From Hydrogenobacter sp. (GTDB taxonomy: Bacteria > Aquificota > Aquificia > Aquificales > Aquificaceae), in the NCBI GenBank assembly GCA_023255875.1, contig JAGDVY010000018.1, forward strand, positions 36,576 to 100,575: a stretch of 64,000 nt of DNA, in the 5' to 3' direction. The notes beneath the pieces are model-generated. The model had not been told where the DNA came from. It worked only from the letters and a program-made list of their open reading frames with translations, and ran no database searches. This document shows, piece after piece, positions 1 through 64,000 of the stretch. How positions within the stretch are numbered: the first letter of the stretch is position 1; each line of letters begins with the position of its first letter. Made by a program: the position numbers and the translations under genes.

Positions 1-5
1 AAGAC

Positions 6-1610
6 TTGGGAATAGGCAATTATAGAATGGTGACTCTTGAGGGAGAAGTTTTTGAGAAGAGCGGTGTAATAAGCGGTGGACACACAGAAAGCAGAGGGGA
101 CCTGGGAAGAGAGTTCTACATAGAGCAGTTAGAAATACTCTCCAAAGAGGAAGAAACTCTAAGAGCGGAAGAGGAGCAAACAGAAAGGCAGGTGAAAGCT
201 CTAAGAGATGAGCTGATCCAAAAGGAAGGTGTTTTGAGGATACTTGAGAGGCGCATAAAGGACACAGAAGAATCAGACAAGATGGGCTTTGAAAGACTAA
301 AGGAGATAGAGGAAAAGATCAGGAAAGCAGAAGAGTATCTCATCAGGCTTGCGGAAGAAAAAGAGAACTTGTTAAAGGAAAAGAACAATATAACGCAGGA
401 GCTTTCCTATCTTGAAGAGAAGTTAAACAATCTAATTATAAAAAGGCAGTCCATATTGGAACACTACAAAGAGTCAGGAATAGAGAGCTTAAGGGAGAGC
501 TACGAAAAGAGCAGAAAAGCTCTTGACCAACTCAAGGAAGCTACTTTTTCTCTAAGCATGAAACTAAAAGAACTACAGTCAGATATACAGAACTTGCGTG
601 CAGAGATAAACAGAAACATGGCTTTTTTGGAAAGCTCAGAGAGAACTAAACTGGACATAGAAGATGAAATTGAAAAGTTGAAGGAAGAGAAAAGAAAGTT
701 AGAGGAGAGAATGAAAGAGCTTGAAAGGAGCGCATATGAGCTGTACTCAAAGAAGGACCAATTGGAGGAGGTTTGCGCAGATCTGCAGGCAAAAATAGGC
801 AGGTTGAGATTGCAGGAGGAGGCAAAGAGAGAAGAGCTTACCCGTTTGGAAACCGAGTATGCCAAACTTGAAGAAAAGTACCAAGAGATAAACTTAAGGC
901 TCAGAGAGATAGGATATCAGGGACCCATAGAGGAAGTTAAAGAAAGCTACAGCAAGCTCAAAGAAGCTACAGATGCCGTGCGTAAAGAACTATCTTCTCT
1001 TGGCACTATAAACTTCAAAGCAGAAGATGACTACAGAGAGTATGAGGAAAGACACAGAGATTTCAAGGATAGATACGAAAAACTCTCCCAAGAGAAAAAG
1101 GCTATAAAGGAGATGATTGAAGAGATAGAAACTAAAAAGCTTAACGCTTTTAACACTGCCTTTGAGAGCATAAATGAGGGACTAAAGAGAGTGTTTGCGG
1201 AACTATCCCCAGGTGGTAAGGCTTACATGCAGATAGAAAACCCCCAAGACCCCTTCTCTGGTGGTATAAACCTTGTAGTCAAACCTAAAGGCAAAGAAGT
1301 CCAATATATAGATGCCATATCTGGAGGAGAAAAGACCCTTGTGGCTTTGGCTCTTATATTTGCCATACAGGACTATAAACCATCACCCTTTTACTACTTT
1401 GACGAGGTAGATGCGCACCTTGATGAGGCAAATGCCAGAAGGATAGGAGAGCTCATAAGGAAACGTTCCCAAAAGGCACAGTTCATAGTGGTCACCTTAA
1501 GGGAGGTCTTGGCATCTTATGCAGATAGGCTCATAGGCGTGAGTAGCAGAGGTGGTGTGTCAAGAGTTTTTCCCGTCAAGAACTTCCTTGTAGGGGTTGC
1601 AGATGGCTAA
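6..1610 (+). CDS. smc: Chromosome segregation protein SMC, C-terminal part (5' end truncated by window)
   Basis: Long coiled coil followed by C-terminal ABC ATPase signature (AISGGEKTLVALALIFAIQDYKPSPFYYFDEVDAHLDEAN); ORF open at window start. Confidence 0.95.
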   Translation: MGIGNYRMVTLEGEVFEKSGVISGGHTESRGDLGREFYIEQLEILSKEEETLRAEEEQTERQVKALRDELIQKEGVLRILERRIKDTEESDKMGFERLKEIEEKIRKAEEYLIRLAEEKENLLKEKNNITQELSYLEEKLNNLIIKRQSILEHYKESGIESLRESYEKSRKALDQLKEATFSLSMKLKELQSDIQNLRAEINRNMAFLESSERTKLDIEDEIEKLKEEKRKLEERMKELERSAYELYSKKDQLEEVCADLQAKIGRLRLQEEAKREELTRLETEYAKLEEKYQEINLRLREIGYQGPIEEVKESYSKLKEATDAVRKELSSLGTINFKAEDDYREYEERHRDFKDRYEKLSQEKKAIKEMIEEIETKKLNAFNTAFESINEGLKRVFAELSPGGKAYMQIENPQDPFSGGINLVVKPKGKEVQYIDAISGGEKTLVALALIFAIQDYKPSPFYYFDEVDAHLDEANARRIGELIRKRSQKAQFIVVTLREVLASYADRLIGVSSRGGVSRVFPVKNFLVGVADG

Positions 1611-2544
1611 GATAGGCGTTTTACTTCTCAATATGGGTGGTCCAGACAGTCTTTCTGCGGTAGAGCCCTTCCTTTATAATCTCTTTTCTGATCATGACAT
1701 AATAGAAATCCCCAGACTCATACAAAAACCTGTGGCAAAGATTATATCCAAGATCAGAGCCAAAAAGACAAAGCATTATTACGAAATTATGGGAGGCAAG
1801 TCCCCACAGAGGGAGCAAACAGAAAAGCAGGCACAGGCGCTCCAAAAAGAACTGGGAGAGAACTTTAAAGTGGCTGTCGCTATGAGATACTGGCATCCTT
1901 TTACGGAAGAGGCATTGCAAGAACTTTTCAAAGAAGATTTAAAAGGTATAGTTTTGCTTCCCATGTATCCCCAGTATAGCAAGACCACCACTGGCTCTTC
2001 CTTCAACGAGTTTGACAGAGTTTTTAAAAAGTTCCCACAAGTGCCTGTTGTCAAGGTAAAGTCGTATCACGACCATCCCACCTACATAAGGGCTATGGTG
2101 GAAAACATAAAAGAGCATCTCCCCAATTGGGAAGAGTACTTTTTCATTTTTACCGCTCACAGCCTGCCTGTTAAGGTCATAAAGAGAGGAGACCCATATC
2201 AGAAACAAACGGAAGAAACAGTGAGGCTCATTGTGGAACACTTCCCTAAGGTAAAATACGCTCTTGGCTATCAGAGTAAGATAGGACCCGTCAAATGGCT
2301 TGAACCATCAACTGACAAGCTTATAGAAGAAACTATAAAAGCTGGTTATAAGCACATAGCTATTATACCTGTATCTTTTGTATGTGAGCATTCTGAGACC
2401 CTTTATGAGCTTGATGTATCCTACAGACAGCTTGCAGAAGATTTGGGTGTTGAGTCTTTTGTAAGAATCCCCACTTTGCAGGATCATCCCACTTTCATAT
2501 CTGCGTTAAAGGAAATTACACTGTTTTATGCGAAAAATTTATAA
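1603..2544 (+). CDS. hemH: Ferrochelatase
   Basis: MAKIGVLLLNMGGPDSLSAVEPFLYNLFSD and TAHSLP / PVSFVCEHSETLYELD motifs; start placed at ATG 1603 rather than the TTG at 1597. Confidence 0.95.
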   Translation: MAKIGVLLLNMGGPDSLSAVEPFLYNLFSDHDIIEIPRLIQKPVAKIISKIRAKKTKHYYEIMGGKSPQREQTEKQAQALQKELGENFKVAVAMRYWHPFTEEALQELFKEDLKGIVLLPMYPQYSKTTTGSSFNEFDRVFKKFPQVPVVKVKSYHDHPTYIRAMVENIKEHLPNWEEYFFIFTAHSLPVKVIKRGDPYQKQTEETVRLIVEHFPKVKYALGYQSKIGPVKWLEPSTDKLIEETIKAGYKHIAIIPVSFVCEHSETLYELDVSYRQLAEDLGVESFVRIPTLQDHPTFISALKEITLFYAKNL

Positions 2545-2556
2545 AATATAAAAGCT

Positions 2557-3747
2557 ATGGACTTTCACACAATTTTTCTTCATCTTGCGCTAATTCTATT
2601 TTTAGCCCGTTTGGTAGGAGACACCTTTGCCAAACTTGGTATGCCTTCTGTTATAGGTGAGATACTCGTAGGAATACTCTTAGGCAAAAGTGCGTTGGGT
2701 ATCATAGAGCCTAACCAGATTATAAAACTTCTTGCGGAAATAGGCGTGATACTCCTGCTTTTTCATGTGGGTTTGGAAGCTGACATTCAGAGACTAAAAC
2801 AGGTAGGCATTTTTGCCTTTCTTGTTGCCTTTGTAGGAGCTTCTTTACCTATGGCTCTTGGAACTTTAGTTTCTTACTACCTTTTGAATCTGCCTCTACT
2901 GACAAGCCTTTTTATAGGAGGAACACTGAGCGCAACGAGCATAGGTATAACGGTTAAGGTGCTTGAGGACCTTGGTAAAATGAAAGAAAGGTTTGCTCAA
3001 ATAGTGCTCGGTGCTGCGGTACTTGATGATATATTGGGAGTGGTTCTCCTTGCAGGACTTTATGAGTTCTCAAAGGAAGGTGTGGTAAAGCTTGATGCTA
3101 CAATCACACTGATGCTTTATATAGCCACATTTTTTATACTTTCTCCCATACTTGCGCGGATATTTGCAAGGCTCATACAGGTCTTGTCATCAGCTCTTGG
3201 CACAGAGGACTTTATACCACCTGCAGTATTATCCGTTGTTTTCTTTTTTGCTTTTTTGGCACACACAGTAGGCTCTCCAGAGATACTGGGAGCTTTTACT
3301 GCAGGCCTTGCTCTTTCAAGAAGGTTCTCTTTACCCTTTGCAGTTTTTTTGAAAACGGACGAAAAAATGGCTCACAAAATAGAACACGCCATCACACCCT
3401 TGGTTTGGGTACTAACACCCATATTTTTCGTTTATGTGGGGCTTGAGATTAACTTGAGAGTTATAGACCTAAGTTCTGGCACCCTTTGGTTTATGTCCTT
3501 GATTATCCTGATAGTAGCCATCTTAGGTAAAGTTTTGAGCGGTTTTGTGATCAGGGTAAGTTTAAAAGAAAAACTCCTTGTAGGATTTTCCATGCTACCA
3601 AGAGGTGAGGTGGGCCTTATATTCGCAGAGCTGGGAAAACAATCGGGAATTTTTAACCCTACTGTTTATGCGATGATGGTGTTCGTGATAGCAATAACTA
3701 CCTTTCTTTCCCCTATTGCTCTAAAGGTTTTACTAAGAGCTTCTTAA
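2557..3747 (+). CDS. Cation:proton antiporter (CPA2 / Kef-type)
   Basis: 12-TM-like hydrophobic profile, GMPSVIGEILVGILLGKSALG and PRGEVGLIFAELG motifs. Confidence 0.9.
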   Translation: MDFHTIFLHLALILFLARLVGDTFAKLGMPSVIGEILVGILLGKSALGIIEPNQIIKLLAEIGVILLLFHVGLEADIQRLKQVGIFAFLVAFVGASLPMALGTLVSYYLLNLPLLTSLFIGGTLSATSIGITVKVLEDLGKMKERFAQIVLGAAVLDDILGVVLLAGLYEFSKEGVVKLDATITLMLYIATFFILSPILARIFARLIQVLSSALGTEDFIPPAVLSVVFFFAFLAHTVGSPEILGAFTAGLALSRRFSLPFAVFLKTDEKMAHKIEHAITPLVWVLTPIFFVYVGLEINLRVIDLSSGTLWFMSLIILIVAILGKVLSGFVIRVSLKEKLLVGFSMLPRGEVGLIFAELGKQSGIFNPTVYAMMVFVIAITTFLSPIALKVLLRAS

Positions 3748-3810
3748 ACCAAATTTCACAAAAAGTTTATATTTTATACTTTTATATTTCTAAAAAGTGG
3801 AGGTTTTGTT

Positions 3811-5565
3811 ATGACAAGGAAAGGAGCGGACATAGTTATAGAAGTCCTGAAAGAGGAAGGTGTGGAGTACATATTTGGACACCCCGGTGGTGCCATAATG
3901 GAGGTCTACGATGCTCTCTATAGAGACGGAGGCATAAAGCACATACTCACAAGGCATGAACAGGGTGCAGGACACATGGCAGAAGGTTATGCGAAAGCTA
4001 CAGGAAAGGTAGGTGTTGCCATGTCCACATCAGGTCCGGGTGCTACCAATTTGGTGACCGCAATAGCGGACGCATACATGGACTCTGTGCCAGTAGTTTT
4101 TATCACAGGACAGGTGCCTACTCATCTTATAGGAAATGATGCCTTTCAGGAGGTGGATATAGTAGGTATCACAAGACCCATAACCAAGCATAACTTTTTA
4201 GTAAAGAGGATAGAGGACCTTCCTTTGATACTGCGCCAAGCCTTTTACATAGCAAGGACAGGAAGACCAGGACCAGTGCTTGTAGATATACCCAAAGACA
4301 TCACCCAAAAGCTCTCTGATGTAAAAATTCCTTCCTTAGATGAAGTGAAGAACTCTCTGCCAGGCTACAAACCCCACACAGAAGGTAATCCCCAACAGAT
4401 AAAGAAGGCAGCAAAGCTCATCATGTCCGCAAAAAGACCCGTTCTATATGTGGGAGGTGGTGCGGTTCATTCAGAGGCTCAAAAAGAGCTCGTAGAGCTT
4501 GCAGAGCTCATGAAGATACCCGTTACTACCACCAACATGGGCAAAGGTGCTTTCCCAGAACTACATCCTTTGGCACTTCACATGCTTGGTATGCACGGCA
4601 CATACTACGCTAACATGGCAGTTTATAACTGTGATCTTCTCATTGCAGTGGGTGCAAGGTTTGATGACAGAGTCACAGGAAAGATAGAGGAGTTTGCTCC
4701 TCAGGCAAGTATCATACACATAGACATAGACCCCGCATCCATATCCAAAAACATAGTGGTGGATGTTCCCATAGTGGGTGATGTGAAGGTAGTTCTGAGA
4801 AAGCTCATTGAAGAGATAAAAAAAGAAGGTGCCAAGATCCTATTCCCAGAAGAGAGGCAAAAGTGGATAGAGCAAATAGAAAAGTGGAAAAAACTACACC
4901 CTCTAACTTACAGAAAATCTGACAAAGTCATAAAACCCCAGTATGTCATAGAAGAGATATGGAAAGCCACCAAAGGAGATGCCATTATAGCCACAGGTGT
5001 GGGACAGCACCAAATGTGGGCTGCCATGTTTTACAAGTATTCATTCCCAAGGCAGTTCATAAACTCGGGTGGTTTGGGAACTATGGGTTTTGGTCTTCCC
5101 GCAGGTATAGGTGCTAAGTTAGGAAGACCAGAAAAAGAGGTGTTTGTAATAGACGGCGATGGTTCTTTCATGATGACCATGCAGGAGCTCATAACTGCGG
5201 TGCAGTACAAAGTGCCTGTAAAGATAGCTATAATAAATAACGGATACTTGGGCATGGTGCGTCAGTGGCAGGAGCTTTTCTACGAAAAGCGCTACTCAGA
5301 AGTGGACCTTAGCGTGCAACCTGATTTTGTAAAGCTTGCAGAAGCGTGTGGTGCGGTAGGCTTTAGAGCAGAAAAACCAAAAGAAGTGAGAGAGATCATT
5401 GAGGAAGCTCTGAAAATCCAAGACAAACCTGTCCTTCTTGATTTCCATGTGGATAGAGAGGAAAATGTCCTTCCTATGGTGCCAGCAGGCAAGTCTTACA
5501 GGGATATGATCCTTGAAGATGGAAAGAAGGGCGTTGATGCGGACACCATGTACCTTGTAGGGTAA
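3811..5565 (+). CDS. ilvB: Acetolactate synthase large subunit
   Basis: TPP-enzyme sequence ([57 protein letters not shown]); SD GGAGG upstream. Confidence 0.97.
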
Positions 5566-5575
5566 GGAGGTAGGT

Positions 5576-6151
5576 ATGAGCGAGCTAAACTCAATTGAAG
5601 CTCCCACACCTATGATCAGAGAGACAAAAAAAGGTAGTGTTAGAAAACACATAATAACGGTGCTTGTAAGAAACGAACTTGGTGTTTTGGCAAGGATAGC
5701 CACTCTGATAGCAGGTAAGGGTTATAACATAGAAGGTCTATCCGTTGGTGAAACGCACGAAAAGGGCATCTCCCGAATGACCATAGAGGTTATAGGGGAC
5801 GACGTAGTGATAGATCAAGTAGTAAAACAACTTAGAAAGCTCATAGATACCCTAAAGGTAAGGGATCTAACAGACACACCTCACGTAGAGAGGGAACTTG
5901 CTCTTATCAAGATACACACTTCCACACCCAGAGCCAGGGATGAGGTGCTTAGGATCACTGAGATATTCAGAGGTAGGATAGTGGATGTGTCCCAAAGCAC
6001 CTACACTGTTGAAATAACAGGCACAGAGGACAAGATAAACGCTTTTGTGGAACTTGTAAAACCCTTTGGTATAATGGAAATGGCAAGAACTGGTAAAGTA
6101 GCACTAAAGAGAGAGATGGCAAACACTGAGGAGGATACATCATGGAAGTGA
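5576..6151 (+). CDS. ilvN: Acetolactate synthase small subunit
   Basis: ACT domain HIITVLVRNELGVLARIATLIAGKGYNIEGLSVGETHEKGISRMTI; directly follows ilvB. Confidence 0.96.
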   Translation: MSELNSIEAPTPMIRETKKGSVRKHIITVLVRNELGVLARIATLIAGKGYNIEGLSVGETHEKGISRMTIEVIGDDVVIDQVVKQLRKLIDTLKVRDLTDTPHVERELALIKIHTSTPRARDEVLRITEIFRGRIVDVSQSTYTVEITGTEDKINAFVELVKPFGIMEMARTGKVALKREMANTEEDTSWK

Positions 6152-7605
6152 TTTCTTACAGAGAACCTTATGAGTCTATAAAAGACCTTCCTGTTGGGAT
6201 CTTTGTTTTTGAAGAGGACTTTGGGCATCTTGAGTATGTGGGAGAGTTGGCAAAGGCTATAGAAAAGCTCCTCTCGGTAGAAAACTTCAAGGGCAAGGAA
6301 GACACCATAGTGAAACTACCTGTGTTAGATGGAGATAAGGTAAGGACTTTCTATTTAATAGGGCTAGGCAAGAAGGACAAAGTTAGCTTTGACCATTATA
6401 GAAGGGCATCCGCCATCTTTGTCAAAAGGCTCAGAAAGGACAAAGTGCCTACCGCACACCTTTACGCAGGGGAAAACTTGGACTACAAGAGAAGCAAAGC
6501 TATAACCGAAGGGCTCTTGCTGGGAAACTACAGCTTTGACAAGTATAAAACCAACAAAGAGAACTCCTTTCGTGTAGATAAAGTGATGATCTACAGCGCG
6601 GATCAAGAAGGTATAAGGATAGGTAAAATCTTCGCAGATGCGCAGATCTTTGCAAGGGACCTGACGAACGAACCGGGAAATGTGATAAATCCCATAACAC
6701 TTGCGGAGATAGCACAAAAGCTCGCTCAGGATTATGGGCTTGAATGCAAAATTTACGATGAAAAGCAAATTCAAGAGATGGGTATGTACGCCCTTTGGAG
6801 TGTAGGCAAAGGTTCTTCCACACCTCCGAGGTTCATACACCTGACATACAAACCTCAGGGAGAGCCAAAAGACAGGATAGCTCTTGTGGGTAAGGGACTT
6901 ACCTTTGACAGTGGTGGGCTCAACATAAAGACGGGTGATTATATGAGGACCATGAAGATGGATAAGTCTGGTGCCTGTGCTGTATTGGGTATAATGAAGG
7001 CTCTTGCTCAGCTAAAGCCTCAGATAGAGGTGCACGGTATAATTGGTGCTGCGGAAAACATGCCAAGCGGTAGCGCATACAGACCCGATGATATCATAAA
7101 AACCATGAGTGGAAAGACCATTGAGGTGGATAACACAGACGCAGAGGGAAGGATCACCCTTGCAGATGCCCTTCACTACGCATCCAACCTTAAACCCTCT
7201 TACATCATAGACATGGCAACTCTCACGGGAGCTTGTATAGTGGCTTTAGGAGAATACACCGCAGGACTATTCACCAACGACGATGAGTTTGGAGATAAGC
7301 TTCTTGAAATATCCAAAGAAACAGGAGAGAGACTTTGGAAGCTACCCATGGATGACAAGAAATTGAGAGAGAAGATAAAAAAGTCTGATGCGGACATAGT
7401 AAATACGGGTGGCAGGTATGGAGGTGCTATAACCGCAGCCATGTTCCTTGAGGAGTTTGTAGGTGAAGGTATAAAGTGGATACACCTTGATATCGCAGGT
7501 CCTGCATACTTTAAGGAAGAGTTTGGATACTACTCAAAGGGTGCTACTGGTTTTGGTGTTAGGACTTGTCTTGAGTATATTCTTAGTTTAGATAAGGGGA
7601 CGTAG
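6142..7605 (+). CDS. pepA: Leucyl aminopeptidase (M17)
   Basis: GKGLTFDSGGLNIK and NTDAEGRITLADALHYA M17 motifs. Confidence 0.96.
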   Translation: MEVISYREPYESIKDLPVGIFVFEEDFGHLEYVGELAKAIEKLLSVENFKGKEDTIVKLPVLDGDKVRTFYLIGLGKKDKVSFDHYRRASAIFVKRLRKDKVPTAHLYAGENLDYKRSKAITEGLLLGNYSFDKYKTNKENSFRVDKVMIYSADQEGIRIGKIFADAQIFARDLTNEPGNVINPITLAEIAQKLAQDYGLECKIYDEKQIQEMGMYALWSVGKGSSTPPRFIHLTYKPQGEPKDRIALVGKGLTFDSGGLNIKTGDYMRTMKMDKSGACAVLGIMKALAQLKPQIEVHGIIGAAENMPSGSAYRPDDIIKTMSGKTIEVDNTDAEGRITLADALHYASNLKPSYIIDMATLTGACIVALGEYTAGLFTNDDEFGDKLLEISKETGERLWKLPMDDKKLREKIKKSDADIVNTGGRYGGAITAAMFLEEFVGEGIKWIHLDIAGPAYFKEEFGYYSKGATGFGVRTCLEYILSLDKGT

Positions 7606-7667
7606 CTCAGCGGGAGAGCGCCTGCATCGCAAGCAGGAGGTCGGGGGTTCAAATCCCCTCGTCTCCA
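7596..7667 (+). tRNA. tRNA-Ala (anticodon CGC)
   Basis: Cloverleaf: ggggacg TA gctcagcgggagagc G cctgc-atCGCaa-gcagg aggtc ggggg-ttcaaat-cccct cgtctcc A; G3.U70 pair typical of tRNA-Ala. Confidence 0.93.
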
Positions 7668-7671
7668 CTTT

Positions 7672-8193
7672 CTAAAGGGTTCTTAAGAAAAGCTCGTATG
7701 AACCCACTCTCACATACAGAATCTCAGGAATACCCTGAAAACTATCCATAAAGCTCCCTCCCACATATGCCCTTACAGAGAAATTTTCAAACCTTCCGAG
7801 TTTTACGAGCTTGTCCTCCTCGTAGAACCTTATATCTCCGTAAGGGTATGGAAACTCGTAGTAGTAGAGAGTTTTATCTTTGTAGATATATGCGCACTTG
7901 ACTACTCCTTCGTAGTAATCACCTGCGGATGTAATCATAAACAGTTTGTCCTTTTCTATGTGAAGGGTCTTTGCTGACAAAACCTTGCGCTGTATATTTA
8001 GTAGCAAACTTGCCTCTTGCTTTAGCCTCTCACTATCCGCCAAAAGGTTTGTGGAGTTTGTCAAGAAAGAGTAAAGGCTGTAAGAGAGAACACTAAAAAG
8101 TACGCCAACGATCATAAGAACCACTAATACTTCCAAAAGGGTAAAGCCCTTTTTATCTTTTAGGTGTGTAGATGTAGATCTGCGCTTTTCCAT
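7672..8193 (-). CDS. Type II secretion/type IV pilus pseudopilin-like protein (prepilin N-terminal domain)
   Basis: KKGFTLLEVLVVLMIVGVLFSVLSYSLYSF prepilin signal. Confidence 0.85.
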   Translation of the reverse strand: MEKRRSTSTHLKDKKGFTLLEVLVVLMIVGVLFSVLSYSLYSFLTNSTNLLADSERLKQEASLLLNIQRKVLSAKTLHIEKDKLFMITSAGDYYEGVVKCAYIYKDKTLYYYEFPYPYGDIRFYEEDKLVKLGRFENFSVRAYVGGSFMDSFQGIPEILYVRVGSYELFLRTL

Positions 8194-8440
8194 AAGAGTA
8201 TGTAGTCTCCTCTATTTGTGGATAATCTTTAAGAGATTCTTTCTTGACATCAAGGTTTTCCTTTTGATTTAGCACGAGCTTGTTGTTCAAAATAAGCATG
8301 TCTGTAAATAACAGTTGTGATTCATAGTAATCCCTTCTTGCATTGGAAAGTAGATCAAAGAGCACACCAAAAAATATGGCTAAAAGAGTTGTAGCAATGA
8401 GAACTTCAATAAGGGTAAAACCTTTAAAGTTTCCATACAT
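8153..8440 (-). CDS. Pseudopilin-like protein (prepilin N-terminal domain)
   Basis: FKGFTLIEVLIATTLLAIFFGVLFDLL prepilin signal; overlaps both neighbours. Confidence 0.8.
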   Translation of the reverse strand: MYGNFKGFTLIEVLIATTLLAIFFGVLFDLLSNARRDYYESQLLFTDMLILNNKLVLNQKENLDVKKESLKDYPQIEETTYSYGKAQIYIYTPKR

Positions 8441-8825
8441 CTATATCATCATCTGTGCCATCTTTACCATCTGGACCCACGGATTTTAGCTCGTATGGAT
8501 GCCCTACACCCGGTGCGAGGTATATAAAGTCCCTGTCCCAAGCGTCCTTTGGCACTTTATCCAAGTACTGTCTCCACCTTGTTGGTATGGGTGGTGTTGT
8601 AGGTTTTTCTACCAAAGCCTTTAGTCCCTGCTCGGTAGTAGGGTAAAAGCCGTTATCTATCTTGTACTGTTCAAGAGCATCCTTTATAGCCTTCATCTGG
8701 ATCTTTGTGGTTTCTATCTTGGCTTCTTCTACCCTGCCTGTGATTCTGGGTACCACTATAGCAGCAAGAAGACCAAGTATAAGAATAACTACCAAAAGCT
8801 CTATGAGCGTAAAACCCTTTCTCAT
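8424..8825 (-). CDS. gspG: Type II secretion system major pseudopilin GspG
   Basis: MRKGFTLIELLVVILILGLLAAIVVPRI...YPTTEQGLKALVEKP...DAWDRDFIYLAPG. Confidence 0.95.
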   Translation of the reverse strand: MRKGFTLIELLVVILILGLLAAIVVPRITGRVEEAKIETTKIQMKAIKDALEQYKIDNGFYPTTEQGLKALVEKPTTPPIPTRWRQYLDKVPKDAWDRDFIYLAPGVGHPYELKSVGPDGKDGTDDDIDVWKL

Positions 8826-8839
8826 AAAAAACTATTTTA

Positions 8840-9319
8840 TCAGTTGAGCATGGCGAGAATCTGGTGTCTTAGGATGTGTGCGGGTTTGTAGTCTGGTGCT
8901 ATTCTTATGGCGTTTTCAAGCTCATCTAAGGCGTCTTTAAACTTACCCAAGGCAAGATAAGCGCGCGCCAAGTTCATGTGAGGATAGTGTCTTGGCTCGT
9001 AATTCTTTGCGGTGATGGCTCTTTTGAGCCACGGTATAGCCTCTTCGTACCTACCAAGAGCTATAAGATAAGACCCTATGTCGTTGTAAGGGTTTCCCAA
9101 GTCAGGGTCTAATTCTATAGCTTGTTTGCAAAGTTCTATTGCCTTTTCGTAATCTCCCAACATACTGTAAGCCCATCCAAGGAAAGTGTAAGCTAAGGCG
9201 GTAGGATATATCTCTATGGACTGCTCGTATAACTCTATTGCCTTTTTGATATCACCCATCATGTGGTAAGCATACGCTTTGTTAAAAAGTTCTTGCGCAT
9301 CCTTCCTGAGGTCTTCCAT
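8840..9319 (-). CDS. Tetratricopeptide repeat protein
   Basis: Several TPR motifs (DIKKAIELYEQSIEIYPTALAYTFLGWAYSMLGDYEKAIELCKQAIELDPD). Confidence 0.9.
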   Translation of the reverse strand: MEDLRKDAQELFNKAYAYHMMGDIKKAIELYEQSIEIYPTALAYTFLGWAYSMLGDYEKAIELCKQAIELDPDLGNPYNDIGSYLIALGRYEEAIPWLKRAITAKNYEPRHYPHMNLARAYLALGKFKDALDELENAIRIAPDYKPAHILRHQILAMLN

Positions 9320-9381
9320 AGGAGCTCACCTCCTTCTACTTAATATAATCCTTTTAGAAATATTGACAATACATCACTAAA

Positions 9382-10173
9382 CTATTCCCACTCCCTCTCT
9401 CTGTAAAAGTCCTCCATCTTTTTAGGAATGGACACCTGCAATCCAAAGAGCATCTTCATCTGCAGTGCATTATAAACGGCCTGCCCCCTAACGGTATTGT
9501 TAAAAAATATGTAAGTAAGCTTGTCCCCCAACTTCTTTATCTTAGTTTTAAGCTTTTTTAGCTCCTCCAGAGAGTAAAGGTAGTCATAAGGCTTTAGTGG
9601 ATCTCTTCCGTGAAGTCTTACATAATTTATATCGCCTGCGGACACCCACGGTCCTATCAAAAACTTACTGCCTTTGGGTGCGTCCGTATTAACAAGCGAA
9701 AAACCCTGCTCTTCAAGAAAGCTGTAAAAGTCTGCGCTTCTAAAGCTTTTACTTCTTACCTCAACGACCTTTTGTATGCCTCTAAAATCCTTAGAGAGTT
9801 TTATGAGATACTCCAAACTCTCTTCACTTCTGTGAAAACTTTCGGGAAACTGGAAAAGTATAGCTATAAACCTGTCCTCTTCAAGCAATGGCTCTATACT
9901 ATAGAGAAACTTCTTAACATCTTGGCTTGTGTAGTTCCTTGTGTGGGTAAAGGTCCTGTGGGCTTTCACAGAAAAATTGAGGTCTTTGGTTCTTGATAGG
10001 AAACTTTTTATGGTCCCTCTGCTGGGAAAAGAGTAAAAGGAAAAGTTTAGCTCCACTACATGAAAGAATTTGGAATAGTAAACTATAAACTCCTCTTTTT
10101 CTATGTTAGGGGGATAGAACACCCCCCTCCACTCTTCGTAAGAAAAACCACTACATCCTACATAAACCTTCAA
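9382..10173 (-). CDS. DUF72 family protein
   Basis: [49 protein letters not shown] motifs of DUF72. Confidence 0.88.
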
Positions 10174-11681
10174 GGTATGAACTTGGATTTGAAGTCCTTT
10201 AGAGCACTTTCTATCTTTCCTTTGAGGTCATCATCTAAAGCTTTTTTCTCCTTTATCTCTTTGAGTATATCTGGTCTTTCTCTATCTAAGTATGCGTAAA
10301 GTTCTTTTTCAAACTTTCTAACAGCCTCAACGGGTATGTCATCAAGGTATCCGTTAGTTCCTGCGTATATAGCCACTATTTGTTTTTCTACAGGTATTGG
10401 GCTGTAGGGCTCTTGTTTGAGGAGTTCCACAAGTCTTAGTCCTCTGTTTATGATTTGTTGTGTAGCTTTGTCAAGTTCAGAAGCAAACTGCACGAAAGCT
10501 TCTAGCTCTCTGAACTGAGCAAGATCAAGCCTAAGAGAACCTGCTACTTGTTTCATAGCCTTTATTTGCGCTGCACCACCAACACGAGAAACAGAAAGAC
10601 CTACGTTTATAGCAGGTCTCACACCCTTGTTAAAGAGATCTGGCTCCAAGTATATCTGTCCGTCGGTGATGGATATCACATTTGTAGGAATGTATGCTGC
10701 CACGTCTCCTGCTTTTGTCTCTATTATAGGAAGAGCGGTCAGTGAACCCGCTCCGAGCTCGTCGTTTAGTTTGGCAGCGCGTTCCAAAAGTCTTGAGTGA
10801 AGATAAAACACATCTCCAGGGTATGCCTCTCTTCCGGGGGGTCTTCTCATAAGAAGGGAAAGCTGTCTGTAAGCTTCCGCATGCTTTGAGAGGTCATCGT
10901 ATATAACAAGAGCGTGTCTTCCTGTGTCTCTGAAGTACTCACCTATGGTGCATCCTACAAAGGGTGCAAGGTATTGCAAGGATGCTGGATCTGTTGCGGA
11001 AGCTACCACAACGCATGTGTATTCCATAGCTCCATGCTTTTCAAGAAGTTCTATGATTCTTGCGGTAGTTGAACGCTTTTGTCCTATGGCTACGTATATA
11101 CAGTAAACATCCGTGTCCTTTTGGTTAAGTATAGTGTCTATGCATATGGTGGTCTTTCCAGTTGATCTATCACCTATAATGAGCTCACGCTGTCCCCTTC
11201 CTATAGGGATCATGGCGTCTATGGCTTTTATACCTGTTTGAAGGGGCTCGTGAACAGACTTTCTTTTGACTACACCGGGCGCTATCTTCTCAACTGGTGA
11301 TCTGTATTCGTACTTTATGGGACCCTTTCCATCAAGAGGGTTTCCAAGAGGGTCTATAACTCTGCCTATGAGCCCTTCACCCACAGGCGCATCAAGTATC
11401 CTTCCAGTCCTCTTTACTATAGAGCCTTCCCTTATACCGCTTTCGCTTCCAAGAATTATGATACCCACATTGTCCTCTTCTAAGTTAAAAGCAACACCTT
11501 TGACACCACTGTCAAACTCCACAAGCTCGTTTGCCATCACGTTATCAAGTCCGTAAGCTCTTGCAACACCATCACCCACATAATACACTACTCCTATCTC
11601 TTCCATCTTGGCGCTTGCTTCAAAACCTTTTATGTGTTCCCTGAGAAGTTGAAGAGCCTCTTCGTAGGTAAGTGTTGCCAT
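10170..11681 (-). CDS. atpA: F0F1 ATP synthase subunit alpha
   Basis: [19 protein letters not shown] Walker A; full-length alpha subunit. Confidence 0.98.
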
Positions 11682-11719
11682 GATAAACCTCCTCGTATAA
11701 CTTTAATAGAAATTATACC

Positions 11720-13282
11720 ATGCTGATCCGTATAAGCCTGGAGGATTTTTTCCTCATAAAGGACCAAGAGGTAGAGTTTGAAAAGGGTCTGAATGTGATC
11801 ACTGGCGAGTCTGGCACGGGAAAGTCTCTAACGGTATCCTCTTTACTTTTTCTTATGGGTCAGCCCAATGAATATCCAGAAGGAACTGCAGTGGAAGCAG
11901 AATTTTTCAAAGATGGAGAACACATCATTGTCAGAAGGGAGATAAAGAAGGGTAGAAGCAGGTACTATCTGAACGGTGTGGGAAGTGTGCAAAAGGTAGT
12001 AAAGGACATAGTTTCTCAGATGGTGCTTCTTCAAGGACAGAACGACAGGCTAAAGGTCCTCAGAAAAGACTTTCAAAGAGATACCTACGATAGGTTTTCG
12101 CAAGTAATGGAGATAAGAAAAGAATATGAAGTGCTTTACTCCAAACTTGAAGAGCTCAAAGAAAAACTAATGGATTGGGTACAAAGACAGCGCGAAAGAG
12201 CCATTAGGCTACAGATCCTGCGTGAGGAGCTAAGAGACATACAGAGCGTTGGGCTAACCGCTCAGGAGTATGAGAACATAAAAGAAAGATTAAGCATTCT
12301 AACCAGTATGGAAAAGATAAACACGCTCATTGAACGTGCTCTGTCCCATTTTGCAGAAGGTGGGCTTATAGACAAAATGCTTGACCTAAAGAAAACTATC
12401 GCACAACTGTCCCTTTACGATAAATCCCTTGAATCTTTTATGGGAAACGTGGAAGGCATGATAGAAGAGCTAAGATATTTAGATCAAACCCTTCGCTCCA
12501 AGCTCCTTGAATTGGATCCTCAGGAGATAAACAGGCTCAACGAAAAGATTTATTTAGTACAAAGGCTTGAGAGACGCTACGGTATGAAATATGCAGAAGT
12601 GCTTGAATACGCAAAGAACCTACAATCCCAAATAAAGAGCTTAGAGGAAGAAGAAGACAGAAGCCTTTTAGAAGATCAAATCTTAGAACTCACAGAAAAG
12701 TTGAAACACTTGGGTCAAATACTATCAGAAAAAAGGTTCTCTTGTAAAGATGCCTTTGAAAGTAGAGTAATGGAAACACTCAAGGATGTCGGCTTAGAAA
12801 AAGCGGTTTTTAGGGTGAACTTTATACCCCAAGAGGGAAGATACGGACGGGAAGATATAGAGTTCCTCTTTTCGTCTTATGGCAGAGATGAAAAGCCCTT
12901 AGAGGAAGTTGCCTCTGGAGGTGAGATATCCAGGTTAGCTTTATCTCTGTTCCTGCTCTCTCCTTCCGCAGAAACTTACGTGCTTGATGAAATAGACACG
13001 GGTATAAGTGGAGAAGCTTCCATAAAGCTTGCCAGACTTCTCAGAAAACTCTCCGAAAGTATGCAGATCATAGTCATCACACACTCTCCTGCGGTTGCAA
13101 GTGCTTCACACAAACACATTTTGACAAGGAAGGAATTTATAGGCGATATGGCGCTTGTGAGGGTGGAGGAACTAACAGGTGAGGACAGAATAAAGGAGAT
13201 AGCTCGTCTTATGGGTATGGTTTCTGACAAGACCATAGAAAGCGCAAAAGAGCTAATACAAAAAGTAGTGACAAAGCTATAA
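11720..13282 (+). CDS. recN: DNA repair protein RecN
   Basis: GLNVITGESGTGKSLTVSSLLFLMG; EEVASGGEISRLALSLFLL; VLDEIDTGISG. Confidence 0.94.
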   Translation: MLIRISLEDFFLIKDQEVEFEKGLNVITGESGTGKSLTVSSLLFLMGQPNEYPEGTAVEAEFFKDGEHIIVRREIKKGRSRYYLNGVGSVQKVVKDIVSQMVLLQGQNDRLKVLRKDFQRDTYDRFSQVMEIRKEYEVLYSKLEELKEKLMDWVQRQRERAIRLQILREELRDIQSVGLTAQEYENIKERLSILTSMEKINTLIERALSHFAEGGLIDKMLDLKKTIAQLSLYDKSLESFMGNVEGMIEELRYLDQTLRSKLLELDPQEINRLNEKIYLVQRLERRYGMKYAEVLEYAKNLQSQIKSLEEEEDRSLLEDQILELTEKLKHLGQILSEKRFSCKDAFESRVMETLKDVGLEKAVFRVNFIPQEGRYGREDIEFLFSSYGRDEKPLEEVASGGEISRLALSLFLLSPSAETYVLDEIDTGISGEASIKLARLLRKLSESMQIIVITHSPAVASASHKHILTRKEFIGDMALVRVEELTGEDRIKEIARLMGMVSDKTIESAKELIQKVVTKL

Positions 13283-13291
13283 TTTTAGTCT

Positions 13292-14260
13292 ATGAAGTTC
13301 TCTTTATCCATAATAGGCTTTTTCCTTTTTCTTGCCATATTTGCTGACTTTATCGCACCTTACCCCTATGACCTTCAGAGCAGGACAACCCCTTACCATC
13401 CTCCCACCCGCATACACCTGCTAAAAGAAGGTAGGCTCACCTTTCCCTATGTTAATTTGTATGTGATGGAAAACCCCGTGTTCAAGTCCTACAGAGAGGA
13501 TACTTCTACCTCTTGCAGAATAAAGTTTTTCACCAACACCCCATACGGTTTTAAGCTCTTTGGTGTAGAAAAACCCTGTAAGATACACCTCCTTGGTGCG
13601 GACAAACTGGGCAGGGACATATTCTCAAGGCTGGTATATGGATCACGCGTGTCCATGTTAGTAGGTTTTGTGGGAGTCATGGTCACTTTCTTGATAGGTT
13701 CTTTTGTTGGTGGTATTTCTGGATATTTGGGAGGAAAGGTTGATACCTTTCTCATGCGTCTGGTGGAAGTGCTTTTGGCTATTCCCACTTTCTACTTGAT
13801 GCTTTCTTTAAGAAGCGTGTTCCCACTTACCATGGAAAGCTTTGAGGTGTTCCTTATGGTGATCTTCATAATATCCTTTTTGGGTTGGGCGGGTCTTGCA
13901 AGGGTGATAAGGGGTATGGTGCTTTCCATAAGGGAAAAGGAGTTTGTCCAAAGTGCAAAAACTTACGGGGCGGGAACTCTTAGGATCATATTTAGACACA
14001 TACTGCCTAATACTTACTATTACCTTGTGGTGTCCGCAACACTTTCTTTCCCAGGCTACATATTGGCAGAGTCCGCTCTTAGTTTTTTAGGACTTGGCAT
14101 CCAAGAACCTCAGCCCAGCTGGGGAAACATGCTTTCGGATGCAAGAAATGTAAATCTCATATCCGCTTACCCATGGATACTGTCTCCTGGTGTTGCCATC
14201 TTTCTTGTGGTTATGTCCTTTAACTTGCTTGGTGATGAACTTCTAAGGAGGTACAAATGA
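13292..14260 (+). CDS. ABC transporter permease, DppC/OppC type
   Basis: HLLGADKLGRDIFSRLVYGSRVSMLVG; ILAESALSFLGLGIQEPQPSWGNML. Confidence 0.93.
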   Translation: MKFSLSIIGFFLFLAIFADFIAPYPYDLQSRTTPYHPPTRIHLLKEGRLTFPYVNLYVMENPVFKSYREDTSTSCRIKFFTNTPYGFKLFGVEKPCKIHLLGADKLGRDIFSRLVYGSRVSMLVGFVGVMVTFLIGSFVGGISGYLGGKVDTFLMRLVEVLLAIPTFYLMLSLRSVFPLTMESFEVFLMVIFIISFLGWAGLARVIRGMVLSIREKEFVQSAKTYGAGTLRIIFRHILPNTYYYLVVSATLSFPGYILAESALSFLGLGIQEPQPSWGNMLSDARNVNLISAYPWILSPGVAIFLVVMSFNLLGDELLRRYK

Positions 14261-15006
14261 AAGATATAAAAGGTAAAGTGCTTGAAAACATACCTATATC
14301 TTCAAGAACGTACATGATGCGAGTACTCGCTCCACAGATAGCACCTTATGTGAGACCAGGACAGTTTGTAATGGTAAAGGTTTCCCACACAAAAGATCCC
14401 ATAGGCAGAAGAGCTTTTGCGATAGCGGACATTAAAGAAGACAGTCTTTTTATATTCTACGACGTAGTAGGAAGGGGAACAGAGCTTTTAAGCAGTCTCC
14501 CTCGTGGAAGTCAGGTAGATATTCTTGGACCATTAGGAAAGGGTCTTTTTAACCTTGATGGAGACAAACATTTACTTGTTGGTGGTGGCATAGGGCTTGC
14601 AGGACTTACCCTTCTTGGCAAAGAGCTCAGAAAAGCAGGAAAAAAAGTGTTTTTCTTGTACGGTGCAAGAAGTAAGGAACACATAAGTATGGAAAACTGG
14701 TTAAAAGAGGAAGGTTTTGACTATGCAATTTATACCGAAGATGGAAGTTATGGAAAAAAAGGCTTAATAACAGACGCTCTTAGTGATTTTGACTCCTCTT
14801 GGGTAGTTTCAGCTTGCGGTCCAAAAGGTATGCTAAAGGCGCTAAAAAAACTCATAGACCCAAACAGACTGTATCTTTCCTTAGAGTCCCGAATGGCTTG
14901 TGGTTGGGGGGTATGCCTTGGTTGTGTAGTAAAAAACAAAGAGGGACATTACGTCAGGGTATGCTACGAGGGACCCGTTTTTAGAGCGGATGAGGTGATC
15001 CTCTGA
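14257..15006 (+). CDS. pyrK: Dihydroorotate dehydrogenase electron transfer subunit (PyrK-like)
   Basis: FAD/NAD-binding fold ([19 protein letters not shown]) and C-terminal 2Fe-2[18 protein letters not shown]. Confidence 0.9.
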
Positions 15007-15629
15007 TGTTTACAGGTCTTATAGAAGATATAGGAGAAGTAAAAACCATAAAGACATCTTCAACAGGTGGCAAGCTCAGTGTAAAAACCTCTCTAAAGGA
15101 TATAAAGTTAGGGGATAGTGTGGCGGTAAATGGCGTATGTCTTACAGTAGTAAAAATAGTAAAAGACGAACTGCTGTTTGATCTCTCATTAGAAACCCTA
15201 AAGAGAAGCAATCTTGGTATGCTATCCGTAGGTGACCACGTGAATTTGGAAAGGGCGCTCAGATTAGGAGACAGACTAGGTGGACATATACTCTTGGGAC
15301 ACGTGGACTTCACCTCAAGGATAACATACTTTAAAAGCAGAGGAAACCACTACGAGCTAAAAGTGTATGTGCCAGACAGTTGGCTGGAATACTTTGTGGA
15401 AAAGGGATCTGTTGGTATAGATGGCATAAGCCTCACTGTCAATTATGTAGAAGGAAATACCATAAGTATTAACATTATACCGCATACCTACGAAAATACA
15501 AACCTTAAATACAAAAGGGAAGGAGATCACGTGAATATAGAAGTGGATATTATAGGCAAGTACGTTGTAAACTATCTTCGTAAGATCAAAGGGAATGGTC
15601 TAAAAAGACTTTTTGAAGAGCTCTTTTGA
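15006..15629 (+). CDS. ribE: Riboflavin synthase alpha subunit
   Basis: [12 protein letters not shown]; duplicated lumazine-binding domain; [19 protein letters not shown]. Confidence 0.95.
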
Positions 15630-16870
15630 AGGTTATAATAAATCCCATGAATGTGCTGTGCAAACAAGCCATATATGACAGAAACGGGAAAGTGGCTTTC
15701 TACGAAGTTTTCATACAGGATTCCCTAACTAACAAGTATCCAGAAGGACTAGACCCCCTTAAAGCAACTACCATGGCAATAGACACTCTGACGGAACTAA
15801 ACCCTCTCAGGGTAGGCGGAGGAAAACTCGTATTTGTGAATGTGCCCGCTATTTTTCTTGAAGCGTCCATGTTTGATCTCATTTCCCCCGAGTACGTAGG
15901 TATAGAGCTTGTGGAAAACAAAAGGCTCTCTAACGAGCTTTTTGAATCCATAAACGCTCTTTTAAAAAAGGGTTTTAAGTTTTGTATAGATGACTTTGGC
16001 TTTGAGAAGATAGATTACCTACCCCTTTTGGGAAAGTGCCATTATGTAAAGATAAATTTGAAAAAAGTTCCTTACAACATGGAAGAACTCAAAGAAGTAA
16101 TAGGCATACTAAAAAGTCTAAAGAAAGGAATAATAGCTAAAAATATTGAAACAAAGGAAGATTATGAACTTGCCTACAAGCTTGGTTTTACCTTTTTTCA
16201 AGGTACTTTCCTATCAAAACCTGTAAGGGTTAGGGATACAAAAACCATATCTTACCTAAAGACAACTATACTTAGGCTCTACAAGGCAATAAAAAACAAA
16301 GACATGAAAAGTATAGTGGATATCTTGGAAAAGGATATAGGAGCAACTTACAAATTCCTAAAGTTTCTAAATTATGTTTATCCTGAAAAAATAAAGGATG
16401 TAAGTAAGATGGAGGAGATGGTCTACAATCTTGGGCTTGAGAACATAGCCAAGTTTACCATAGTGCTTGCTCTTTCTGAGATGTTCGTAGAGGAGGACGA
16501 AGTAGATCTGTGGAAAAGGTCTCTCTTTAGAGCCAGCTTAGCGGAGAAATTAGCGGGTATGTACGCACCTCATGTAAAAGAGAAAGCCTACCTAGTAGGT
16601 TTGTTCTCCTTATCAGGGGAAGTTCTTGGACAAAAGCCCGAAGACGTGGTAAAGGAGCTTATGTTGGATAAAGATATAATTGAAGCCTTTGAAAGAAGGC
16701 TCAACGAAATAGGATTTATACTTTCCCTCGTGGAGCTGTTGGAAGATAGTAAAAACGAAGAGATCATAAACAGGGTATCTAAGATAATAAATGTGGATCC
16801 ACAAACTATAGTCCAGAGCATAAAGGATGCGGAAAGGGAAGCTTCGGAACTTTTAAACAGTATAGTTTAG
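15626..16870 (+). CDS. EAL-like/HDOD two-domain regulatory protein
   Basis: N-terminal EAL-fold-like region ([15 protein letters not shown]...[32 protein letters not shown]), C-terminal HDOD-like helical domain. Confidence 0.82.
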
Positions 16871-17787
16871 TCCGTTGCGTAACTATGAAGTCCCGGGAAG
16901 TACAGATTTATAGCGAAGAAGCAGATAAGCACCGCAATAAAGCCAAAAACTACCATCCACGCAGTGCGCTTACCTTTCCATCCCAACATCTGTCTAGCAT
17001 GAAGGTAAGCCCCAAAAAAGAGCCAAACTATTAAAGCCCAAACTTCCTTAGGGTCCCAGCTCCAGTATCCACCCCAAGCTTCGTTAGCCCATGCAGAGCC
17101 CAATATTATAGATGCGGTCCATATAGGAAATACAAGTATGATGGACTTATAGGTGATCTCCTCAAGCAAGTCCTGCGATGGAATGAGTTTTGTCTGAGGA
17201 AATCTTTCTTTTAGCAGATAGAGAACCGCACCAGCAAAAGCTACAGTAAATCCCGCATAACCTATAAAGGCAGTCACCACGTGAAGATAAAGCCAGTAGC
17301 TTCTTAGAGCAGGCATAAGAGGCGTTATATCTTTTGATGCCTTAAGTACCGCAAAGGCACTCAGGAAAAAGGCAATAGGGACAACAAAAGCACCAAGTAA
17401 TCTCAATCCGTATCTTCTCTCTATAATCAGGTATATGCCACCCACTATAAAGCTCCAAAAGGTAAGGGCTTCAAAAAGGTTGCTCCACGGGGGATGAAAA
17501 ACGCCCAGCTCGTAACTCTGTATACTCCTTCTTATCATGCCAGTGAGGTTCAAAATTAGTCCCAAAGAGAGGGTAGCTGTGGATACTTTTGCAAACAGAG
17601 AGTTCCTAAAAAGAGGGTAAGATATGTACATAACAGAAGAGAGAGCATAGAGTAAAGTAGCGGACTTATACCAGAATGTATTATCCACACCTAAGAGAGC
17701 CAAAAGTATAGCAATAACTATACCTATTAATGCAATAATGTAATCTGCTACTAATCTGATACTTCCTTGATGAACTATCTGTCTCAT
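16867..17787 (-). CDS. Cytochrome c biogenesis protein CcsA/CcsB (ResC) family
   Basis: WANEAWGGYWSWDPKEVWALIVWL tryptophan-rich heme-handling motif. Confidence 0.93.
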   Translation of the reverse strand: MRQIVHQGSIRLVADYIIALIGIVIAILLALLGVDNTFWYKSATLLYALSSVMYISYPLFRNSLFAKVSTATLSLGLILNLTGMIRRSIQSYELGVFHPPWSNLFEALTFWSFIVGGIYLIIERRYGLRLLGAFVVPIAFFLSAFAVLKASKDITPLMPALRSYWLYLHVVTAFIGYAGFTVAFAGAVLYLLKERFPQTKLIPSQDLLEEITYKSIILVFPIWTASIILGSAWANEAWGGYWSWDPKEVWALIVWLFFGAYLHARQMLGWKGKRTAWMVVFGFIAVLICFFAINLYFPGLHSYATD

Positions 17788-17827
17788 AACTCAATAAATT
17801 TAAAACGCTTACCCTTTCTTTGCAACA

Positions 17828-18271
17828 TTATGCTGGTTTTACTTCCACCTTTATATCCACTGACACCTGTGGATGTAGCCTTATCTGAACTGTATAAATT
17901 CCTATATCTTTTATGGGTGTTTTAAGGAGTATGCGTTTTCTGTCTATGTCAAAACCTTTTTCCTTTAAAGCGTTGGCTATGTCTCCTGCGGTGACAGAAC
18001 CAAAAAGTTTACCTTTTTCACCAATGGGTTTGGAAATCTCCAAAATCATTCCTTTTAGAGCCTGAGCAAGATTTAGCGCCTTTTCCTTTTCTCGCTCAAG
18101 CTTTCTCATTTTCTGCTGTATGATACTTTGTATGTGCCTTAAATTGCCTTCTGTTGCAGGCAGGGCTATGCCTCTGGGTATGAGGTAGTTATTGGCAAAG
18201 CCATCCTTTACTTCTATCACATCACCAAACACACCGTATCCTTCAAGATCTTGGACAAGTATTACCTTCAT
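17828..18271 (-). CDS. rplI: 50S ribosomal protein L9
   Basis: MKVILVQDLEGYGVFGDVIEVKDGFANNYLIPRGIALPAT. Confidence 0.97.
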   Translation of the reverse strand: MKVILVQDLEGYGVFGDVIEVKDGFANNYLIPRGIALPATEGNLRHIQSIIQQKMRKLEREKEKALNLAQALKGMILEISKPIGEKGKLFGSVTAGDIANALKEKGFDIDRKRILLKTPIKDIGIYTVQIRLHPQVSVDIKVEVKPA

Positions 18272-18283
18272 GACCTTCCTCCA

Positions 18284-18502
18284 TCAGATGACCACATAAG
18301 GTAGTAAGGCTAACTGTCTAGCTCTCTTTATCTCTCTGGCAAGTATTCTTTGGTGCTTTGCGCAAACGCCCGTCTGCCTTCTACCTATAATCTTTCCTCT
18401 TTCTGTCATGAACTGTCTTAGCTCTTCGTAGTTTTTATAACTGGGTTCTTTCTTTTCTTCACAGAATTTACAGACCTTTTTGGCTGTCCTCTTTATTTCC
18501 AT
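18284..18502 (-). CDS. rpsR: 30S ribosomal protein S18
   Basis: [40 protein letters not shown]. Confidence 0.97.
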
Positions 18503-18513
18503 CTTTTACCTCC

Positions 18514-18687
18514 TTAAACCTTTTCCACCTTTAGAAGGTAAAAAGCCTTTTTTATGTTGCCCCACACAACGGGAGTATCAGGAAGAATCCTTGACTGACC
18601 TACCTTTCTAAGCCCAAGGCTTTTAACTGCTTGTATGTGTGATTCTGGTTTTCCAGCAAGACCTCTCACAAGAGTAACTTTTATCAT
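18514..18687 (-). CDS. rpmD: 50S ribosomal protein L30
   Basis: MIKVTLVRGLAGKPESHIQAVKSLGLRKVGQ; internal ATG at 18687 used, upstream ORF extension overlaps rpsE. Confidence 0.95.
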   Translation of the reverse strand: MIKVTLVRGLAGKPESHIQAVKSLGLRKVGQSRILPDTPVVWGNIKKAFYLLKVEKV

Positions 18688-18691
18688 ACCT

Positions 18692-19264
18692 TCACCTCGC
18701 ATATAGGTGATACCTCCTTCTAAGTTCTTCAATATCAATACCCCTTTCTCTTGCAACTTCCTCTAAGGATCTTAGCTTAAGAAGAGCAGAGAAAACTGCC
18801 CTTACCACATTGTTTGGGTTAGTGCTACCCTGAAGCTTTGTAAGTACGTCCGTATATCCTGCCAATTCAAAGATGGGTTTAGCTGCACCTCCAGCCACTA
18901 TTCCCGTACCTCTCCTTGCCGGCATGACCTTTATCTGAGTGGGTCCGTACTCACCTATCACATCGTGGGGAACAGTACCGTTTATTATAGGTACTCTTAT
19001 GATGTGCTTTTTACCATCTTCTATAGCTTTTGCTATAGCTATAGGCACTTCTCTGGCTTTACCAAGCCCAAAGCCCACAAAACCTCTTTTATCTCCTACT
19101 ACAACCAAAGCGCTGAAGGAAAACCTTTTTCCTCCTTTTGTTACTCTTGTGGTCCTTCTGGCATATATGAGCCTCTCTTCTATTTGGAGCTCATCTTCTA
19201 TATTAGCTATGCCTTGAGCTTTTCTCCTTTCGTCAATAAGCTTTTCAATATCTACACCACCCAT
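18692..19264 (-). CDS. rpsE: 30S ribosomal protein S5
   Basis: LIYARRTTRVTKGGKRFSFSALVVVGDKRGFVGFGLGKAREVP. Confidence 0.97.
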   Translation of the reverse strand: MGGVDIEKLIDERRKAQGIANIEDELQIEERLIYARRTTRVTKGGKRFSFSALVVVGDKRGFVGFGLGKAREVPIAIAKAIEDGKKHIIRVPIINGTVPHDVIGEYGPTQIKVMPARRGTGIVAGGAAKPIFELAGYTDVLTKLQGSTNPNNVVRAVFSALLKLRSLEEVARERGIDIEELRRRYHLYAR

Positions 19265-19276
19265 GCTTCGCCTCCT

Positions 19277-19648
19277 TTAAAACTCCAGTCCTAACTCTCT
19301 GCACTTTTCTGCAAAGGCTTTTATCTTACCATGATACAAAAATCCACCTCTGTCAAAGACCACCTTGGTTATTCCTTTTTCTTTTGCTTTTTGAACTAAG
19401 ATCTCTGCCAGCTTTTGAACATCCGCTATGGACTTTCCACCTCTTTTTCCAGTTAGTTTTACAAACTCGGGGTCTATAGTAGAAGCGGACACTAAAGTGT
19501 GTCCCTTTGTATCATCAATTATCTGAGCATAGAAGTTGTGAAGACTTCTGTAGACACAAAGTCTTGGCCTTTCAGGCGTACCAAATATTTTCTTCCTTAT
19601 TCTTTTGTGCCTTCTCTCTCTCCTTTCATGACGCGTTAACTTTGCCAT
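19277..19648 (-). CDS. rplR: 50S ribosomal protein L18
   Basis: [46 protein letters not shown]. Confidence 0.97.
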
Positions 19649-19658
19649 ATTTACCTCC

Positions 19659-20204
19659 TTACTTCTTGCCTTTTCCTGCTGCTTTACCAGGTTTTAGCTT
19701 AAGAACTTCACCTTCGTACCTAATACCTTTGCCCTTGTAAGGATCGGGCTTTCTAAAGGCTCTTATCTGTGCTGCTACTTGTCCCACTCTTTGCTTATCC
19801 ACTCCGCTTACATATATCTTGTTTTCTTTGACCTCTATCTTCACATCTGGAGGTATGGGGAATATCACTGGATGTGAGAAACCCAAGTTGAGCTCAAGAT
19901 TTCCACCTTTTACCGCAGCTCTGTATCCAAGTCCCACAACTTCAAGCACCACGGTAAAACCTTCCGAAACACCTTTTATCATGTTCCTTATAAGCGCTGC
20001 AGTGGTTCCGTGCATTGCCCTGTGGAAGGGTTCATCAGAAGGTCTCTCTACTCTTATGGTATTGCCTTCCACATGGACTTTCATATCTGGATGTAAGTTC
20101 ATAGAAAGCTTACCCTTTGGTCCTTCCACAGTTATGACAGAGTCCTGCAAGTTCACTTTTACACCGTTTGGTATCTCTATGGGTTTTTTACCTATCCTTG
20201 ACAT
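19659..20204 (-). CDS. rplF: 50S ribosomal protein L6
   Basis: [15 protein letters not shown]...[28 protein letters not shown]. Confidence 0.97.
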
Positions 20205-20213
20205 GGCTCCACC

Positions 20214-20618
20214 TCACCAAACATAAGCTATAACTTCTCCACCTTTGCCCAGCTTTCTTGCTTCGTGATCCGTTACCACACCTGCATCCGTGGAGAGAAT
20301 AGCAATGCCAAGACCCTTTTGGACATAGGGTATGGCGTGCTTAGGAACGTAAATGCGCCTTCCGGGTTTGGAAACTCTTACTATCTCTTTTATAACGCTA
20401 TTTTGCTTTTTTGGATCTAGATACTTAAGATGTATCCGCAGTGTGTATTGAGTACCTTTCCTATTATCTTCCAATCTTTCCCAGTCCCTTATGTAGCCTT
20501 CCTTTTTTAGAACTTCAAGTATAGCCTCTTTTAGCTTGGAGGAAGGTACATCTACATAATCTTTTCTTCTCTGTATAGCGTTCTTGATAGCAGAAAACAT
20601 ATCCGCAATAGGGTCCAT
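20214..20618 (-). CDS. rpsH: 30S ribosomal protein S8
   Basis: DPIADMFSAIKNA...GIAILSTDAGVVTDHEARKLGKGGEVIAYVW. Confidence 0.97.
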   Translation of the reverse strand: MDPIADMFSAIKNAIQRRKDYVDVPSSKLKEAILEVLKKEGYIRDWERLEDNRKGTQYTLRIHLKYLDPKKQNSVIKEIVRVSKPGRRIYVPKHAIPYVQKGLGIAILSTDAGVVTDHEARKLGKGGEVIAYVW

Positions 20619-20630
20619 CCTTAAACCTCC

Positions 20631-20819
20631 TTACCAACTTGCCTTTCTAACTCCTGGTATTTCACCTTTGAGCGCAAGCTCTCTAAAACATAGCCTACAC
20701 ATACCAAAGTATCTAATAAATCCCCTTGGCCTTCCGCACAAAGGACATCTGTTCTTGCGTCTAACTTCATACTTGGGAAAGTGTTTAATATCCTTGGCTA
20801 TCTTAGCTTTTCTTGCCAT
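20631..20819 (-). CDS. rpsN: 30S ribosomal protein S14 (zinc-binding type Z)
   Basis: [42 protein letters not shown] at 20819 used. Confidence 0.96.
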
Positions 20820-20830
20820 ATTCTCCTCCT

Positions 20831-21394
20831 TTAAGCACTCCTTATGGGTAGTCCCAAAAGGGACAAAAGCCAAAGCGCTTCTTCGTCAGTCTTAGCGCTC
20901 GTATGTATGATTATATCCATACCTCTTATAGCATCTACCTTCTCGTAATCTATTTCTGGAAACACAATCTGCTCAGCTATACCAAATGCATAGTTACCTC
21001 TACCGTCAAAGGACCTAGGATTTAGTCCCTTAAAGTCCTTTACTCTTGGAAGAGCTATGGATATGAGCTTGTCCAAAAAGTCCCACATTCTCTCTTTTCT
21101 GAGAGTTACCTTTAGTCCTACCGGCATACCTTTTCTTAGCTTAAAGCCTGCCTCGGACTTTTTGGCTCTTCTGATGGCTGGATGCTGACCCGTTATAAGC
21201 CTTATGTCTTCAATAGCCCTCTCTAAATGCTTTATGTCCTGCACCGCTTCTCCTACACCCATGTTGACTACGATCTTTATTATCTTTGGCACTTCCATGG
21301 GGTTTTTGTATCCAAACCTGTTTATCAGTTTTGGCACTACCTCATCTCTGTACTTGATGTAAAGCCTTGGCACATACTTTGTTTGAACACTCAT
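20831..21394 (-). CDS. rplE: 50S ribosomal protein L5
   Basis: [18 protein letters not shown]...[17 protein letters not shown]. Confidence 0.97.
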
Positions 21395-21747
21395 GTCTTA
21401 ACCCTCTTTTTGGTTCTTACTAAGTCTATGTTTTCATTGCACTTTTTGCAGTACCTGTACTTTTTGATTTCATCACCTTCTTGTTGTATCCTAAAGCCCA
21501 CACGTGTTGGTTTATTACACTTGGGACATAAAAGCATCACATTGCTTATGTGTATGGGAGCTTCCATTTCGTAAATACCACCTTCTCTTACATTGGGAAT
21601 ACCTTTTACATGCTTTTTAACTATGTTAACATTCTTTACAATAACCCTGTTTTCCTCTCTTAACACCTTTATGACCTCTCCCGTCTTACCTCTATCCTTT
21701 CCTCTTAACACTACCACTGTATCACCCTTCTTTATCTTCAGAGCCAT
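21391..21747 (-). CDS. rplX: 50S ribosomal protein L24
   Basis: [42 protein letters not shown]. Confidence 0.97.
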
Positions 21748-21748
21748 A

Positions 21749-22114
21749 TCACACCACCTCCGGAGCTAAGGAAGCTATCTTGGTAAAACCTCTGTTTCTC
21801 ACCTCTCTGGCTATGGGACCAAGGATACGGGTTCCTAAGGGCTCACCATACTGGTTTAGCAAAACTACTGCGTTATCATCAAACTTTATGTAGCTCCCAT
21901 CAGGACGCCTTACTTCTTTCTTTGTCCTCACTACCACCGCCCTATAAATCTTTCCCTTTTTAGCGGGGCTGTTGGGTGCAGCATCCTTTACAGTTACGGT
22001 AACCACGTCACCCAATGTTGCATACTTTCTTGGTGCGTATGGTATACCTATTATTTGGACCTTTCTAGCTCCTGAATTGTCAGCCACATTTGCATAAGTC
22101 TGTCTCTGTATCAT
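21749..22114 (-). CDS. rplN: 50S ribosomal protein L14
   Basis: [24 protein letters not shown]...[21 protein letters not shown]. Confidence 0.97.
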
Positions 22115-22214
22115 GGCATATCACCTCAACAAGATAGGTAATTATACAGAAATTTTTTATGAATTGCAAGCTACTAGACATACCTTGGTATTCTGTGCTA
22201 AACTACTTTATAAG

Positions 22215-22955
22215 ATGAAGCTCATCAGCGCTAATTGGAAGATGAATATGACACCTACACAGACAAGAGATTATATTACCAAATTTTTACCACTGGTAAA
22301 AGATGTGAAGGATAGGGAGATACTCCTGTGCGTGCCCTACACGTCTTTGTGCGTTGCCTATGATCTGCTAAAGGATACTCACATAAAGCTTGGAGCACAG
22401 AATGTCTATTATGAACCAAAAGGAGCTTTCACAGGTGAGATCTCGGTAGCTATGCTCAAAGATCTGGGAGTTTCCTACGTGATAGTTGGTCATTCAGAGA
22501 GACGCTGGATCTTTGGTGAAAGGGATGAAACTATAAACAGAAAGCTTTTGGCATGTCTTGATGGTGGTCTAAGACCCATACTCTGTGTAGGTGAAAGGTT
22601 AGAAGAAAGAGAGGCAGGGCTTACTTTTAAGGTGGTTGAAACACAGATAAGGCTCGCACTGTCTTCCTTGGAGGATCATACAGATATGATAGACATAGCT
22701 TATGAACCCGTTTGGGCTATAGGAAGCGGAAATCCAGCAACCCCAGAAGATGCACAGATAGTTCACAAGTTTATAAAGGATCTTCTCAAAAGCATTAATA
22801 AGAACTATCAAGGCAAAACCCGAGTCCTCTATGGAGGGAGTGTAAATCCCCAAAATGCAGGAGAGTTTATGAAGATGCCTGATATAGATGGACTTTTGGT
22901 AGGGACCGCAAGTTTAGACCCTGAAGCCTTTGCTAAGATAGTAAATTCCTTTTAG
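22215..22955 (+). CDS. tpiA: Triosephosphate isomerase
   Basis: MKLISANWKMNMTP; VIVGHSERRWIFGE; IAYEPVWAIGSG; LYGGSVNP; start at ATG 22215 (upstream ORF extension is not TIM-like). Confidence 0.96.
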   Translation: MKLISANWKMNMTPTQTRDYITKFLPLVKDVKDREILLCVPYTSLCVAYDLLKDTHIKLGAQNVYYEPKGAFTGEISVAMLKDLGVSYVIVGHSERRWIFGERDETINRKLLACLDGGLRPILCVGERLEEREAGLTFKVVETQIRLALSSLEDHTDMIDIAYEPVWAIGSGNPATPEDAQIVHKFIKDLLKSINKNYQGKTRVLYGGSVNPQNAGEFMKMPDIDGLLVGTASLDPEAFAKIVNSF

Positions 22956-23972
22956 AGAGAGTATAACAAGAAGCACAAAAGGCAAAAGTCCATAAAAAGG
23001 ACTAACTGGCATACTCTCAGATAGCTTTTTAACAAGAATAAAACTTATCCAATACAAAGAGAATGCAGGCAGGAAGCTTAAAAAGCCTACAAACACACTT
23101 CTGCGTTTGAGTGCATAAGACAAAACGGTAATACTTATGGGAATAGGGGATAGCGAAGATATAAACCTCCTTATAACTTCAGACATGTAAAGGTTGTAGT
23201 TTAAGCCTACACTTTTGCCTAAGGAGTAAAGAGTCAGGAGTTGATGCAGGTGCAGGTACTCTATCTTCTCGCCTATAGGCTTGGCATTTTTTATATCAAA
23301 GAGTTTTATAGTTAATTCTTGGACAGATCTGTTACCTTCTTTGAAATCCCAAAGATGTGCAGAAGACAAAAATACCGTATCACCTACCCAAAGTCCTTTG
23401 TTTGCCTGTATTAATTCCAAAATTTTATTATCTTCAATTTTTACATAAAAAACACCTACTACGCTACCATCTTTTATATTTACAAACTTAAAGTTTATGT
23501 ATGCCTTTTTACCATTGTCTTCTTTGGAAAACCACGCATCTTTTAAGATAAGGTCTTCAACTTCTTGTCTCTTTTTAAATTCCTTTTCTATTTTATAGAG
23601 ATTTTTATTTCTCTCTGCATACACACCAAAACTCAGAAATAGGTTTATAAAGCTGACAACAATTAGAAAAATTACAACACTTGAGAAGAACTTCAAAGGT
23701 GATATGCCAAAACTTTGGACTATCAGGTCTATTTTTTTGGAAAATATATAATTGAGAAGTATCATCATAGTAATCACACTGCTAAGAGGGAGAAGGTAAA
23801 AGAAAGCTATAGGAATTAGGTTTACCAAATATGACCACGCTACATTAATACTTTTTTCCTTAAACAAAAAAAGCAATTCCATCATAGCGTAAGAGGAGAC
23901 TATACTCAAAAGCACCGCATTCACAACAAGAAAGAGTTTTGCGTAAAAGGAAAGCACATATTTGCCAAGCAT
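22914..23972 (-). CDS. LptF/LptG-family permease (YjgP/YjgQ)
   Basis: TM topology and YLVNLIPIAFFYLLPLSSVITMMILLNYIFSKKIDLIVQSFGISPLKFF, LptFG-like; start placed at ATG 23972 (ORF extends to 24023 inside gcvT). Confidence 0.82.
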   Translation of the reverse strand: MLGKYVLSFYAKLFLVVNAVLLSIVSSYAMMELLFLFKEKSINVAWSYLVNLIPIAFFYLLPLSSVITMMILLNYIFSKKIDLIVQSFGISPLKFFSSVVIFLIVVSFINLFLSFGVYAERNKNLYKIEKEFKKRQEVEDLILKDAWFSKEDNGKKAYINFKFVNIKDGSVVGVFYVKIEDNKILELIQANKGLWVGDTVFLSSAHLWDFKEGNRSVQELTIKLFDIKNAKPIGEKIEYLHLHQLLTLYSLGKSVGLNYNLYMSEVIRRFISSLSPIPISITVLSYALKRRSVFVGFLSFLPAFSLYWISFILVKKLSESMPVSPFYGLLPFVLLVILSLKGIYYLSKGFRV

Positions 23973-23996
23973 AGGAAAACATTTTACAATGTTTGT

Positions 23997-25016
23997 ATGA
24001 GAACACCCCTTTATAGCATTCACAGAGATCTAAATGCTAAGATATCTGAATTTGCGGGATGGGAAATGCCCATTTTTTACTCTTCAATAAAAGAAGAGGT
24101 TTTGGCTGTAAGAAGTGCCTGTGGCGTTTTTGATGTTTCCCATATGGGAAGAATCCTTGTAAAAGGTCCTTCTGCAAAAGATACCCTTGAGTATCTTACC
24201 ACCAACTTAGTAAGTAAGCTACGTCCTGGAAAGGTTCAGTACAGCATGCTTGTTAACCAAAGAGGCACAGTTATTGATGACATAACTGTGTATATGCTAG
24301 ATGAAGAAAACTTTATGCTATGTGTCAATGCGATAAACAAGCAAAAGGTTATAGATTGGATATCAAAGCACCATCCTGTGGAAGACCTTTCGGAAAGCAC
24401 AGTACAAATAGCCCTTCAGGGAAGAGAAAGTTCTAAACTGTTGTCGGAGTTTTTTCCCGTTGAAGACATAAAGTATTACCACTTTAAAGTTTTTGACAAC
24501 ATTATAATTTCAAGAACTGGCTATACAGGTGAAGATGGCTTTGAGATATACGCAGGTTTGAAGGAAGGTGTGGAACTTTTCAAAAAGCTTCTTGAACGTG
24601 CCAAACCGTGCGGTCTTGGTGCTCGGGATGTTCTGAGGATTGAGGCAGGTTTTCCTCTTTATGGACATGAGATATCCGAAGAGATCAACCCCTTTGAGGC
24701 AAATCTTGACAGGTTTGTGTGTATGGAGAAGGAGTTTATAGGTAAGAAGGCTTTGATGGAGACACAAGTAAATAGAAAGCTTTTTGGTCTTGAGCTTTTG
24801 GAAAAGGGTGTACCAAGGGAAGGCTACAAAATTTATGTGGAGGACAAAACTGTAGGTGTGGTAAGCAGTGGCACTTACTCACCAACCCTTGACAGAGGTA
24901 TTGCTCTTTGCTTTGTAGACCCTAAGTTTAGAAAAGAGGGGCTTGAGGTATACCTTGATATAAGGGGAAAAAGGTATAAAGCCCGATTGAGAAGTTATCC
25001 TTTTGTGCGTAAGTAG
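23997..25016 (+). CDS. gcvT: Glycine cleavage system T protein (aminomethyltransferase)
   Basis: EEVLAVRSACGVFDVSHMGRILVKGP; TGYTGEDGFEIY; GLGARDVLRIEAGFPLYGHEI. Confidence 0.95.
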   Translation: MRTPLYSIHRDLNAKISEFAGWEMPIFYSSIKEEVLAVRSACGVFDVSHMGRILVKGPSAKDTLEYLTTNLVSKLRPGKVQYSMLVNQRGTVIDDITVYMLDEENFMLCVNAINKQKVIDWISKHHPVEDLSESTVQIALQGRESSKLLSEFFPVEDIKYYHFKVFDNIIISRTGYTGEDGFEIYAGLKEGVELFKKLLERAKPCGLGARDVLRIEAGFPLYGHEISEEINPFEANLDRFVCMEKEFIGKKALMETQVNRKLFGLELLEKGVPREGYKIYVEDKTVGVVSSGTYSPTLDRGIALCFVDPKFRKEGLEVYLDIRGKRYKARLRSYPFVRK

Positions 25017-25060
25017 ATTATAATTTTACCCTTAAAACTCTTCTCCAGGAGGTTTCTAAG

Positions 25061-26263
25061 GTGGCACAAATAGTGGTCACACCTATGACCTTTGAAGCTG
25101 TCTATGAGCAGTCCGCGGAGATAGTAGAAAGGAAAGGTATAGGACACCCTGATACCATATGTGATAACTTAGCAGAGAATCTTTCAAGAGAGCTATGTAA
25201 GTGGTATCTTAAAGAGTTGGGAGCGGTAATGCACCATAATGTGGATAAAGCCTTACTTGTTGGAGGTGTGGCAAACGCATATTTTGGAGGAGGAGAAGTT
25301 ATAGAGCCTATAGAAATACATTTGGTAGGTAGAGCTATACTGGACAAGGATAGTAAGAGGTTAGATGTGCAGGAACTGGTTCAACACACAGTCAAAGAGT
25401 GGTTCAAAAAGCACATAAGAAATATAGATGTGGAAAAGCACATAAAGGTCTATGCCAAGATAAAACCTGGTTCTAAGGACCTTGTGGAGCTCTTTGAGAG
25501 GTTTCAGAAGAAGGGAGAGATACCTTTAGCGAACGATACTTCCTTTGGTGTAGGATTTGCACCCTTTGATCAGCTTGAAAGGGCTGTGTACGAAGCGGAA
25601 AGGTTTTTAAACTCGGAAGCTCTAAAGAGGGAACATCCAGAAATTGGAGAGGACATAAAGGTCATGGGTGTTAGGATAGAGGACAAGATAAGGCTGACGG
25701 TAGCTTTGGCGTTTGTAAGCAAATACATAAAGGACCTGGAGGAATACTTTTACAAAAAGGAGCTAATAAGGGAGAAGTTAAAAACTTACCTGGAGGGGCT
25801 TTTGGGAAGGGAGGTGGATGTAAATATAAACACCGCAGATAGTAAAGAAAACTCTTCTGTGTATATAACAGTCACTGGGACATCCGCAGAGCAGGGAGAT
25901 GATGGACAGGTGGGTAGAGGCAACAGGGTAAATGGTCTTATAACACCCTACAGACCCATGAGCTTAGAAGCTGCAGCTGGGAAAAATCCCATATCCCACA
26001 TAGGTAAGATATACAACACAGTGGCAAACATCATATGCCAAAGAGTGGTCCAAGAAGTGGAGGGCATAGAGGAGGCTTATTGCTATATAGTCTCTCAAAT
26101 AGGAAAACCCATAAACCAACCTCAGGTGCTTGATGTGAAGGTAAGGACCAAGAGGGACATAGCGGGCATAAGGGAGGAAGTAAAAAGAATAGCCAAGGAA
26201 GAGCTTGAAAGGATGCCAGAAGTCTGGAAGGGCTTTCTTGAAGGGAGGTACTCGGTAGCTTAA
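25061..26263 (+). CDS. S-adenosylmethionine synthetase, archaeal-type family
   Basis: [87 protein letters not shown] start with SD AGGAGG. Confidence 0.94.
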
Positions 26264-26273
26264 AGGGGCTGGT

Positions 26274-27083
26274 ATGTTTCCTGTACTCATTGAGCTTTTT
26301 GGTATAAAAATTTACACTTACGGAGTGCTTGTTGCCATAGGTGCTCTTATCGCTTACTTTCTGAGTCTAAGGTTTGCAAAAAAAGAGGGACTAAACACAT
26401 CTCACGTAGAAAACACTCTACTTATGGCTCTGTTTTTTGGAATAGTCGGAGGAAGGTTAGCTTACGTGATAGAGCATCCTGATCAAGTGCATAGCCTACT
26501 GGATGTGTTTGCCATATGGAACGGTGGTATGGACTTTTTTGGTGGTCTCTTTGGTGGTATCTTGGGAGCTATAGTGGGAATAGTCATATACAAACTACCC
26601 CTTTGGAAGGCAGGTGATATAGCTGTTCTGTCCTTAACTATAGCTCATGCTGTTGGAAGGCTTGGATGCACTTCCGCAGGATGCTGTTATGGAAAGCCTT
26701 TTCCCGCTTACGGTGCAAACACACCCGGCATACACTTTACTGACAAGTTTCCCTTCTTTTATATGGTCTTTCCAGAAGGTGCGGTAGCTCCACCTTATAC
26801 ACCACTTTACCCTACTCAACTTATGGAATTTTTCGGTTTGATCCTGATTTTTTTTATCCTGATGGTAGCTTACAGAAAGAAACCCTTTGATGGATTTGTT
26901 TTCTCTCTTTATATGATGCTTTACGGTCTTTTGAGGTTCTTCCTTGAGTTTTACAGAGGTGTGACGCCACCCATACCGGGGATAGGTTTAACTTGGAATC
27001 AGCTCGTTTCCATTGGTATGATAGTCATATCACCTTTGCTTATGTTGGCTTTGAGGACAAACAAAAAAGTTCAGTCTGCGTGA
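26274..27083 (+). CDS. lgt: Prolipoprotein diacylglyceryl transferase
   Basis: [42 protein letters not shown]. Confidence 0.95.
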
Positions 27084-28492
27084 GCCTTCAAAAGTTCCAC
27101 TAGGATTTTATTAACTAACTGGGGATTTGCCTTACCTTTAGTTGCCTTCATCACCTGACCCACAAAAAAGCCCAAGAGCTTTTCTTCTCCTTTGATGTAC
27201 CTTTCTACTTCAGAGGGATGTTTTTGCAGAACGTCTTGCACTATTCTTCTTATATCCTCTTCGTTACTTATCTGTTTCAATCCTCTCTCTTCTATAATAA
27301 TTTCTGGATCTTTTCCTGTCTCTACCATGGTCTTGAGTACCTCTTTGGCAAGTTTGGAAGAGAGTGTTCCATCCTTTATAAACTTGACAAGCTTAGCAAG
27401 CTGTGTGGGACTAACAGGAGACTCTTCTATGTCCTTTTGCATATCGTTGAGAAGTCCCAAAAGGTCGTTTAGTAGCCAATTGGCAAGAAGTTTGGGTTCT
27501 GGAAACACTTTTACCGCAGATTCAAAGAAATCACCCACCGCCTTCATATCCGTCATAACTTTAGCCTCGTAAGGAGTAAGCCCGTATTCCTTGACAAACC
27601 TTTCTCTTCTTTGGTGGGGAAGTTCTGGCATATTGTTTTTTATCTCATCTATCCACTCTTGGGGGATTACCAAGGGTAGAAGATCAGGTTCTGGAAAGTA
27701 CCTGTAGTCTTCTGCCTCTTCCTTTGTCCTCATGGGGTGAGTTAGACCTGTTGCTGGGTCAAAAGTTCTTGTTTCTTGCACCACCTGACCGCCAGAAGAC
27801 AGTATTTTTATCTGTCTTTCTATCTCGCTCTCTATGGCTTTTTGGACAAACTTAAAGGAATTGACGTTCTTTATCTCTACACGAGTTCCCAGCTCTTTAG
27901 AGCCTTTGGGTCTTACAGAAACATTTATATCGCACCTTAGCTGTCCCTTTTCCATGTCTGCCTTGGAAACACCCGTGTATCTCATTATGTTTCTTAGTTC
28001 TTCCAAAAAGAGTCTTGCAAGCTCTGGGGAGTCTATGTCAGGTTCTGTAACTATCTCCATAAGGGGAGTGCCCGCTCTGTTTAGATCCACGTAAGTCTTG
28101 CCACCTTCGTGCATGTTCTTACCTGCGTCCTCCTCTATATGAAGCCTCCTTATTCTTATCCTTTTGCCTTCTATCTCAAGCCAGCCATTCACAGCAAGAG
28201 GCTCTTCGTACTGGGATATTTGGTATCCCTTAGGAAGGTCTGGGTAAAAGTAGTTCTTCCTTGCAAAAACGGATCTGTGCTTTATTTCACAGTTCAAGGC
28301 AAGACCTGCTCTTATGGCATACTCTACCGCTTTCTTATTAACAACGGGCAAACTTCCCGGAAGACCCAAGCACACGGGACACACTTTAGTGTTAGGCTCC
28401 GCTCCAAATTCCACAGGACAGGAACAGAACATCTTAGTTTTTGTGTCCATCTGCACGTGTATCTCAAGACCTATTACTGGCTCAAACTCCAT
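27071..28492 (-). CDS. gatB: Aspartyl/glutamyl-tRNA(Asn/Gln) amidotransferase subunit B
   Basis: [63 protein letters not shown]. Confidence 0.97.
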
Positions 28493-28527
28493 ACTACCTA
28501 TTCTAACACAGGCTTATAATTTACCTT

Positions 28528-28976
28528 ATGAGGAAATTAGCGTTATTTTTCGCGTTGGTAAGTCTGATAGCTTTCTTCTACCAGAAAAAGCACGAGTTTT
28601 ATGGTTTTGTTTATGATCAGGCTACACTCACTGCCCAGATGTGTGTCCTACCGCTCTTAACACCCTTGCTAGTATGATGAATATGAGCGTTGATCCAGAG
28701 AGGGACACACCAAGCGTGCTTAAAAACTATGTTCCTTTCTTCTATCCCACCTTTGTGGGTCTTACAGGCAGTCCTCAGGACATAGAAAAGGTAGCCAAAG
28801 AGTACAAGGTTTATTACAAAAAGGTAAAGGGAAAGTCATCTGCAGGATACTTGGTAGATCACACCGCCACCATATACGTCATCACGCCTGATATGAAGAT
28901 AAAGCTCCTCTATACGCCTGCCAAACAGGACCCAGAAAAGATGGCAAAGGATATAGAATATCTCTTGAAGACTTGA
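28528..28976 (+). pseudogene. SCO1/SenC/PrrC-family protein remnant, frame-disrupted with apparent internal deletions
   Basis: Frame A from ATG 28528: MRKLALFFALVSLIAFFYQKKHEFYGFVYD; then a different frame carries SGYTHCPDVCPTALNTLASMMN|MSVDPERDTPSVLKNYVPFFYPTFVGLTG...YLVDHTATIYVITPD; TGA at 28614-28616 in the second frame. Confidence 0.82.
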
Positions 28977-29563
28977 TGGAGGAAATCTTCAAAAGAAACG
29001 GTTTTGAACTGTCTTCTGATGAGATAAAGCTTTTTGAGATATACCTGCAAGAACTCAAAAGATGGAACAGAGTTCATAAACTCACATCCATAGAAGACCC
29101 TGAAGAGATAGTCATAAGGCACTTTGTGGATTCTCTTACTCTGAGTTGGTGCTTTTGGCAAAAAGGTATAGAAATTGACGGAAAAAGCGTGTGCGATGTG
29201 GGATCTGGTGCTGGTTTTCCCGGAGTTCCCCTGAAGATATACTACAAGGACAAAATAAAGCTCACCCTTGTGGAATCAATAGCAAAAAAGTGCGCCTTTC
29301 TTGAGTACCTAAAGGTAAAGCTAAATCTTGATTACACCGTAGTGTGCAAAAGGGCAGAGCAAATTCCAGAAAATTCTTTTGATATAGTAGTGTGCAGAGC
29401 TTTGGGTAGATTGGAAGATATAGTTCCTATGCTTTTGAAGTTATCCCGCCAGTTTGTCTTTATAATGAAGGGTAGAGAGCTTCCTAAGGGTTATGATTAC
29501 TGCGAGATAAACACCCACGACATTAAAAAAAACTATATCCTTTTCCTTCCAAAAACCACATAG
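28973..29563 (+). CDS. rsmG: 16S rRNA (guanine527-N7)-methyltransferase
   Basis: WNRVHKLTSIEDPEEIVIRHFVDSL; VCDVGSGAGFPGVPLKI; VVCRALGRLEDIV. Confidence 0.93.
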   Translation: MMEEIFKRNGFELSSDEIKLFEIYLQELKRWNRVHKLTSIEDPEEIVIRHFVDSLTLSWCFWQKGIEIDGKSVCDVGSGAGFPGVPLKIYYKDKIKLTLVESIAKKCAFLEYLKVKLNLDYTVVCKRAEQIPENSFDIVVCRALGRLEDIVPMLLKLSRQFVFIMKGRELPKGYDYCEINTHDIKKNYILFLPKTT

Positions 29564-30273
29564 GCAGTGTGTCCCACCATTTGGTCTTGGGGTCTTAGTC
29601 TTTCGGGATTGGTCTTGTAATGTCTAAGGAGGATCTCAAAAACCTGAATATCCGCAAAGAAATTTTGCATACTGGACAAGAGCTTACTCACTTGGTTTGT
29701 TGTGGGAAGCACAAAGGCGCAGGCTTTGCCATCTTTTAGCACCCTCCATACCTTCTCTATGTACTCCCAAGGTTCTCTTACATCTACAAAACAGGCATCA
29801 AAAAAGTTATCTTCCACAGATGCAGACAGAAAGTTTTCGTTAAAAGCCTTCACATTGGAACACAAGCCAAACCTCTCCCAGTTTTTAAGAGCGTTGTTGT
29901 AAAACTTTGTATCCGCTTCGTAGGTCCAAACCTCACCAGCCAAAAGGGAAAGGACCACAGTCATAACACCGCTTCCAGTTCCAAACTCCAACACTCTGTC
30001 AGTGCTTTTTATGTTTAGCTTAAAGGCTATATAAAAGGCATCTTTGGGATAAACTATTTGTGTCTTTCTCTCAAAGCCCAAAAGTATAATATCCTCAAGG
30101 GTAGGACTAAAGACAAAAAACTCACCTATCTTCTGACCATCACCTTTACCTACTATGTCCTGAAACTGGATAGTGTGCTCCTTTACGTTCAGACTCATGC
30201 CCTTTACTAACTTCCTTAGGTACTTCCTGTCCTCATAAACTATAAGCACATAATCTCCTTCTTTGAAACTCAT
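29533..30273 (-). CDS. trmI: tRNA (adenine-N1)-methyltransferase, TrmI family
   Basis: VYPKDAFYIAFKLNIKSTDRVLEFGTGSGVMTVVLSLLAGEVWTYEAD; FDACFVDVREPWEYIEKVW. Confidence 0.88.
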   Translation of the reverse strand: MSFKEGDYVLIVYEDRKYLRKLVKGMSLNVKEHTIQFQDIVGKGDGQKIGEFFVFSPTLEDIILLGFERKTQIVYPKDAFYIAFKLNIKSTDRVLEFGTGSGVMTVVLSLLAGEVWTYEADTKFYNNALKNWERFGLCSNVKAFNENFLSASVEDNFFDACFVDVREPWEYIEKVWRVLKDGKACAFVLPTTNQVSKLLSSMQNFFADIQVFEILLRHYKTNPERLRPQDQMVGHTAYVVFGRKRI

Positions 30274-30740
30274 CTTAGTTCCAGTATAGCCCTTCCTATA
30301 AGGTAAGATGCTTGAGAGTATTTTAAAGCGTACTCGTAATCTTTAACCCGTGCGTTCTCTTTGGCAACTTGATAAAAAAGCAATTGGTAAGAATAAAGGT
30401 TTGTGTATTTGTCCTTGTACTTCCTTGTAGTGTTGAGCATAAGAAGTGCATTTCTCAGTCTTTTCTGAACAACCACATCAAGGAGTTTTTTATTTTTGGG
30501 AAGTTGAAAGTCATTACCTCTTATCACCTCAAGAGCGGACAAAATTTTGTCTGCAGATCGCTGTAGTTTTTCATTGTTGGAAGAGCACGCTTCTTTTATA
30601 AGCCTATCCGCCTCTATCATAAGCTCCTCGTATATAGCGGACTTTTCAAGTTCTGCGTATCTTTGTGCAAGGGATAAACACTCTTGTGCGTAAGCAAAAA
30701 AGTAGAAAGTCAGCCCCACAAAAAATCCTTTTATATACAT
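30270..30740 (-). CDS. Hypothetical secreted protein
   Basis: Signal-like N-terminus MYIKGFFVGLTFYFFAYAQE; helical; 4-bp overlap with trmI. Confidence 0.65.
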   Translation of the reverse strand: MYIKGFFVGLTFYFFAYAQECLSLAQRYAELEKSAIYEELMIEADRLIKEACSSNNEKLQRSADKILSALEVIRGNDFQLPKNKKLLDVVVQKRLRNALLMLNTTRKYKDKYTNLYSYQLLFYQVAKENARVKDYEYALKYSQASYLIGRAILELR

Positions 30741-30889
30741 TAGACTAAACTCATTAAATTATAATACGCTCAGTGGAAAAACTTAGATCTAAGCTTGCCT
30801 GCCTTCATCAAAACACTTTAAATTTCCGAAAATTAACTTCATTTGGAGGGGGTCCCCTTAATTGGGGTTGAAGATATAATATTTCAAAC

Positions 30890-33800
30890 ATGAGGGAGTT
30901 TGTGCATTTACACCTTCACACTCAATACTCGCTTCTTGATGGAGCTATAAAGATAAAAGACCTTGTGCAAAAAGCCAAAGAGTTTGGATACAAAGCGGTT
31001 GCCATCACGGATCACGGAAACCTCTTTGGCATTCTTGACTTTTACAAAAGTATGAAAAGTGAGGGTATAAAGCCTATCATAGGTATGGAGGCATACTTTA
31101 CCACGGGCTCACGCTTTGATAGGAGGGGTAAGGCTTCTGAAGATAACATTACAGACAGATATAACCATCATCTCATACTAATAGCTATAAATGACAAAGG
31201 ACTCAAAAACCTTATGGAGCTCTCAAGCATATCCTACAAGGAAGGTTTTTACTACAAGCCGAGAATAGATTACGAAGTTTTAAGTCAGCACTGTGAGGGT
31301 CTTATTGCCATCACTGCATGTCTTAAGGGAGTGCCCACATACTACGCTTCTATAGGTGACGAGAAAAAAGCGGAGGAGTGGGTAAAGAAGTTTAAGGACC
31401 TTTTTGGAGAAAACCTCTATCTTGAACTGCAATCTAACTCCCTTGAAGAACAAGAAAGGGCTAACAGAGTCCTTATAGACATAGGTAAGCGTTTGGGAGT
31501 TAAGCTGATAGCTACTAACGACTCTCATTACCTAAATCCTGATGACAGACTGGCTCATCAGGTTCTTATGGCTATACAGATGAAGAAAACTCTGATGGAA
31601 ATACAACAAGGTCTGGGTTTTAAGTGTGCCAACGAGGGCTTACACTTTGCAAGTCCAGAGGAGGTGTGGAAGAAGTTTGAGGGTAAGTTTGATGGTTGGG
31701 AGAGGGCTCTTCTTAACACTCTTGAAGTGGCGGAAAAAACCTCAGATACTTTTGAACTTTTAGAAGGTGGAGGGTATCTGCTTCCCAAGTACGATACGGG
31801 AGACAAAACTACTGAGGAGTTTCTAAGGGAACTTGCCATAAAGGGCTTAAGGCAGAGAATACAGCAGGGTCTTGCAAAAGATACGAAAGAATACTGGGAT
31901 AGGCTGGAGTATGAGCTAGACGTGGTCTCCAAGATGGGTTTTGAGGGATACTTTCTCATAGTGCAGGACTTTATAAACTGGGCTAAGTCTCAGGGTATAC
32001 CTGTGGGTCCCGGAAGAGGTTCTGCAGCTGGTTCTTTGCTTGCCTTTGCTCTTGGTATAACGGATGTGGATCCTATAAAGCATGGTCTTCTCTTTGAAAG
32101 ATTCCTAAATCCAGAAAGGGTGTCCATGCCAGATATTGATGTGGACTTCTGTATGGAAAACAGGGACAGAGTTATACAGTATGTGAAGGAAAAATACGGC
32201 GAAGATAATGTGGCACAGATCATAACTTACAACGTGATGAAGGCAAAACAAACTCTAAGAGATGTGGCAAGGGCTTTGGGCGTACCTTACTCTACCGCAG
32301 ACACTCTTGCCAAGCTCATACCACAGGGTGATGTTCAAGGTACTTGGCTCTCCTTAGAAGAGATGTACATAACACCCATAGAGGAGCTTTTGGAAAAATA
32401 CGGACAGCACAGAAGGGACATAGAGGATAATGTGAGCAAGTTCAGAAAGATGTGCCAAGAAAACCCAGAAATAAAAACCCTTGTAGAAATAGCCCTCAAG
32501 CTTGAAGGACTCACACGGCACACCTCTTTGCACGCTGCGGGTGTGGTCATCTCTCCTATACCCTTGCGCGAGCGTGTACCTCTGTATTACGACAAAGACC
32601 AAACCCTTGCGACCCAGTTTGACATGGCCAAGCTGGAAGAAGTGGGACTCATAAAGATGGACTTTTTGGGACTCAAGACTCTCACCGAGTTAAAAAGAAT
32701 GAGGCAGTTGGTAGAAGAAAGACACGGAGTCCGCATAGATTACCTAAGATTACCTTTAGATGATCCTGCGGTGTATGAGCTTCTAAGAGAGGGCAACACT
32801 ACGGGCGTTTTCCAGCTTGAAAGTGTGGGTATGAAAAACCTTCTAAAAAGATTAGAGCCAGACAACTTTGACGACATAGTGGCGGTATTGGCACTATACA
32901 GACCAGGACCACTAAAGAGCGGTCTTGTAGATAGCTACATAAACAGAAAGCACGGAAAAGAACCTGTGGAGTACATCTTCCCAGAGCTTGAGCCAGTCTT
33001 AAAGGACACTTACGGCATCATAGTGTATCAGGAGCAGGTGATGAAGATATCCCAGATACTTGCAGGTTTCACCCCAGGTGAGGCGGACACTCTCCGAAAA
33101 GCTATAGGTAAGAAGAAGAAAGATGTCATGCAAGAGATGAAGGAAAAGTTCATAAAGGGAGCTATAGAGAGAGGCTATGACGAGCAAAAAGTAAGAAAGC
33201 TTTGGGAAGATATAGAGGAGTTTGCCAGTTACTCTTTCAATAAATCTCACTCGGTGGCTTACGGATACATATCTTATTGGACCGCTTACATGAAGGCGCA
33301 CTACCCAGAGGAGTTTTTTGTGGTAAAGCTCTCCACAGAGAAAAGCGACAAAAAGTTTATAAATCTCATAAGAGATGCAAAAAACATGGGCTTTACCATA
33401 CTACCACCTGATATAAACGAAAGCCAAGTGGATTTTACCATAGCAGGAAAAGGGAAAATAAGGTTTGGTCTTGCAAGAATAAAGGGTGTAGGAGAAGATA
33501 CAGCCAAACTAATAGTGGAAAGCAGAAAGAAAAGATGGAACAGTTTAAGCGAGTTTCTAAGAAGTGTGGATCAGAGAAAGGTGAATAAGAGGGTGGTAGA
33601 AGCTCTCATAAAAGCGGGTGCTTTTGATTTTACAGGAGAAAGTAGGGAAAAGCTACTCTCTAATATAGACAAAAGCTTAAAGAACGGCATTATTCCCTTA
33701 GGAGACCTTTTTGGCACAAAAGACACAATCAAGGATAACACCATAGATCCTCTAAAGTACGAAAAGGAAGTGTTGGGTATTTATGTATCCAAGCATCCCA

Positions 33801-34363
33801 TAGACCCAATAGAAAAACTGCTTGTTGGGAAGGTAAAGTGGCTTGAGGAACTTGAAGAGTTAGAAGAAGGTACTTACTACTTTGCGGGCGTGGTATCAGA
33901 ACTAAAGGAGAAAAAGACCAAGAACGGCACTTACATGGCAAGTTTTTACCTTATGGACAAAACGGGTATAGCACAAGCCATAGCCTTTCCAGATATATAC
34001 GAAGGCAATAAAGAACTTCTAAAAGAAGATGCCCTTGTGGTTCTCAAATGCGATGTGGAGCATGATGAGGAATACGAAGATACCAAGCTTATAGTAAGGG
34101 AGGTCTATAAGCCAGAGGAGTTCATAAAAGGAGAGAGCACATATATAACTTTGGTTTTCACAAGAGAGCTCTCAGATGAAGAGCTAACAAAGCTAAAAAA
34201 TTGTCTTACAAAGTACAGTAATCGGGAAGGCAAAGAGCTCATCTTAGACCTCAGGATAAACGGTTATAGAACCATACTGCAGGCAGACCCAAGCATAAAG
34301 GTCCTACCCTCTGCGGAACTGTTAGAAGAGCTAAAGAAGTTAGACATCAAACTGGTAGTTTAA
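30890..34363 (+). CDS. dnaE: DNA polymerase III subunit alpha
   Basis: PHP domain HLHLHTQYSLLDGA; VGPGRGSAAGSLLAFALGITDVDPIKHGLLFERFLNPERVSMPDIDVDF. Confidence 0.98.
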   Translation: MREFVHLHLHTQYSLLDGAIKIKDLVQKAKEFGYKAVAITDHGNLFGILDFYKSMKSEGIKPIIGMEAYFTTGSRFDRRGKASEDNITDRYNHHLILIAINDKGLKNLMELSSISYKEGFYYKPRIDYEVLSQHCEGLIAITACLKGVPTYYASIGDEKKAEEWVKKFKDLFGENLYLELQSNSLEEQERANRVLIDIGKRLGVKLIATNDSHYLNPDDRLAHQVLMAIQMKKTLMEIQQGLGFKCANEGLHFASPEEVWKKFEGKFDGWERALLNTLEVAEKTSDTFELLEGGGYLLPKYDTGDKTTEEFLRELAIKGLRQRIQQGLAKDTKEYWDRLEYELDVVSKMGFEGYFLIVQDFINWAKSQGIPVGPGRGSAAGSLLAFALGITDVDPIKHGLLFERFLNPERVSMPDIDVDFCMENRDRVIQYVKEKYGEDNVAQIITYNVMKAKQTLRDVARALGVPYSTADTLAKLIPQGDVQGTWLSLEEMYITPIEELLEKYGQHRRDIEDNVSKFRKMCQENPEIKTLVEIALKLEGLTRHTSLHAAGVVISPIPLRERVPLYYDKDQTLATQFDMAKLEEVGLIKMDFLGLKTLTELKRMRQLVEERHGVRIDYLRLPLDDPAVYELLREGNTTGVFQLESVGMKNLLKRLEPDNFDDIVAVLALYRPGPLKSGLVDSYINRKHGKEPVEYIFPELEPVLKDTYGIIVYQEQVMKISQILAGFTPGEADTLRKAIGKKKKDVMQEMKEKFIKGAIERGYDEQKVRKLWEDIEEFASYSFNKSHSVAYGYISYWTAYMKAHYPEEFFVVKLSTEKSDKKFINLIRDAKNMGFTILPPDINESQVDFTIAGKGKIRFGLARIKGVGEDTAKLIVESRKKRWNSLSEFLRSVDQRKVNKRVVEALIKAGAFDFTGESREKLLSNIDKSLKNGIIPLGDLFGTKDTIKDNTIDPLKYEKEVLGIYVSKHPIDPIEKLLVGKVKWLEELEELEEGTYYFAGVVSELKEKKTKNGTYMASFYLMDKTGIAQAIAFPDIYEGNKELLKEDALVVLKCDVEHDEEYEDTKLIVREVYKPEEFIKGESTYITLVFTRELSDEELTKLKNCLTKYSNREGKELILDLRINGYRTILQADPSIKVLPSAELLEELKKLDIKLVV

Positions 34364-34474
34364 AGGAAACTTGGGAAAATCCTTTACGTCTTCCAACACT
34401 TCATGAGCTTTGTAAAACTTTCCTTCCTCCCAAAGCTTCTTGACAGTAAGGAGCATATCCTCTTCTACAGTCAT
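34340..34474 (-). CDS. Small DUF309-like protein (44 aa)
   Basis: MTVEEDMLLTVKKLWEEGKFYKAHEVLEDVKDFPKFPLNYQFDV; LWxxGxFYxAHEVLE motif; ATGA overlap with upstream FUN14-like gene; below the ORF-track size cutoff. Confidence 0.72.
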   Translation of the reverse strand: MTVEEDMLLTVKKLWEEGKFYKAHEVLEDVKDFPKFPLNYQFDV

Positions 34475-34764
34475 CACAGTTTAAACCCCAGATAAAAGCC
34501 ACCAAGGAAGGCAGAAGAGAAAGCTACCTGTCTAACCACTCCGTAAATGAAACTGTTGAAACTCTCAAACATACCTTTAAAAACATTCAAAAAGGCAGAC
34601 CAATGAATGTCTATTACTCCCTTACTCTGTAGCCACAGCAAAGAGAGTATATAAAGGCCCAAGAGCATGAGGAAAATGTTTAGTACCCTTCTTATCGCAA
34701 AGCCTACTACAAACCCTGCAAAACCACCATAACCTAAGTCCGCTACAAGTTCCTCAACACTCAT
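34474..34764 (-). CDS. FUN14-domain-like membrane protein
   Basis: GYGGFAGFVVGFAIRRVLNIFLMLLGLYILSLLWLQSKGVIDIHW...SSAFLGGFYLGFKL. Confidence 0.75.
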   Translation of the reverse strand: MSVEELVADLGYGGFAGFVVGFAIRRVLNIFLMLLGLYILSLLWLQSKGVIDIHWSAFLNVFKGMFESFNSFIYGVVRQVAFSSAFLGGFYLGFKL

Positions 34765-35876
34765 TGGTATCTAAACACGCTTGGATTCAAAATATCTGGG
34801 TAATTTGTGGTCATTTCATAATCAAACATCTGTTTTCTTATCCTCTTGAGATCGCTCTTCTCTGGTTTAAAGGGATAGCTCCTTATGTCACTTACTGAAC
34901 TATCACCAAAGGGTCTGTTGCAGGCAACTTCAGTGGTTTTACCCCTACATCCTGAGGTCATAAAAGGTCTTCCGCTCCAGAAGATCTCCTCAAAGGTATC
35001 TTGGTCAATGCCAAAGTGTATAACTTGTCCCTTTTCGTTGAACTTCATATCCTCGTAGCGAGCTATCTTGTTGTCTATAAGATATCTGGCAAACTGTACT
35101 CTTCTGTACTGTGGTGCTGGACATGGCTTTTCCTTTTCCATCATAGAGCCTTCCTCTGGCCAAAAGGAAAAGAGGTGAGTTCTTGCACCCAAGTCTCTGA
35201 CTTTTTGGATGGTCTGTATCATCTCCTGCTCTGTTTCTCCAAGGCCTACTATTAGGTGGCAACCTGCATAACCATCTCCCATCACATCGCAAGCCCACTC
35301 AAGCACCTTCCAAAAGGTCTCCCACCTGTGTGGGCTTTTCATGGGTCTTCCTCTTAGTTTTTCAAATATCTCTGGTGTTGCGCAGTCTATGGCTACTGTA
35401 ACTGTGTCCGCCCCAAGTTTTTTGTAATCTTCTATGTCTTCGTAGGTAGTTCCCGTTGCGTTTATGAGCAAGGATACAAATATCTTATCTCCCAACTCAT
35501 CTAAAACCCTTTTGAGCACATACTTGGTATCCCTTATAGCCCTTGGGTGTGTGATCTGAGCTATACAGAGCCTTTCCACATGACCCACTCTTTTGGACCT
35601 TTCTATGATATCCTCCAGCTTTACCGTGGGCCACTCTACCCTTATGAAGTTTTTTTTGGAATACTCCATATCTCTTGCTTTTTGAAGACCACAGTAAGCA
35701 CAGTCCGCATGACATCCAGATGGATAGGTCAAGAGGGTATTTATACAGCTTAGCTTGGTGTTTCTATAAAATTGTCCAGGAACTAATCCCAAAGTCATAG
35801 CAGCAGCCATGCTTATCTGAAGGTATTCGGGACTTTCCCTCTGCTCTGTGAGTTTTTCAAGCACCAATTTATTCAT
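34761..35876 (-). CDS. lipS1: Radical SAM protein, LipS1-like lipoyl synthase component
   Basis: Radical-SAM CHADCAYCGL; AQITHPRAIRDTKYVLKRVLDEL; location in sHdr/lbpA cluster. Confidence 0.78.
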   Translation of the reverse strand: MNKLVLEKLTEQRESPEYLQISMAAAMTLGLVPGQFYRNTKLSCINTLLTYPSGCHADCAYCGLQKARDMEYSKKNFIRVEWPTVKLEDIIERSKRVGHVERLCIAQITHPRAIRDTKYVLKRVLDELGDKIFVSLLINATGTTYEDIEDYKKLGADTVTVAIDCATPEIFEKLRGRPMKSPHRWETFWKVLEWACDVMGDGYAGCHLIVGLGETEQEMIQTIQKVRDLGARTHLFSFWPEEGSMMEKEKPCPAPQYRRVQFARYLIDNKIARYEDMKFNEKGQVIHFGIDQDTFEEIFWSGRPFMTSGCRGKTTEVACNRPFGDSSVSDIRSYPFKPEKSDLKRIRKQMFDYEMTTNYPDILNPSVFRYQ

Positions 35877-36486
35877 AACCTCTACCTCCTGCGATTATTT
35901 TAACAAGGTTTCTGATGGCTTTCCCACGATGGGATATGGCATCTTTTTCTTCTGGCTTTAGTTGTGCCATGCTTTTTTGCATACCTTCTGGCTGAAAGAT
36001 GGGATCATATCCAAAGCCTTCTGAACCTTTTGGTTCTTCAAGGATGATTCCTTCACACTCACCCATTGACCAATAGCCTGCATCTCCAAGGCTGAGCACC
36101 AAAAAGGCTACAAACTTGGCTCTTCTGTCTTTTACGCCTTCCATTAACCTAAGCAATTTCCTTATGTTAGCCTCGTCCTTTGAGGTCTTTACCTCCTCTT
36201 TTCCTCCATACTCATGCTCATAGAACCTGCTAGAAAAAACTCCCGGATAGCCACCAAGGGCATAAACCACAAGTCCCGAATCATCAGCAAGGGTAGGCAT
36301 ACGGTACTTTTCGTAGTAAGCTTGTGCCTTTATGAAAGCATTTTCTAAAAAGCTTGAACCCCCTTCTTGAACCTCTATCTCTTCCTTAGGAATCTCTACC
36401 TGAAAGGAGTAAGATTCCAACAATCTCTTCATCTCCTCTGCCTTTTTTGGATTGCTCGTTGCTAAAAGTATCCTTCTTAGCTCCAT
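35869..36486 (-). CDS. rdgB: XTP/dITP diphosphatase (RdgB/HAM1)
   Basis: RRILLATSNPKKAEEMKRLL; TLADDSGLVVYALGGYPGVFSSRF; GSEGFGYDPIFQPEG. Confidence 0.95.
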   Translation of the reverse strand: MELRRILLATSNPKKAEEMKRLLESYSFQVEIPKEEIEVQEGGSSFLENAFIKAQAYYEKYRMPTLADDSGLVVYALGGYPGVFSSRFYEHEYGGKEEVKTSKDEANIRKLLRLMEGVKDRRAKFVAFLVLSLGDAGYWSMGECEGIILEEPKGSEGFGYDPIFQPEGMQKSMAQLKPEEKDAISHRGKAIRNLVKIIAGGRGYE

Positions 36487-37481
36487 TGGGGCATAAAAAC
36501 TGTAGAACAGCAATTTTGGGAAACAATGGGTTTTAGACCCATCTCCTTTGCATATGAAAAGACACCCTCTGCAGGAAAGGTGATGCCATTTACTCCCGCA
36601 TGTAGCGCATACACATCCAGCTTAAACCTTTCCTCGCCGGCAGGTCTGGCACAACCTATGACCACATGGGTCGTAGGTAGCTTTTTCCTTGCATGCAGTA
36701 TCACTCTTGCACTATCTTCCGCTTTTGGTGGTGGCAGTAGTTGAAACTTAGCTTTCCCATAGTAAGGCATAACTACTACCAATACTAAAGCTGATGGTTC
36801 AAAATCCGAAATGAGGTCTATAGCTCTATACTCTCCCAAAATCTTCCCATAGTGAAGTCCTATAATGACATGTGGGACTATGTTGTGTCCGCAATCTTTG
36901 AGATTTCTCAGAGATGCTTCGTAATCTTTTACGCTTTTGTGGGGCATTTTATAGACTTCCGCTATGGTCCGGTCATCACCTATAATGTCCAAAAGTACCG
37001 CATCTACCTGTGCCTCTTTTAGGCCTTCTGCAAGCTCTTTATCTACTAGTCCCACATGACAAGTCAGGATCATACCCAGCTCTTCCTTTAGGTATCTCAT
37101 AGCTTTTAGGAAAGGCATAAGCTCCACAACACCATCTTTGTTAGATCCTCCCGAGATGAGAACACCTTGTATGCCCTTCTTCTTGAGTTCCTCTCCTACT
37201 CTTATGAGCTCTTCTGGTGTGGTAGCTGGTATCATGTGCCAAAGGATTTTAGAAGCGCAATGATCACACATAAGCTCGCAGTGTCTTCCTGTTATGGAAA
37301 TATCCACAAACTTAGGACCAGAACTTACCTTAAAGTCATCTACCTCGTAATGTTTAAAACCTGGGCTGTGGAAATATATAGTATCCCCAAAAAACTTTTT
37401 CCTTATCTCAAAACCTTCTTTAAGTTCTTCAAGGAGGGTGTGGTCCAAAGACACACCCTCCGGAAAGCTCATCAACCGCAC
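36477..37481 (-). CDS. lipS2: Radical SAM protein, LipS2-like lipoyl synthase component
   Basis: Radical-SAM CELMCDHCASKILWHMIPATTPEEL; GVLISGGSNKDGVVEL; pairs with LipS1-like ORF around rdgB. Confidence 0.78.
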   Translation of the reverse strand: MRLMSFPEGVSLDHTLLEELKEGFEIRKKFFGDTIYFHSPGFKHYEVDDFKVSSGPKFVDISITGRHCELMCDHCASKILWHMIPATTPEELIRVGEELKKKGIQGVLISGGSNKDGVVELMPFLKAMRYLKEELGMILTCHVGLVDKELAEGLKEAQVDAVLLDIIGDDRTIAEVYKMPHKSVKDYEASLRNLKDCGHNIVPHVIIGLHYGKILGEYRAIDLISDFEPSALVLVVVMPYYGKAKFQLLPPPKAEDSARVILHARKKLPTTHVVIGCARPAGEERFKLDVYALHAGVNGITFPAEGVFSYAKEMGLKPIVSQNCCSTVFMPQWS

Positions 37482-37918
37482 TTTATACCTTTTTCGTTTA
37501 TTACTTTGGTTAGGGCTTCTACCGCAGCTTGTCCTTTGAGAAGTAGATTCACCTCATCAGGATTAGAAGGCTTTATCTTTGCTATCCATCCCGCACCATA
37601 AGGATCATCATTTACAAGAGCTGGGTTTCCTTTTAACGCTTCATTTATCTCAACTATCTCGCCTGTTAGTGGTGAAGGCACTGGTCCCACCCATTTGCCA
37701 CTCTCAATAGTAGCCACGCTTTTGCGCCTATCTACTGTTTTACCCACCTTTTTAGGTGTGTAGGCAACAAGCCTTCCAGCCATGGCAGCAGCTACAGAGG
37801 TGAGCCCTATGGTAAAGGTGCCATCACCGTTGTCTTTTGCCCAGGTGAAGGCATTAGCCTCTGGGTCCACATCGTAAAGCAAGTCCTCGGGTATGTTACA
37901 CCCATTAACTACAGCCAT
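37472..37918 (-). CDS. lbpA: Lipoate-binding protein, GcvH-like (LbpA type)
   Basis: GcvH fold with lipoyl-lysine site ATIESGKWVGPVPSPLTGEIVEINEAL; extra Cys (NGCNIPEDLLYD, KGIKCG). Confidence 0.9.
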   Translation of the reverse strand: MAVVNGCNIPEDLLYDVDPEANAFTWAKDNGDGTFTIGLTSVAAAMAGRLVAYTPKKVGKTVDRRKSVATIESGKWVGPVPSPLTGEIVEINEALKGNPALVNDDPYGAGWIAKIKPSNPDEVNLLLKGQAAVEALTKVINEKGIKCG

Positions 37919-37945
37919 ATTAATACCTCCCATGTATGAGATTTT

Positions 37946-38335
37946 TTAAAATATCAACACTTTATTCGCTTCCAAAGCTCTGAGGGCAAACTCGCTGGCT
38001 GGAACAATTCCGTCAAGCTCTTTTATAAGATCCTCCTCTTTGAGTCCCAAAGAGTCCACTGCTTGCTTGCAAGAGTAAAACTTAACACCTGCCTGCTTGG
38101 CATCCTTCATAAAGTCATACACCGTTTTCAGCTTTTTTCCGTTAGGAGAAAGACAGTTAGGTTCTGCTGGTATTATTCTTTGAGCCACACCCTTTTTTAA
38201 AAGGTTTGTACCATCCATATTAAAGAACATTTCCACCTCCGCCTCGTTGGAAGCCATAAGAGCTGCTATATAGAAAGGTGCTGCGCACCTCCATGGTGTC
38301 CTAGGACCGCTGGTCATAAGGATAATTACCTTCAT
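37946..38335 (-). CDS. DsrE-family sulfurtransferase-like protein
   Basis: VIILMTSGPRTPWRCAAPFYIAALMASNEAEVEMFFNMDG...GVKFYSCKQAVDSLGL. Confidence 0.85.
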   Translation of the reverse strand: MKVIILMTSGPRTPWRCAAPFYIAALMASNEAEVEMFFNMDGTNLLKKGVAQRIIPAEPNCLSPNGKKLKTVYDFMKDAKQAGVKFYSCKQAVDSLGLKEEDLIKELDGIVPASEFALRALEANKVLIF

Positions 38336-38589
38336 GATTCTATTGCCTTTCTTGCTTCTGCTTCATCTGGTACGCCAACAAACGCAAGCTTTCCGTCTAT
38401 TATGGTAGAAGGCACAGACCTAATTAACAGCTTCTTTGCCCACATTTTACCTTCTGGCTGAGCCACATCAAGCACATCGTACTTAAAACCGTACTCCGCC
38501 TGCAACTTTCTCCAGAGCATATCCGCATCGGGACATGTAGCGCACCACTGAGACACCAAAAGTATTACATGCTTATCCTTTGCCCCCAT
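38332..38589 (-). CDS. Thioredoxin-fold redox protein (CxxC)
   Basis: HVILLVSQWCATCPDADMLWRKL...IRSVPSTIIDGKLAFVGVP; ATG 38589 overlaps lbpA TGA (ATGA). Confidence 0.85.
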   Translation of the reverse strand: MGAKDKHVILLVSQWCATCPDADMLWRKLQAEYGFKYDVLDVAQPEGKMWAKKLLIRSVPSTIIDGKLAFVGVPDEAEARKAIES

Positions 38590-39062
38590 CACGTACACCT
38601 CATACAAATTATGTCCCATTCATCTATGTACTTTTTCATTTCTTCTATAGCCTTTTCACCGGTTACAAGGTCTTTAATATCCCTCTCTAAGTCCGCAGGC
38701 TTTATTCTTGCAACCCAGCCTTCTCCGTAAGGGTCGTAGTTTATTATGTCAGGTTGCTCAAGGACCTTCTCATTTCTTTCTACCACTTCACCTTCTATAA
38801 TGGCATTTATTGGTCCTGCCCACTTGCCACTCTCCAAGGAAGCTACGGGTTTTCCTTTCTTTATGTACTTGCCCGGCTCTTTTATTCTTGCGTGCAAGAG
38901 CCTACCCGCCCTTACCTGTCCCACATCGGTAAGACCCATGGTCACAGTCCCATCTTCGTTTATCCTAAACCACGTCTGCGTTTCTATATCGTAGTAAAGG
39001 TCAAGGGGTACAACGCAACCGTTGTACTCCCATTCTTTACTTGCAGAACCACCTAGTCCCAT
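38589..39062 (-). CDS. lbpA: Lipoate-binding protein, GcvH-like (second LbpA)
   Basis: VASLESGKWAGPINAIIEGEVVERNEKV; NGCVVPLDLYYD; C-terminal IICMRCT. Confidence 0.9.
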   Translation of the reverse strand: MGLGGSASKEWEYNGCVVPLDLYYDIETQTWFRINEDGTVTMGLTDVGQVRAGRLLHARIKEPGKYIKKGKPVASLESGKWAGPINAIIEGEVVERNEKVLEQPDIINYDPYGEGWVARIKPADLERDIKDLVTGEKAIEEMKKYIDEWDIICMRCT

Positions 39063-39070
39063 CGCACCTC

Positions 39071-40030
39071 CTATGCAAGTCCAAGTCTTTTGAGCACAGG
39101 AAGTGGGTCTGAGAGGTTATCCTTTAGTTTTACATCGTTAGCGCTATAACCAAAAGCCAAACCAAGCAATTGAGTGAAGTATGCAGCAGGCACATCTACA
39201 TCGGGCACTCCCTTCATCATAAGTCTATGCCTGTACATCTCAAGGGAAGCATGGCACAGTGGGCATTCCGTTGCTATTATGTCCGCTCCGTTCCTTTTGG
39301 CAGTTTGGAGGATCATCATTACGAACTTTTCAGACACCATCTCGTCAGACAGCGAGTGAGGTCCTCCGCAACATTGGGTATGCATAGGTTCAAAATTCAC
39401 ACTGGTAGCCCCTGCAGCCTCTAACAGAGCATTCATGTAATAGGGATGTTCGTCATCATCTGCAGTGTCTCTCTTTCTTGGTCTTGCATCTTCATCTTGA
39501 CCGCCTGCGTGTGCGTATGTCCTTGCATAGAAGTGAGGTCTTGTGTAAAGGCATCCGTAGTAATTGGCAACTTTTAGTCCCCTTAGAGGTCTTTTGGTCT
39601 TTTCCTTTACCTTCTGAGGTCCTGCTTCGTGATAGAACCACTCAAGTATGTGGTAAGTGTGAGGTATCTTATCAAGAGGATCTACACCACCCTCTCTGAG
39701 AAGTGCGTTTACCCTCTCAAAAACGCTTTTGTCCGTCTCTAGGAAGTACTCCGCCCTTTGAAGAGAGAAGGAACAGCCGTTGCAAGGTGCCACTATAACA
39801 TCGTGCCCTTGCTTTCTTGCCAAGGACATGTTTCTGGCATTTAGGAGCATGGTGCCCATGAAAGTCACATTTTTGGATTCCATGGCACCACAACAGTTGT
39901 AATCTTCAAGATAATCTAGCTCTAAACCGAGCTCTCTTGCAACGATCCTTGTTGAAACATCATAAGCTCTTGCAGCACCTTCCAAAGAACATCCTGGATA
40001 ATATGCTACTCTCTTACCTATCACGCCCAT
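39071..40030 (-). CDS. Heterodisulfide reductase-like subunit B2 (sHdrB2)
   Basis: CCG domains: YNCCGAMESKN...APCNGC; THTQCCGGPHS-type (MHTQCCGGPHSLSDEM)...ATECPLCH. Confidence 0.92.
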   Translation of the reverse strand: MGVIGKRVAYYPGCSLEGAARAYDVSTRIVARELGLELDYLEDYNCCGAMESKNVTFMGTMLLNARNMSLARKQGHDVIVAPCNGCSFSLQRAEYFLETDKSVFERVNALLREGGVDPLDKIPHTYHILEWFYHEAGPQKVKEKTKRPLRGLKVANYYGCLYTRPHFYARTYAHAGGQDEDARPRKRDTADDDEHPYYMNALLEAAGATSVNFEPMHTQCCGGPHSLSDEMVSEKFVMMILQTAKRNGADIIATECPLCHASLEMYRHRLMMKGVPDVDVPAAYFTQLLGLAFGYSANDVKLKDNLSDPLPVLKRLGLA

Positions 40031-40041
40031 TTTATACCTCC

Positions 40042-40803
40042 TTAATGCGCTAATGCGCCTTCTTCTTCCATAACTTTTCTAAGCACGTGCTTAAACTTAT
40101 TCCAGTTTTTGGTTCTTGGATGGAAGAGCATGTGTTTAGCATTTAGTATAAGGAAACCTATGTTCATGGATTTTATGGGTTTCATGGTAAGCTGCTTTAG
40201 CCATTCGGGAGTTTCTCCTATAAAAGGTATAGGCTTTCTGAGAATAGGGTCTTTTACCACCTTGTAGCCTTGTTTTTCTATCCATCCAAAGAGAAGCTCT
40301 CCGTCCTCTATCCTTCCATACTCAAGCACCTGTTCTGTAAAGAACTTGTCAAACTTCTTGGAAGGATACTCTTCAATGAGTCCCCTTTTTGCCATGGTTC
40401 TGAGAATCACCTTTAGGACTTCTTCCACAAGCACACCTTTGGGACATCTGTGAGTGCATTTGTGGCAAGATACGCATCTCCACATTACATCCGCTCTTTT
40501 TTGTAGCTCGTCTATTAGACCCAACCTTGCAAGGTGTATAAAGTGTCTTGGGTTGTAACGCTCATCCCAGTAGTTATGAACGGGACAAGATGCGGTACAG
40601 TAGGAGCACTGATAACACTGGTTTATGGTCTTTCCATCTGGAGAATTCACTATTTCCTTAGCAAAGTCAAGGTCATAGTCGTTTATGACCCTTGGCAGGA
40701 TTATAAGGTTCCAGTCTCCAGAAACGTCTATACCGTCAATTACGAGCCTCTCCTTTCTTAAAATTCTCTCTGGCTCTACCAAACTCCTTTCGTGTATAGC
40801 CAT
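40042..40803 (-). CDS. Heterodisulfide reductase-like subunit C2 (sHdrC2)
   Basis: 4Fe-4S clusters CYQCSYCTASCPVHNY and CVSCHKCTHRCPKGV. Confidence 0.92.
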   Translation of the reverse strand: MAIHERSLVEPERILRKERLVIDGIDVSGDWNLIILPRVINDYDLDFAKEIVNSPDGKTINQCYQCSYCTASCPVHNYWDERYNPRHFIHLARLGLIDELQKRADVMWRCVSCHKCTHRCPKGVLVEEVLKVILRTMAKRGLIEEYPSKKFDKFFTEQVLEYGRIEDGELLFGWIEKQGYKVVKDPILRKPIPFIGETPEWLKQLTMKPIKSMNIGFLILNAKHMLFHPRTKNWNKFKHVLRKVMEEEGALAH

Positions 40804-40806
40804 GGC

Positions 40807-41553
40807 TTACACCTCCAAAATATCTTCTTTTCTCATTATTCCTAATAGTCTCCTTGCCATGACTCCCGCGGGTGGGAAAAAGCCTTTGGCACTGTGCATG
40901 GTAGAAAGGGTCATATAATCCACATAGGTTGCGTATATCATGGCAAGGAATATGTCCACAAAAAGGTATCCTTTTACCTTTATACCAAAATCCGTTAATT
41001 TCTCCTGTATTTGCTTGTATATACTTTCAAACTCTTCGTAAGTTTCTCCGTACATGCTCCTTTTGGGTGGCTCTTCCTTTAAGAAAACCACCGCACCGCT
41101 TTCGCTCTCTGGATCCCATATCCAACTTGTCCAAAGTACATACTCTTCAGGAAAGGTAAAGTGTAGAAGTTCAGATGCTATATCCCTTGCAGATTTTCTA
41201 TCCACACCCCTTATCTCTCTCACGAACTTTTCCACTCTCTCTTCCCATGAGTTTGCCTTTCCATACAAAAGATCGCTTATAGCTTTCTTTAACCTATCTA
41301 CACCTGTTTCCTCTATAATCTTTTTCCTCTTCCTTCTGCTTGCGAAGATCTTCTCTAGAATGGTATCAAGCTCCTCTTCAGTTAAAGAGGCAAGCCTTTC
41401 TTTGCTCAAAAGTTGTTGAAAGAGGAGGGACTTGGCGAGGAGATCCCTGTAGAGATCCTGCACAAAGTCCTCGCCTTCACCCAGTATCTTTATCAGGTAG
41501 TCCCTAACTAAAAAGTCATCTAAAGTAGTTCCCTTAAACCTTTTTTCCATCAC
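40807..41553 (-). CDS. Conserved sHdr-cluster hypothetical protein (Hyp)
   Basis: Position between sHdrA and sHdrC2, as in described shdrC1B1A-hyp-C2B2 clusters; no cofactor motifs seen. Confidence 0.75.
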   Translation of the reverse strand: MMEKRFKGTTLDDFLVRDYLIKILGEGEDFVQDLYRDLLAKSLLFQQLLSKERLASLTEEELDTILEKIFASRRKRKKIIEETGVDRLKKAISDLLYGKANSWEERVEKFVREIRGVDRKSARDIASELLHFTFPEEYVLWTSWIWDPESESGAVVFLKEEPPKRSMYGETYEEFESIYKQIQEKLTDFGIKVKGYLFVDIFLAMIYATYVDYMTLSTMHSAKGFFPPAGVMARRLLGIMRKEDILEV

Positions 41554-42608
41554 ACACTGACCTTAGCACCAATAAATGCTGCTGCTTCTGCTGCTGCTGC
41601 CTCACCTTCGGATAGAGAGGACTCTATGTCTATAGGTCCTTTACATGCACCCGCTATAAATATGCCGGGCTTGTTGGATACTATGTTAGAGCCGGATTCT
41701 TCGGAGGGTATGAGGAACTGGCTATCTGGATCTTGGGCAAGACCAAGTATTTTTGCTACCTTCTTTGTACCTTCGGAAGGTTCCATACCTAAAACTAACA
41801 CCACCAAGTCCATAGGAACTTCTGCGGGTCTTTGAACTATGGTGTCTTCGTGTTTTACCCTAAGTCTTCCATCTGCAGGGCTATAGGTGATCTCTGCTAT
41901 CCTACCTCTTACATACCTTACACCGTACTTTTCTTGAGGTGCCCAGTAGAAAGGATACTCCCAAGTGCCGTAAGTTCTCACATCCATGTAGTAGCAGAAG
42001 ACATCAACATCTGGATAGTGTTCTCTTATTTCAGAACCTTGCAAACCAGATAGAGCACATCCGTACCTACAGCAGTGTACGTTTGTAACACCAAGCTGTC
42101 TGTCTCTAGAACCTACGCAGAAAACAAAGGCAACTCTTTTAGGTAGCTGTCCGTTGGAAGGTCTGTAGAGCCTACCTTCTTTTGAAAACATTTGTTCCAA
42201 TTCAAGGTTTGTGATAACGTCTGGATAAATACCGTATCCGAGTTCTCCCTTTCTTCTTGGATCAAAGTGCTGGAAACCGGTAGCTACTATTATAGAGGCT
42301 ACTTCGTGAGTTTCGCCGTTAGAAAGTCTTACTTTGAAGTTTCCAGGTTCTCCTTCACAAGCTTCCAGTTCAGTCTTGAGCTTTACCTCTATATTGGGAT
42401 TTTCTTCTACCTCTTTGATGTAGGGTCCCAACACTTGAGATGGTTTTAGCTTCCGTGGAATGAGTGTGTAGTAGTTTTCAAGTATGGGCCTACCACCAAG
42501 TTTTTCCTCCTTTTCAATAAGGAGGGTAGGCACACCGAGCCTACCCAAAGCTCTTGCTGCCGCAAGACCAGCTGGTCCACCACCGACCACCAAAACCTTC
42601 TTAGCCAT
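41550..42608 (-). CDS. Heterodisulfide reductase-like subunit A (sHdrA), FAD-binding
   Basis: KKVLVVGGGPAGLAAARALGRLGVPTLLIEKEEKLGGR; FVFCVGSRDRQ...NVHCCRYGC. Confidence 0.92.
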   Translation of the reverse strand: MAKKVLVVGGGPAGLAAARALGRLGVPTLLIEKEEKLGGRPILENYYTLIPRKLKPSQVLGPYIKEVEENPNIEVKLKTELEACEGEPGNFKVRLSNGETHEVASIIVATGFQHFDPRRKGELGYGIYPDVITNLELEQMFSKEGRLYRPSNGQLPKRVAFVFCVGSRDRQLGVTNVHCCRYGCALSGLQGSEIREHYPDVDVFCYYMDVRTYGTWEYPFYWAPQEKYGVRYVRGRIAEITYSPADGRLRVKHEDTIVQRPAEVPMDLVVLVLGMEPSEGTKKVAKILGLAQDPDSQFLIPSEESGSNIVSNKPGIFIAGACKGPIDIESSLSEGEAAAAEAAAFIGAKVSV

Positions 42609-42623
42609 GAAAAACCTCCTCTA

Positions 42624-43967
42624 TTAAGACTTGAATAGTGGCATTGCAGCAGTTGCAGAAGCTTTTGGTTTTCCAGTAGATGTTCTGCTATATGGTTCAT
42701 AAAGGTCATATGTCTTGAAGAACTCCATAAGCTCGTCGTACTTTCCAGCCTTTTCAAGCTCTGATATGTACTTAACCGCGTCTTCCCACTCCTTCTTGAG
42801 CTCTCTCCAGTTGGTTATACCCATCTTTTCAAGAAGAGGCTCATAAGCAGAGCAGTTCCAGTAGAGCTGAACCACCTTGAATGGGTGAGCACCACATGCA
42901 AGAGCTGCAAACATCACGTCAGACATAACAGCTACGGGATAGTACATACCGTGAGCTTTCCCTATCCACTGGTTCTTTTCAAAGGTGGTAGTGCATCCGG
43001 TGTCGTGTGTAATGATCACATCCGCTTTGACCTCTTCGTATATAACCTTGAGCTTCCTTTGTATAGCAAAGGACCTGGTGAACTCTCTTTCTGTAAGAAT
43101 GTGCCTAAAACCAAAACCACAGCAGTCATACCATGTGGAGTAATCTACTACTTGTGCACCAAGAGCTTTCATAACTGCAGTAGATGCTGCAGGTCTTTGA
43201 CCGTTGAACACCTCAGGATCGTAAGGATAGTCGTCAGCTATCATCTTGTAAGTGTGGCATGCGTTGTGTATGGCAACCCTCACATTGGATACATCTATAC
43301 CTTTTGGCTTACCTTCCTTCTCGTAGAGTTCTGCTATCTTATACCTCATAGCGTGGACCCATTCAGAGTAGTGGACTATTTCTTGAGGAATGACTATCCT
43401 TCCATCCTCTGTAAGTCTTCCAAGCTTCTTGAGTATGGGTTTTACCGCATCTCTGAGCTCTTTGTTCATGATGAGCTGTTCTCTGGTTTCCTTATAAGAA
43501 CCAAAGGATGTTCCGCAGTGTATGAGAGGATAATAACCTGTCTTCCAAGCTTGGTGCATGTTCCTGAGCCACACAGCTGCGAGAGCTACAGGGTTTGATG
43601 TTCCAGAACCGTGGTAGTTCCAGGCAGTGCAAGATGTTTGGTGAGGTTCGTTAAGATAGTCAAGTCCAAACTTGTTCATAAACCAGAATAGAGATGCAGG
43701 GTATCCGGGTATGTTTCCGCACTGACCACAGGACTTGTGGTGCCACAGCTTGTTGGTAGGTATAACCTTTATTCTTCCTGTCCTGGTGTAAACGTACATA
43801 GGTTGATGCTCTTCAGTGATCCTGTATATGAGTATTTCACCCTTCGCTTCGAGCTCTTCCATCATCTCAAAGATGTGATCGTAGTGAGCATTGTACTCTT
43901 TAAGTGGAAATGGTGGCTTCTCTGGATACATAAGTATGCTTCCCTCTTTACGCTGACCATGTGCCAT
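42624..43967 (-). CDS. Heterodisulfide reductase-like subunit B1 (sHdrB1)
   Basis: SCGQCGNIPG and YDCCGFGFRH CCG-type motifs; position in cluster. Confidence 0.9.
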   Translation of the reverse strand: MAHGQRKEGSILMYPEKPPFPLKEYNAHYDHIFEMMEELEAKGEILIYRITEEHQPMYVYTRTGRIKVIPTNKLWHHKSCGQCGNIPGYPASLFWFMNKFGLDYLNEPHQTSCTAWNYHGSGTSNPVALAAVWLRNMHQAWKTGYYPLIHCGTSFGSYKETREQLIMNKELRDAVKPILKKLGRLTEDGRIVIPQEIVHYSEWVHAMRYKIAELYEKEGKPKGIDVSNVRVAIHNACHTYKMIADDYPYDPEVFNGQRPAASTAVMKALGAQVVDYSTWYDCCGFGFRHILTEREFTRSFAIQRKLKVIYEEVKADVIITHDTGCTTTFEKNQWIGKAHGMYYPVAVMSDVMFAALACGAHPFKVVQLYWNCSAYEPLLEKMGITNWRELKKEWEDAVKYISELEKAGKYDELMEFFKTYDLYEPYSRTSTGKPKASATAAMPLFKS

Positions 43968-44018
43968 GATAAATACCTCCTTTAAGTTTTTTTTGGGGCT
44001 TCAAACCCGTTTGTGAGC

Positions 44019-44744
44019 TTACTCTTCTTCATAAAGTTCTTGATAACGTTCTTCGTTTTCTTCCACTATATCCATTATTACGTTATATAGGTTAGGGTCC
44101 AGCTTCTCAAGCATCTCAAATATTCCAGTCTCTCTCCATATGGTGTACATCTCTATAGCGGTCTCCAGAGATACTTCCCAAGCGGTTTTGACGGACTTTC
44201 CTACATCAAAGGGAATTGCCATTCTCTTGGCTCTGAGGTTTTCCATGTTATCTGCCATTTTGGGACCCCAGTCTGGGAAGAAGTCAGGCTGTAGCATGTC
44301 TGCTGATAGCTGGTTTCCTGTGGTCATCACTTTGAGAAGAACTCTTCCGTAAGGCTTAAGAAGATCCTTTGTAGCCTCAAAAGCGTTACGTACAGCCACT
44401 TCTCTCATTATGGCAACAAGTCCACCTGGGTTGTTGACAAAGGGACAACGAATCCAACAGGTAAAGCACTGAGAACACGCCCATATGTACTCGTGCATCA
44501 TGTCGTAGAGAACTTCCACATCATCTTCTAAGAATCTTTGGACTATCTCTCTGGGAGAGTAGTCAAAGAATCTATTTGATGGACAGGATGCGGTGCATAC
44601 TCCGCAGTTAAGGCAACCAAATATGTATTCCTTAAAGCGAAAATCTGACTTTACTTCCTCAATAACCCTTACCTTTTCTTCCCATGGGACACTCTTAGTC
44701 TTTTCCGATATGGGAATGTTGTATCCATAACTATGTCCGTCCAT
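44019..44744 (-). CDS. Heterodisulfide reductase-like subunit C1 (sHdrC1)
   Basis: 4Fe-4S motifs CLNCGVCTASCPSNRFFDYSPREIV and CSQCFTCWIRCPF. Confidence 0.92.
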   Translation of the reverse strand: MDGHSYGYNIPISEKTKSVPWEEKVRVIEEVKSDFRFKEYIFGCLNCGVCTASCPSNRFFDYSPREIVQRFLEDDVEVLYDMMHEYIWACSQCFTCWIRCPFVNNPGGLVAIMREVAVRNAFEATKDLLKPYGRVLLKVMTTGNQLSADMLQPDFFPDWGPKMADNMENLRAKRMAIPFDVGKSVKTAWEVSLETAIEMYTIWRETGIFEMLEKLDPNLYNVIMDIVEENEERYQELYEEE

Positions 44745-44824
44745 AGCCTATACCTCCTTAAGCAGTTCTACATAAAAATGTATAGTGGTGGTAGCTTAAG
44801 TCAATTAAGTTTTGCTTATGGACA

Positions 44825-44842
44825 TATAAGCATATGCTTATA
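44825..44842. promoter_or_regulatory. 18-bp perfect palindrome TATAAGCATATGCTTATA upstream of shdrC1 (candidate operator)
   Basis: Exact self-complementarity over 18 bp in the 128-bp gap between dsrE and shdrC1. Confidence 0.6.
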
Positions 44843-44872
44843 AATTTCCTATAAATATAAATAAAAGAAGAG

Positions 44873-45298
44873 TTAAAGAGTGATAACCGCATATTCACCA
44901 CTCATAAGCTTGTCAAGAAAGGCAGCACCACCTATGATCCCATCACAAAGCTCTGGGTTCACATCTTCCTTTGTATATATTTCTGTAAGATCAAGAGAAG
45001 GCACACAGAGGTATATCTTTACACCCGCATCTTTTGCCATTTTTATAAAGTCGTAGACAGTTTGCTCTACACCAGGTCTAACCTTAACCTTTTTGGCGTT
45101 ATCTCTCATAAGCAAAAAGCCTGCTTCTGAGGTTATCACCATTTCCACCTCGTAGTCCATGGTAGTTGCTGCTGTAGCAAGGAAGAAGGGAGCACCCGCT
45201 TGAGGGTTTATGAGCTCTCCCGTTGTGGGCTCAGCTCTTTCAAAGAAAGGTACTGTTAGTATGTAGAAAAGTAGCTTTTCATAACCCTGTGCAGCCAT
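44873..45298 (-). CDS. DsrE-family protein
   Basis: APFFLATAATTMDYEVEMVITSEAGFLLMRDNAKKVKV...TVYDFIKMAKDAGVKIYLCVPSLDL. Confidence 0.82.
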   Translation of the reverse strand: MAAQGYEKLLFYILTVPFFERAEPTTGELINPQAGAPFFLATAATTMDYEVEMVITSEAGFLLMRDNAKKVKVRPGVEQTVYDFIKMAKDAGVKIYLCVPSLDLTEIYTKEDVNPELCDGIIGGAAFLDKLMSGEYAVITL

Positions 45299-45312
45299 AT
45301 TTTACCTCCTCC

Positions 45313-45846
45313 TTATACAAAGATAATCATAGGTTTGTCCGCTTCTAACACGTAGTTTATAAAGGTTGCTGCTCCTGCGGGAGGTTCAAGACCGTCTATT
45401 AAGTCTTCGTACTTGTATCCAAAGAGTTCCATAGTCATCTGACATGGAATAAGCTTTACATCTGCTTCTTTACACGCTTCTATGAGTTCAGGGATATCTG
45501 CAACTCCATGCTCCTTTATGGTCTTTTTCATCATATAGGTCATGAGATCTGTCATTCCTGGTATTATGCCCATGATTTGAGGGGGTCCGGGAAAGATGGA
45601 AGATATGGTGTTAGTTATAGCGTTTTGCATAGATGGTGGGAAAGCCATAGGCATGGCTGGATTGCCAATGGGCGCTATCTTGAGCTCATTCATCTTCTTT
45701 TTGTGTATTATGTTCAGTCCGTAAAAGGTGAAGAAAATAGCAGTTTCTACACCCAAAGAAGCTGCAGTTGAAGCAAGGATCAGAGGTGGATATGCCATAT
45801 CAAGAGTTCCTTTTGTGGCTATTATGGCGAGCCTTTCGGTAGCCAT
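45313..45846 (-). CDS. DsrE3-type sulfurtransferase (DsrE/F/H-like)
   Basis: RLAIIATKGTLDMAYPPLILASTAASLGVETAIFFTFYGL...DVKLIPCQMTMELFGYKYEDLIDGLEPPAGAATFI. Confidence 0.9.
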   Translation of the reverse strand: MATERLAIIATKGTLDMAYPPLILASTAASLGVETAIFFTFYGLNIIHKKKMNELKIAPIGNPAMPMAFPPSMQNAITNTISSIFPGPPQIMGIIPGMTDLMTYMMKKTIKEHGVADIPELIEACKEADVKLIPCQMTMELFGYKYEDLIDGLEPPAGAATFINYVLEADKPMIIFV

Positions 45847-45858
45847 TTTGTCCCTCCC

Positions 45859-46095
45859 TTATTTCTTCTTGATGTAAAAAATTATCTTACCTCCCTCCTC
45901 AACAGTTTCCAAGAGTTCATGACCTGTTCTGTTGCAAAAGGCAGGTATGTCTGCTTTGGCACCTGGGTCTGTGGTTATGACCTCAAGGATCTGACCAGAC
46001 TGAAGCTCCTCAAGAGCTTTTTTAGTCTTAAGCACGGGAAGTGGGCAGTTAAGACCTGAAGCGTCAAGCACCTTGTCTGGTGTTATTGTAGCCAT
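45859..46095 (-). CDS. tusA: TusA-family sulfurtransferase
   Basis: VLDASGLNCPLPVLKTKKALEELQSGQILEVITTDPGAKADIPAFCNRTGHEL. Confidence 0.95.
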   Translation of the reverse strand: MATITPDKVLDASGLNCPLPVLKTKKALEELQSGQILEVITTDPGAKADIPAFCNRTGHELLETVEEGGKIIFYIKKK

Positions 46096-46175
46096 GATAA
46101 GCACCTCCTAATTTTAATTGATTAATGACATTATAATTTTTGGGCACAAAGGATACCATAGTTTTTTTTAAACTG

Positions 46176-46208
46176 AGTATAAGATAAACTTATACTTATA
46201 TACTTATA
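46176..46208. promoter_or_regulatory. Inverted repeat AGTATAAG-N5-CTTATACT plus further CTTATA half-sites upstream of tusA (candidate operator)
   Basis: Perfect 8-bp arms 46176-46183 / 46189-46196; CTTATA again at 46195-46200 and 46203-46208. Confidence 0.55.
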
Positions 46209-46593
46209 GATATAGATCTTCCTTTAAGAGTTCTACTGGTTTCCTTCCAGCAAAACCCTCATCCAGTTCGTGCCAATAAAGTATTGTGTCTTCGTCTTCT
46301 TTCCAACAGAGCCATATGTATCTGTTCTGATGAAAGGAGAGAAAGTCTATAAGAATAGGATCAATTCCTTTTATGACGCCTCCAAGGGCTTCTATCTTCT
46401 GAAAGTACCGTCTTATCTCCTCATCTATTTCCCTGCTTTGGCTTTCCATATAGAGCCTTTCTAGCTTGTCCTCTTCTTCCTCCATTCTGGCAAGAATGGA
46501 GTATAACTCCTGCTTTTTTATGTTAATAGTTTCCACAAGAGGCTTTATAAGTGTAAGGAGTTCCCTTGCACTATCAAGATCAAACACCTTCAT
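46204..46593 (-). CDS. DUF2203-like protein
   Basis: MKVFDLDSARELLTLIKPLV...GGVIKGIDPILIDFLSFHQNRYIWLCWKEDEDTILYWHELDEGFAGRKPV. Confidence 0.85.
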   Translation of the reverse strand: MKVFDLDSARELLTLIKPLVETINIKKQELYSILARMEEEEDKLERLYMESQSREIDEEIRRYFQKIEALGGVIKGIDPILIDFLSFHQNRYIWLCWKEDEDTILYWHELDEGFAGRKPVELLKEDLYL

Positions 46594-46648
46594 GCTAGTT
46601 AAATAATAGATTCTGTTTGCTCTCTTGTCCACATTAAAATAATATCTC

Positions 46649-47146
46649 ATGTGGGTTTTTGCTTTTATACTCTTACTCCTGCTTCCTGCATTTTCCGAAG
46701 ACCTTTACTCGGAGTTTATCAGAGAGCAGATAAAGGAAATACCGCTGAATAAAGCTATTGTTGTAGGCAGTGGAAAGAACAAACTTATAACCTTTATAAA
46801 TCCAGACTGTCCTCACTGTAGGCAGGAGTGGAAGGAACTAAGATCTCACCTGAATAAGTTGAAGGTTTATGTGTTTCTGCTACCTTTCAAAAAGTTTCCC
46901 GAAAGCTACCCTAAAGCCTTTTATATAGCGTGCAGTAAAGACAAACTCAAGGCCCTTGATGAGGTGCTTATGGGTAAGTTTGATGGTGCACCACCTAAGG
47001 TGAAAGAGTGTAAGTTAGTTTATGAACATATACAGATAGCCCAAAAGCTTGGTGTTCAAGCTACACCATACAATATAGTTCTAAATAACTACAAAGTTTT
47101 GGAAGGGTATAGTCCAAACCTTCTTAAGGAGTTGGGGATAAATTGA
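46649..47146 (+). CDS. Periplasmic thioredoxin-fold (DsbC/DsbG-like) protein
   Basis: Signal peptide, KLITFINPDCPHCRQEWKEL (CPHC), cis-Pro VQATPYNIV. Confidence 0.82.
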   Translation: MWVFAFILLLLLPAFSEDLYSEFIREQIKEIPLNKAIVVGSGKNKLITFINPDCPHCRQEWKELRSHLNKLKVYVFLLPFKKFPESYPKAFYIACSKDKLKALDEVLMGKFDGAPPKVKECKLVYEHIQIAQKLGVQATPYNIVLNNYKVLEGYSPNLLKELGIN

Positions 47147-47676
47147 TAGTAGTAATCATGGGTCTTTCTGGAAGTGGAAAGTCCTTTGTGGCACGCATAC
47201 TTCACGAGGAGTTTGGCTTTGAATGGATAAGAAGCGATGCTATAAGGAAAGAGCTTGCAGGTGTCCGTGAGCACATAAAGGTGGGTTTTGGAGAGGGTAT
47301 ATACTCGGAGGATTGGACTAAGAGGGTATATGAGGAAATGATAAACAGGGCAAGGGTACTAAAAGATGCAGGAAAGCATGTGGTAATAGATGCAACCTTC
47401 TTGAAAAAGTGGCAAAGGGATATGGTAAAGAAAGAGCTGGGTGATGTGCTGTTTTTAATGACCGTTGCAGATGAGGAAGAAATAAAGAAAAGGCTTTCTC
47501 AAAGAGAGGACATATCAGACGCAGACTGGAACATATACCTAAGACAGAAAGAAGTTTTTGAACCGCCAGAGGATACCATCACAATAAACACTCAAAAAGA
47601 CAGGGAAGAGATCAAGGCTGAGCTATGGAAGATTCTTCAAAGATACGCTTTAGAAGACAGTCCAAAGCCATACTGA
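47143..47676 (+). CDS. P-loop ATPase/kinase (AAA_33-type)
   Basis: IVVIMGLSGSGKSFVARILHEEFGFEWIRSDAIRKEL; VVIDATFLKKWQRDMVKK. Confidence 0.85.
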   Translation: MIVVIMGLSGSGKSFVARILHEEFGFEWIRSDAIRKELAGVREHIKVGFGEGIYSEDWTKRVYEEMINRARVLKDAGKHVVIDATFLKKWQRDMVKKELGDVLFLMTVADEEEIKKRLSQREDISDADWNIYLRQKEVFEPPEDTITINTQKDREEIKAELWKILQRYALEDSPKPY

Positions 47677-48727
47677 GTCCTTCATCGTTCTTTGCTTTTA
47701 TCACACAGTCGGGTAATATACCCTCATCGCTTGTTATGTTATCTCCATTGGGAAGTTTCATTGCAAAAGTAACAAGCCTTAGCACTCTACCACAGTCATC
47801 CAATTTATACATATTACTACCTACATACTTACCTACCGTAAGCTCACCCGCAATAACCGCTTTATCATAGACTCTGAGTAAAACCGTCAAAAGCTCCGCA
47901 GCAGATGCGGTCCATCTGTTGACAAGAACGAGCACAGGTTTTTTAAAGAGAGGCTCTCCATCTTTAAATTCGTACACATCAGGCGCTCTATTTCTACCTT
48001 CTAAGTAAAACATCACACCCTTTCCTCTTATAAACATGTCCGCTATACTTTTGGCAACGGAAATAAGACCACCACCGTTGTCCCTGAGGTCAAGCAGGAG
48101 CGCATCAACATCTTGAGAGTTTAAAAATTCCAAAGCTTTTCTGAACTCCTCTACTGCAGGGTTTGTAAAGTTTGTCAGAGCTATGTATCCTATTTTTTTA
48201 TGGTCTAATAGTATAATCCTAACTTCTTCCACAGGAGGAACGGAAAACTCGCCTTTGACAATGTGGAATTCCTTAAGATTTTCCTGTCTCTTTACTTTTA
48301 TGTTTATGATGCCTCCCACAGGCACACTTCTTATAGTCTGGCTCCAAAGATTTTTGTCCTTTACTCCATTTATAGAAAGGATCACATCACCTTCTTTAAG
48401 TCCGCTTTTTTCCGCAGGAGAGTCTTTGAACACCCTTTTTATAGTGCCTTCGTCATCCCATCTTATACCTATACCAAACATTTTGGCTTTGGAATACCAA
48501 AGCCTGTCTTCTTCTATATTGGTTATAGCGGTCCATCTATCACCTTTCCTTCTCAGATAAGCTATGGCTTCATCAAGACTACCCCATTCCACACCATCTA
48601 TTCTATCCTTCCACAGATAGTGTTTATTTACAATCTCTTTGAACCTACTTAGGGCTTCTTTTGAACATAAATCCTGAGCGTAAGATACATGCAGGATAAG
48701 TATCAGGATAAAAACAGGAATACCCAT
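47612..48727 (-). CDS. S41-family C-terminal processing peptidase with PDZ domain
   Basis: PDZ (KSGLKEGDVILSINGV), catalytic NRWTASAAELLTVLLRVYDKAVIAGELTVGK. Confidence 0.93.
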   Translation of the reverse strand: MGIPVFILILILHVSYAQDLCSKEALSRFKEIVNKHYLWKDRIDGVEWGSLDEAIAYLRRKGDRWTAITNIEEDRLWYSKAKMFGIGIRWDDEGTIKRVFKDSPAEKSGLKEGDVILSINGVKDKNLWSQTIRSVPVGGIINIKVKRQENLKEFHIVKGEFSVPPVEEVRIILLDHKKIGYIALTNFTNPAVEEFRKALEFLNSQDVDALLLDLRDNGGGLISVAKSIADMFIRGKGVMFYLEGRNRAPDVYEFKDGEPLFKKPVLVLVNRWTASAAELLTVLLRVYDKAVIAGELTVGKYVGSNMYKLDDCGRVLRLVTFAMKLPNGDNITSDEGILPDCVIKAKNDEGLSMALDCLLKRIFEESSIAQP

Positions 48728-48779
48728 AGATTGGTAAAATTATACCGTGCTATAATGTCTTTCAAGTGAGGTGGATATT

Positions 48780-49658
48780 ATGAATAAGAGAGATCTTATT
48801 AACCTTCTTCTTTACGATGTGGCTCTTGAGCACTCTGCCATAGTTCAGTATCTTTACCACATATTCCTAATAACAGATAAGAACATAACAGAAGAAGTGG
48901 AATCTATAGCAAGACAGGAAATGAGACATCTCAAGTGGTTTGCACAAAAGGTAGTAAAGCTGGGCGGTCAGGTAGTGCTTGACAGGTTAGAAGATATGAT
49001 AGTGATAGGTGGTCCCGATTGGGCGGACATGATGGCAAAAGACATAGATGCAGAACAGATGGCTATAGAGATATACACAAAACAGCTTGAAATAGTCAAG
49101 GACGATGATATAAAGAGGCTTTTGGAAAGGGTTATAAAAGATGAAGAAGAACACAAGATGGAGTTTACGGAACTTATGGAGCTTGCAAAAGAGTCCTTCA
49201 CCTTAGAAGGTGAAAAAAAGGCAGACCCCCAAACTCTGCAGGTCCTAAACAAGTTTCTTAAGGAGGAGTACCAAACCATAATAAACTATCTGTATCAGTT
49301 TTTCCATGCCAAAGACTGCACTTACAGGGATATAATGCTTGATCTGGCTATAGAAAGCATGACTCACATGGGAGAGATAGGTGAAAAGATAGGTGAGCTT
49401 GGTGGCATGCCGGATATAAATGCGGACTTATCACCAAAACCGCTAAAAAAGTTAGAAGATCAGGTAAAACAGGAAATAGAATACGAAAAGTCTACTGGTA
49501 AGGACTACAACGAGGATATACAAAAGGTGAAAGATCCAGAAGTGCAAAGACTCCTTAGATTTATAGAGAACCAAGAGGTGTATCATAAACATATGCTCTC
49601 GGAGTTTTTCAAAACCATGAGGAGGCTCACAGTTGGAAACCTCAAAAAGGATGATTGA
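48780..49658 (+). CDS. Tandem ferritin-like domain protein
   Basis: Two four-helix modules with ExxH: ARQEMRHLKWF / DEEEHKMEF and AIESMTHMGEIGEKIG / ENQEVYHKHM; start at ATG 48780 after SD GAGGTGG rather than GTG 48771. Confidence 0.85.
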   Translation: MNKRDLINLLLYDVALEHSAIVQYLYHIFLITDKNITEEVESIARQEMRHLKWFAQKVVKLGGQVVLDRLEDMIVIGGPDWADMMAKDIDAEQMAIEIYTKQLEIVKDDDIKRLLERVIKDEEEHKMEFTELMELAKESFTLEGEKKADPQTLQVLNKFLKEEYQTIINYLYQFFHAKDCTYRDIMLDLAIESMTHMGEIGEKIGELGGMPDINADLSPKPLKKLEDQVKQEIEYEKSTGKDYNEDIQKVKDPEVQRLLRFIENQEVYHKHMLSEFFKTMRRLTVGNLKKDD

Positions 49659-50214
49659 GCTGGTGATAAACTCCTTCAGAGAAAGTGCTGATGTAAAGCT
49701 GGCTTTTGTGGAAACTTATGCGCAACAGATAGTGGAGGTAGGTCAGATCATAGCACAGGCTTTAAAGGATGGTAATAAACTTCTACTTTTTGGGAATGGA
49801 GGAAGCGCAGCAGATGCACAGCATATAGCAGGTGAGATAGTAGGCAGGTTTAAAAAGGAGAGAAAGGCTCTACCTGCCATAGCTCTCACTACAGATACCT
49901 CTATACTTACCGCTGTTGGAAACGATTATGGTTTTGAGTCGGTGTTTGAAAGGCAGATAGAAGCTCTTTGCATGCCCGGAGATGTGGTCATAGGTATAAC
50001 CACATCAGGAGACTCTCCCAACGTGGTAAGAGGTATAGCAAAGGCACACGACCTTGGAGCTACAACTATTGCTTTCACAGGCAAAGGTGGTGGAAAGGTG
50101 GTCCAGATAGCTCACTATAGTTTTGTAGTGCCTTCTTACGAAACACCAAGAATACAGGAGTGTCATATAACCTTAGGTCACGTGCTTTGTGAGATCATAG
50201 ACGCACTCTTATGA
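49633..50214 (+). CDS. gmhA: Sedoheptulose-7-phosphate isomerase (GmhA family)
   Basis: LLLFGNGGSAADAQHIAGEIVGRF; GITTSGDSPNVVRGI; RIQECHITLGHVLCEIID. Confidence 0.93.
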   Translation: METSKRMIELVINSFRESADVKLAFVETYAQQIVEVGQIIAQALKDGNKLLLFGNGGSAADAQHIAGEIVGRFKKERKALPAIALTTDTSILTAVGNDYGFESVFERQIEALCMPGDVVIGITTSGDSPNVVRGIAKAHDLGATTIAFTGKGGGKVVQIAHYSFVVPSYETPRIQECHITLGHVLCEIIDALL

Positions 50215-51035
50215 AAAAAGTACTTCTTTTTGTAAAGGACAGTCAAAGCGCCATAGAGACTGCAAAGAAGATACAGAAATACCTCATTGATAGGAAGGTA
50301 TCCACAGATATTTACATAAACCGTAGAGGTGTAAAGCCCAAGATAAATATCAAAGGCAGAGACCTACTTCTTGTGGTGGGTGGGGATGGTACTTTTTTGG
50401 CAGGAGCAAGAACTGTAGCCAAGTACCAAATACCCATCTTGGGTATAAATGAAGGAAGATTTGGATTTCTAACGGAGGTAGAAAAGGAGTATGCCTTTGA
50501 AGTGCTTGATATGGTGCTAAAAGGTCAGATAAAGTATCAGAAAAGAGTTATGATCTCTGCATACCTAAAAAGAGACAGAACCCTGCGCTTTTTGGGAGAT
50601 TATCTTAATGATGTAGTGGTTTCAAAAAGCAACATAGCACGCATGCTTGAGCTTGATGTCTATGCCATGGGAGAATTTATGATGAGAGTTTATGGAGATG
50701 GAGCTATAGTATCAACACCTACAGGTTCAACCGCTTACGCTCTATCCGCTGGAGGACCTATAATCTATCCCCTTTCAGAAAACCTTCTCTTTGTACCCAT
50801 CTGTCCTCACACCCTTTCCAACAGACCCGTCATACTTCCAAGTGATTTTGAGATAAAGCTAATAAATCTCTCACCCGACGGTATGGCTTACTTGACTATG
50901 GATGGACAGGAAGGCATGACACTAAAAAAACACGATCAGATAATAATTAAAAAGTCAAAGCATTACTGCCTTATGTATCCAAACCCAAAAAGGAGTTTCT
51001 TTGAAATACTAAAGGAGAAGCTAAAATGGGGATAG
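50211..51035 (+). CDS. nadK: NAD kinase
   Basis: LLVVGGDGTFLAGAR; GINEGRFGFLTE; VSTPTGSTAYALSAGGPI. Confidence 0.95.
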   Translation: MKKVLLFVKDSQSAIETAKKIQKYLIDRKVSTDIYINRRGVKPKINIKGRDLLLVVGGDGTFLAGARTVAKYQIPILGINEGRFGFLTEVEKEYAFEVLDMVLKGQIKYQKRVMISAYLKRDRTLRFLGDYLNDVVVSKSNIARMLELDVYAMGEFMMRVYGDGAIVSTPTGSTAYALSAGGPIIYPLSENLLFVPICPHTLSNRPVILPSDFEIKLINLSPDGMAYLTMDGQEGMTLKKHDQIIIKKSKHYCLMYPNPKRSFFEILKEKLKWG

Positions 51036-51778
51036 ACTTTGATCGCTTTCTTGCCTTTCGCTTTAAGGACGGTAAAATCCAACCCATAGAAAAGGTACAT
51101 ATTCCAAACTTTGAGGACCTGCTTCACATAGATAAACAAAAAGAAACACTAAGAAAAAACACCCTCAAGCTGGTAAAGGGCTTTCCCGCTCAAGATGTGC
51201 TCCTGTGGGGAGACAGAGGCACAGGAAAGTCTTCCCTGGTTAAGTCTATGCTTGGGCTCTTTGGTTCTGAAGGGCTAAGAATAGTGCAAGTGTATCAGAT
51301 GGACATTATTCACCTATCTGATCTATACCAAATGATAAGAAGCACACAGAATAAGTTTATCATCTTTTTTGATGACCTTTCTTTTGAGGAAGGAGACCCT
51401 CAGGTAAATATCCTAAAATCCCTTCTTGATGGAGACGTAGAAGAAAGACCAGCCAACGCAGTGGTTTATGTCACTTCCAACAGAAGAAACCTACTTCACC
51501 AAATAGAAAAAGCTCATAAGTTTCCTGAAGAGGATCGCATCCAAACTCTCTCCCTTGTAGAGAGGTTTGGTATAAGACTGGGCTTTTTCTCCATAGGAAA
51601 GCAGGAGTATCTGGACATAGTAAAAAGCTACGCAATAAAAAGAAACCTAAACATTCAAGAAGAACTGCTCTTTAGTATGGCTCTTGAGTGGGCAAGGGAA
51701 AGATACGGTTTTTCAGGAAGGTCTGCATACCAGTTTATAAGGTATCTTGAAGGAGAGCTAATGTTAAAATCTTTGTGA
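51026..51778 (+). CDS. DUF815-family P-loop ATPase
   Basis: DVLLWGDRGTGKSSLVKSMLGLF; FIIFFDDLSFEEGDPQVNILKSLLDGDVEERPANAVVYVTSNRRNLL. Confidence 0.88.
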   Translation: MGIDFDRFLAFRFKDGKIQPIEKVHIPNFEDLLHIDKQKETLRKNTLKLVKGFPAQDVLLWGDRGTGKSSLVKSMLGLFGSEGLRIVQVYQMDIIHLSDLYQMIRSTQNKFIIFFDDLSFEEGDPQVNILKSLLDGDVEERPANAVVYVTSNRRNLLHQIEKAHKFPEEDRIQTLSLVERFGIRLGFFSIGKQEYLDIVKSYAIKRNLNIQEELLFSMALEWARERYGFSGRSAYQFIRYLEGELMLKSL

Positions 51779-52278
51779 TGGCTAACCTAATAACTCTTCT
51801 TAGATTTTTTCTGACCTTTCCCACCTTTTACGCGGTTCTTGAAGGTCACGAAAAGTTGTCTTCTGCTCTAATACTTTTAGGAGCGCTCTCTGATCTACTT
51901 GATGGCAATTTAGCCAGAAGAAGCGGAGAAAAAAATAGATGGGGTGCTCTGCTTGACCCTATGGTGGATAAGGTCTTTTTCTTATCTGTGCTTTCCGCTT
52001 TTGTGTATCTACAAAAAGTTCATCCTCTGAGCTTTGTCCTTTTGCTCATTAGAGAGCTTATCCTTTCTTTCTTAAGAAGCGTTTCTGTGGAAAAGGGTTA
52101 TATAATGCAGGCATCTTACCTTGGTAAAACTAAGGCTTTCTTTGAGTTTTTAAGCCTGTTTCTTCTGTCTTTGGGAAGTTCTGCAGGAAACTTGGCACTT
52201 TGGATCGCGGTGATCTTTGCTTACATCTCCATGTGGGATTACATGCTCAAGTACCTAACCTTTGAAAGGCAATTGTAA
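51775..52278 (+). CDS. CDP-alcohol phosphatidyltransferase family protein
   Basis: SDLLDGNLARRSGEKNRWGALLDPMVDKVFF (DGxxAR...GxxxDxxxD). Confidence 0.92.
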   Translation: MMANLITLLRFFLTFPTFYAVLEGHEKLSSALILLGALSDLLDGNLARRSGEKNRWGALLDPMVDKVFFLSVLSAFVYLQKVHPLSFVLLLIRELILSFLRSVSVEKGYIMQASYLGKTKAFFEFLSLFLLSLGSSAGNLALWIAVIFAYISMWDYMLKYLTFERQL

Positions 52279-52290
52279 GCCTTCCTCTAA

Positions 52291-52334
52291 ATGATCTTTA
52301 TCATATTGACATCTGATTTCAATTTTTGTAATAT
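52291..52334 (+). promoter_or_regulatory. Promoter TTGACA-17-TAATAT with adjacent ATGAT-N4-ATCAT inverted repeat
   Basis: IR 52291-52304, -35 TTGACA 52306-52311, 17-bp spacer, -10 TAATAT 52329-52334, 38 bp before porin ATG. Confidence 0.7.
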
Positions 52335-52371
52335 GGTTGATATTAAATCTCAATGCAGGAGGTTATAGAGA

Positions 52372-53727
52372 ATGAGGAAGGTGCTTTTGCTTTCCGCCCT
52401 CTTTTCCACAATAGCTGTAGCACAGCCTATAGAGGAAAAAATAAGACAATTAGAAGAGCAGATAAGAATTCTTCAGCAGGAAATTCAGAAGTTAAAAGAA
52501 GAACAAAAGAAAACTGAGGAAGTAAGACAGGAAACAGAGGTACTTAAAGAAGAGATAAGAAAGCTTAGACTTGAAATAGCGATGCCTGAACTTGAAATCA
52601 AGTCTTATTCTGGATTGGGACCCGCTGCATCCAAGGCACTATTTAATCCTAAAGGAGTTTCCGTAGGTGGATATGGAGAGATCCACTTTACCCATAATCC
52701 CGATAAAAAGCCCAAAAATGAAGTGGATGCCAAAAGGTTAATACTTTACTTTGGTTATGCCTTCAACGAAAAGCTAAAGTTCAATTCAGAAATTGAGTGG
52801 GAACATGCCTTTGTTGAAGGAGGGGAAGAAAGCGGTGAAACCGCGGTGGAATTTGCCTTTATAGATTACAGCTTTAACGAAAAGTTGGGATTGAGAGGTG
52901 GTCTTGTTCTTATTCCTGTAGGTATCATTAACGAGTATCACGAACCTCCTACCTTTCCCAGTGTGGACAGGCCTTTTCTTGAAAGGAACATAATACCCAC
53001 AACTTGGCGCGAGCTTGGTTTTGGAGCTTACGGAAAGTTAGAAAAACTTGAATACAGAGCTTACATTACCAATGGCCTAAAACCCAATGAGGAAGCTGGG
53101 GAAAAAGTTGAGAAAGGGCAGCTTTTGCAAGGCTTTAAACAGAAAGGTTTTAAAGCGGTCTCTGATCAGATAGCCTTTTCTGGAAGGCTGGATTATAACT
53201 TTCCGTATAACTTAAAAGTAGGAGTGAGTGGATTTTTTGGTGGTGTGCAGGACAAAGAGGGTAAAAAGCTTGGAAATCTAAATCTTATTTCTCCTCATCT
53301 TTGGTGGCAGTATGGTGGATGGGATGTGAGGTTTGTGGGAGCATACGGAACTACCTCTGGAGCGGATAAGATATCTCAAGAGATAAGTACAAACGCAGTA
53401 TGCCAACTTGGTGATACAGCTAATTGTACCACATTTCCCAAGAAGTTTTACGGCTTTTATGCACAGTTAGCTTACGATATATTTAGGTTTCTGAAAGTGT
53501 CTGATCAACAGCTTTATGTGTTTGGTATTTACGAAAACTACAACACGCACGCAAGCGTGCCAGATGGCTATACAAAACCTTCAGGACATAGGGTGCAGGT
53601 TTTTAATGTGGGTATTTCTTACAAGCCTCACCCGCTTGTGGCACTAAAGGCAGACTATGTGCGCTTTTCACCGAAAGATGCCAAAAAGCAAAACATCTAC
53701 AGATTAGCGCTTGGATGGATGTTTTAA
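52372..53727 (+). CDS. Outer-membrane beta-barrel porin (OprO/OprP-like) with N-terminal coiled coil
   Basis: Signal peptide, heptad region EEKIRQLEEQIRILQQEIQKLKEEQK, alternating beta-barrel strands, C-terminal ...LALGWMF. Confidence 0.85.
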   Translation: MRKVLLLSALFSTIAVAQPIEEKIRQLEEQIRILQQEIQKLKEEQKKTEEVRQETEVLKEEIRKLRLEIAMPELEIKSYSGLGPAASKALFNPKGVSVGGYGEIHFTHNPDKKPKNEVDAKRLILYFGYAFNEKLKFNSEIEWEHAFVEGGEESGETAVEFAFIDYSFNEKLGLRGGLVLIPVGIINEYHEPPTFPSVDRPFLERNIIPTTWRELGFGAYGKLEKLEYRAYITNGLKPNEEAGEKVEKGQLLQGFKQKGFKAVSDQIAFSGRLDYNFPYNLKVGVSGFFGGVQDKEGKKLGNLNLISPHLWWQYGGWDVRFVGAYGTTSGADKISQEISTNAVCQLGDTANCTTFPKKFYGFYAQLAYDIFRFLKVSDQQLYVFGIYENYNTHASVPDGYTKPSGHRVQVFNVGISYKPHPLVALKADYVRFSPKDAKKQNIYRLALGWMF

Positions 53728-53739
53728 GGAGGAGGTCTC

Positions 53740-55383
53740 ATGAAGAGGGTTTTTCTACTTTCTGCAATCTTTCTTTATGCATGCGGGGGAGGAGGGGGTA
53801 GTACTGAAAAAGAAGAGATTACGAATTTTACCAACCCTGAGCCTAACATACCCCTTGAGTGCTATACGGATACAGGTATAGTCAGATACGGTAGGGCTAT
53901 AGCAAACCCATGTTATGTATGCCACACCCAGGCAAACACACCCTATGCCAACGAAAAGACAGACTTTGATCTGACGCTCAAGTACTCTTTTCCAAGAGAA
54001 ATACTGAAGTTAGGTAATCCCTGGCTAAACGCCATAAGACCTGACCTTACCCTTGCTGGTATTCCTACGCCTTCTGATGCAGAAGTGCAGAGCTACATAA
54101 GACAGGACAACTGGATGGAGGCTTATCAGAAGAGGGGAGAAGGAGATCTCAAGTACTTTCCTGACCTTCCACCCATATATACATACAGCGGTGGGACTTA
54201 TCAGCTTGTTAATATAGACAGTGAAGGTTTTGTAGGTAGCACGGGATGGCGAGTCTTCAAGTGGAAACCTTTCCCGGGCTTTTTCCCCACCAACGGCAGA
54301 ATAGATTCCACCTTTATAAGGCTTGACAAACCTTTCAGAGAAAAAGAAGGGAAATTTGACAAAGCCACTTACAAGAAAAACTTAGCCATAGTTGAGTGTG
54401 CCGTAAAAGGAGTTAGTCCGGGTAATCTGTGTAGTGATACAGAGGTAGGAGACTTCATCATGCCGGATCGGTACGAGGGAGACGCAAGTAGTGTGCCCGT
54501 CATAACTTACCAGTACCCACCTGGAACAGAATTCGCTCATCCTCTCTACTATCTTGACCCTCAAAACACCATATCCTTCAAATCTCTTAGGATAAGGGAA
54601 ATGAGGTATATGAAGAAATTAGCTTACGCAGAAACAAGGAAAGAGCAGGAAGAGGAAGAGGAAGAAGAAGGCTTTTTCTGGGATAAAGGGCTTGTTTTTA
54701 ATGATAGCAAAAACTGGATTATGGTGGGGTTTATAGAGGACAAAGACGGAAAGCTACGACCTCAAAATGCTCAGGAGATGAAGTTTTGTATAGCGTGTCA
54801 TGGAGGCATCGGCGGGACGGTAGATGCCACTTTTACTTACTGGCGTAAGGTGCCAGGAGCAAAAGGATGGATGGAGCAGGATTACAACCTTGTAGTAAAA
54901 AGCATAAAAGACTGGACTTACGCAAGCTTAGAAGGAAACATAGGACCTGAGCTTAAAAAGCTTCTACCTCTTGTAAAGGGAGAGTATCAGCTCTACTTTT
55001 CAATGACCAACGGAGGAGATCACTTCAGGAGCAACCAAGAGATACTCTCAAGGATAAGCAAAGATATTAACAAAATATCCTTCATACTTTCACCCCAGGA
55101 CAACATTATCACAAACCCAGGCCTTATAAACTATCTGGATAATGAAGGCTACATAAAGCCTGAGCTTTTTCTTCCTTCACCTGAACGAGCATACGGTATA
55201 AACAAACAGTACATGAGAGTGGTAAAAGCTCAAGGGTTCATCTTTGGAAGGGATGTTTTCGATAGACCCTTTGGTCTTTCATCCGGTGGAAACTCTTTAG
55301 AAAGACTTGATGCGGTAGAAAGCACTGGAGTAAAGGAAGCTGGCATATGGGCAATCATAAAGACTATTCTGTTCTTAAAGTAG
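53740..55383 (+). CDS. Diheme c-type cytochrome-like lipoprotein, uncharacterised
   Basis: Lipobox-like LYACGGGGGS; two CxxCH heme-binding motifs (CYVCH at 53911-53925, CIACH at 54787-54801). Confidence 0.82.
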   Translation: MKRVFLLSAIFLYACGGGGGSTEKEEITNFTNPEPNIPLECYTDTGIVRYGRAIANPCYVCHTQANTPYANEKTDFDLTLKYSFPREILKLGNPWLNAIRPDLTLAGIPTPSDAEVQSYIRQDNWMEAYQKRGEGDLKYFPDLPPIYTYSGGTYQLVNIDSEGFVGSTGWRVFKWKPFPGFFPTNGRIDSTFIRLDKPFREKEGKFDKATYKKNLAIVECAVKGVSPGNLCSDTEVGDFIMPDRYEGDASSVPVITYQYPPGTEFAHPLYYLDPQNTISFKSLRIREMRYMKKLAYAETRKEQEEEEEEEGFFWDKGLVFNDSKNWIMVGFIEDKDGKLRPQNAQEMKFCIACHGGIGGTVDATFTYWRKVPGAKGWMEQDYNLVVKSIKDWTYASLEGNIGPELKKLLPLVKGEYQLYFSMTNGGDHFRSNQEILSRISKDINKISFILSPQDNIITNPGLINYLDNEGYIKPELFLPSPERAYGINKQYMRVVKAQGFIFGRDVFDRPFGLSSGGNSLERLDAVESTGVKEAGIWAIIKTILFLK

Positions 55384-55393
55384 GGCTTAAAAT

Positions 55394-55948
55394 ATGTTAA
55401 GCATGTGTAGGTGGCGTGCTTTGTTTATCGTATTCTTTTGTTTTATCTCTTTTGCAATAAATAGTTTTGCAAGAGATTTCAAAACCTTACAGCAGGCTCT
55501 TAAAGATGCCTTTCCGGGTGCAAGCATAGAGGTTAGAAACATAGTACTTTCAAAACCGCAGGTGGAAAACATAGAAAAGCTCTCTGGCGTAAAACTAAAC
55601 ACAAGGCTCGTATCTTGGTATATAGCCAAAAAAGGAAACTCTATAGTGGGATACGCATACATAGACATGCATACGGTTAGGACCCATCCTGAGGTAGTGC
55701 TATACACCATAACACCAGAAGGGAAGATAGACCTAATAGAAGTGCTTTCTTTCAACGAGCCTCTTGAGTACATGCCCGATGAAAACTGGCTAAAGCTCTT
55801 TAAAGGAAAAATGCTAACACCAGATACCATAAGACTCAGAAGGGACATACCCAATATGACAGGTGCCACACTCACAGCAAAAGCTATCACCGACAACGCA
55901 AGAAAGGTGCTTGCCATGTGGCAGGTAATCTTTGGAGGTGAAAGATGA
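55394..55948 (+). CDS. Secreted FMN-binding domain protein
   Basis: Signal-like N-terminus; MTGATLTAKAITDNARKVL covalent-FMN-type [ST]GAT motif. Confidence 0.85.
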   Translation: MLSMCRWRALFIVFFCFISFAINSFARDFKTLQQALKDAFPGASIEVRNIVLSKPQVENIEKLSGVKLNTRLVSWYIAKKGNSIVGYAYIDMHTVRTHPEVVLYTITPEGKIDLIEVLSFNEPLEYMPDENWLKLFKGKMLTPDTIRLRRDIPNMTGATLTAKAITDNARKVLAMWQVIFGGER

Positions 55949-56865
55949 GGTTCTTTATATCCGCTAACATAAAAAGCAATAAACCTCTCTACTACCTCAT
56001 CTTAGCCTTTCTGATTTTTCTACTTTTTTATTGGATAAGCTCGTGGATCTACTTTTATCACAAATACGGTTTTACCTACTCATCAAGTTTTAAGTACTTC
56101 TTTGGAGATCCAAACTTTCCTGAGAGAATATCCCTCTCTCAACTCTCTGAAGACATGCATGTGGATGTATTTTTGAAGGCTTTTTACATTTTGGTGCTGT
56201 TTTCTCTTTTTTTACTATCTTCTTTTCCCAAAAAGCTAAAGACTACCTTGATTATTGGAACAACTTTTTCTGGCATATTTGCTGTGCTCTCTGACCTTCT
56301 TATAGTCTATGGCTCTCCCCTTTTCATATACGTAAAGCTCTTTTCCTTTTTTATGTTCCAAGTTTTGAGTGGTGTAGCCTTACTTTTAACGCTTCTCTTT
56401 TTCATCTTTATGGGTGAGGACAAAGCTTCTGGTGTATCAAGCATTAAGCTCCTTCTTTTGATGTTTTCTCTGTTTTTGTTTATTTTTGTATTTATTAACT
56501 TTATAGTTTTTTTCTCAAAAATGGGCTTTACCTTTGACAGTGTAAAAAGCTACTATCTGGGAAACCCATCTACCTTTAGCAAACCCAAAACTTTTGAGGG
56601 CATGCTTAAGGTCTTCCATCCTCACCTTCTTTCCATGGCTATTTATTCTATAAGTGTTTCTCACCTTATTCTCTTTACCAACTCCAAAAGGAAACTACTG
56701 ATAGGGCTTTCCCTTTTTTTCTTTTCCTTTCTTGATAACCTATCAGGTTTTTTGGTGAGGTTTGTCCATCCCCAAATGGCTATTGCTAAAGTGCTTGCCT
56801 TTTTATCACTTCAATGCCTGCTTCTTTACACCTCTTTTCTTCTCTTTCGCAGTTCAAAAGCTTAG
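55945..56865 (+). CDS. Polytopic membrane protein with internal tandem duplication
   Basis: Two halves align by eye: FYHKYGFTYSSSFKYFFGDPN...MHVDVF and FFSKMGFTFDSVKSYYLGNPS...FHPHLL; 4-bp overlap with upstream FMN gene. Confidence 0.75.
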   Translation: MRFFISANIKSNKPLYYLILAFLIFLLFYWISSWIYFYHKYGFTYSSSFKYFFGDPNFPERISLSQLSEDMHVDVFLKAFYILVLFSLFLLSSFPKKLKTTLIIGTTFSGIFAVLSDLLIVYGSPLFIYVKLFSFFMFQVLSGVALLLTLLFFIFMGEDKASGVSSIKLLLLMFSLFLFIFVFINFIVFFSKMGFTFDSVKSYYLGNPSTFSKPKTFEGMLKVFHPHLLSMAIYSISVSHLILFTNSKRKLLIGLSLFFFSFLDNLSGFLVRFVHPQMAIAKVLAFLSLQCLLLYTSFLLFRSSKA

Positions 56866-58210
56866 ATATTTCTCTCCTATAGGCTAAATAAAATATGAGG
56901 GCCCTTGCTGTCATCTCCACGCTCATAAATATCCAAGGCACCAGTGGTGTGTGGAAGTACCTTAGCAAAACGTATGAAGGTATTATTCTAAAGACCCAAA
57001 AGGACGTTGAGTTCACAAGAAGAGGTATGTGAGTTTTACCCATACCTTTGAGAGCTCCTGAGTATATACTGGCGTAAGCCATCTGAGGTTGGGAAAAGGC
57101 AACTATCACCAAATAATAAACCGCATACTCTATAACCTGAACATCTCTGGTGAATATGAGGGAAAAGTGCTTGGGAAATAAAGCAAGTAGCACACCCATA
57201 AAACCCATCAAGAAAGCAGTCATGTGAGCAGTGATCCTAACACCGTAATCTAAACCTGCGTAGTTTTTTGCACCCCAGTTTTGTCCAGAAAGGGTAGTGG
57301 AGGCTATCATAAACCCAAAGCCTATCATAAAGGAAACGCTTTCAACCCTTAGTCCTATCTGATGAGCAGCAAGCACCTTATCTCCAAAGCTAGCCAAAAA
57401 ACCTACAAATATGTTAAAGGATAAGCTTGAGAAAGCTCTCTCAAGAGCGGTGGGAGTGCCAATACGAAGAATACTCAAAAGCACGCTTTTACTAAAATCC
57501 CAATGCAGGGGAAAGGGTTTTTTCTTAGTTATATAAAGCATCACATATGCCAAAAAGCCTACTAATTCTGAAAGGGCAATACCCCATCCCGCACCTCTTA
57601 CCTCCATCCTTGGAAATCCCAAATTACCGTATATGAGAAGATAGGCAGTAGAAATATTCACTACATTCATAAGAAGGGAAACCTTGAAGGGCGTTTTTGT
57701 ATCCCCATAACCGTTGTAGGCAGCATAGATGGTGTTGGTAATAAAGCCAATAGTTATAAAAGCAAATATGGGATCAAGGTACTCCCTTGCTAAACTTACC
57801 ACCTGATCAGATGCACCAAACTTTCCCATTAAAAAAGCCACAAAATCTGTCCCTATAAAGGTAAGAGGTAGAGCTATCAAAAAAGATATAAGTAAGCCCC
57901 AAAGCAATGCAGGAGAAGGGTTTTTTCTTGCACCCGTCATTTGGGCTACAAGCACTAATGTGCCTGTATAAGAGAGAGCCATCAAGGAGTATATAAACCA
58001 GAGCATGCTTGCAGAGTATCCTACCGCTGCCACCGCGGTTGCAGAAAGTCCAGATACAAGTATTATGGAAAAGGCACTTTCTATAGTGTATAGTAAGTTT
58101 GAAAGTATTATGGGTAGGGATAACCTGATTACTTTATTTGCTACCAGCCACCAGCCTTCATTGGGATCAACAATGAGTTTTCCCTGCTTGCTTGAGGATG
58201 TATGAGACAT
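56786..58210 (-). CDS. MATE-family efflux transporter
   Basis: VIRLSLPIILSNLLYTIESAFSIILVSGLSATAVAAVGYS; 12-TM profile; GQNWGAKNY. Confidence 0.92.
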   Translation of the reverse strand: MSHTSSSKQGKLIVDPNEGWWLVANKVIRLSLPIILSNLLYTIESAFSIILVSGLSATAVAAVGYSASMLWFIYSLMALSYTGTLVLVAQMTGARKNPSPALLWGLLISFLIALPLTFIGTDFVAFLMGKFGASDQVVSLAREYLDPIFAFITIGFITNTIYAAYNGYGDTKTPFKVSLLMNVVNISTAYLLIYGNLGFPRMEVRGAGWGIALSELVGFLAYVMLYITKKKPFPLHWDFSKSVLLSILRIGTPTALERAFSSLSFNIFVGFLASFGDKVLAAHQIGLRVESVSFMIGFGFMIASTTLSGQNWGAKNYAGLDYGVRITAHMTAFLMGFMGVLLALFPKHFSLIFTRDVQVIEYAVYYLVIVAFSQPQMAYASIYSGALKGMGKTHIPLLVNSTSFWVFRIIPSYVLLRYFHTPLVPWIFMSVEMTARALIFYLAYRREISKLLNCEREEKRCKEAGIEVIKRQAL

Positions 58211-58360
58211 TTAATTAAAATTACTACAATTAGCAACCTTATTCAAGTATTCTATATTTCTTTAGAGCGGTTTCAAACCATTTTTAACAATTGACCATTG
58301 CAATTGACCTTATAATTATCTTTATATCGCGTTCAACAAAAAAGCCTTATAATTAATCCT

Positions 58361-59176
58361 ATGTTTAAGTTTACCGAAGAGCAGATAAAGAGATACGCAA
58401 GGCACATTATCCTACCAGAAGTTGGTGGTAAAGGACAGGAAAAATTGCTCAGCTCAAAGGTCCTTGTAATAGGTGCTGGAGGTTTGGGCTCTCCTGCCAT
58501 TCTTTACCTTGCTGCTGCTGGTGTAGGAACTATAGGTATTGTGGATTTTGACGTGGTGGATTTTTCAAACCTTCAGAGGCAGGTAATTCATGATACCCAA
58601 AGGGTAGGCATTCCCAAGGTGGAATCTGCTCGCATGACTGTGGAAAAACTAAATCCCGATGTGAAGGTCATAACCTACAACACTATGATCAACAAGAACA
58701 ACATTATGGACATAATAAAGGATTACGATGTGGTGCTTGATGGCACAGACAACTTTCCCACCAGATTCCTTATAAACGATGCGTGTTACTTTGCGGGCAA
58801 ACCTCTGGTCTCTGCTGCCATGCTCAGGTTTGAGGGGCAGGTGAGCGTTTTTGATTTTAGAAACAAAGAGCAATCACCTTGTTATAGATGTCTGTTTCCG
58901 GAACCACCTCCTCCTGGACTTGTGCCAAGTTGTCAAGAGGCAGGTATTTTGGGCTCTATAGGTGGCATCATAGGATGCATTCAGGCAACGGAAGCCATAA
59001 AGCTCCTTTTGGGTATAGGCGAACCTCTGGTGGGTAAGCTCCTTATTATGGATGCTTTATCTATGGATTTTAGGAAGGTAAAGCTTCGCAAAGATCCCTC
59101 TTGCCCTCTCTGTAGTGAGAAAGCCACTATAAAGGAACTCATAGAGTATGAGCAGATCTGTGATGCACGCTTTTGA
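58361..59176 (+). CDS. moeB: ThiF/MoeB-family adenylyltransferase
   Basis: RYARHIILPEVGGKGQEKLLSSKVLVIGAGGLGSPAILYLAAAGVG; Cys pairs CYRC / CPLC. Confidence 0.93.
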   Translation: MFKFTEEQIKRYARHIILPEVGGKGQEKLLSSKVLVIGAGGLGSPAILYLAAAGVGTIGIVDFDVVDFSNLQRQVIHDTQRVGIPKVESARMTVEKLNPDVKVITYNTMINKNNIMDIIKDYDVVLDGTDNFPTRFLINDACYFAGKPLVSAAMLRFEGQVSVFDFRNKEQSPCYRCLFPEPPPPGLVPSCQEAGILGSIGGIIGCIQATEAIKLLLGIGEPLVGKLLIMDALSMDFRKVKLRKDPSCPLCSEKATIKELIEYEQICDARF

Positions 59177-59400
59177 CGGATGAGATGAAGTTAATAGTTT
59201 ATTTTGTAATCTTTTTGGTTATACTTGTTGCTTCCGCTTACCTGGTGTTTTTGAACCATGAACCCATCAGTCTTTTGCTCACACCACAGATGGGAGAATA
59301 CATATACACTACATACCCTATGCCCTTGGGACTTCTTGTAATGCTATTTTTCTTTGCTGGCTTGCTTTTTGGATACTTGCTTCGTATGTTTTTAAAGTAA
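59173..59400 (+). CDS. LapA/DUF1049-like membrane protein
   Basis: Two TM segments flanking short loop; 4-bp overlap with moeB. Confidence 0.7.
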   Translation: MTDEMKLIVYFVIFLVILVASAYLVFLNHEPISLLLTPQMGEYIYTTYPMPLGLLVMLFFFAGLLFGYLLRMFLK

Positions 59401-59403
59401 GGC

Positions 59404-60159
59404 ATGGATGAGATCAAAGCCCTCTTAGAGGTTGTGGAGAGGATAAGAAAGGAGTGCCCTTGGGACAGGTCTCAGACTCACGAGAGTTTAAAGAAGTACC
59501 TTATAGAAGAAACTTACGAGCTGTTAGACGCCATAGATAAAAAAGATGACAAGGCACTTTTGGAAGAGCTGGGGGATGTGCTTCTTCAGGTGCTTATGCA
59601 CTCACAGATAGCAAAAGAGAGGGGAGCTTTTACCTTTTACCATGTGGCAAAGCATTTGAAGGAAAAGCTTGTGGAGAGACACCCTCATGTGTTTGGGTGT
59701 GAGCCTGCACAGGAGGTGCTCAAAAGGTGGGAAGAGAAGAAGGTAAAAAATAGGGAAAGTGTCCTTGATGGCATACCAAGGAATATGCCCGCCTTGATGC
59801 GCTCTCAGAAACTCCAAGACAGAGCCAGTTTGGTGGGTTTTGATTTTGAAAATACGGATCAGGTACTGGAAAAGCTTCAGGAAGAGATACAGGAGCTCAA
59901 AGAGGCTCTAAAGGAAGGAAATAGAGAAAACATAGAGCATGAGATTGGTGATGTGCTAACTGCGGTGGTGGAGCTCTGCAGGTTGCTAAAGCTGGATGCG
60001 GAGATGGTACTTCAGAAAGCCAATGACAGGTTTGAAAGAAGGTTCAGGTATATGGAAGAGAAGGCAAAGCAGATGGGCAGAGAACTAAAAAGCATGAGTC
60101 TTGAAGAGATGGACACCCTTTGGCTTGAGGCAAAGAAGTTTGACAAAGATGAAAGCTGA
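59404..60159 (+). CDS. mazG: Nucleoside triphosphate pyrophosphohydrolase MazG
   Basis: CPWDRSQTHESLKKYLIEETYELLDAIDKKDDKALLEELGDVLLQVLMHSQIA; duplicated MazG core. Confidence 0.95.
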   Translation: MDEIKALLEVVERIRKECPWDRSQTHESLKKYLIEETYELLDAIDKKDDKALLEELGDVLLQVLMHSQIAKERGAFTFYHVAKHLKEKLVERHPHVFGCEPAQEVLKRWEEKKVKNRESVLDGIPRNMPALMRSQKLQDRASLVGFDFENTDQVLEKLQEEIQELKEALKEGNRENIEHEIGDVLTAVVELCRLLKLDAEMVLQKANDRFERRFRYMEEKAKQMGRELKSMSLEEMDTLWLEAKKFDKDES

Positions 60160-60162
60160 GCC

Positions 60163-63100
60163 TTAGCGCCTTTTTATCCTTATGCTATCAAAGAGCTCAT
60201 AAACTATAGGAAGTACCAGAAGGCTCAGTGGCAGTGCGGAGGCTATACCACCTATGACGGATATGGCTAAGGGTTTTCTGAATTCTGAGCCTGCGGTAAG
60301 ACCAAGGGCTACAGGGAGAAGAGCAAAAACTATGGTCATGGTGGTCATAAGTATGGGTCTTAGCCTCTCTCTTCTTGCCTGAAGAATGGCAGTTCTGGTC
60401 TCATAGCCTTCCTTTTTGAGTTGTATGATCCTCTCTATAAAGAGGACCGCATCGCGCACCACTATGCCTATCAGGAGGATGATCCCAAAGTAGGAGGGCA
60501 CGCTAAGAGATGTATCTGTCAGGTAAAGGAGTCCAAAGGCTCCAGAGAGACTAAGAGGCACGGTCAATAGCACCGTAAAGGGATGTTTGTAGCTCTCAAA
60601 CAGGCTGGCAAGCACCATGTATATGCTTATGAGAGCCACTAACATGGCAAAACCCAAGCCTTTAAAAGCCCTTGCAAACTCCTTGGTTTGGCCCACTGCT
60701 TGAAAGGTGTAGCCCGGTGGTAGGTTGTTTCTGAGCCAAGACTCAACTTCCGCGGTGGCATCTCCAAGGGACTTTCCAGACAGATTAGCGTAGAAGGTAA
60801 AGGAGTATTGCCTATCATACCTATTTATGACGTGATATCCTGGTGCTATCTGCAGGTTCACTACCTGAGTTAGTGGTATAAGTCCGCCATCTTTGGTTCT
60901 CAAAAAGACCTTATTTAGGTTCTGCCAGTTTTCTAAGAATTGGGGGTCTGCCTTTATATAAGCGTTGTAGCTTTCTCCTCCCACTTCGTAAGTGCCAAAT
61001 TTATACTTTCCAAAGAGTATGTTAAGGGTAGTGCCCACATCTTCAACGGATATGCCCAAATCACCAAGCTTTGCCCTATCAACACTTATCTTTATCTGAG
61101 GTTCGTTGAGCCTAAGGTCTGTATCCACATCCTTAAAGCCCGGTCTGTTCTTAAACTCTGAGACCATCTTTTGGGATATCTTTTGGAGCTCCTCCAAAGA
61201 TGAACCTCTTATGGCATAAGTTATATCTGTCTGTCTTCCTGCAGACATGACTATGGGGAAGGCTTCCACGCTTACTCTTATGTCCTTTATTTTGGATAGT
61301 TCCTGCCTGAGCTGGTTCATGATGATCTTTTGGTGAGGTCTTTCTGATCTGTCTTTGAGAAAGATAAAAGCCTGTCCGCCATTCACATCAGGCCTTCCTG
61401 CAACACCTTGACCTATAGCGATACCAAATCTGTCTATGTAGGGATTTTTCAGAAGGATGGCTTCCACCTCCTTTGCCTTTTGGTCAGTAAAGTCAAAGGA
61501 AGTGCCTATGGGTGTTTCAAACCTCACTATGAAAGCGCCTTCGTCCGTGGTTGGGAAAAACTCCTTTTTTGATAACTTCACAAACATAAAGCCCAAAATC
61601 ACGGTAAGTAGCGAAAAAGATATCACCACAAGCTTGTGGTCTAAGGACCATCTCAGTAATTTATCAAAGAAAGCCTCAAACTTGTCATAGGTGCGCATAA
61701 AGATGTTCTCTTTTGTCTGCGTTATCATTCTTGCGCCTGCCATAGGAGTAAAACTTATGGCTACTATGTAAGAGACACCTATTGCTACCGCAAGGGTAAG
61801 AGCAAAGCTTCCAAAGAAACTGCCTATAACGCCTTTCAGAAATATGATGGGTAAGAACACGATCACCAAAGACGCAGTGGATGCCAAGAGAGCAAACACC
61901 ACAACCCGAGTGCCCACTTCCGCAGCCTGTATGGGAGGCATGCCCTCCTCTCTTCTTCTGTATATGCTCTCAATGACCACGATGGCATCATCTATGACTA
62001 TACCTACCGCTACCGCAAGAGCCAGCAGGGTGAAGGTGTTAAGAGAGTTGCCTGTATAGTAAAGGAATATGATGGCACTAAAAAGAGTGATGGGTATGGC
62101 AATCACAGGAATTAGAGTGAGCCTTATACTTCCTAAAAAGAGAAACACCACAAGACCAGTAAGAAAGCTACCTATTGCTATCTCTTCTATAGCTGCCTTT
62201 GCACTTTCTTTTGGAAAAACGCTGGCATCAAAGGTTATATCCATACGCATACCAGGTGGAAGTTTTTTGTTTAGCTCCTCCATCTTTTGCTTGACCTCAT
62301 CCGCTACTTTTACCGTATTGAAACCCGATTGTTTGTATATGATGATGGCTATGGACTGCTCGCCTTTGAACCTTGCTACTCCTCTCTTTTCGTCCTCTGT
62401 GAATTCCACATAGCCCACATCTCTGAGTCTTAGGTTTGGCTTGATATAGACTTCCTCAAGCTCCTTTGGGTCTTTAACTTTGCCATAGAGCCTTATGATG
62501 TAATCCTTATCTTTGCCGTAGATGGTTCCTGCGGGTGTCTCAAGGTGATTTTTAACAACTGCGTTTAGTACATCCACCGGAGTTATGCCATAAGAGTAGA
62601 GCCTTTCTGGATAGAGCCTCACCCAAAGCACATTGTCTCTAAAGCCTCCTAAACCCACATCTCCCACGCCGTCTATCTTTTGGAACTCTCTTTTTACCAC
62701 CTTGTCCGCATAGTATGCAAGAGTCTGGTAATCCACGCTGTTTGAGTGTAGGTGTATGGCAAGTATGGGAAAACTGCCCGTATCAACCTTCCTAACCACT
62801 GGTGGGTCTACACCAAAAGGCATACGCCTGTAGGCTCTTTGCACCGCGTCTCTTACTTCCTCTGCAGCTATATCTATGTTCTTATCAAGGTTAAAGATGA
62901 TATTGACCCTTGATAAACCCGCATAACTCTGTGAAACTATGGCATCTATACCGCTTATAGTAGAAACTTCGTCTTCTATGTATCTAGTCACATTAATATC
63001 CACTACATCTGGATTGGCTCCCGGATAAGTGGTGGTAACACTAACTACAGGAAAATCCACATTGGGTAGCCTATCTACAGGTATCCTGTTGTAGATATAT

Positions 63101-63171
63101 AGTCCCAAAAGCACAAAGGACATCATGAACATAATGGTGGTCACTGGCCTGTGTATAAAAAACCTGTACAT
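60163..63171 (-). CDS. RND efflux transporter, inner-membrane subunit (AcrB/MdtB-like)
   Basis: RVNIIFNLDKNIDIAAEEVRDAVQRA; AVGIVIDDAIVVIESIYRR; 12-TM RND architecture, 1002 aa. Confidence 0.96.
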   Translation of the reverse strand: MYRFFIHRPVTTIMFMMSFVLLGLYIYNRIPVDRLPNVDFPVVSVTTTYPGANPDVVDINVTRYIEDEVSTISGIDAIVSQSYAGLSRVNIIFNLDKNIDIAAEEVRDAVQRAYRRMPFGVDPPVVRKVDTGSFPILAIHLHSNSVDYQTLAYYADKVVKREFQKIDGVGDVGLGGFRDNVLWVRLYPERLYSYGITPVDVLNAVVKNHLETPAGTIYGKDKDYIIRLYGKVKDPKELEEVYIKPNLRLRDVGYVEFTEDEKRGVARFKGEQSIAIIIYKQSGFNTVKVADEVKQKMEELNKKLPPGMRMDITFDASVFPKESAKAAIEEIAIGSFLTGLVVFLFLGSIRLTLIPVIAIPITLFSAIIFLYYTGNSLNTFTLLALAVAVGIVIDDAIVVIESIYRRREEGMPPIQAAEVGTRVVVFALLASTASLVIVFLPIIFLKGVIGSFFGSFALTLAVAIGVSYIVAISFTPMAGARMITQTKENIFMRTYDKFEAFFDKLLRWSLDHKLVVISFSLLTVILGFMFVKLSKKEFFPTTDEGAFIVRFETPIGTSFDFTDQKAKEVEAILLKNPYIDRFGIAIGQGVAGRPDVNGGQAFIFLKDRSERPHQKIIMNQLRQELSKIKDIRVSVEAFPIVMSAGRQTDITYAIRGSSLEELQKISQKMVSEFKNRPGFKDVDTDLRLNEPQIKISVDRAKLGDLGISVEDVGTTLNILFGKYKFGTYEVGGESYNAYIKADPQFLENWQNLNKVFLRTKDGGLIPLTQVVNLQIAPGYHVINRYDRQYSFTFYANLSGKSLGDATAEVESWLRNNLPPGYTFQAVGQTKEFARAFKGLGFAMLVALISIYMVLASLFESYKHPFTVLLTVPLSLSGAFGLLYLTDTSLSVPSYFGIILLIGIVVRDAVLFIERIIQLKKEGYETRTAILQARRERLRPILMTTMTIVFALLPVALGLTAGSEFRKPLAISVIGGIASALPLSLLVLPIVYELFDSIRIKRR

Positions 63172-63184
63172 GGTTTATATTATA

Positions 63185-63202
63185 ACTGACTGACCAGTCA
63201 GT
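63185..63202. promoter_or_regulatory. Inverted repeat ACTGACTG-AC-CAGTCAGT between divergent RND and MFP genes (candidate repressor operator)
   Basis: 8-bp perfect arms, 2-bp centre, in the spacer region of both divergent -10 boxes. Confidence 0.65.
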
Positions 63203-63221
63203 ATGGTGTATAATTATGAGT

Positions 63222-64000
63222 ATGATAAGATGGTTTTTACTCATAGCACTATTTCTTTTAGGAAGCTGTAGCAAAGAGAGGGCAGTCCAGAGCCAAAAGA
63301 AGGAAGAAAGCATACCCATAAGCACCTACTTGGTGAAACCCCAAGAGATAGAGGTGTTTTATACCACAAACGGCTACTTTGAGGGTGTAAGGGATGTGAT
63401 CCTCAGGCCCGAGGTGAGTGGAAGGGTGCTTGAGCTTTTGGTAGATGAAGGGAGCTTTGTAAAGAAGGGACAAGCTCTTCTGAGAATAGATCCCACAGAC
63501 TACCAAAACGCACTAAACCAGATAAAGGCAAACCTTATGCAGGCAAAAGCCAATTACGAAAACCAAAAAGCCATATATGAGAGGAGAAAGTTCCTCTACG
63601 AGCAAAACCTGATAGCAAGGGAGGAATTTGAAAACGCAAGCACTCAGCTGAAGGTTTATCAAGATCAGATCTCTGCTATAGAAGCCCAGCTGAGGAACGC
63701 ACAGACTCAGCTCTATAGGACTGTGCTTAAAGCTCCCTTTTCTGGATACATAGCTCAGAAGTTTGTAAATGTAGGTGATTACATAACGCCTCAGTCTCAA
63801 ACCTTTAGGATAGTCACCCTTGATCCTATAAAGGTGGTCTTTCAGGTACCACAGGAGATCATTTCCAGTGTGAAGATGGGTTCTGAGGTGTATCTTGATG
63901 TGGAGGGTATAGGCAGTTATAAAGGTAAAGTGATCTTTTTGTCTCCTTCTGCGGATGTAAACAGGCTCATAACGGTAAAGGCACTTGTGAAAAACCAAGA
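63222..64000 (+). CDS. RND efflux periplasmic adaptor (MFP) lipoprotein, 3' truncated by window
   Basis: Manual translation from ATG 63222 (or in-frame ATG 63216): MIRWFLLIALFLLGSCSKERA...YFEGVRDVILRPEVSGRVLELLVDEGSFVKKGQALLRIDPTDYQNAL; absent from ORF track because no stop in window. Confidence 0.9.
   Translation, partial: MIRWFLLIALFLLGSCSKERAVQSQKKEESIPISTYLVKPQEIEVFYTTNGYFEGVRDVILRPEVSGRVLELLVDEGSFVKKGQALLRIDPTDYQNALNQIKANLMQAKANYENQKAIYERRKFLYEQNLIAREEFENASTQLKVYQDQISAIEAQLRNAQTQLYRTVLKAPFSGYIAQKFVNVGDYITPQSQTFRIVTLDPIKVVFQVPQEIISSVKMGSEVYLDVEGIGSYKGKVIFLSPSADVNRLITVKALVKNQ

Follow-up and report, generated by a model that had tools for sequence, protein, structure and literature searches.

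Which genes of a four-gene operon in Hydrogenobacter sp. belong together, and what does the system that they encode do? The operon lies in a 64,000-nucleotide stretch of one contig, hereafter the window, in which a sequence-only reading had seen an electron-transfer chain running from an inner-membrane protein over a periplasmic flavoprotein to a diheme lipoprotein, beside a porin. The claimed arrangement is borne out by the ORF calls, which place on the plus strand, with gaps of 12 bp, 10 bp, and -4 bp, the genes encoding an OprO/P-type porin with an N-terminal coiled coil (52372 to 53727; 451 aa), the diheme lipoprotein (53740 to 55383; 547 aa), a secreted FMN_bind protein resembling RnfG/NqrC (55394 to 55948; 184 aa), and a membrane protein in which two homologous 4-TM units are fused (55945 to 56865; 306 aa). 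The "one strong promoter" ascribed to them corresponds to a single sigma-70-like promoter, TTGACA-17-TAATAT (52306 to 52334, plus strand; 10 of 12 consensus positions), but such a site says little by itself, since shuffled sequence yields sigma-70-like sites no less often than the window does. The 3' end of the membrane-protein gene shares 80 bp (56786 to 56865) with that of a convergent gene for a MATE transporter, and each of the five genomes of the genus preserves this layout.

Presence profiles were built for 136 Aquificota genomes. The FMN protein was found in 66 of them, the membrane protein in 69, the porin in 67, and ApbE, the flavin transferase expected for covalent FMN, in 71, while the lipoprotein gave 26 matches, 24 of them strong. 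The co-occurrence test, which omitted two weak FMN matches, one distant membrane match, and marginal porin matches, showed that the FMN protein never occurs without the membrane protein (66 of 66; Fisher p 9e-36) and that the porin and ApbE accompany its gene in 61 of 66 (p 4e-25) and 63 of 66 genomes (p 8e-26), respectively, these p-values overstating independence because the genomes share kinship. Gene order nevertheless supports the profiles. ApbE often adjoins the FMN gene, and the orders that we read in Aquificota include ApbE-porin-FMN-mem (L165 and L166), ApbE-mem-FMN-porin (L167), ApbE-porin-diheme-FMN-mem (L042), and ApbE next to an FMN-mem1-mem2 set that diverges from porin-diheme (L047 and L048, with a similar block in L045). 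The conserved core consists of the porin, the FMN protein, the membrane protein, and ApbE. Co-occurrence, which the sequence-only reading had put forward as a check on the diheme lipoprotein and the membrane protein, is far beyond chance for these four, whereas the lipoprotein is an optional insert present in only 24 genomes, since both presence profiles and gene orders show the core mostly without it. As a fixed link of the chain, the lipoprotein has to be given up: most core-bearing Aquificota do without it, and the cytochromes of Campylobacterota loci, where there are any, are different ones.

The FMN protein possesses the TGAT flavin-attachment motif attributed to it, at residue 156, and passes the Pfam FMN_bind model (23.3 bits, cut-off 22). 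GAT is invariant in 12 FMN-protein sequences of two phyla, and the predicted flavinylation site spans residues 156 to 159 (55859 to 55870, plus strand). Domain and attachment motif recall the FMN subunit RnfG/NqrC, but the match to rnfG is weak (E 3e-4, below the rnfG cut-off), the partner of the FMN protein is a 4-TM pair, and no Rnf or Nqr subunits were recognised among the FMN-gene neighbours examined. A check for ApbE, as the sequence-only reading had suggested, finds the gene across the phylum and in each of the other four genomes of the genus, but not in the window's own genome (G000). The region flanking ApbE in a related genome (G025) maps to contig C4 of the window genome and ends at base 48621 of 49285. 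Since synteny breaks at the contig end, where ApbE should lie, an assembly gap would be the simplest reading of the missing gene, short of proof.

The membrane protein had been described as duplicated, with repeated His-containing loops. The duplication stands, as the profiles of its halves are homologous (hhalign 99.3%, E 8.5e-21), but only H72, H227, and H240 are invariant. The N-terminal unit (55945 to 56415, plus strand), corresponding to mem1 of other genomes, holds His72, and the C-terminal unit (56428 to 56862, plus strand), corresponding to mem2, holds His227 and His240. Hydropathy and a single-sequence structure model too poor for use (pLDDT 55) agree on four long helices per half. 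Since H72 and H227 occupy about equivalent positions in the two halves, one heme b might be held between them. No Pfam or NCBIfam family matches the protein, and its single Cys leaves room for neither a Cys pair nor a 4Fe-4S motif. Five membrane classes have been listed for flavinylated systems, namely, NapH-, MsrQ-, PepSY-, DsbD-, and NQR/RNF-like (PMC8238504); the membrane protein fits none of them. We also observed membrane proteins of about 250 aa with a CxxCH loop and no Pfam family (L193:664-1413, L195:3369-4145, and L196:4026-4910), for which an hhalign probability of 89% is suggestive of a distant kinship with the 4-TM units.

As for the porin, its coiled coil is present as described, whereas its assignment to the OprO/P type comes from its relatives: the Porin_O_P match of the window protein is sub-threshold (E 0.05), and Campylobacterota orthologues pass the same model, PF07396 (6e-7 and 1e-6). 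In one genome of another family (G099, L033:4890-9538), the porin and lipoprotein are 79 to 80% identical to those of the window, while the FMN and membrane proteins are merely 54% and 42% identical, and this difference suggests that the porin and lipoprotein genes were transferred there separately from the other two.

The diheme lipoprotein has a lipobox, FLYAC, with Cys15 as its cysteine, and contains exactly the two CxxCH motifs claimed for it, CYVCH at residues 58 to 62 (53911 to 53925, plus strand), whose Cys and His are invariant in 52 relatives, and CIACH at residues 350 to 354 (54787 to 54801, plus strand). No Pfam or NCBIfam family reaches its cut-off in this protein. Two weak but independent lines point to a cytochrome P460/c'-beta-like domain at about residues 150 to 370 (54187 to 54849, plus strand), preceded by an N-terminal c-heme. 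The first is the structure model (pLDDT 73.5, pTM 0.81), for which the best three Foldseek matches are all P460/c'-beta proteins (E 0.04 to 0.08, probability 0.80 to 0.84); the second is that 38 of 52 relatives match the cytochrome P460 family PF16694, the best of them at 2.9e-6, with the window protein itself staying below the cut-off. Searches of PDB sequences with the diheme protein, its profile, and the consensus of the P460 region returned chance matches only, which leaves the Pfam counts and the fold as the basis of the assignment; solved P460 sequences likewise gave no significant alignment to the lipoprotein. The match to cytochrome P460/c'-beta is one of fold and, near the second heme, of weakly similar sequence; an additional c-heme at the N terminus and an extended C terminus set the lipoprotein apart. 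Members of this superfamily oxidise hydroxylamine or bind NO (PMC11928373).

Outside Aquificota, scanning with the single protein found no diheme relatives, whereas an alignment query found 130. CxxCH stands at both conserved places in all 80 wider relatives examined, with a third in a few deltaproteobacterial fusions. In most of the loci inspected (L054 to L133, e.g., L069:2552-6083), these relatives adjoin a PhoX-like gene (PF05787), in Proteobacteria, Leptospiraceae, Verrucomicrobia, and Myxococcota, a separate partnership. The FMN and membrane proteins were considered as universal partners of the diheme family and ruled out, as they are not among its neighbours outside Aquificota; a clear match to the membrane protein occurs in 1 of 37 genomes hosting diheme relatives there.

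The lipoprotein family also led us to a second phylum, by way of a Helicobacteraceae metagenome-assembled genome (L192) in which the genes for a porin, a CCP/MauG diheme cytochrome, the FMN protein, mem1, and mem2 are consecutive, so that a different diheme protein takes the same place between porin and FMN protein. According to a profile search, the membrane family is present in 38 of 397 Campylobacterota genomes. In most of the 20 Campylobacterota loci, the order is porin-FMN-mem1-mem2 with ApbE alongside, the membrane component being encoded by two genes as opposed to the one fused gene of the window, and in 12 of 21 loci ApbE has ribBA, a flavin synthesis gene, next to it. Four Campylobacterota loci contain inserted pentaheme cytochromes, and in one locus (L234:7127-11839) a NapC-type cytochrome and 3-, 11-, 7-, and 8-heme cytochromes lie directly 3' of FMN-mem1-mem2. 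These insertions, together with the porin standing beside cytochromes and a lipoprotein, are what one would expect if the relay served dissimilatory or extracellular electron transfer, respiring an external oxidant such as a metal oxide or sulfur, or taking up electrons from outside, with the porin as part of a conduit. We consider this the least unlikely of the alternatives weighed here but improbable nonetheless: in most genomes the core has no adjoining cytochrome, the cytochromes that do occur belong to unrelated families, two hemes are too few to span the outer membrane as MtrCAB or Pcc do, and the Fur-type control described below better fits assimilation. The resemblance to Pcc/Mtr conduits, a porin beside a cytochrome lipoprotein, goes no further in that the operon has a single two-heme cytochrome where a multiheme cytochrome would be looked for, this cytochrome is optional and absent from most clusters, and the conserved partners of the porin are a flavoprotein and a membrane pair.

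By inspection of the regions upstream of the porin gene, we noticed a palindrome, TGANATNNNATNTCA. In the window it is represented by two unstranded boxes, box 1, TGACATCTGATTTCA (52307 to 52321), overlapping the -35 hexamer, and box 2, TGATATTAAATCTCA (52338 to 52352), just 3' of the -10 hexamer. The window genome has three exact TGANATNNNATNTCA sites in all: the operon promoter contains two, and the remaining one lies where a DUF2325 gene begins (G000:C4:40232; L239), so that this gene has the same promoter box as the operon; the reversed control gave 1 site. Other genomes have 2 to 5 such sites, among which those at the operon, DUF2325, and a second outer-membrane-like protein recur, but since the reversed controls reach 0 to 5, single sites elsewhere mean little. 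The DUF2325 gene lies directly upstream of the porin gene in several genomes (L036:5078-5380, L037:4880-5191, and L049:7903-8253). The second outer-membrane-like protein, of about 240 to 250 aa, shows the same box in two genera (L263:1461-2213 and L272:714-1436). Across 37 Aquificota upstream stretches, the box, of TGA-N9-TCA geometry, gave 40 matches against 0.42 expected, a count that is partly circular because the pattern was derived from the same sequences.

In Campylobacterota, 16 of 20 loci have, upstream of the operon, a Fur box that matches the textbook consensus TGATAATNATTATCA with at most two mismatches. Of 29 matches in 266 kb, 23 fall in 5 kb of upstream DNA, where 0.12 are expected; this consensus was not derived from the loci counted, although their sequences had already been inspected beforehand. 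The boxes of the window share the TGA-N9-TCA geometry of Fur sites, yet depart from TGATAATNATTATCA at 3 of its 14 fixed positions. Judging from these boxes, Fur would be the regulator of the operon in Aquificota as well, and the window genome does encode two Fur-family proteins. Since none of the feoB genes in the loci read is preceded by the exact box, however, the Aquificota box may answer to another member of the family such as PerR. In metal-reducing deltaproteobacteria, a Fur box, WTGAAAATNATTTTCAW, precedes feoAB and porins proposed for iron transport (PMC545781).

Control by a PerR-type protein would suit a periplasmic detoxification role, in which the relay supplies heme enzymes with electrons for the removal of peroxide, NO, or hydroxylamine. 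The main point in its favor is the co-regulated DUF2325, which in C. jejuni is under PerR control and next to katA (PMC9426514). The P460/c'-beta-like domain of the lipoprotein and the CCP/MauG protein inserted in L192 point the same way. Even so, we deem this role decidedly unlikely, as most clusters are without a heme enzyme and as the Campylobacterota boxes end in TTATCA, like Fur sites, and not in TTATAA, like the PerR consensus.

Our leading reading, in which we place about even confidence, is an iron-starvation-induced, ApbE-flavinylated periplasmic electron relay with a porin, most likely an assimilatory ferric reductase; assimilation of iron is favored over metal respiration because of the Fur-type regulation. 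When iron is short, a Fur-family repressor would leave the two promoter boxes; the quinol pool would then deliver electrons to the membrane pair, possibly via a single heme b to which either half contributes its His, and the pair would pass them to the periplasmic FMN protein, whose flavin would have been attached by ApbE and would reduce Fe(III) that had entered through the porin. The ferrous iron would finally be imported by a separate transporter. Where present, the diheme lipoprotein might extend the relay to the outer membrane or add a gas-binding heme site of P460/c'-beta type. We infer flavinylation, heme b, the quinol donor, the direction of flow, and the iron substrate. Of the relay originally proposed, the step from inner-membrane protein to periplasmic flavoprotein and the partnership with the porin are thus supported, but the diheme lipoprotein is not a fixed member.

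Evidence from other systems is consistent with the ferric-reductase reading: work on H. pylori and C. jejuni connects RibBA and riboflavin with the assimilatory reduction of Fe(III) (PMC6041382), and flavinylation clusters elsewhere co-locate with iron transporters (PMC8238504). Against it count the lack of an iron transporter in the operon, the cost of making a two-heme cytochrome under iron shortage, and the multiheme cytochromes of L234, which point to respiration. Adjacency of FeoB was set aside as support, since FeoB-like genes lie nearby in only two Aquificota loci, close to chance. Iron shortage could also induce the operon if its flavin carrier replaced an iron-rich carrier in an ordinary periplasmic pathway, the porin being incidental. 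Fur-type boxes before a flavoprotein gene do resemble Fur-controlled flavodoxin (PMC545781), and flavin and cytochrome carriers are known to replace one another (PMC8238504), but such iron sparing seems to us very unlikely given that the window operon adds a two-heme cytochrome and that the porin is so constant a companion of the FMN gene (61 of 66 genomes).

Returning to the ferric reductase, we put forward more tentatively, with somewhat less than even confidence, that the tandem or fused 4-TM proteins form a sixth membrane electron-transfer class, which would drive a flavinylated ferric reductase that is under Fur control and has a porin to itself. In this view, Aquificales and Campylobacterota would share the system, and unrelated cytochromes would have been inserted into it several times. 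ApbE-flavinylated relays are a known kind, and the flavinylated extracytosolic systems of Meheust et al. 2021 (PMC8238504) share with the operon the ApbE linkage, FMN_bind with its motif, a membrane partner, and the link to iron; what is new is the membrane component, outside the five classes, the dedicated porin as a fixed partner in the core, and the probable iron control in these phyla. Neither "Aquific" nor "porin" appears in the main text of that paper, of the 2024 study following it up, or of a 2025 ApbE review. The Fur-controlled porins of Geobacter and Desulfuromonas (PMC545781) resemble that of the operon in their Fur-type boxes and suggested role in iron uptake, but ApbE, FMN, and 4-TM partners are not described there. 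Papers searched on Sulfurimonas, Hydrogenobacter, Aquifex, and Aquificales had nothing direct on the system, in agreement with the original remark that no named system has this composition, and the system conserved in Aquificales and Campylobacterota is apparently undescribed in the literature searched.

The operon bears on iron acquisition by chemolithoautotrophs, among them Aquificales and bacteria resembling Sulfurimonas. In Campylobacterota, the mechanism leading from riboflavin synthesis to Fe(III) reduction has been called unknown (PMC6041382), and the core supplies a defined set of genes open to testing, from which a clear prediction about regulation follows, together with a membrane protein family unnamed in any library searched. 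Elsewhere in the window, at 36477 to 45846, a long minus-strand cluster resembles, by eye only, a locus for sulfur oxidation of the heterodisulfide-reductase type (sHdr), and by the same by-eye assignment it includes lipoate-binding (GcvH-like) and DsrE-like proteins.
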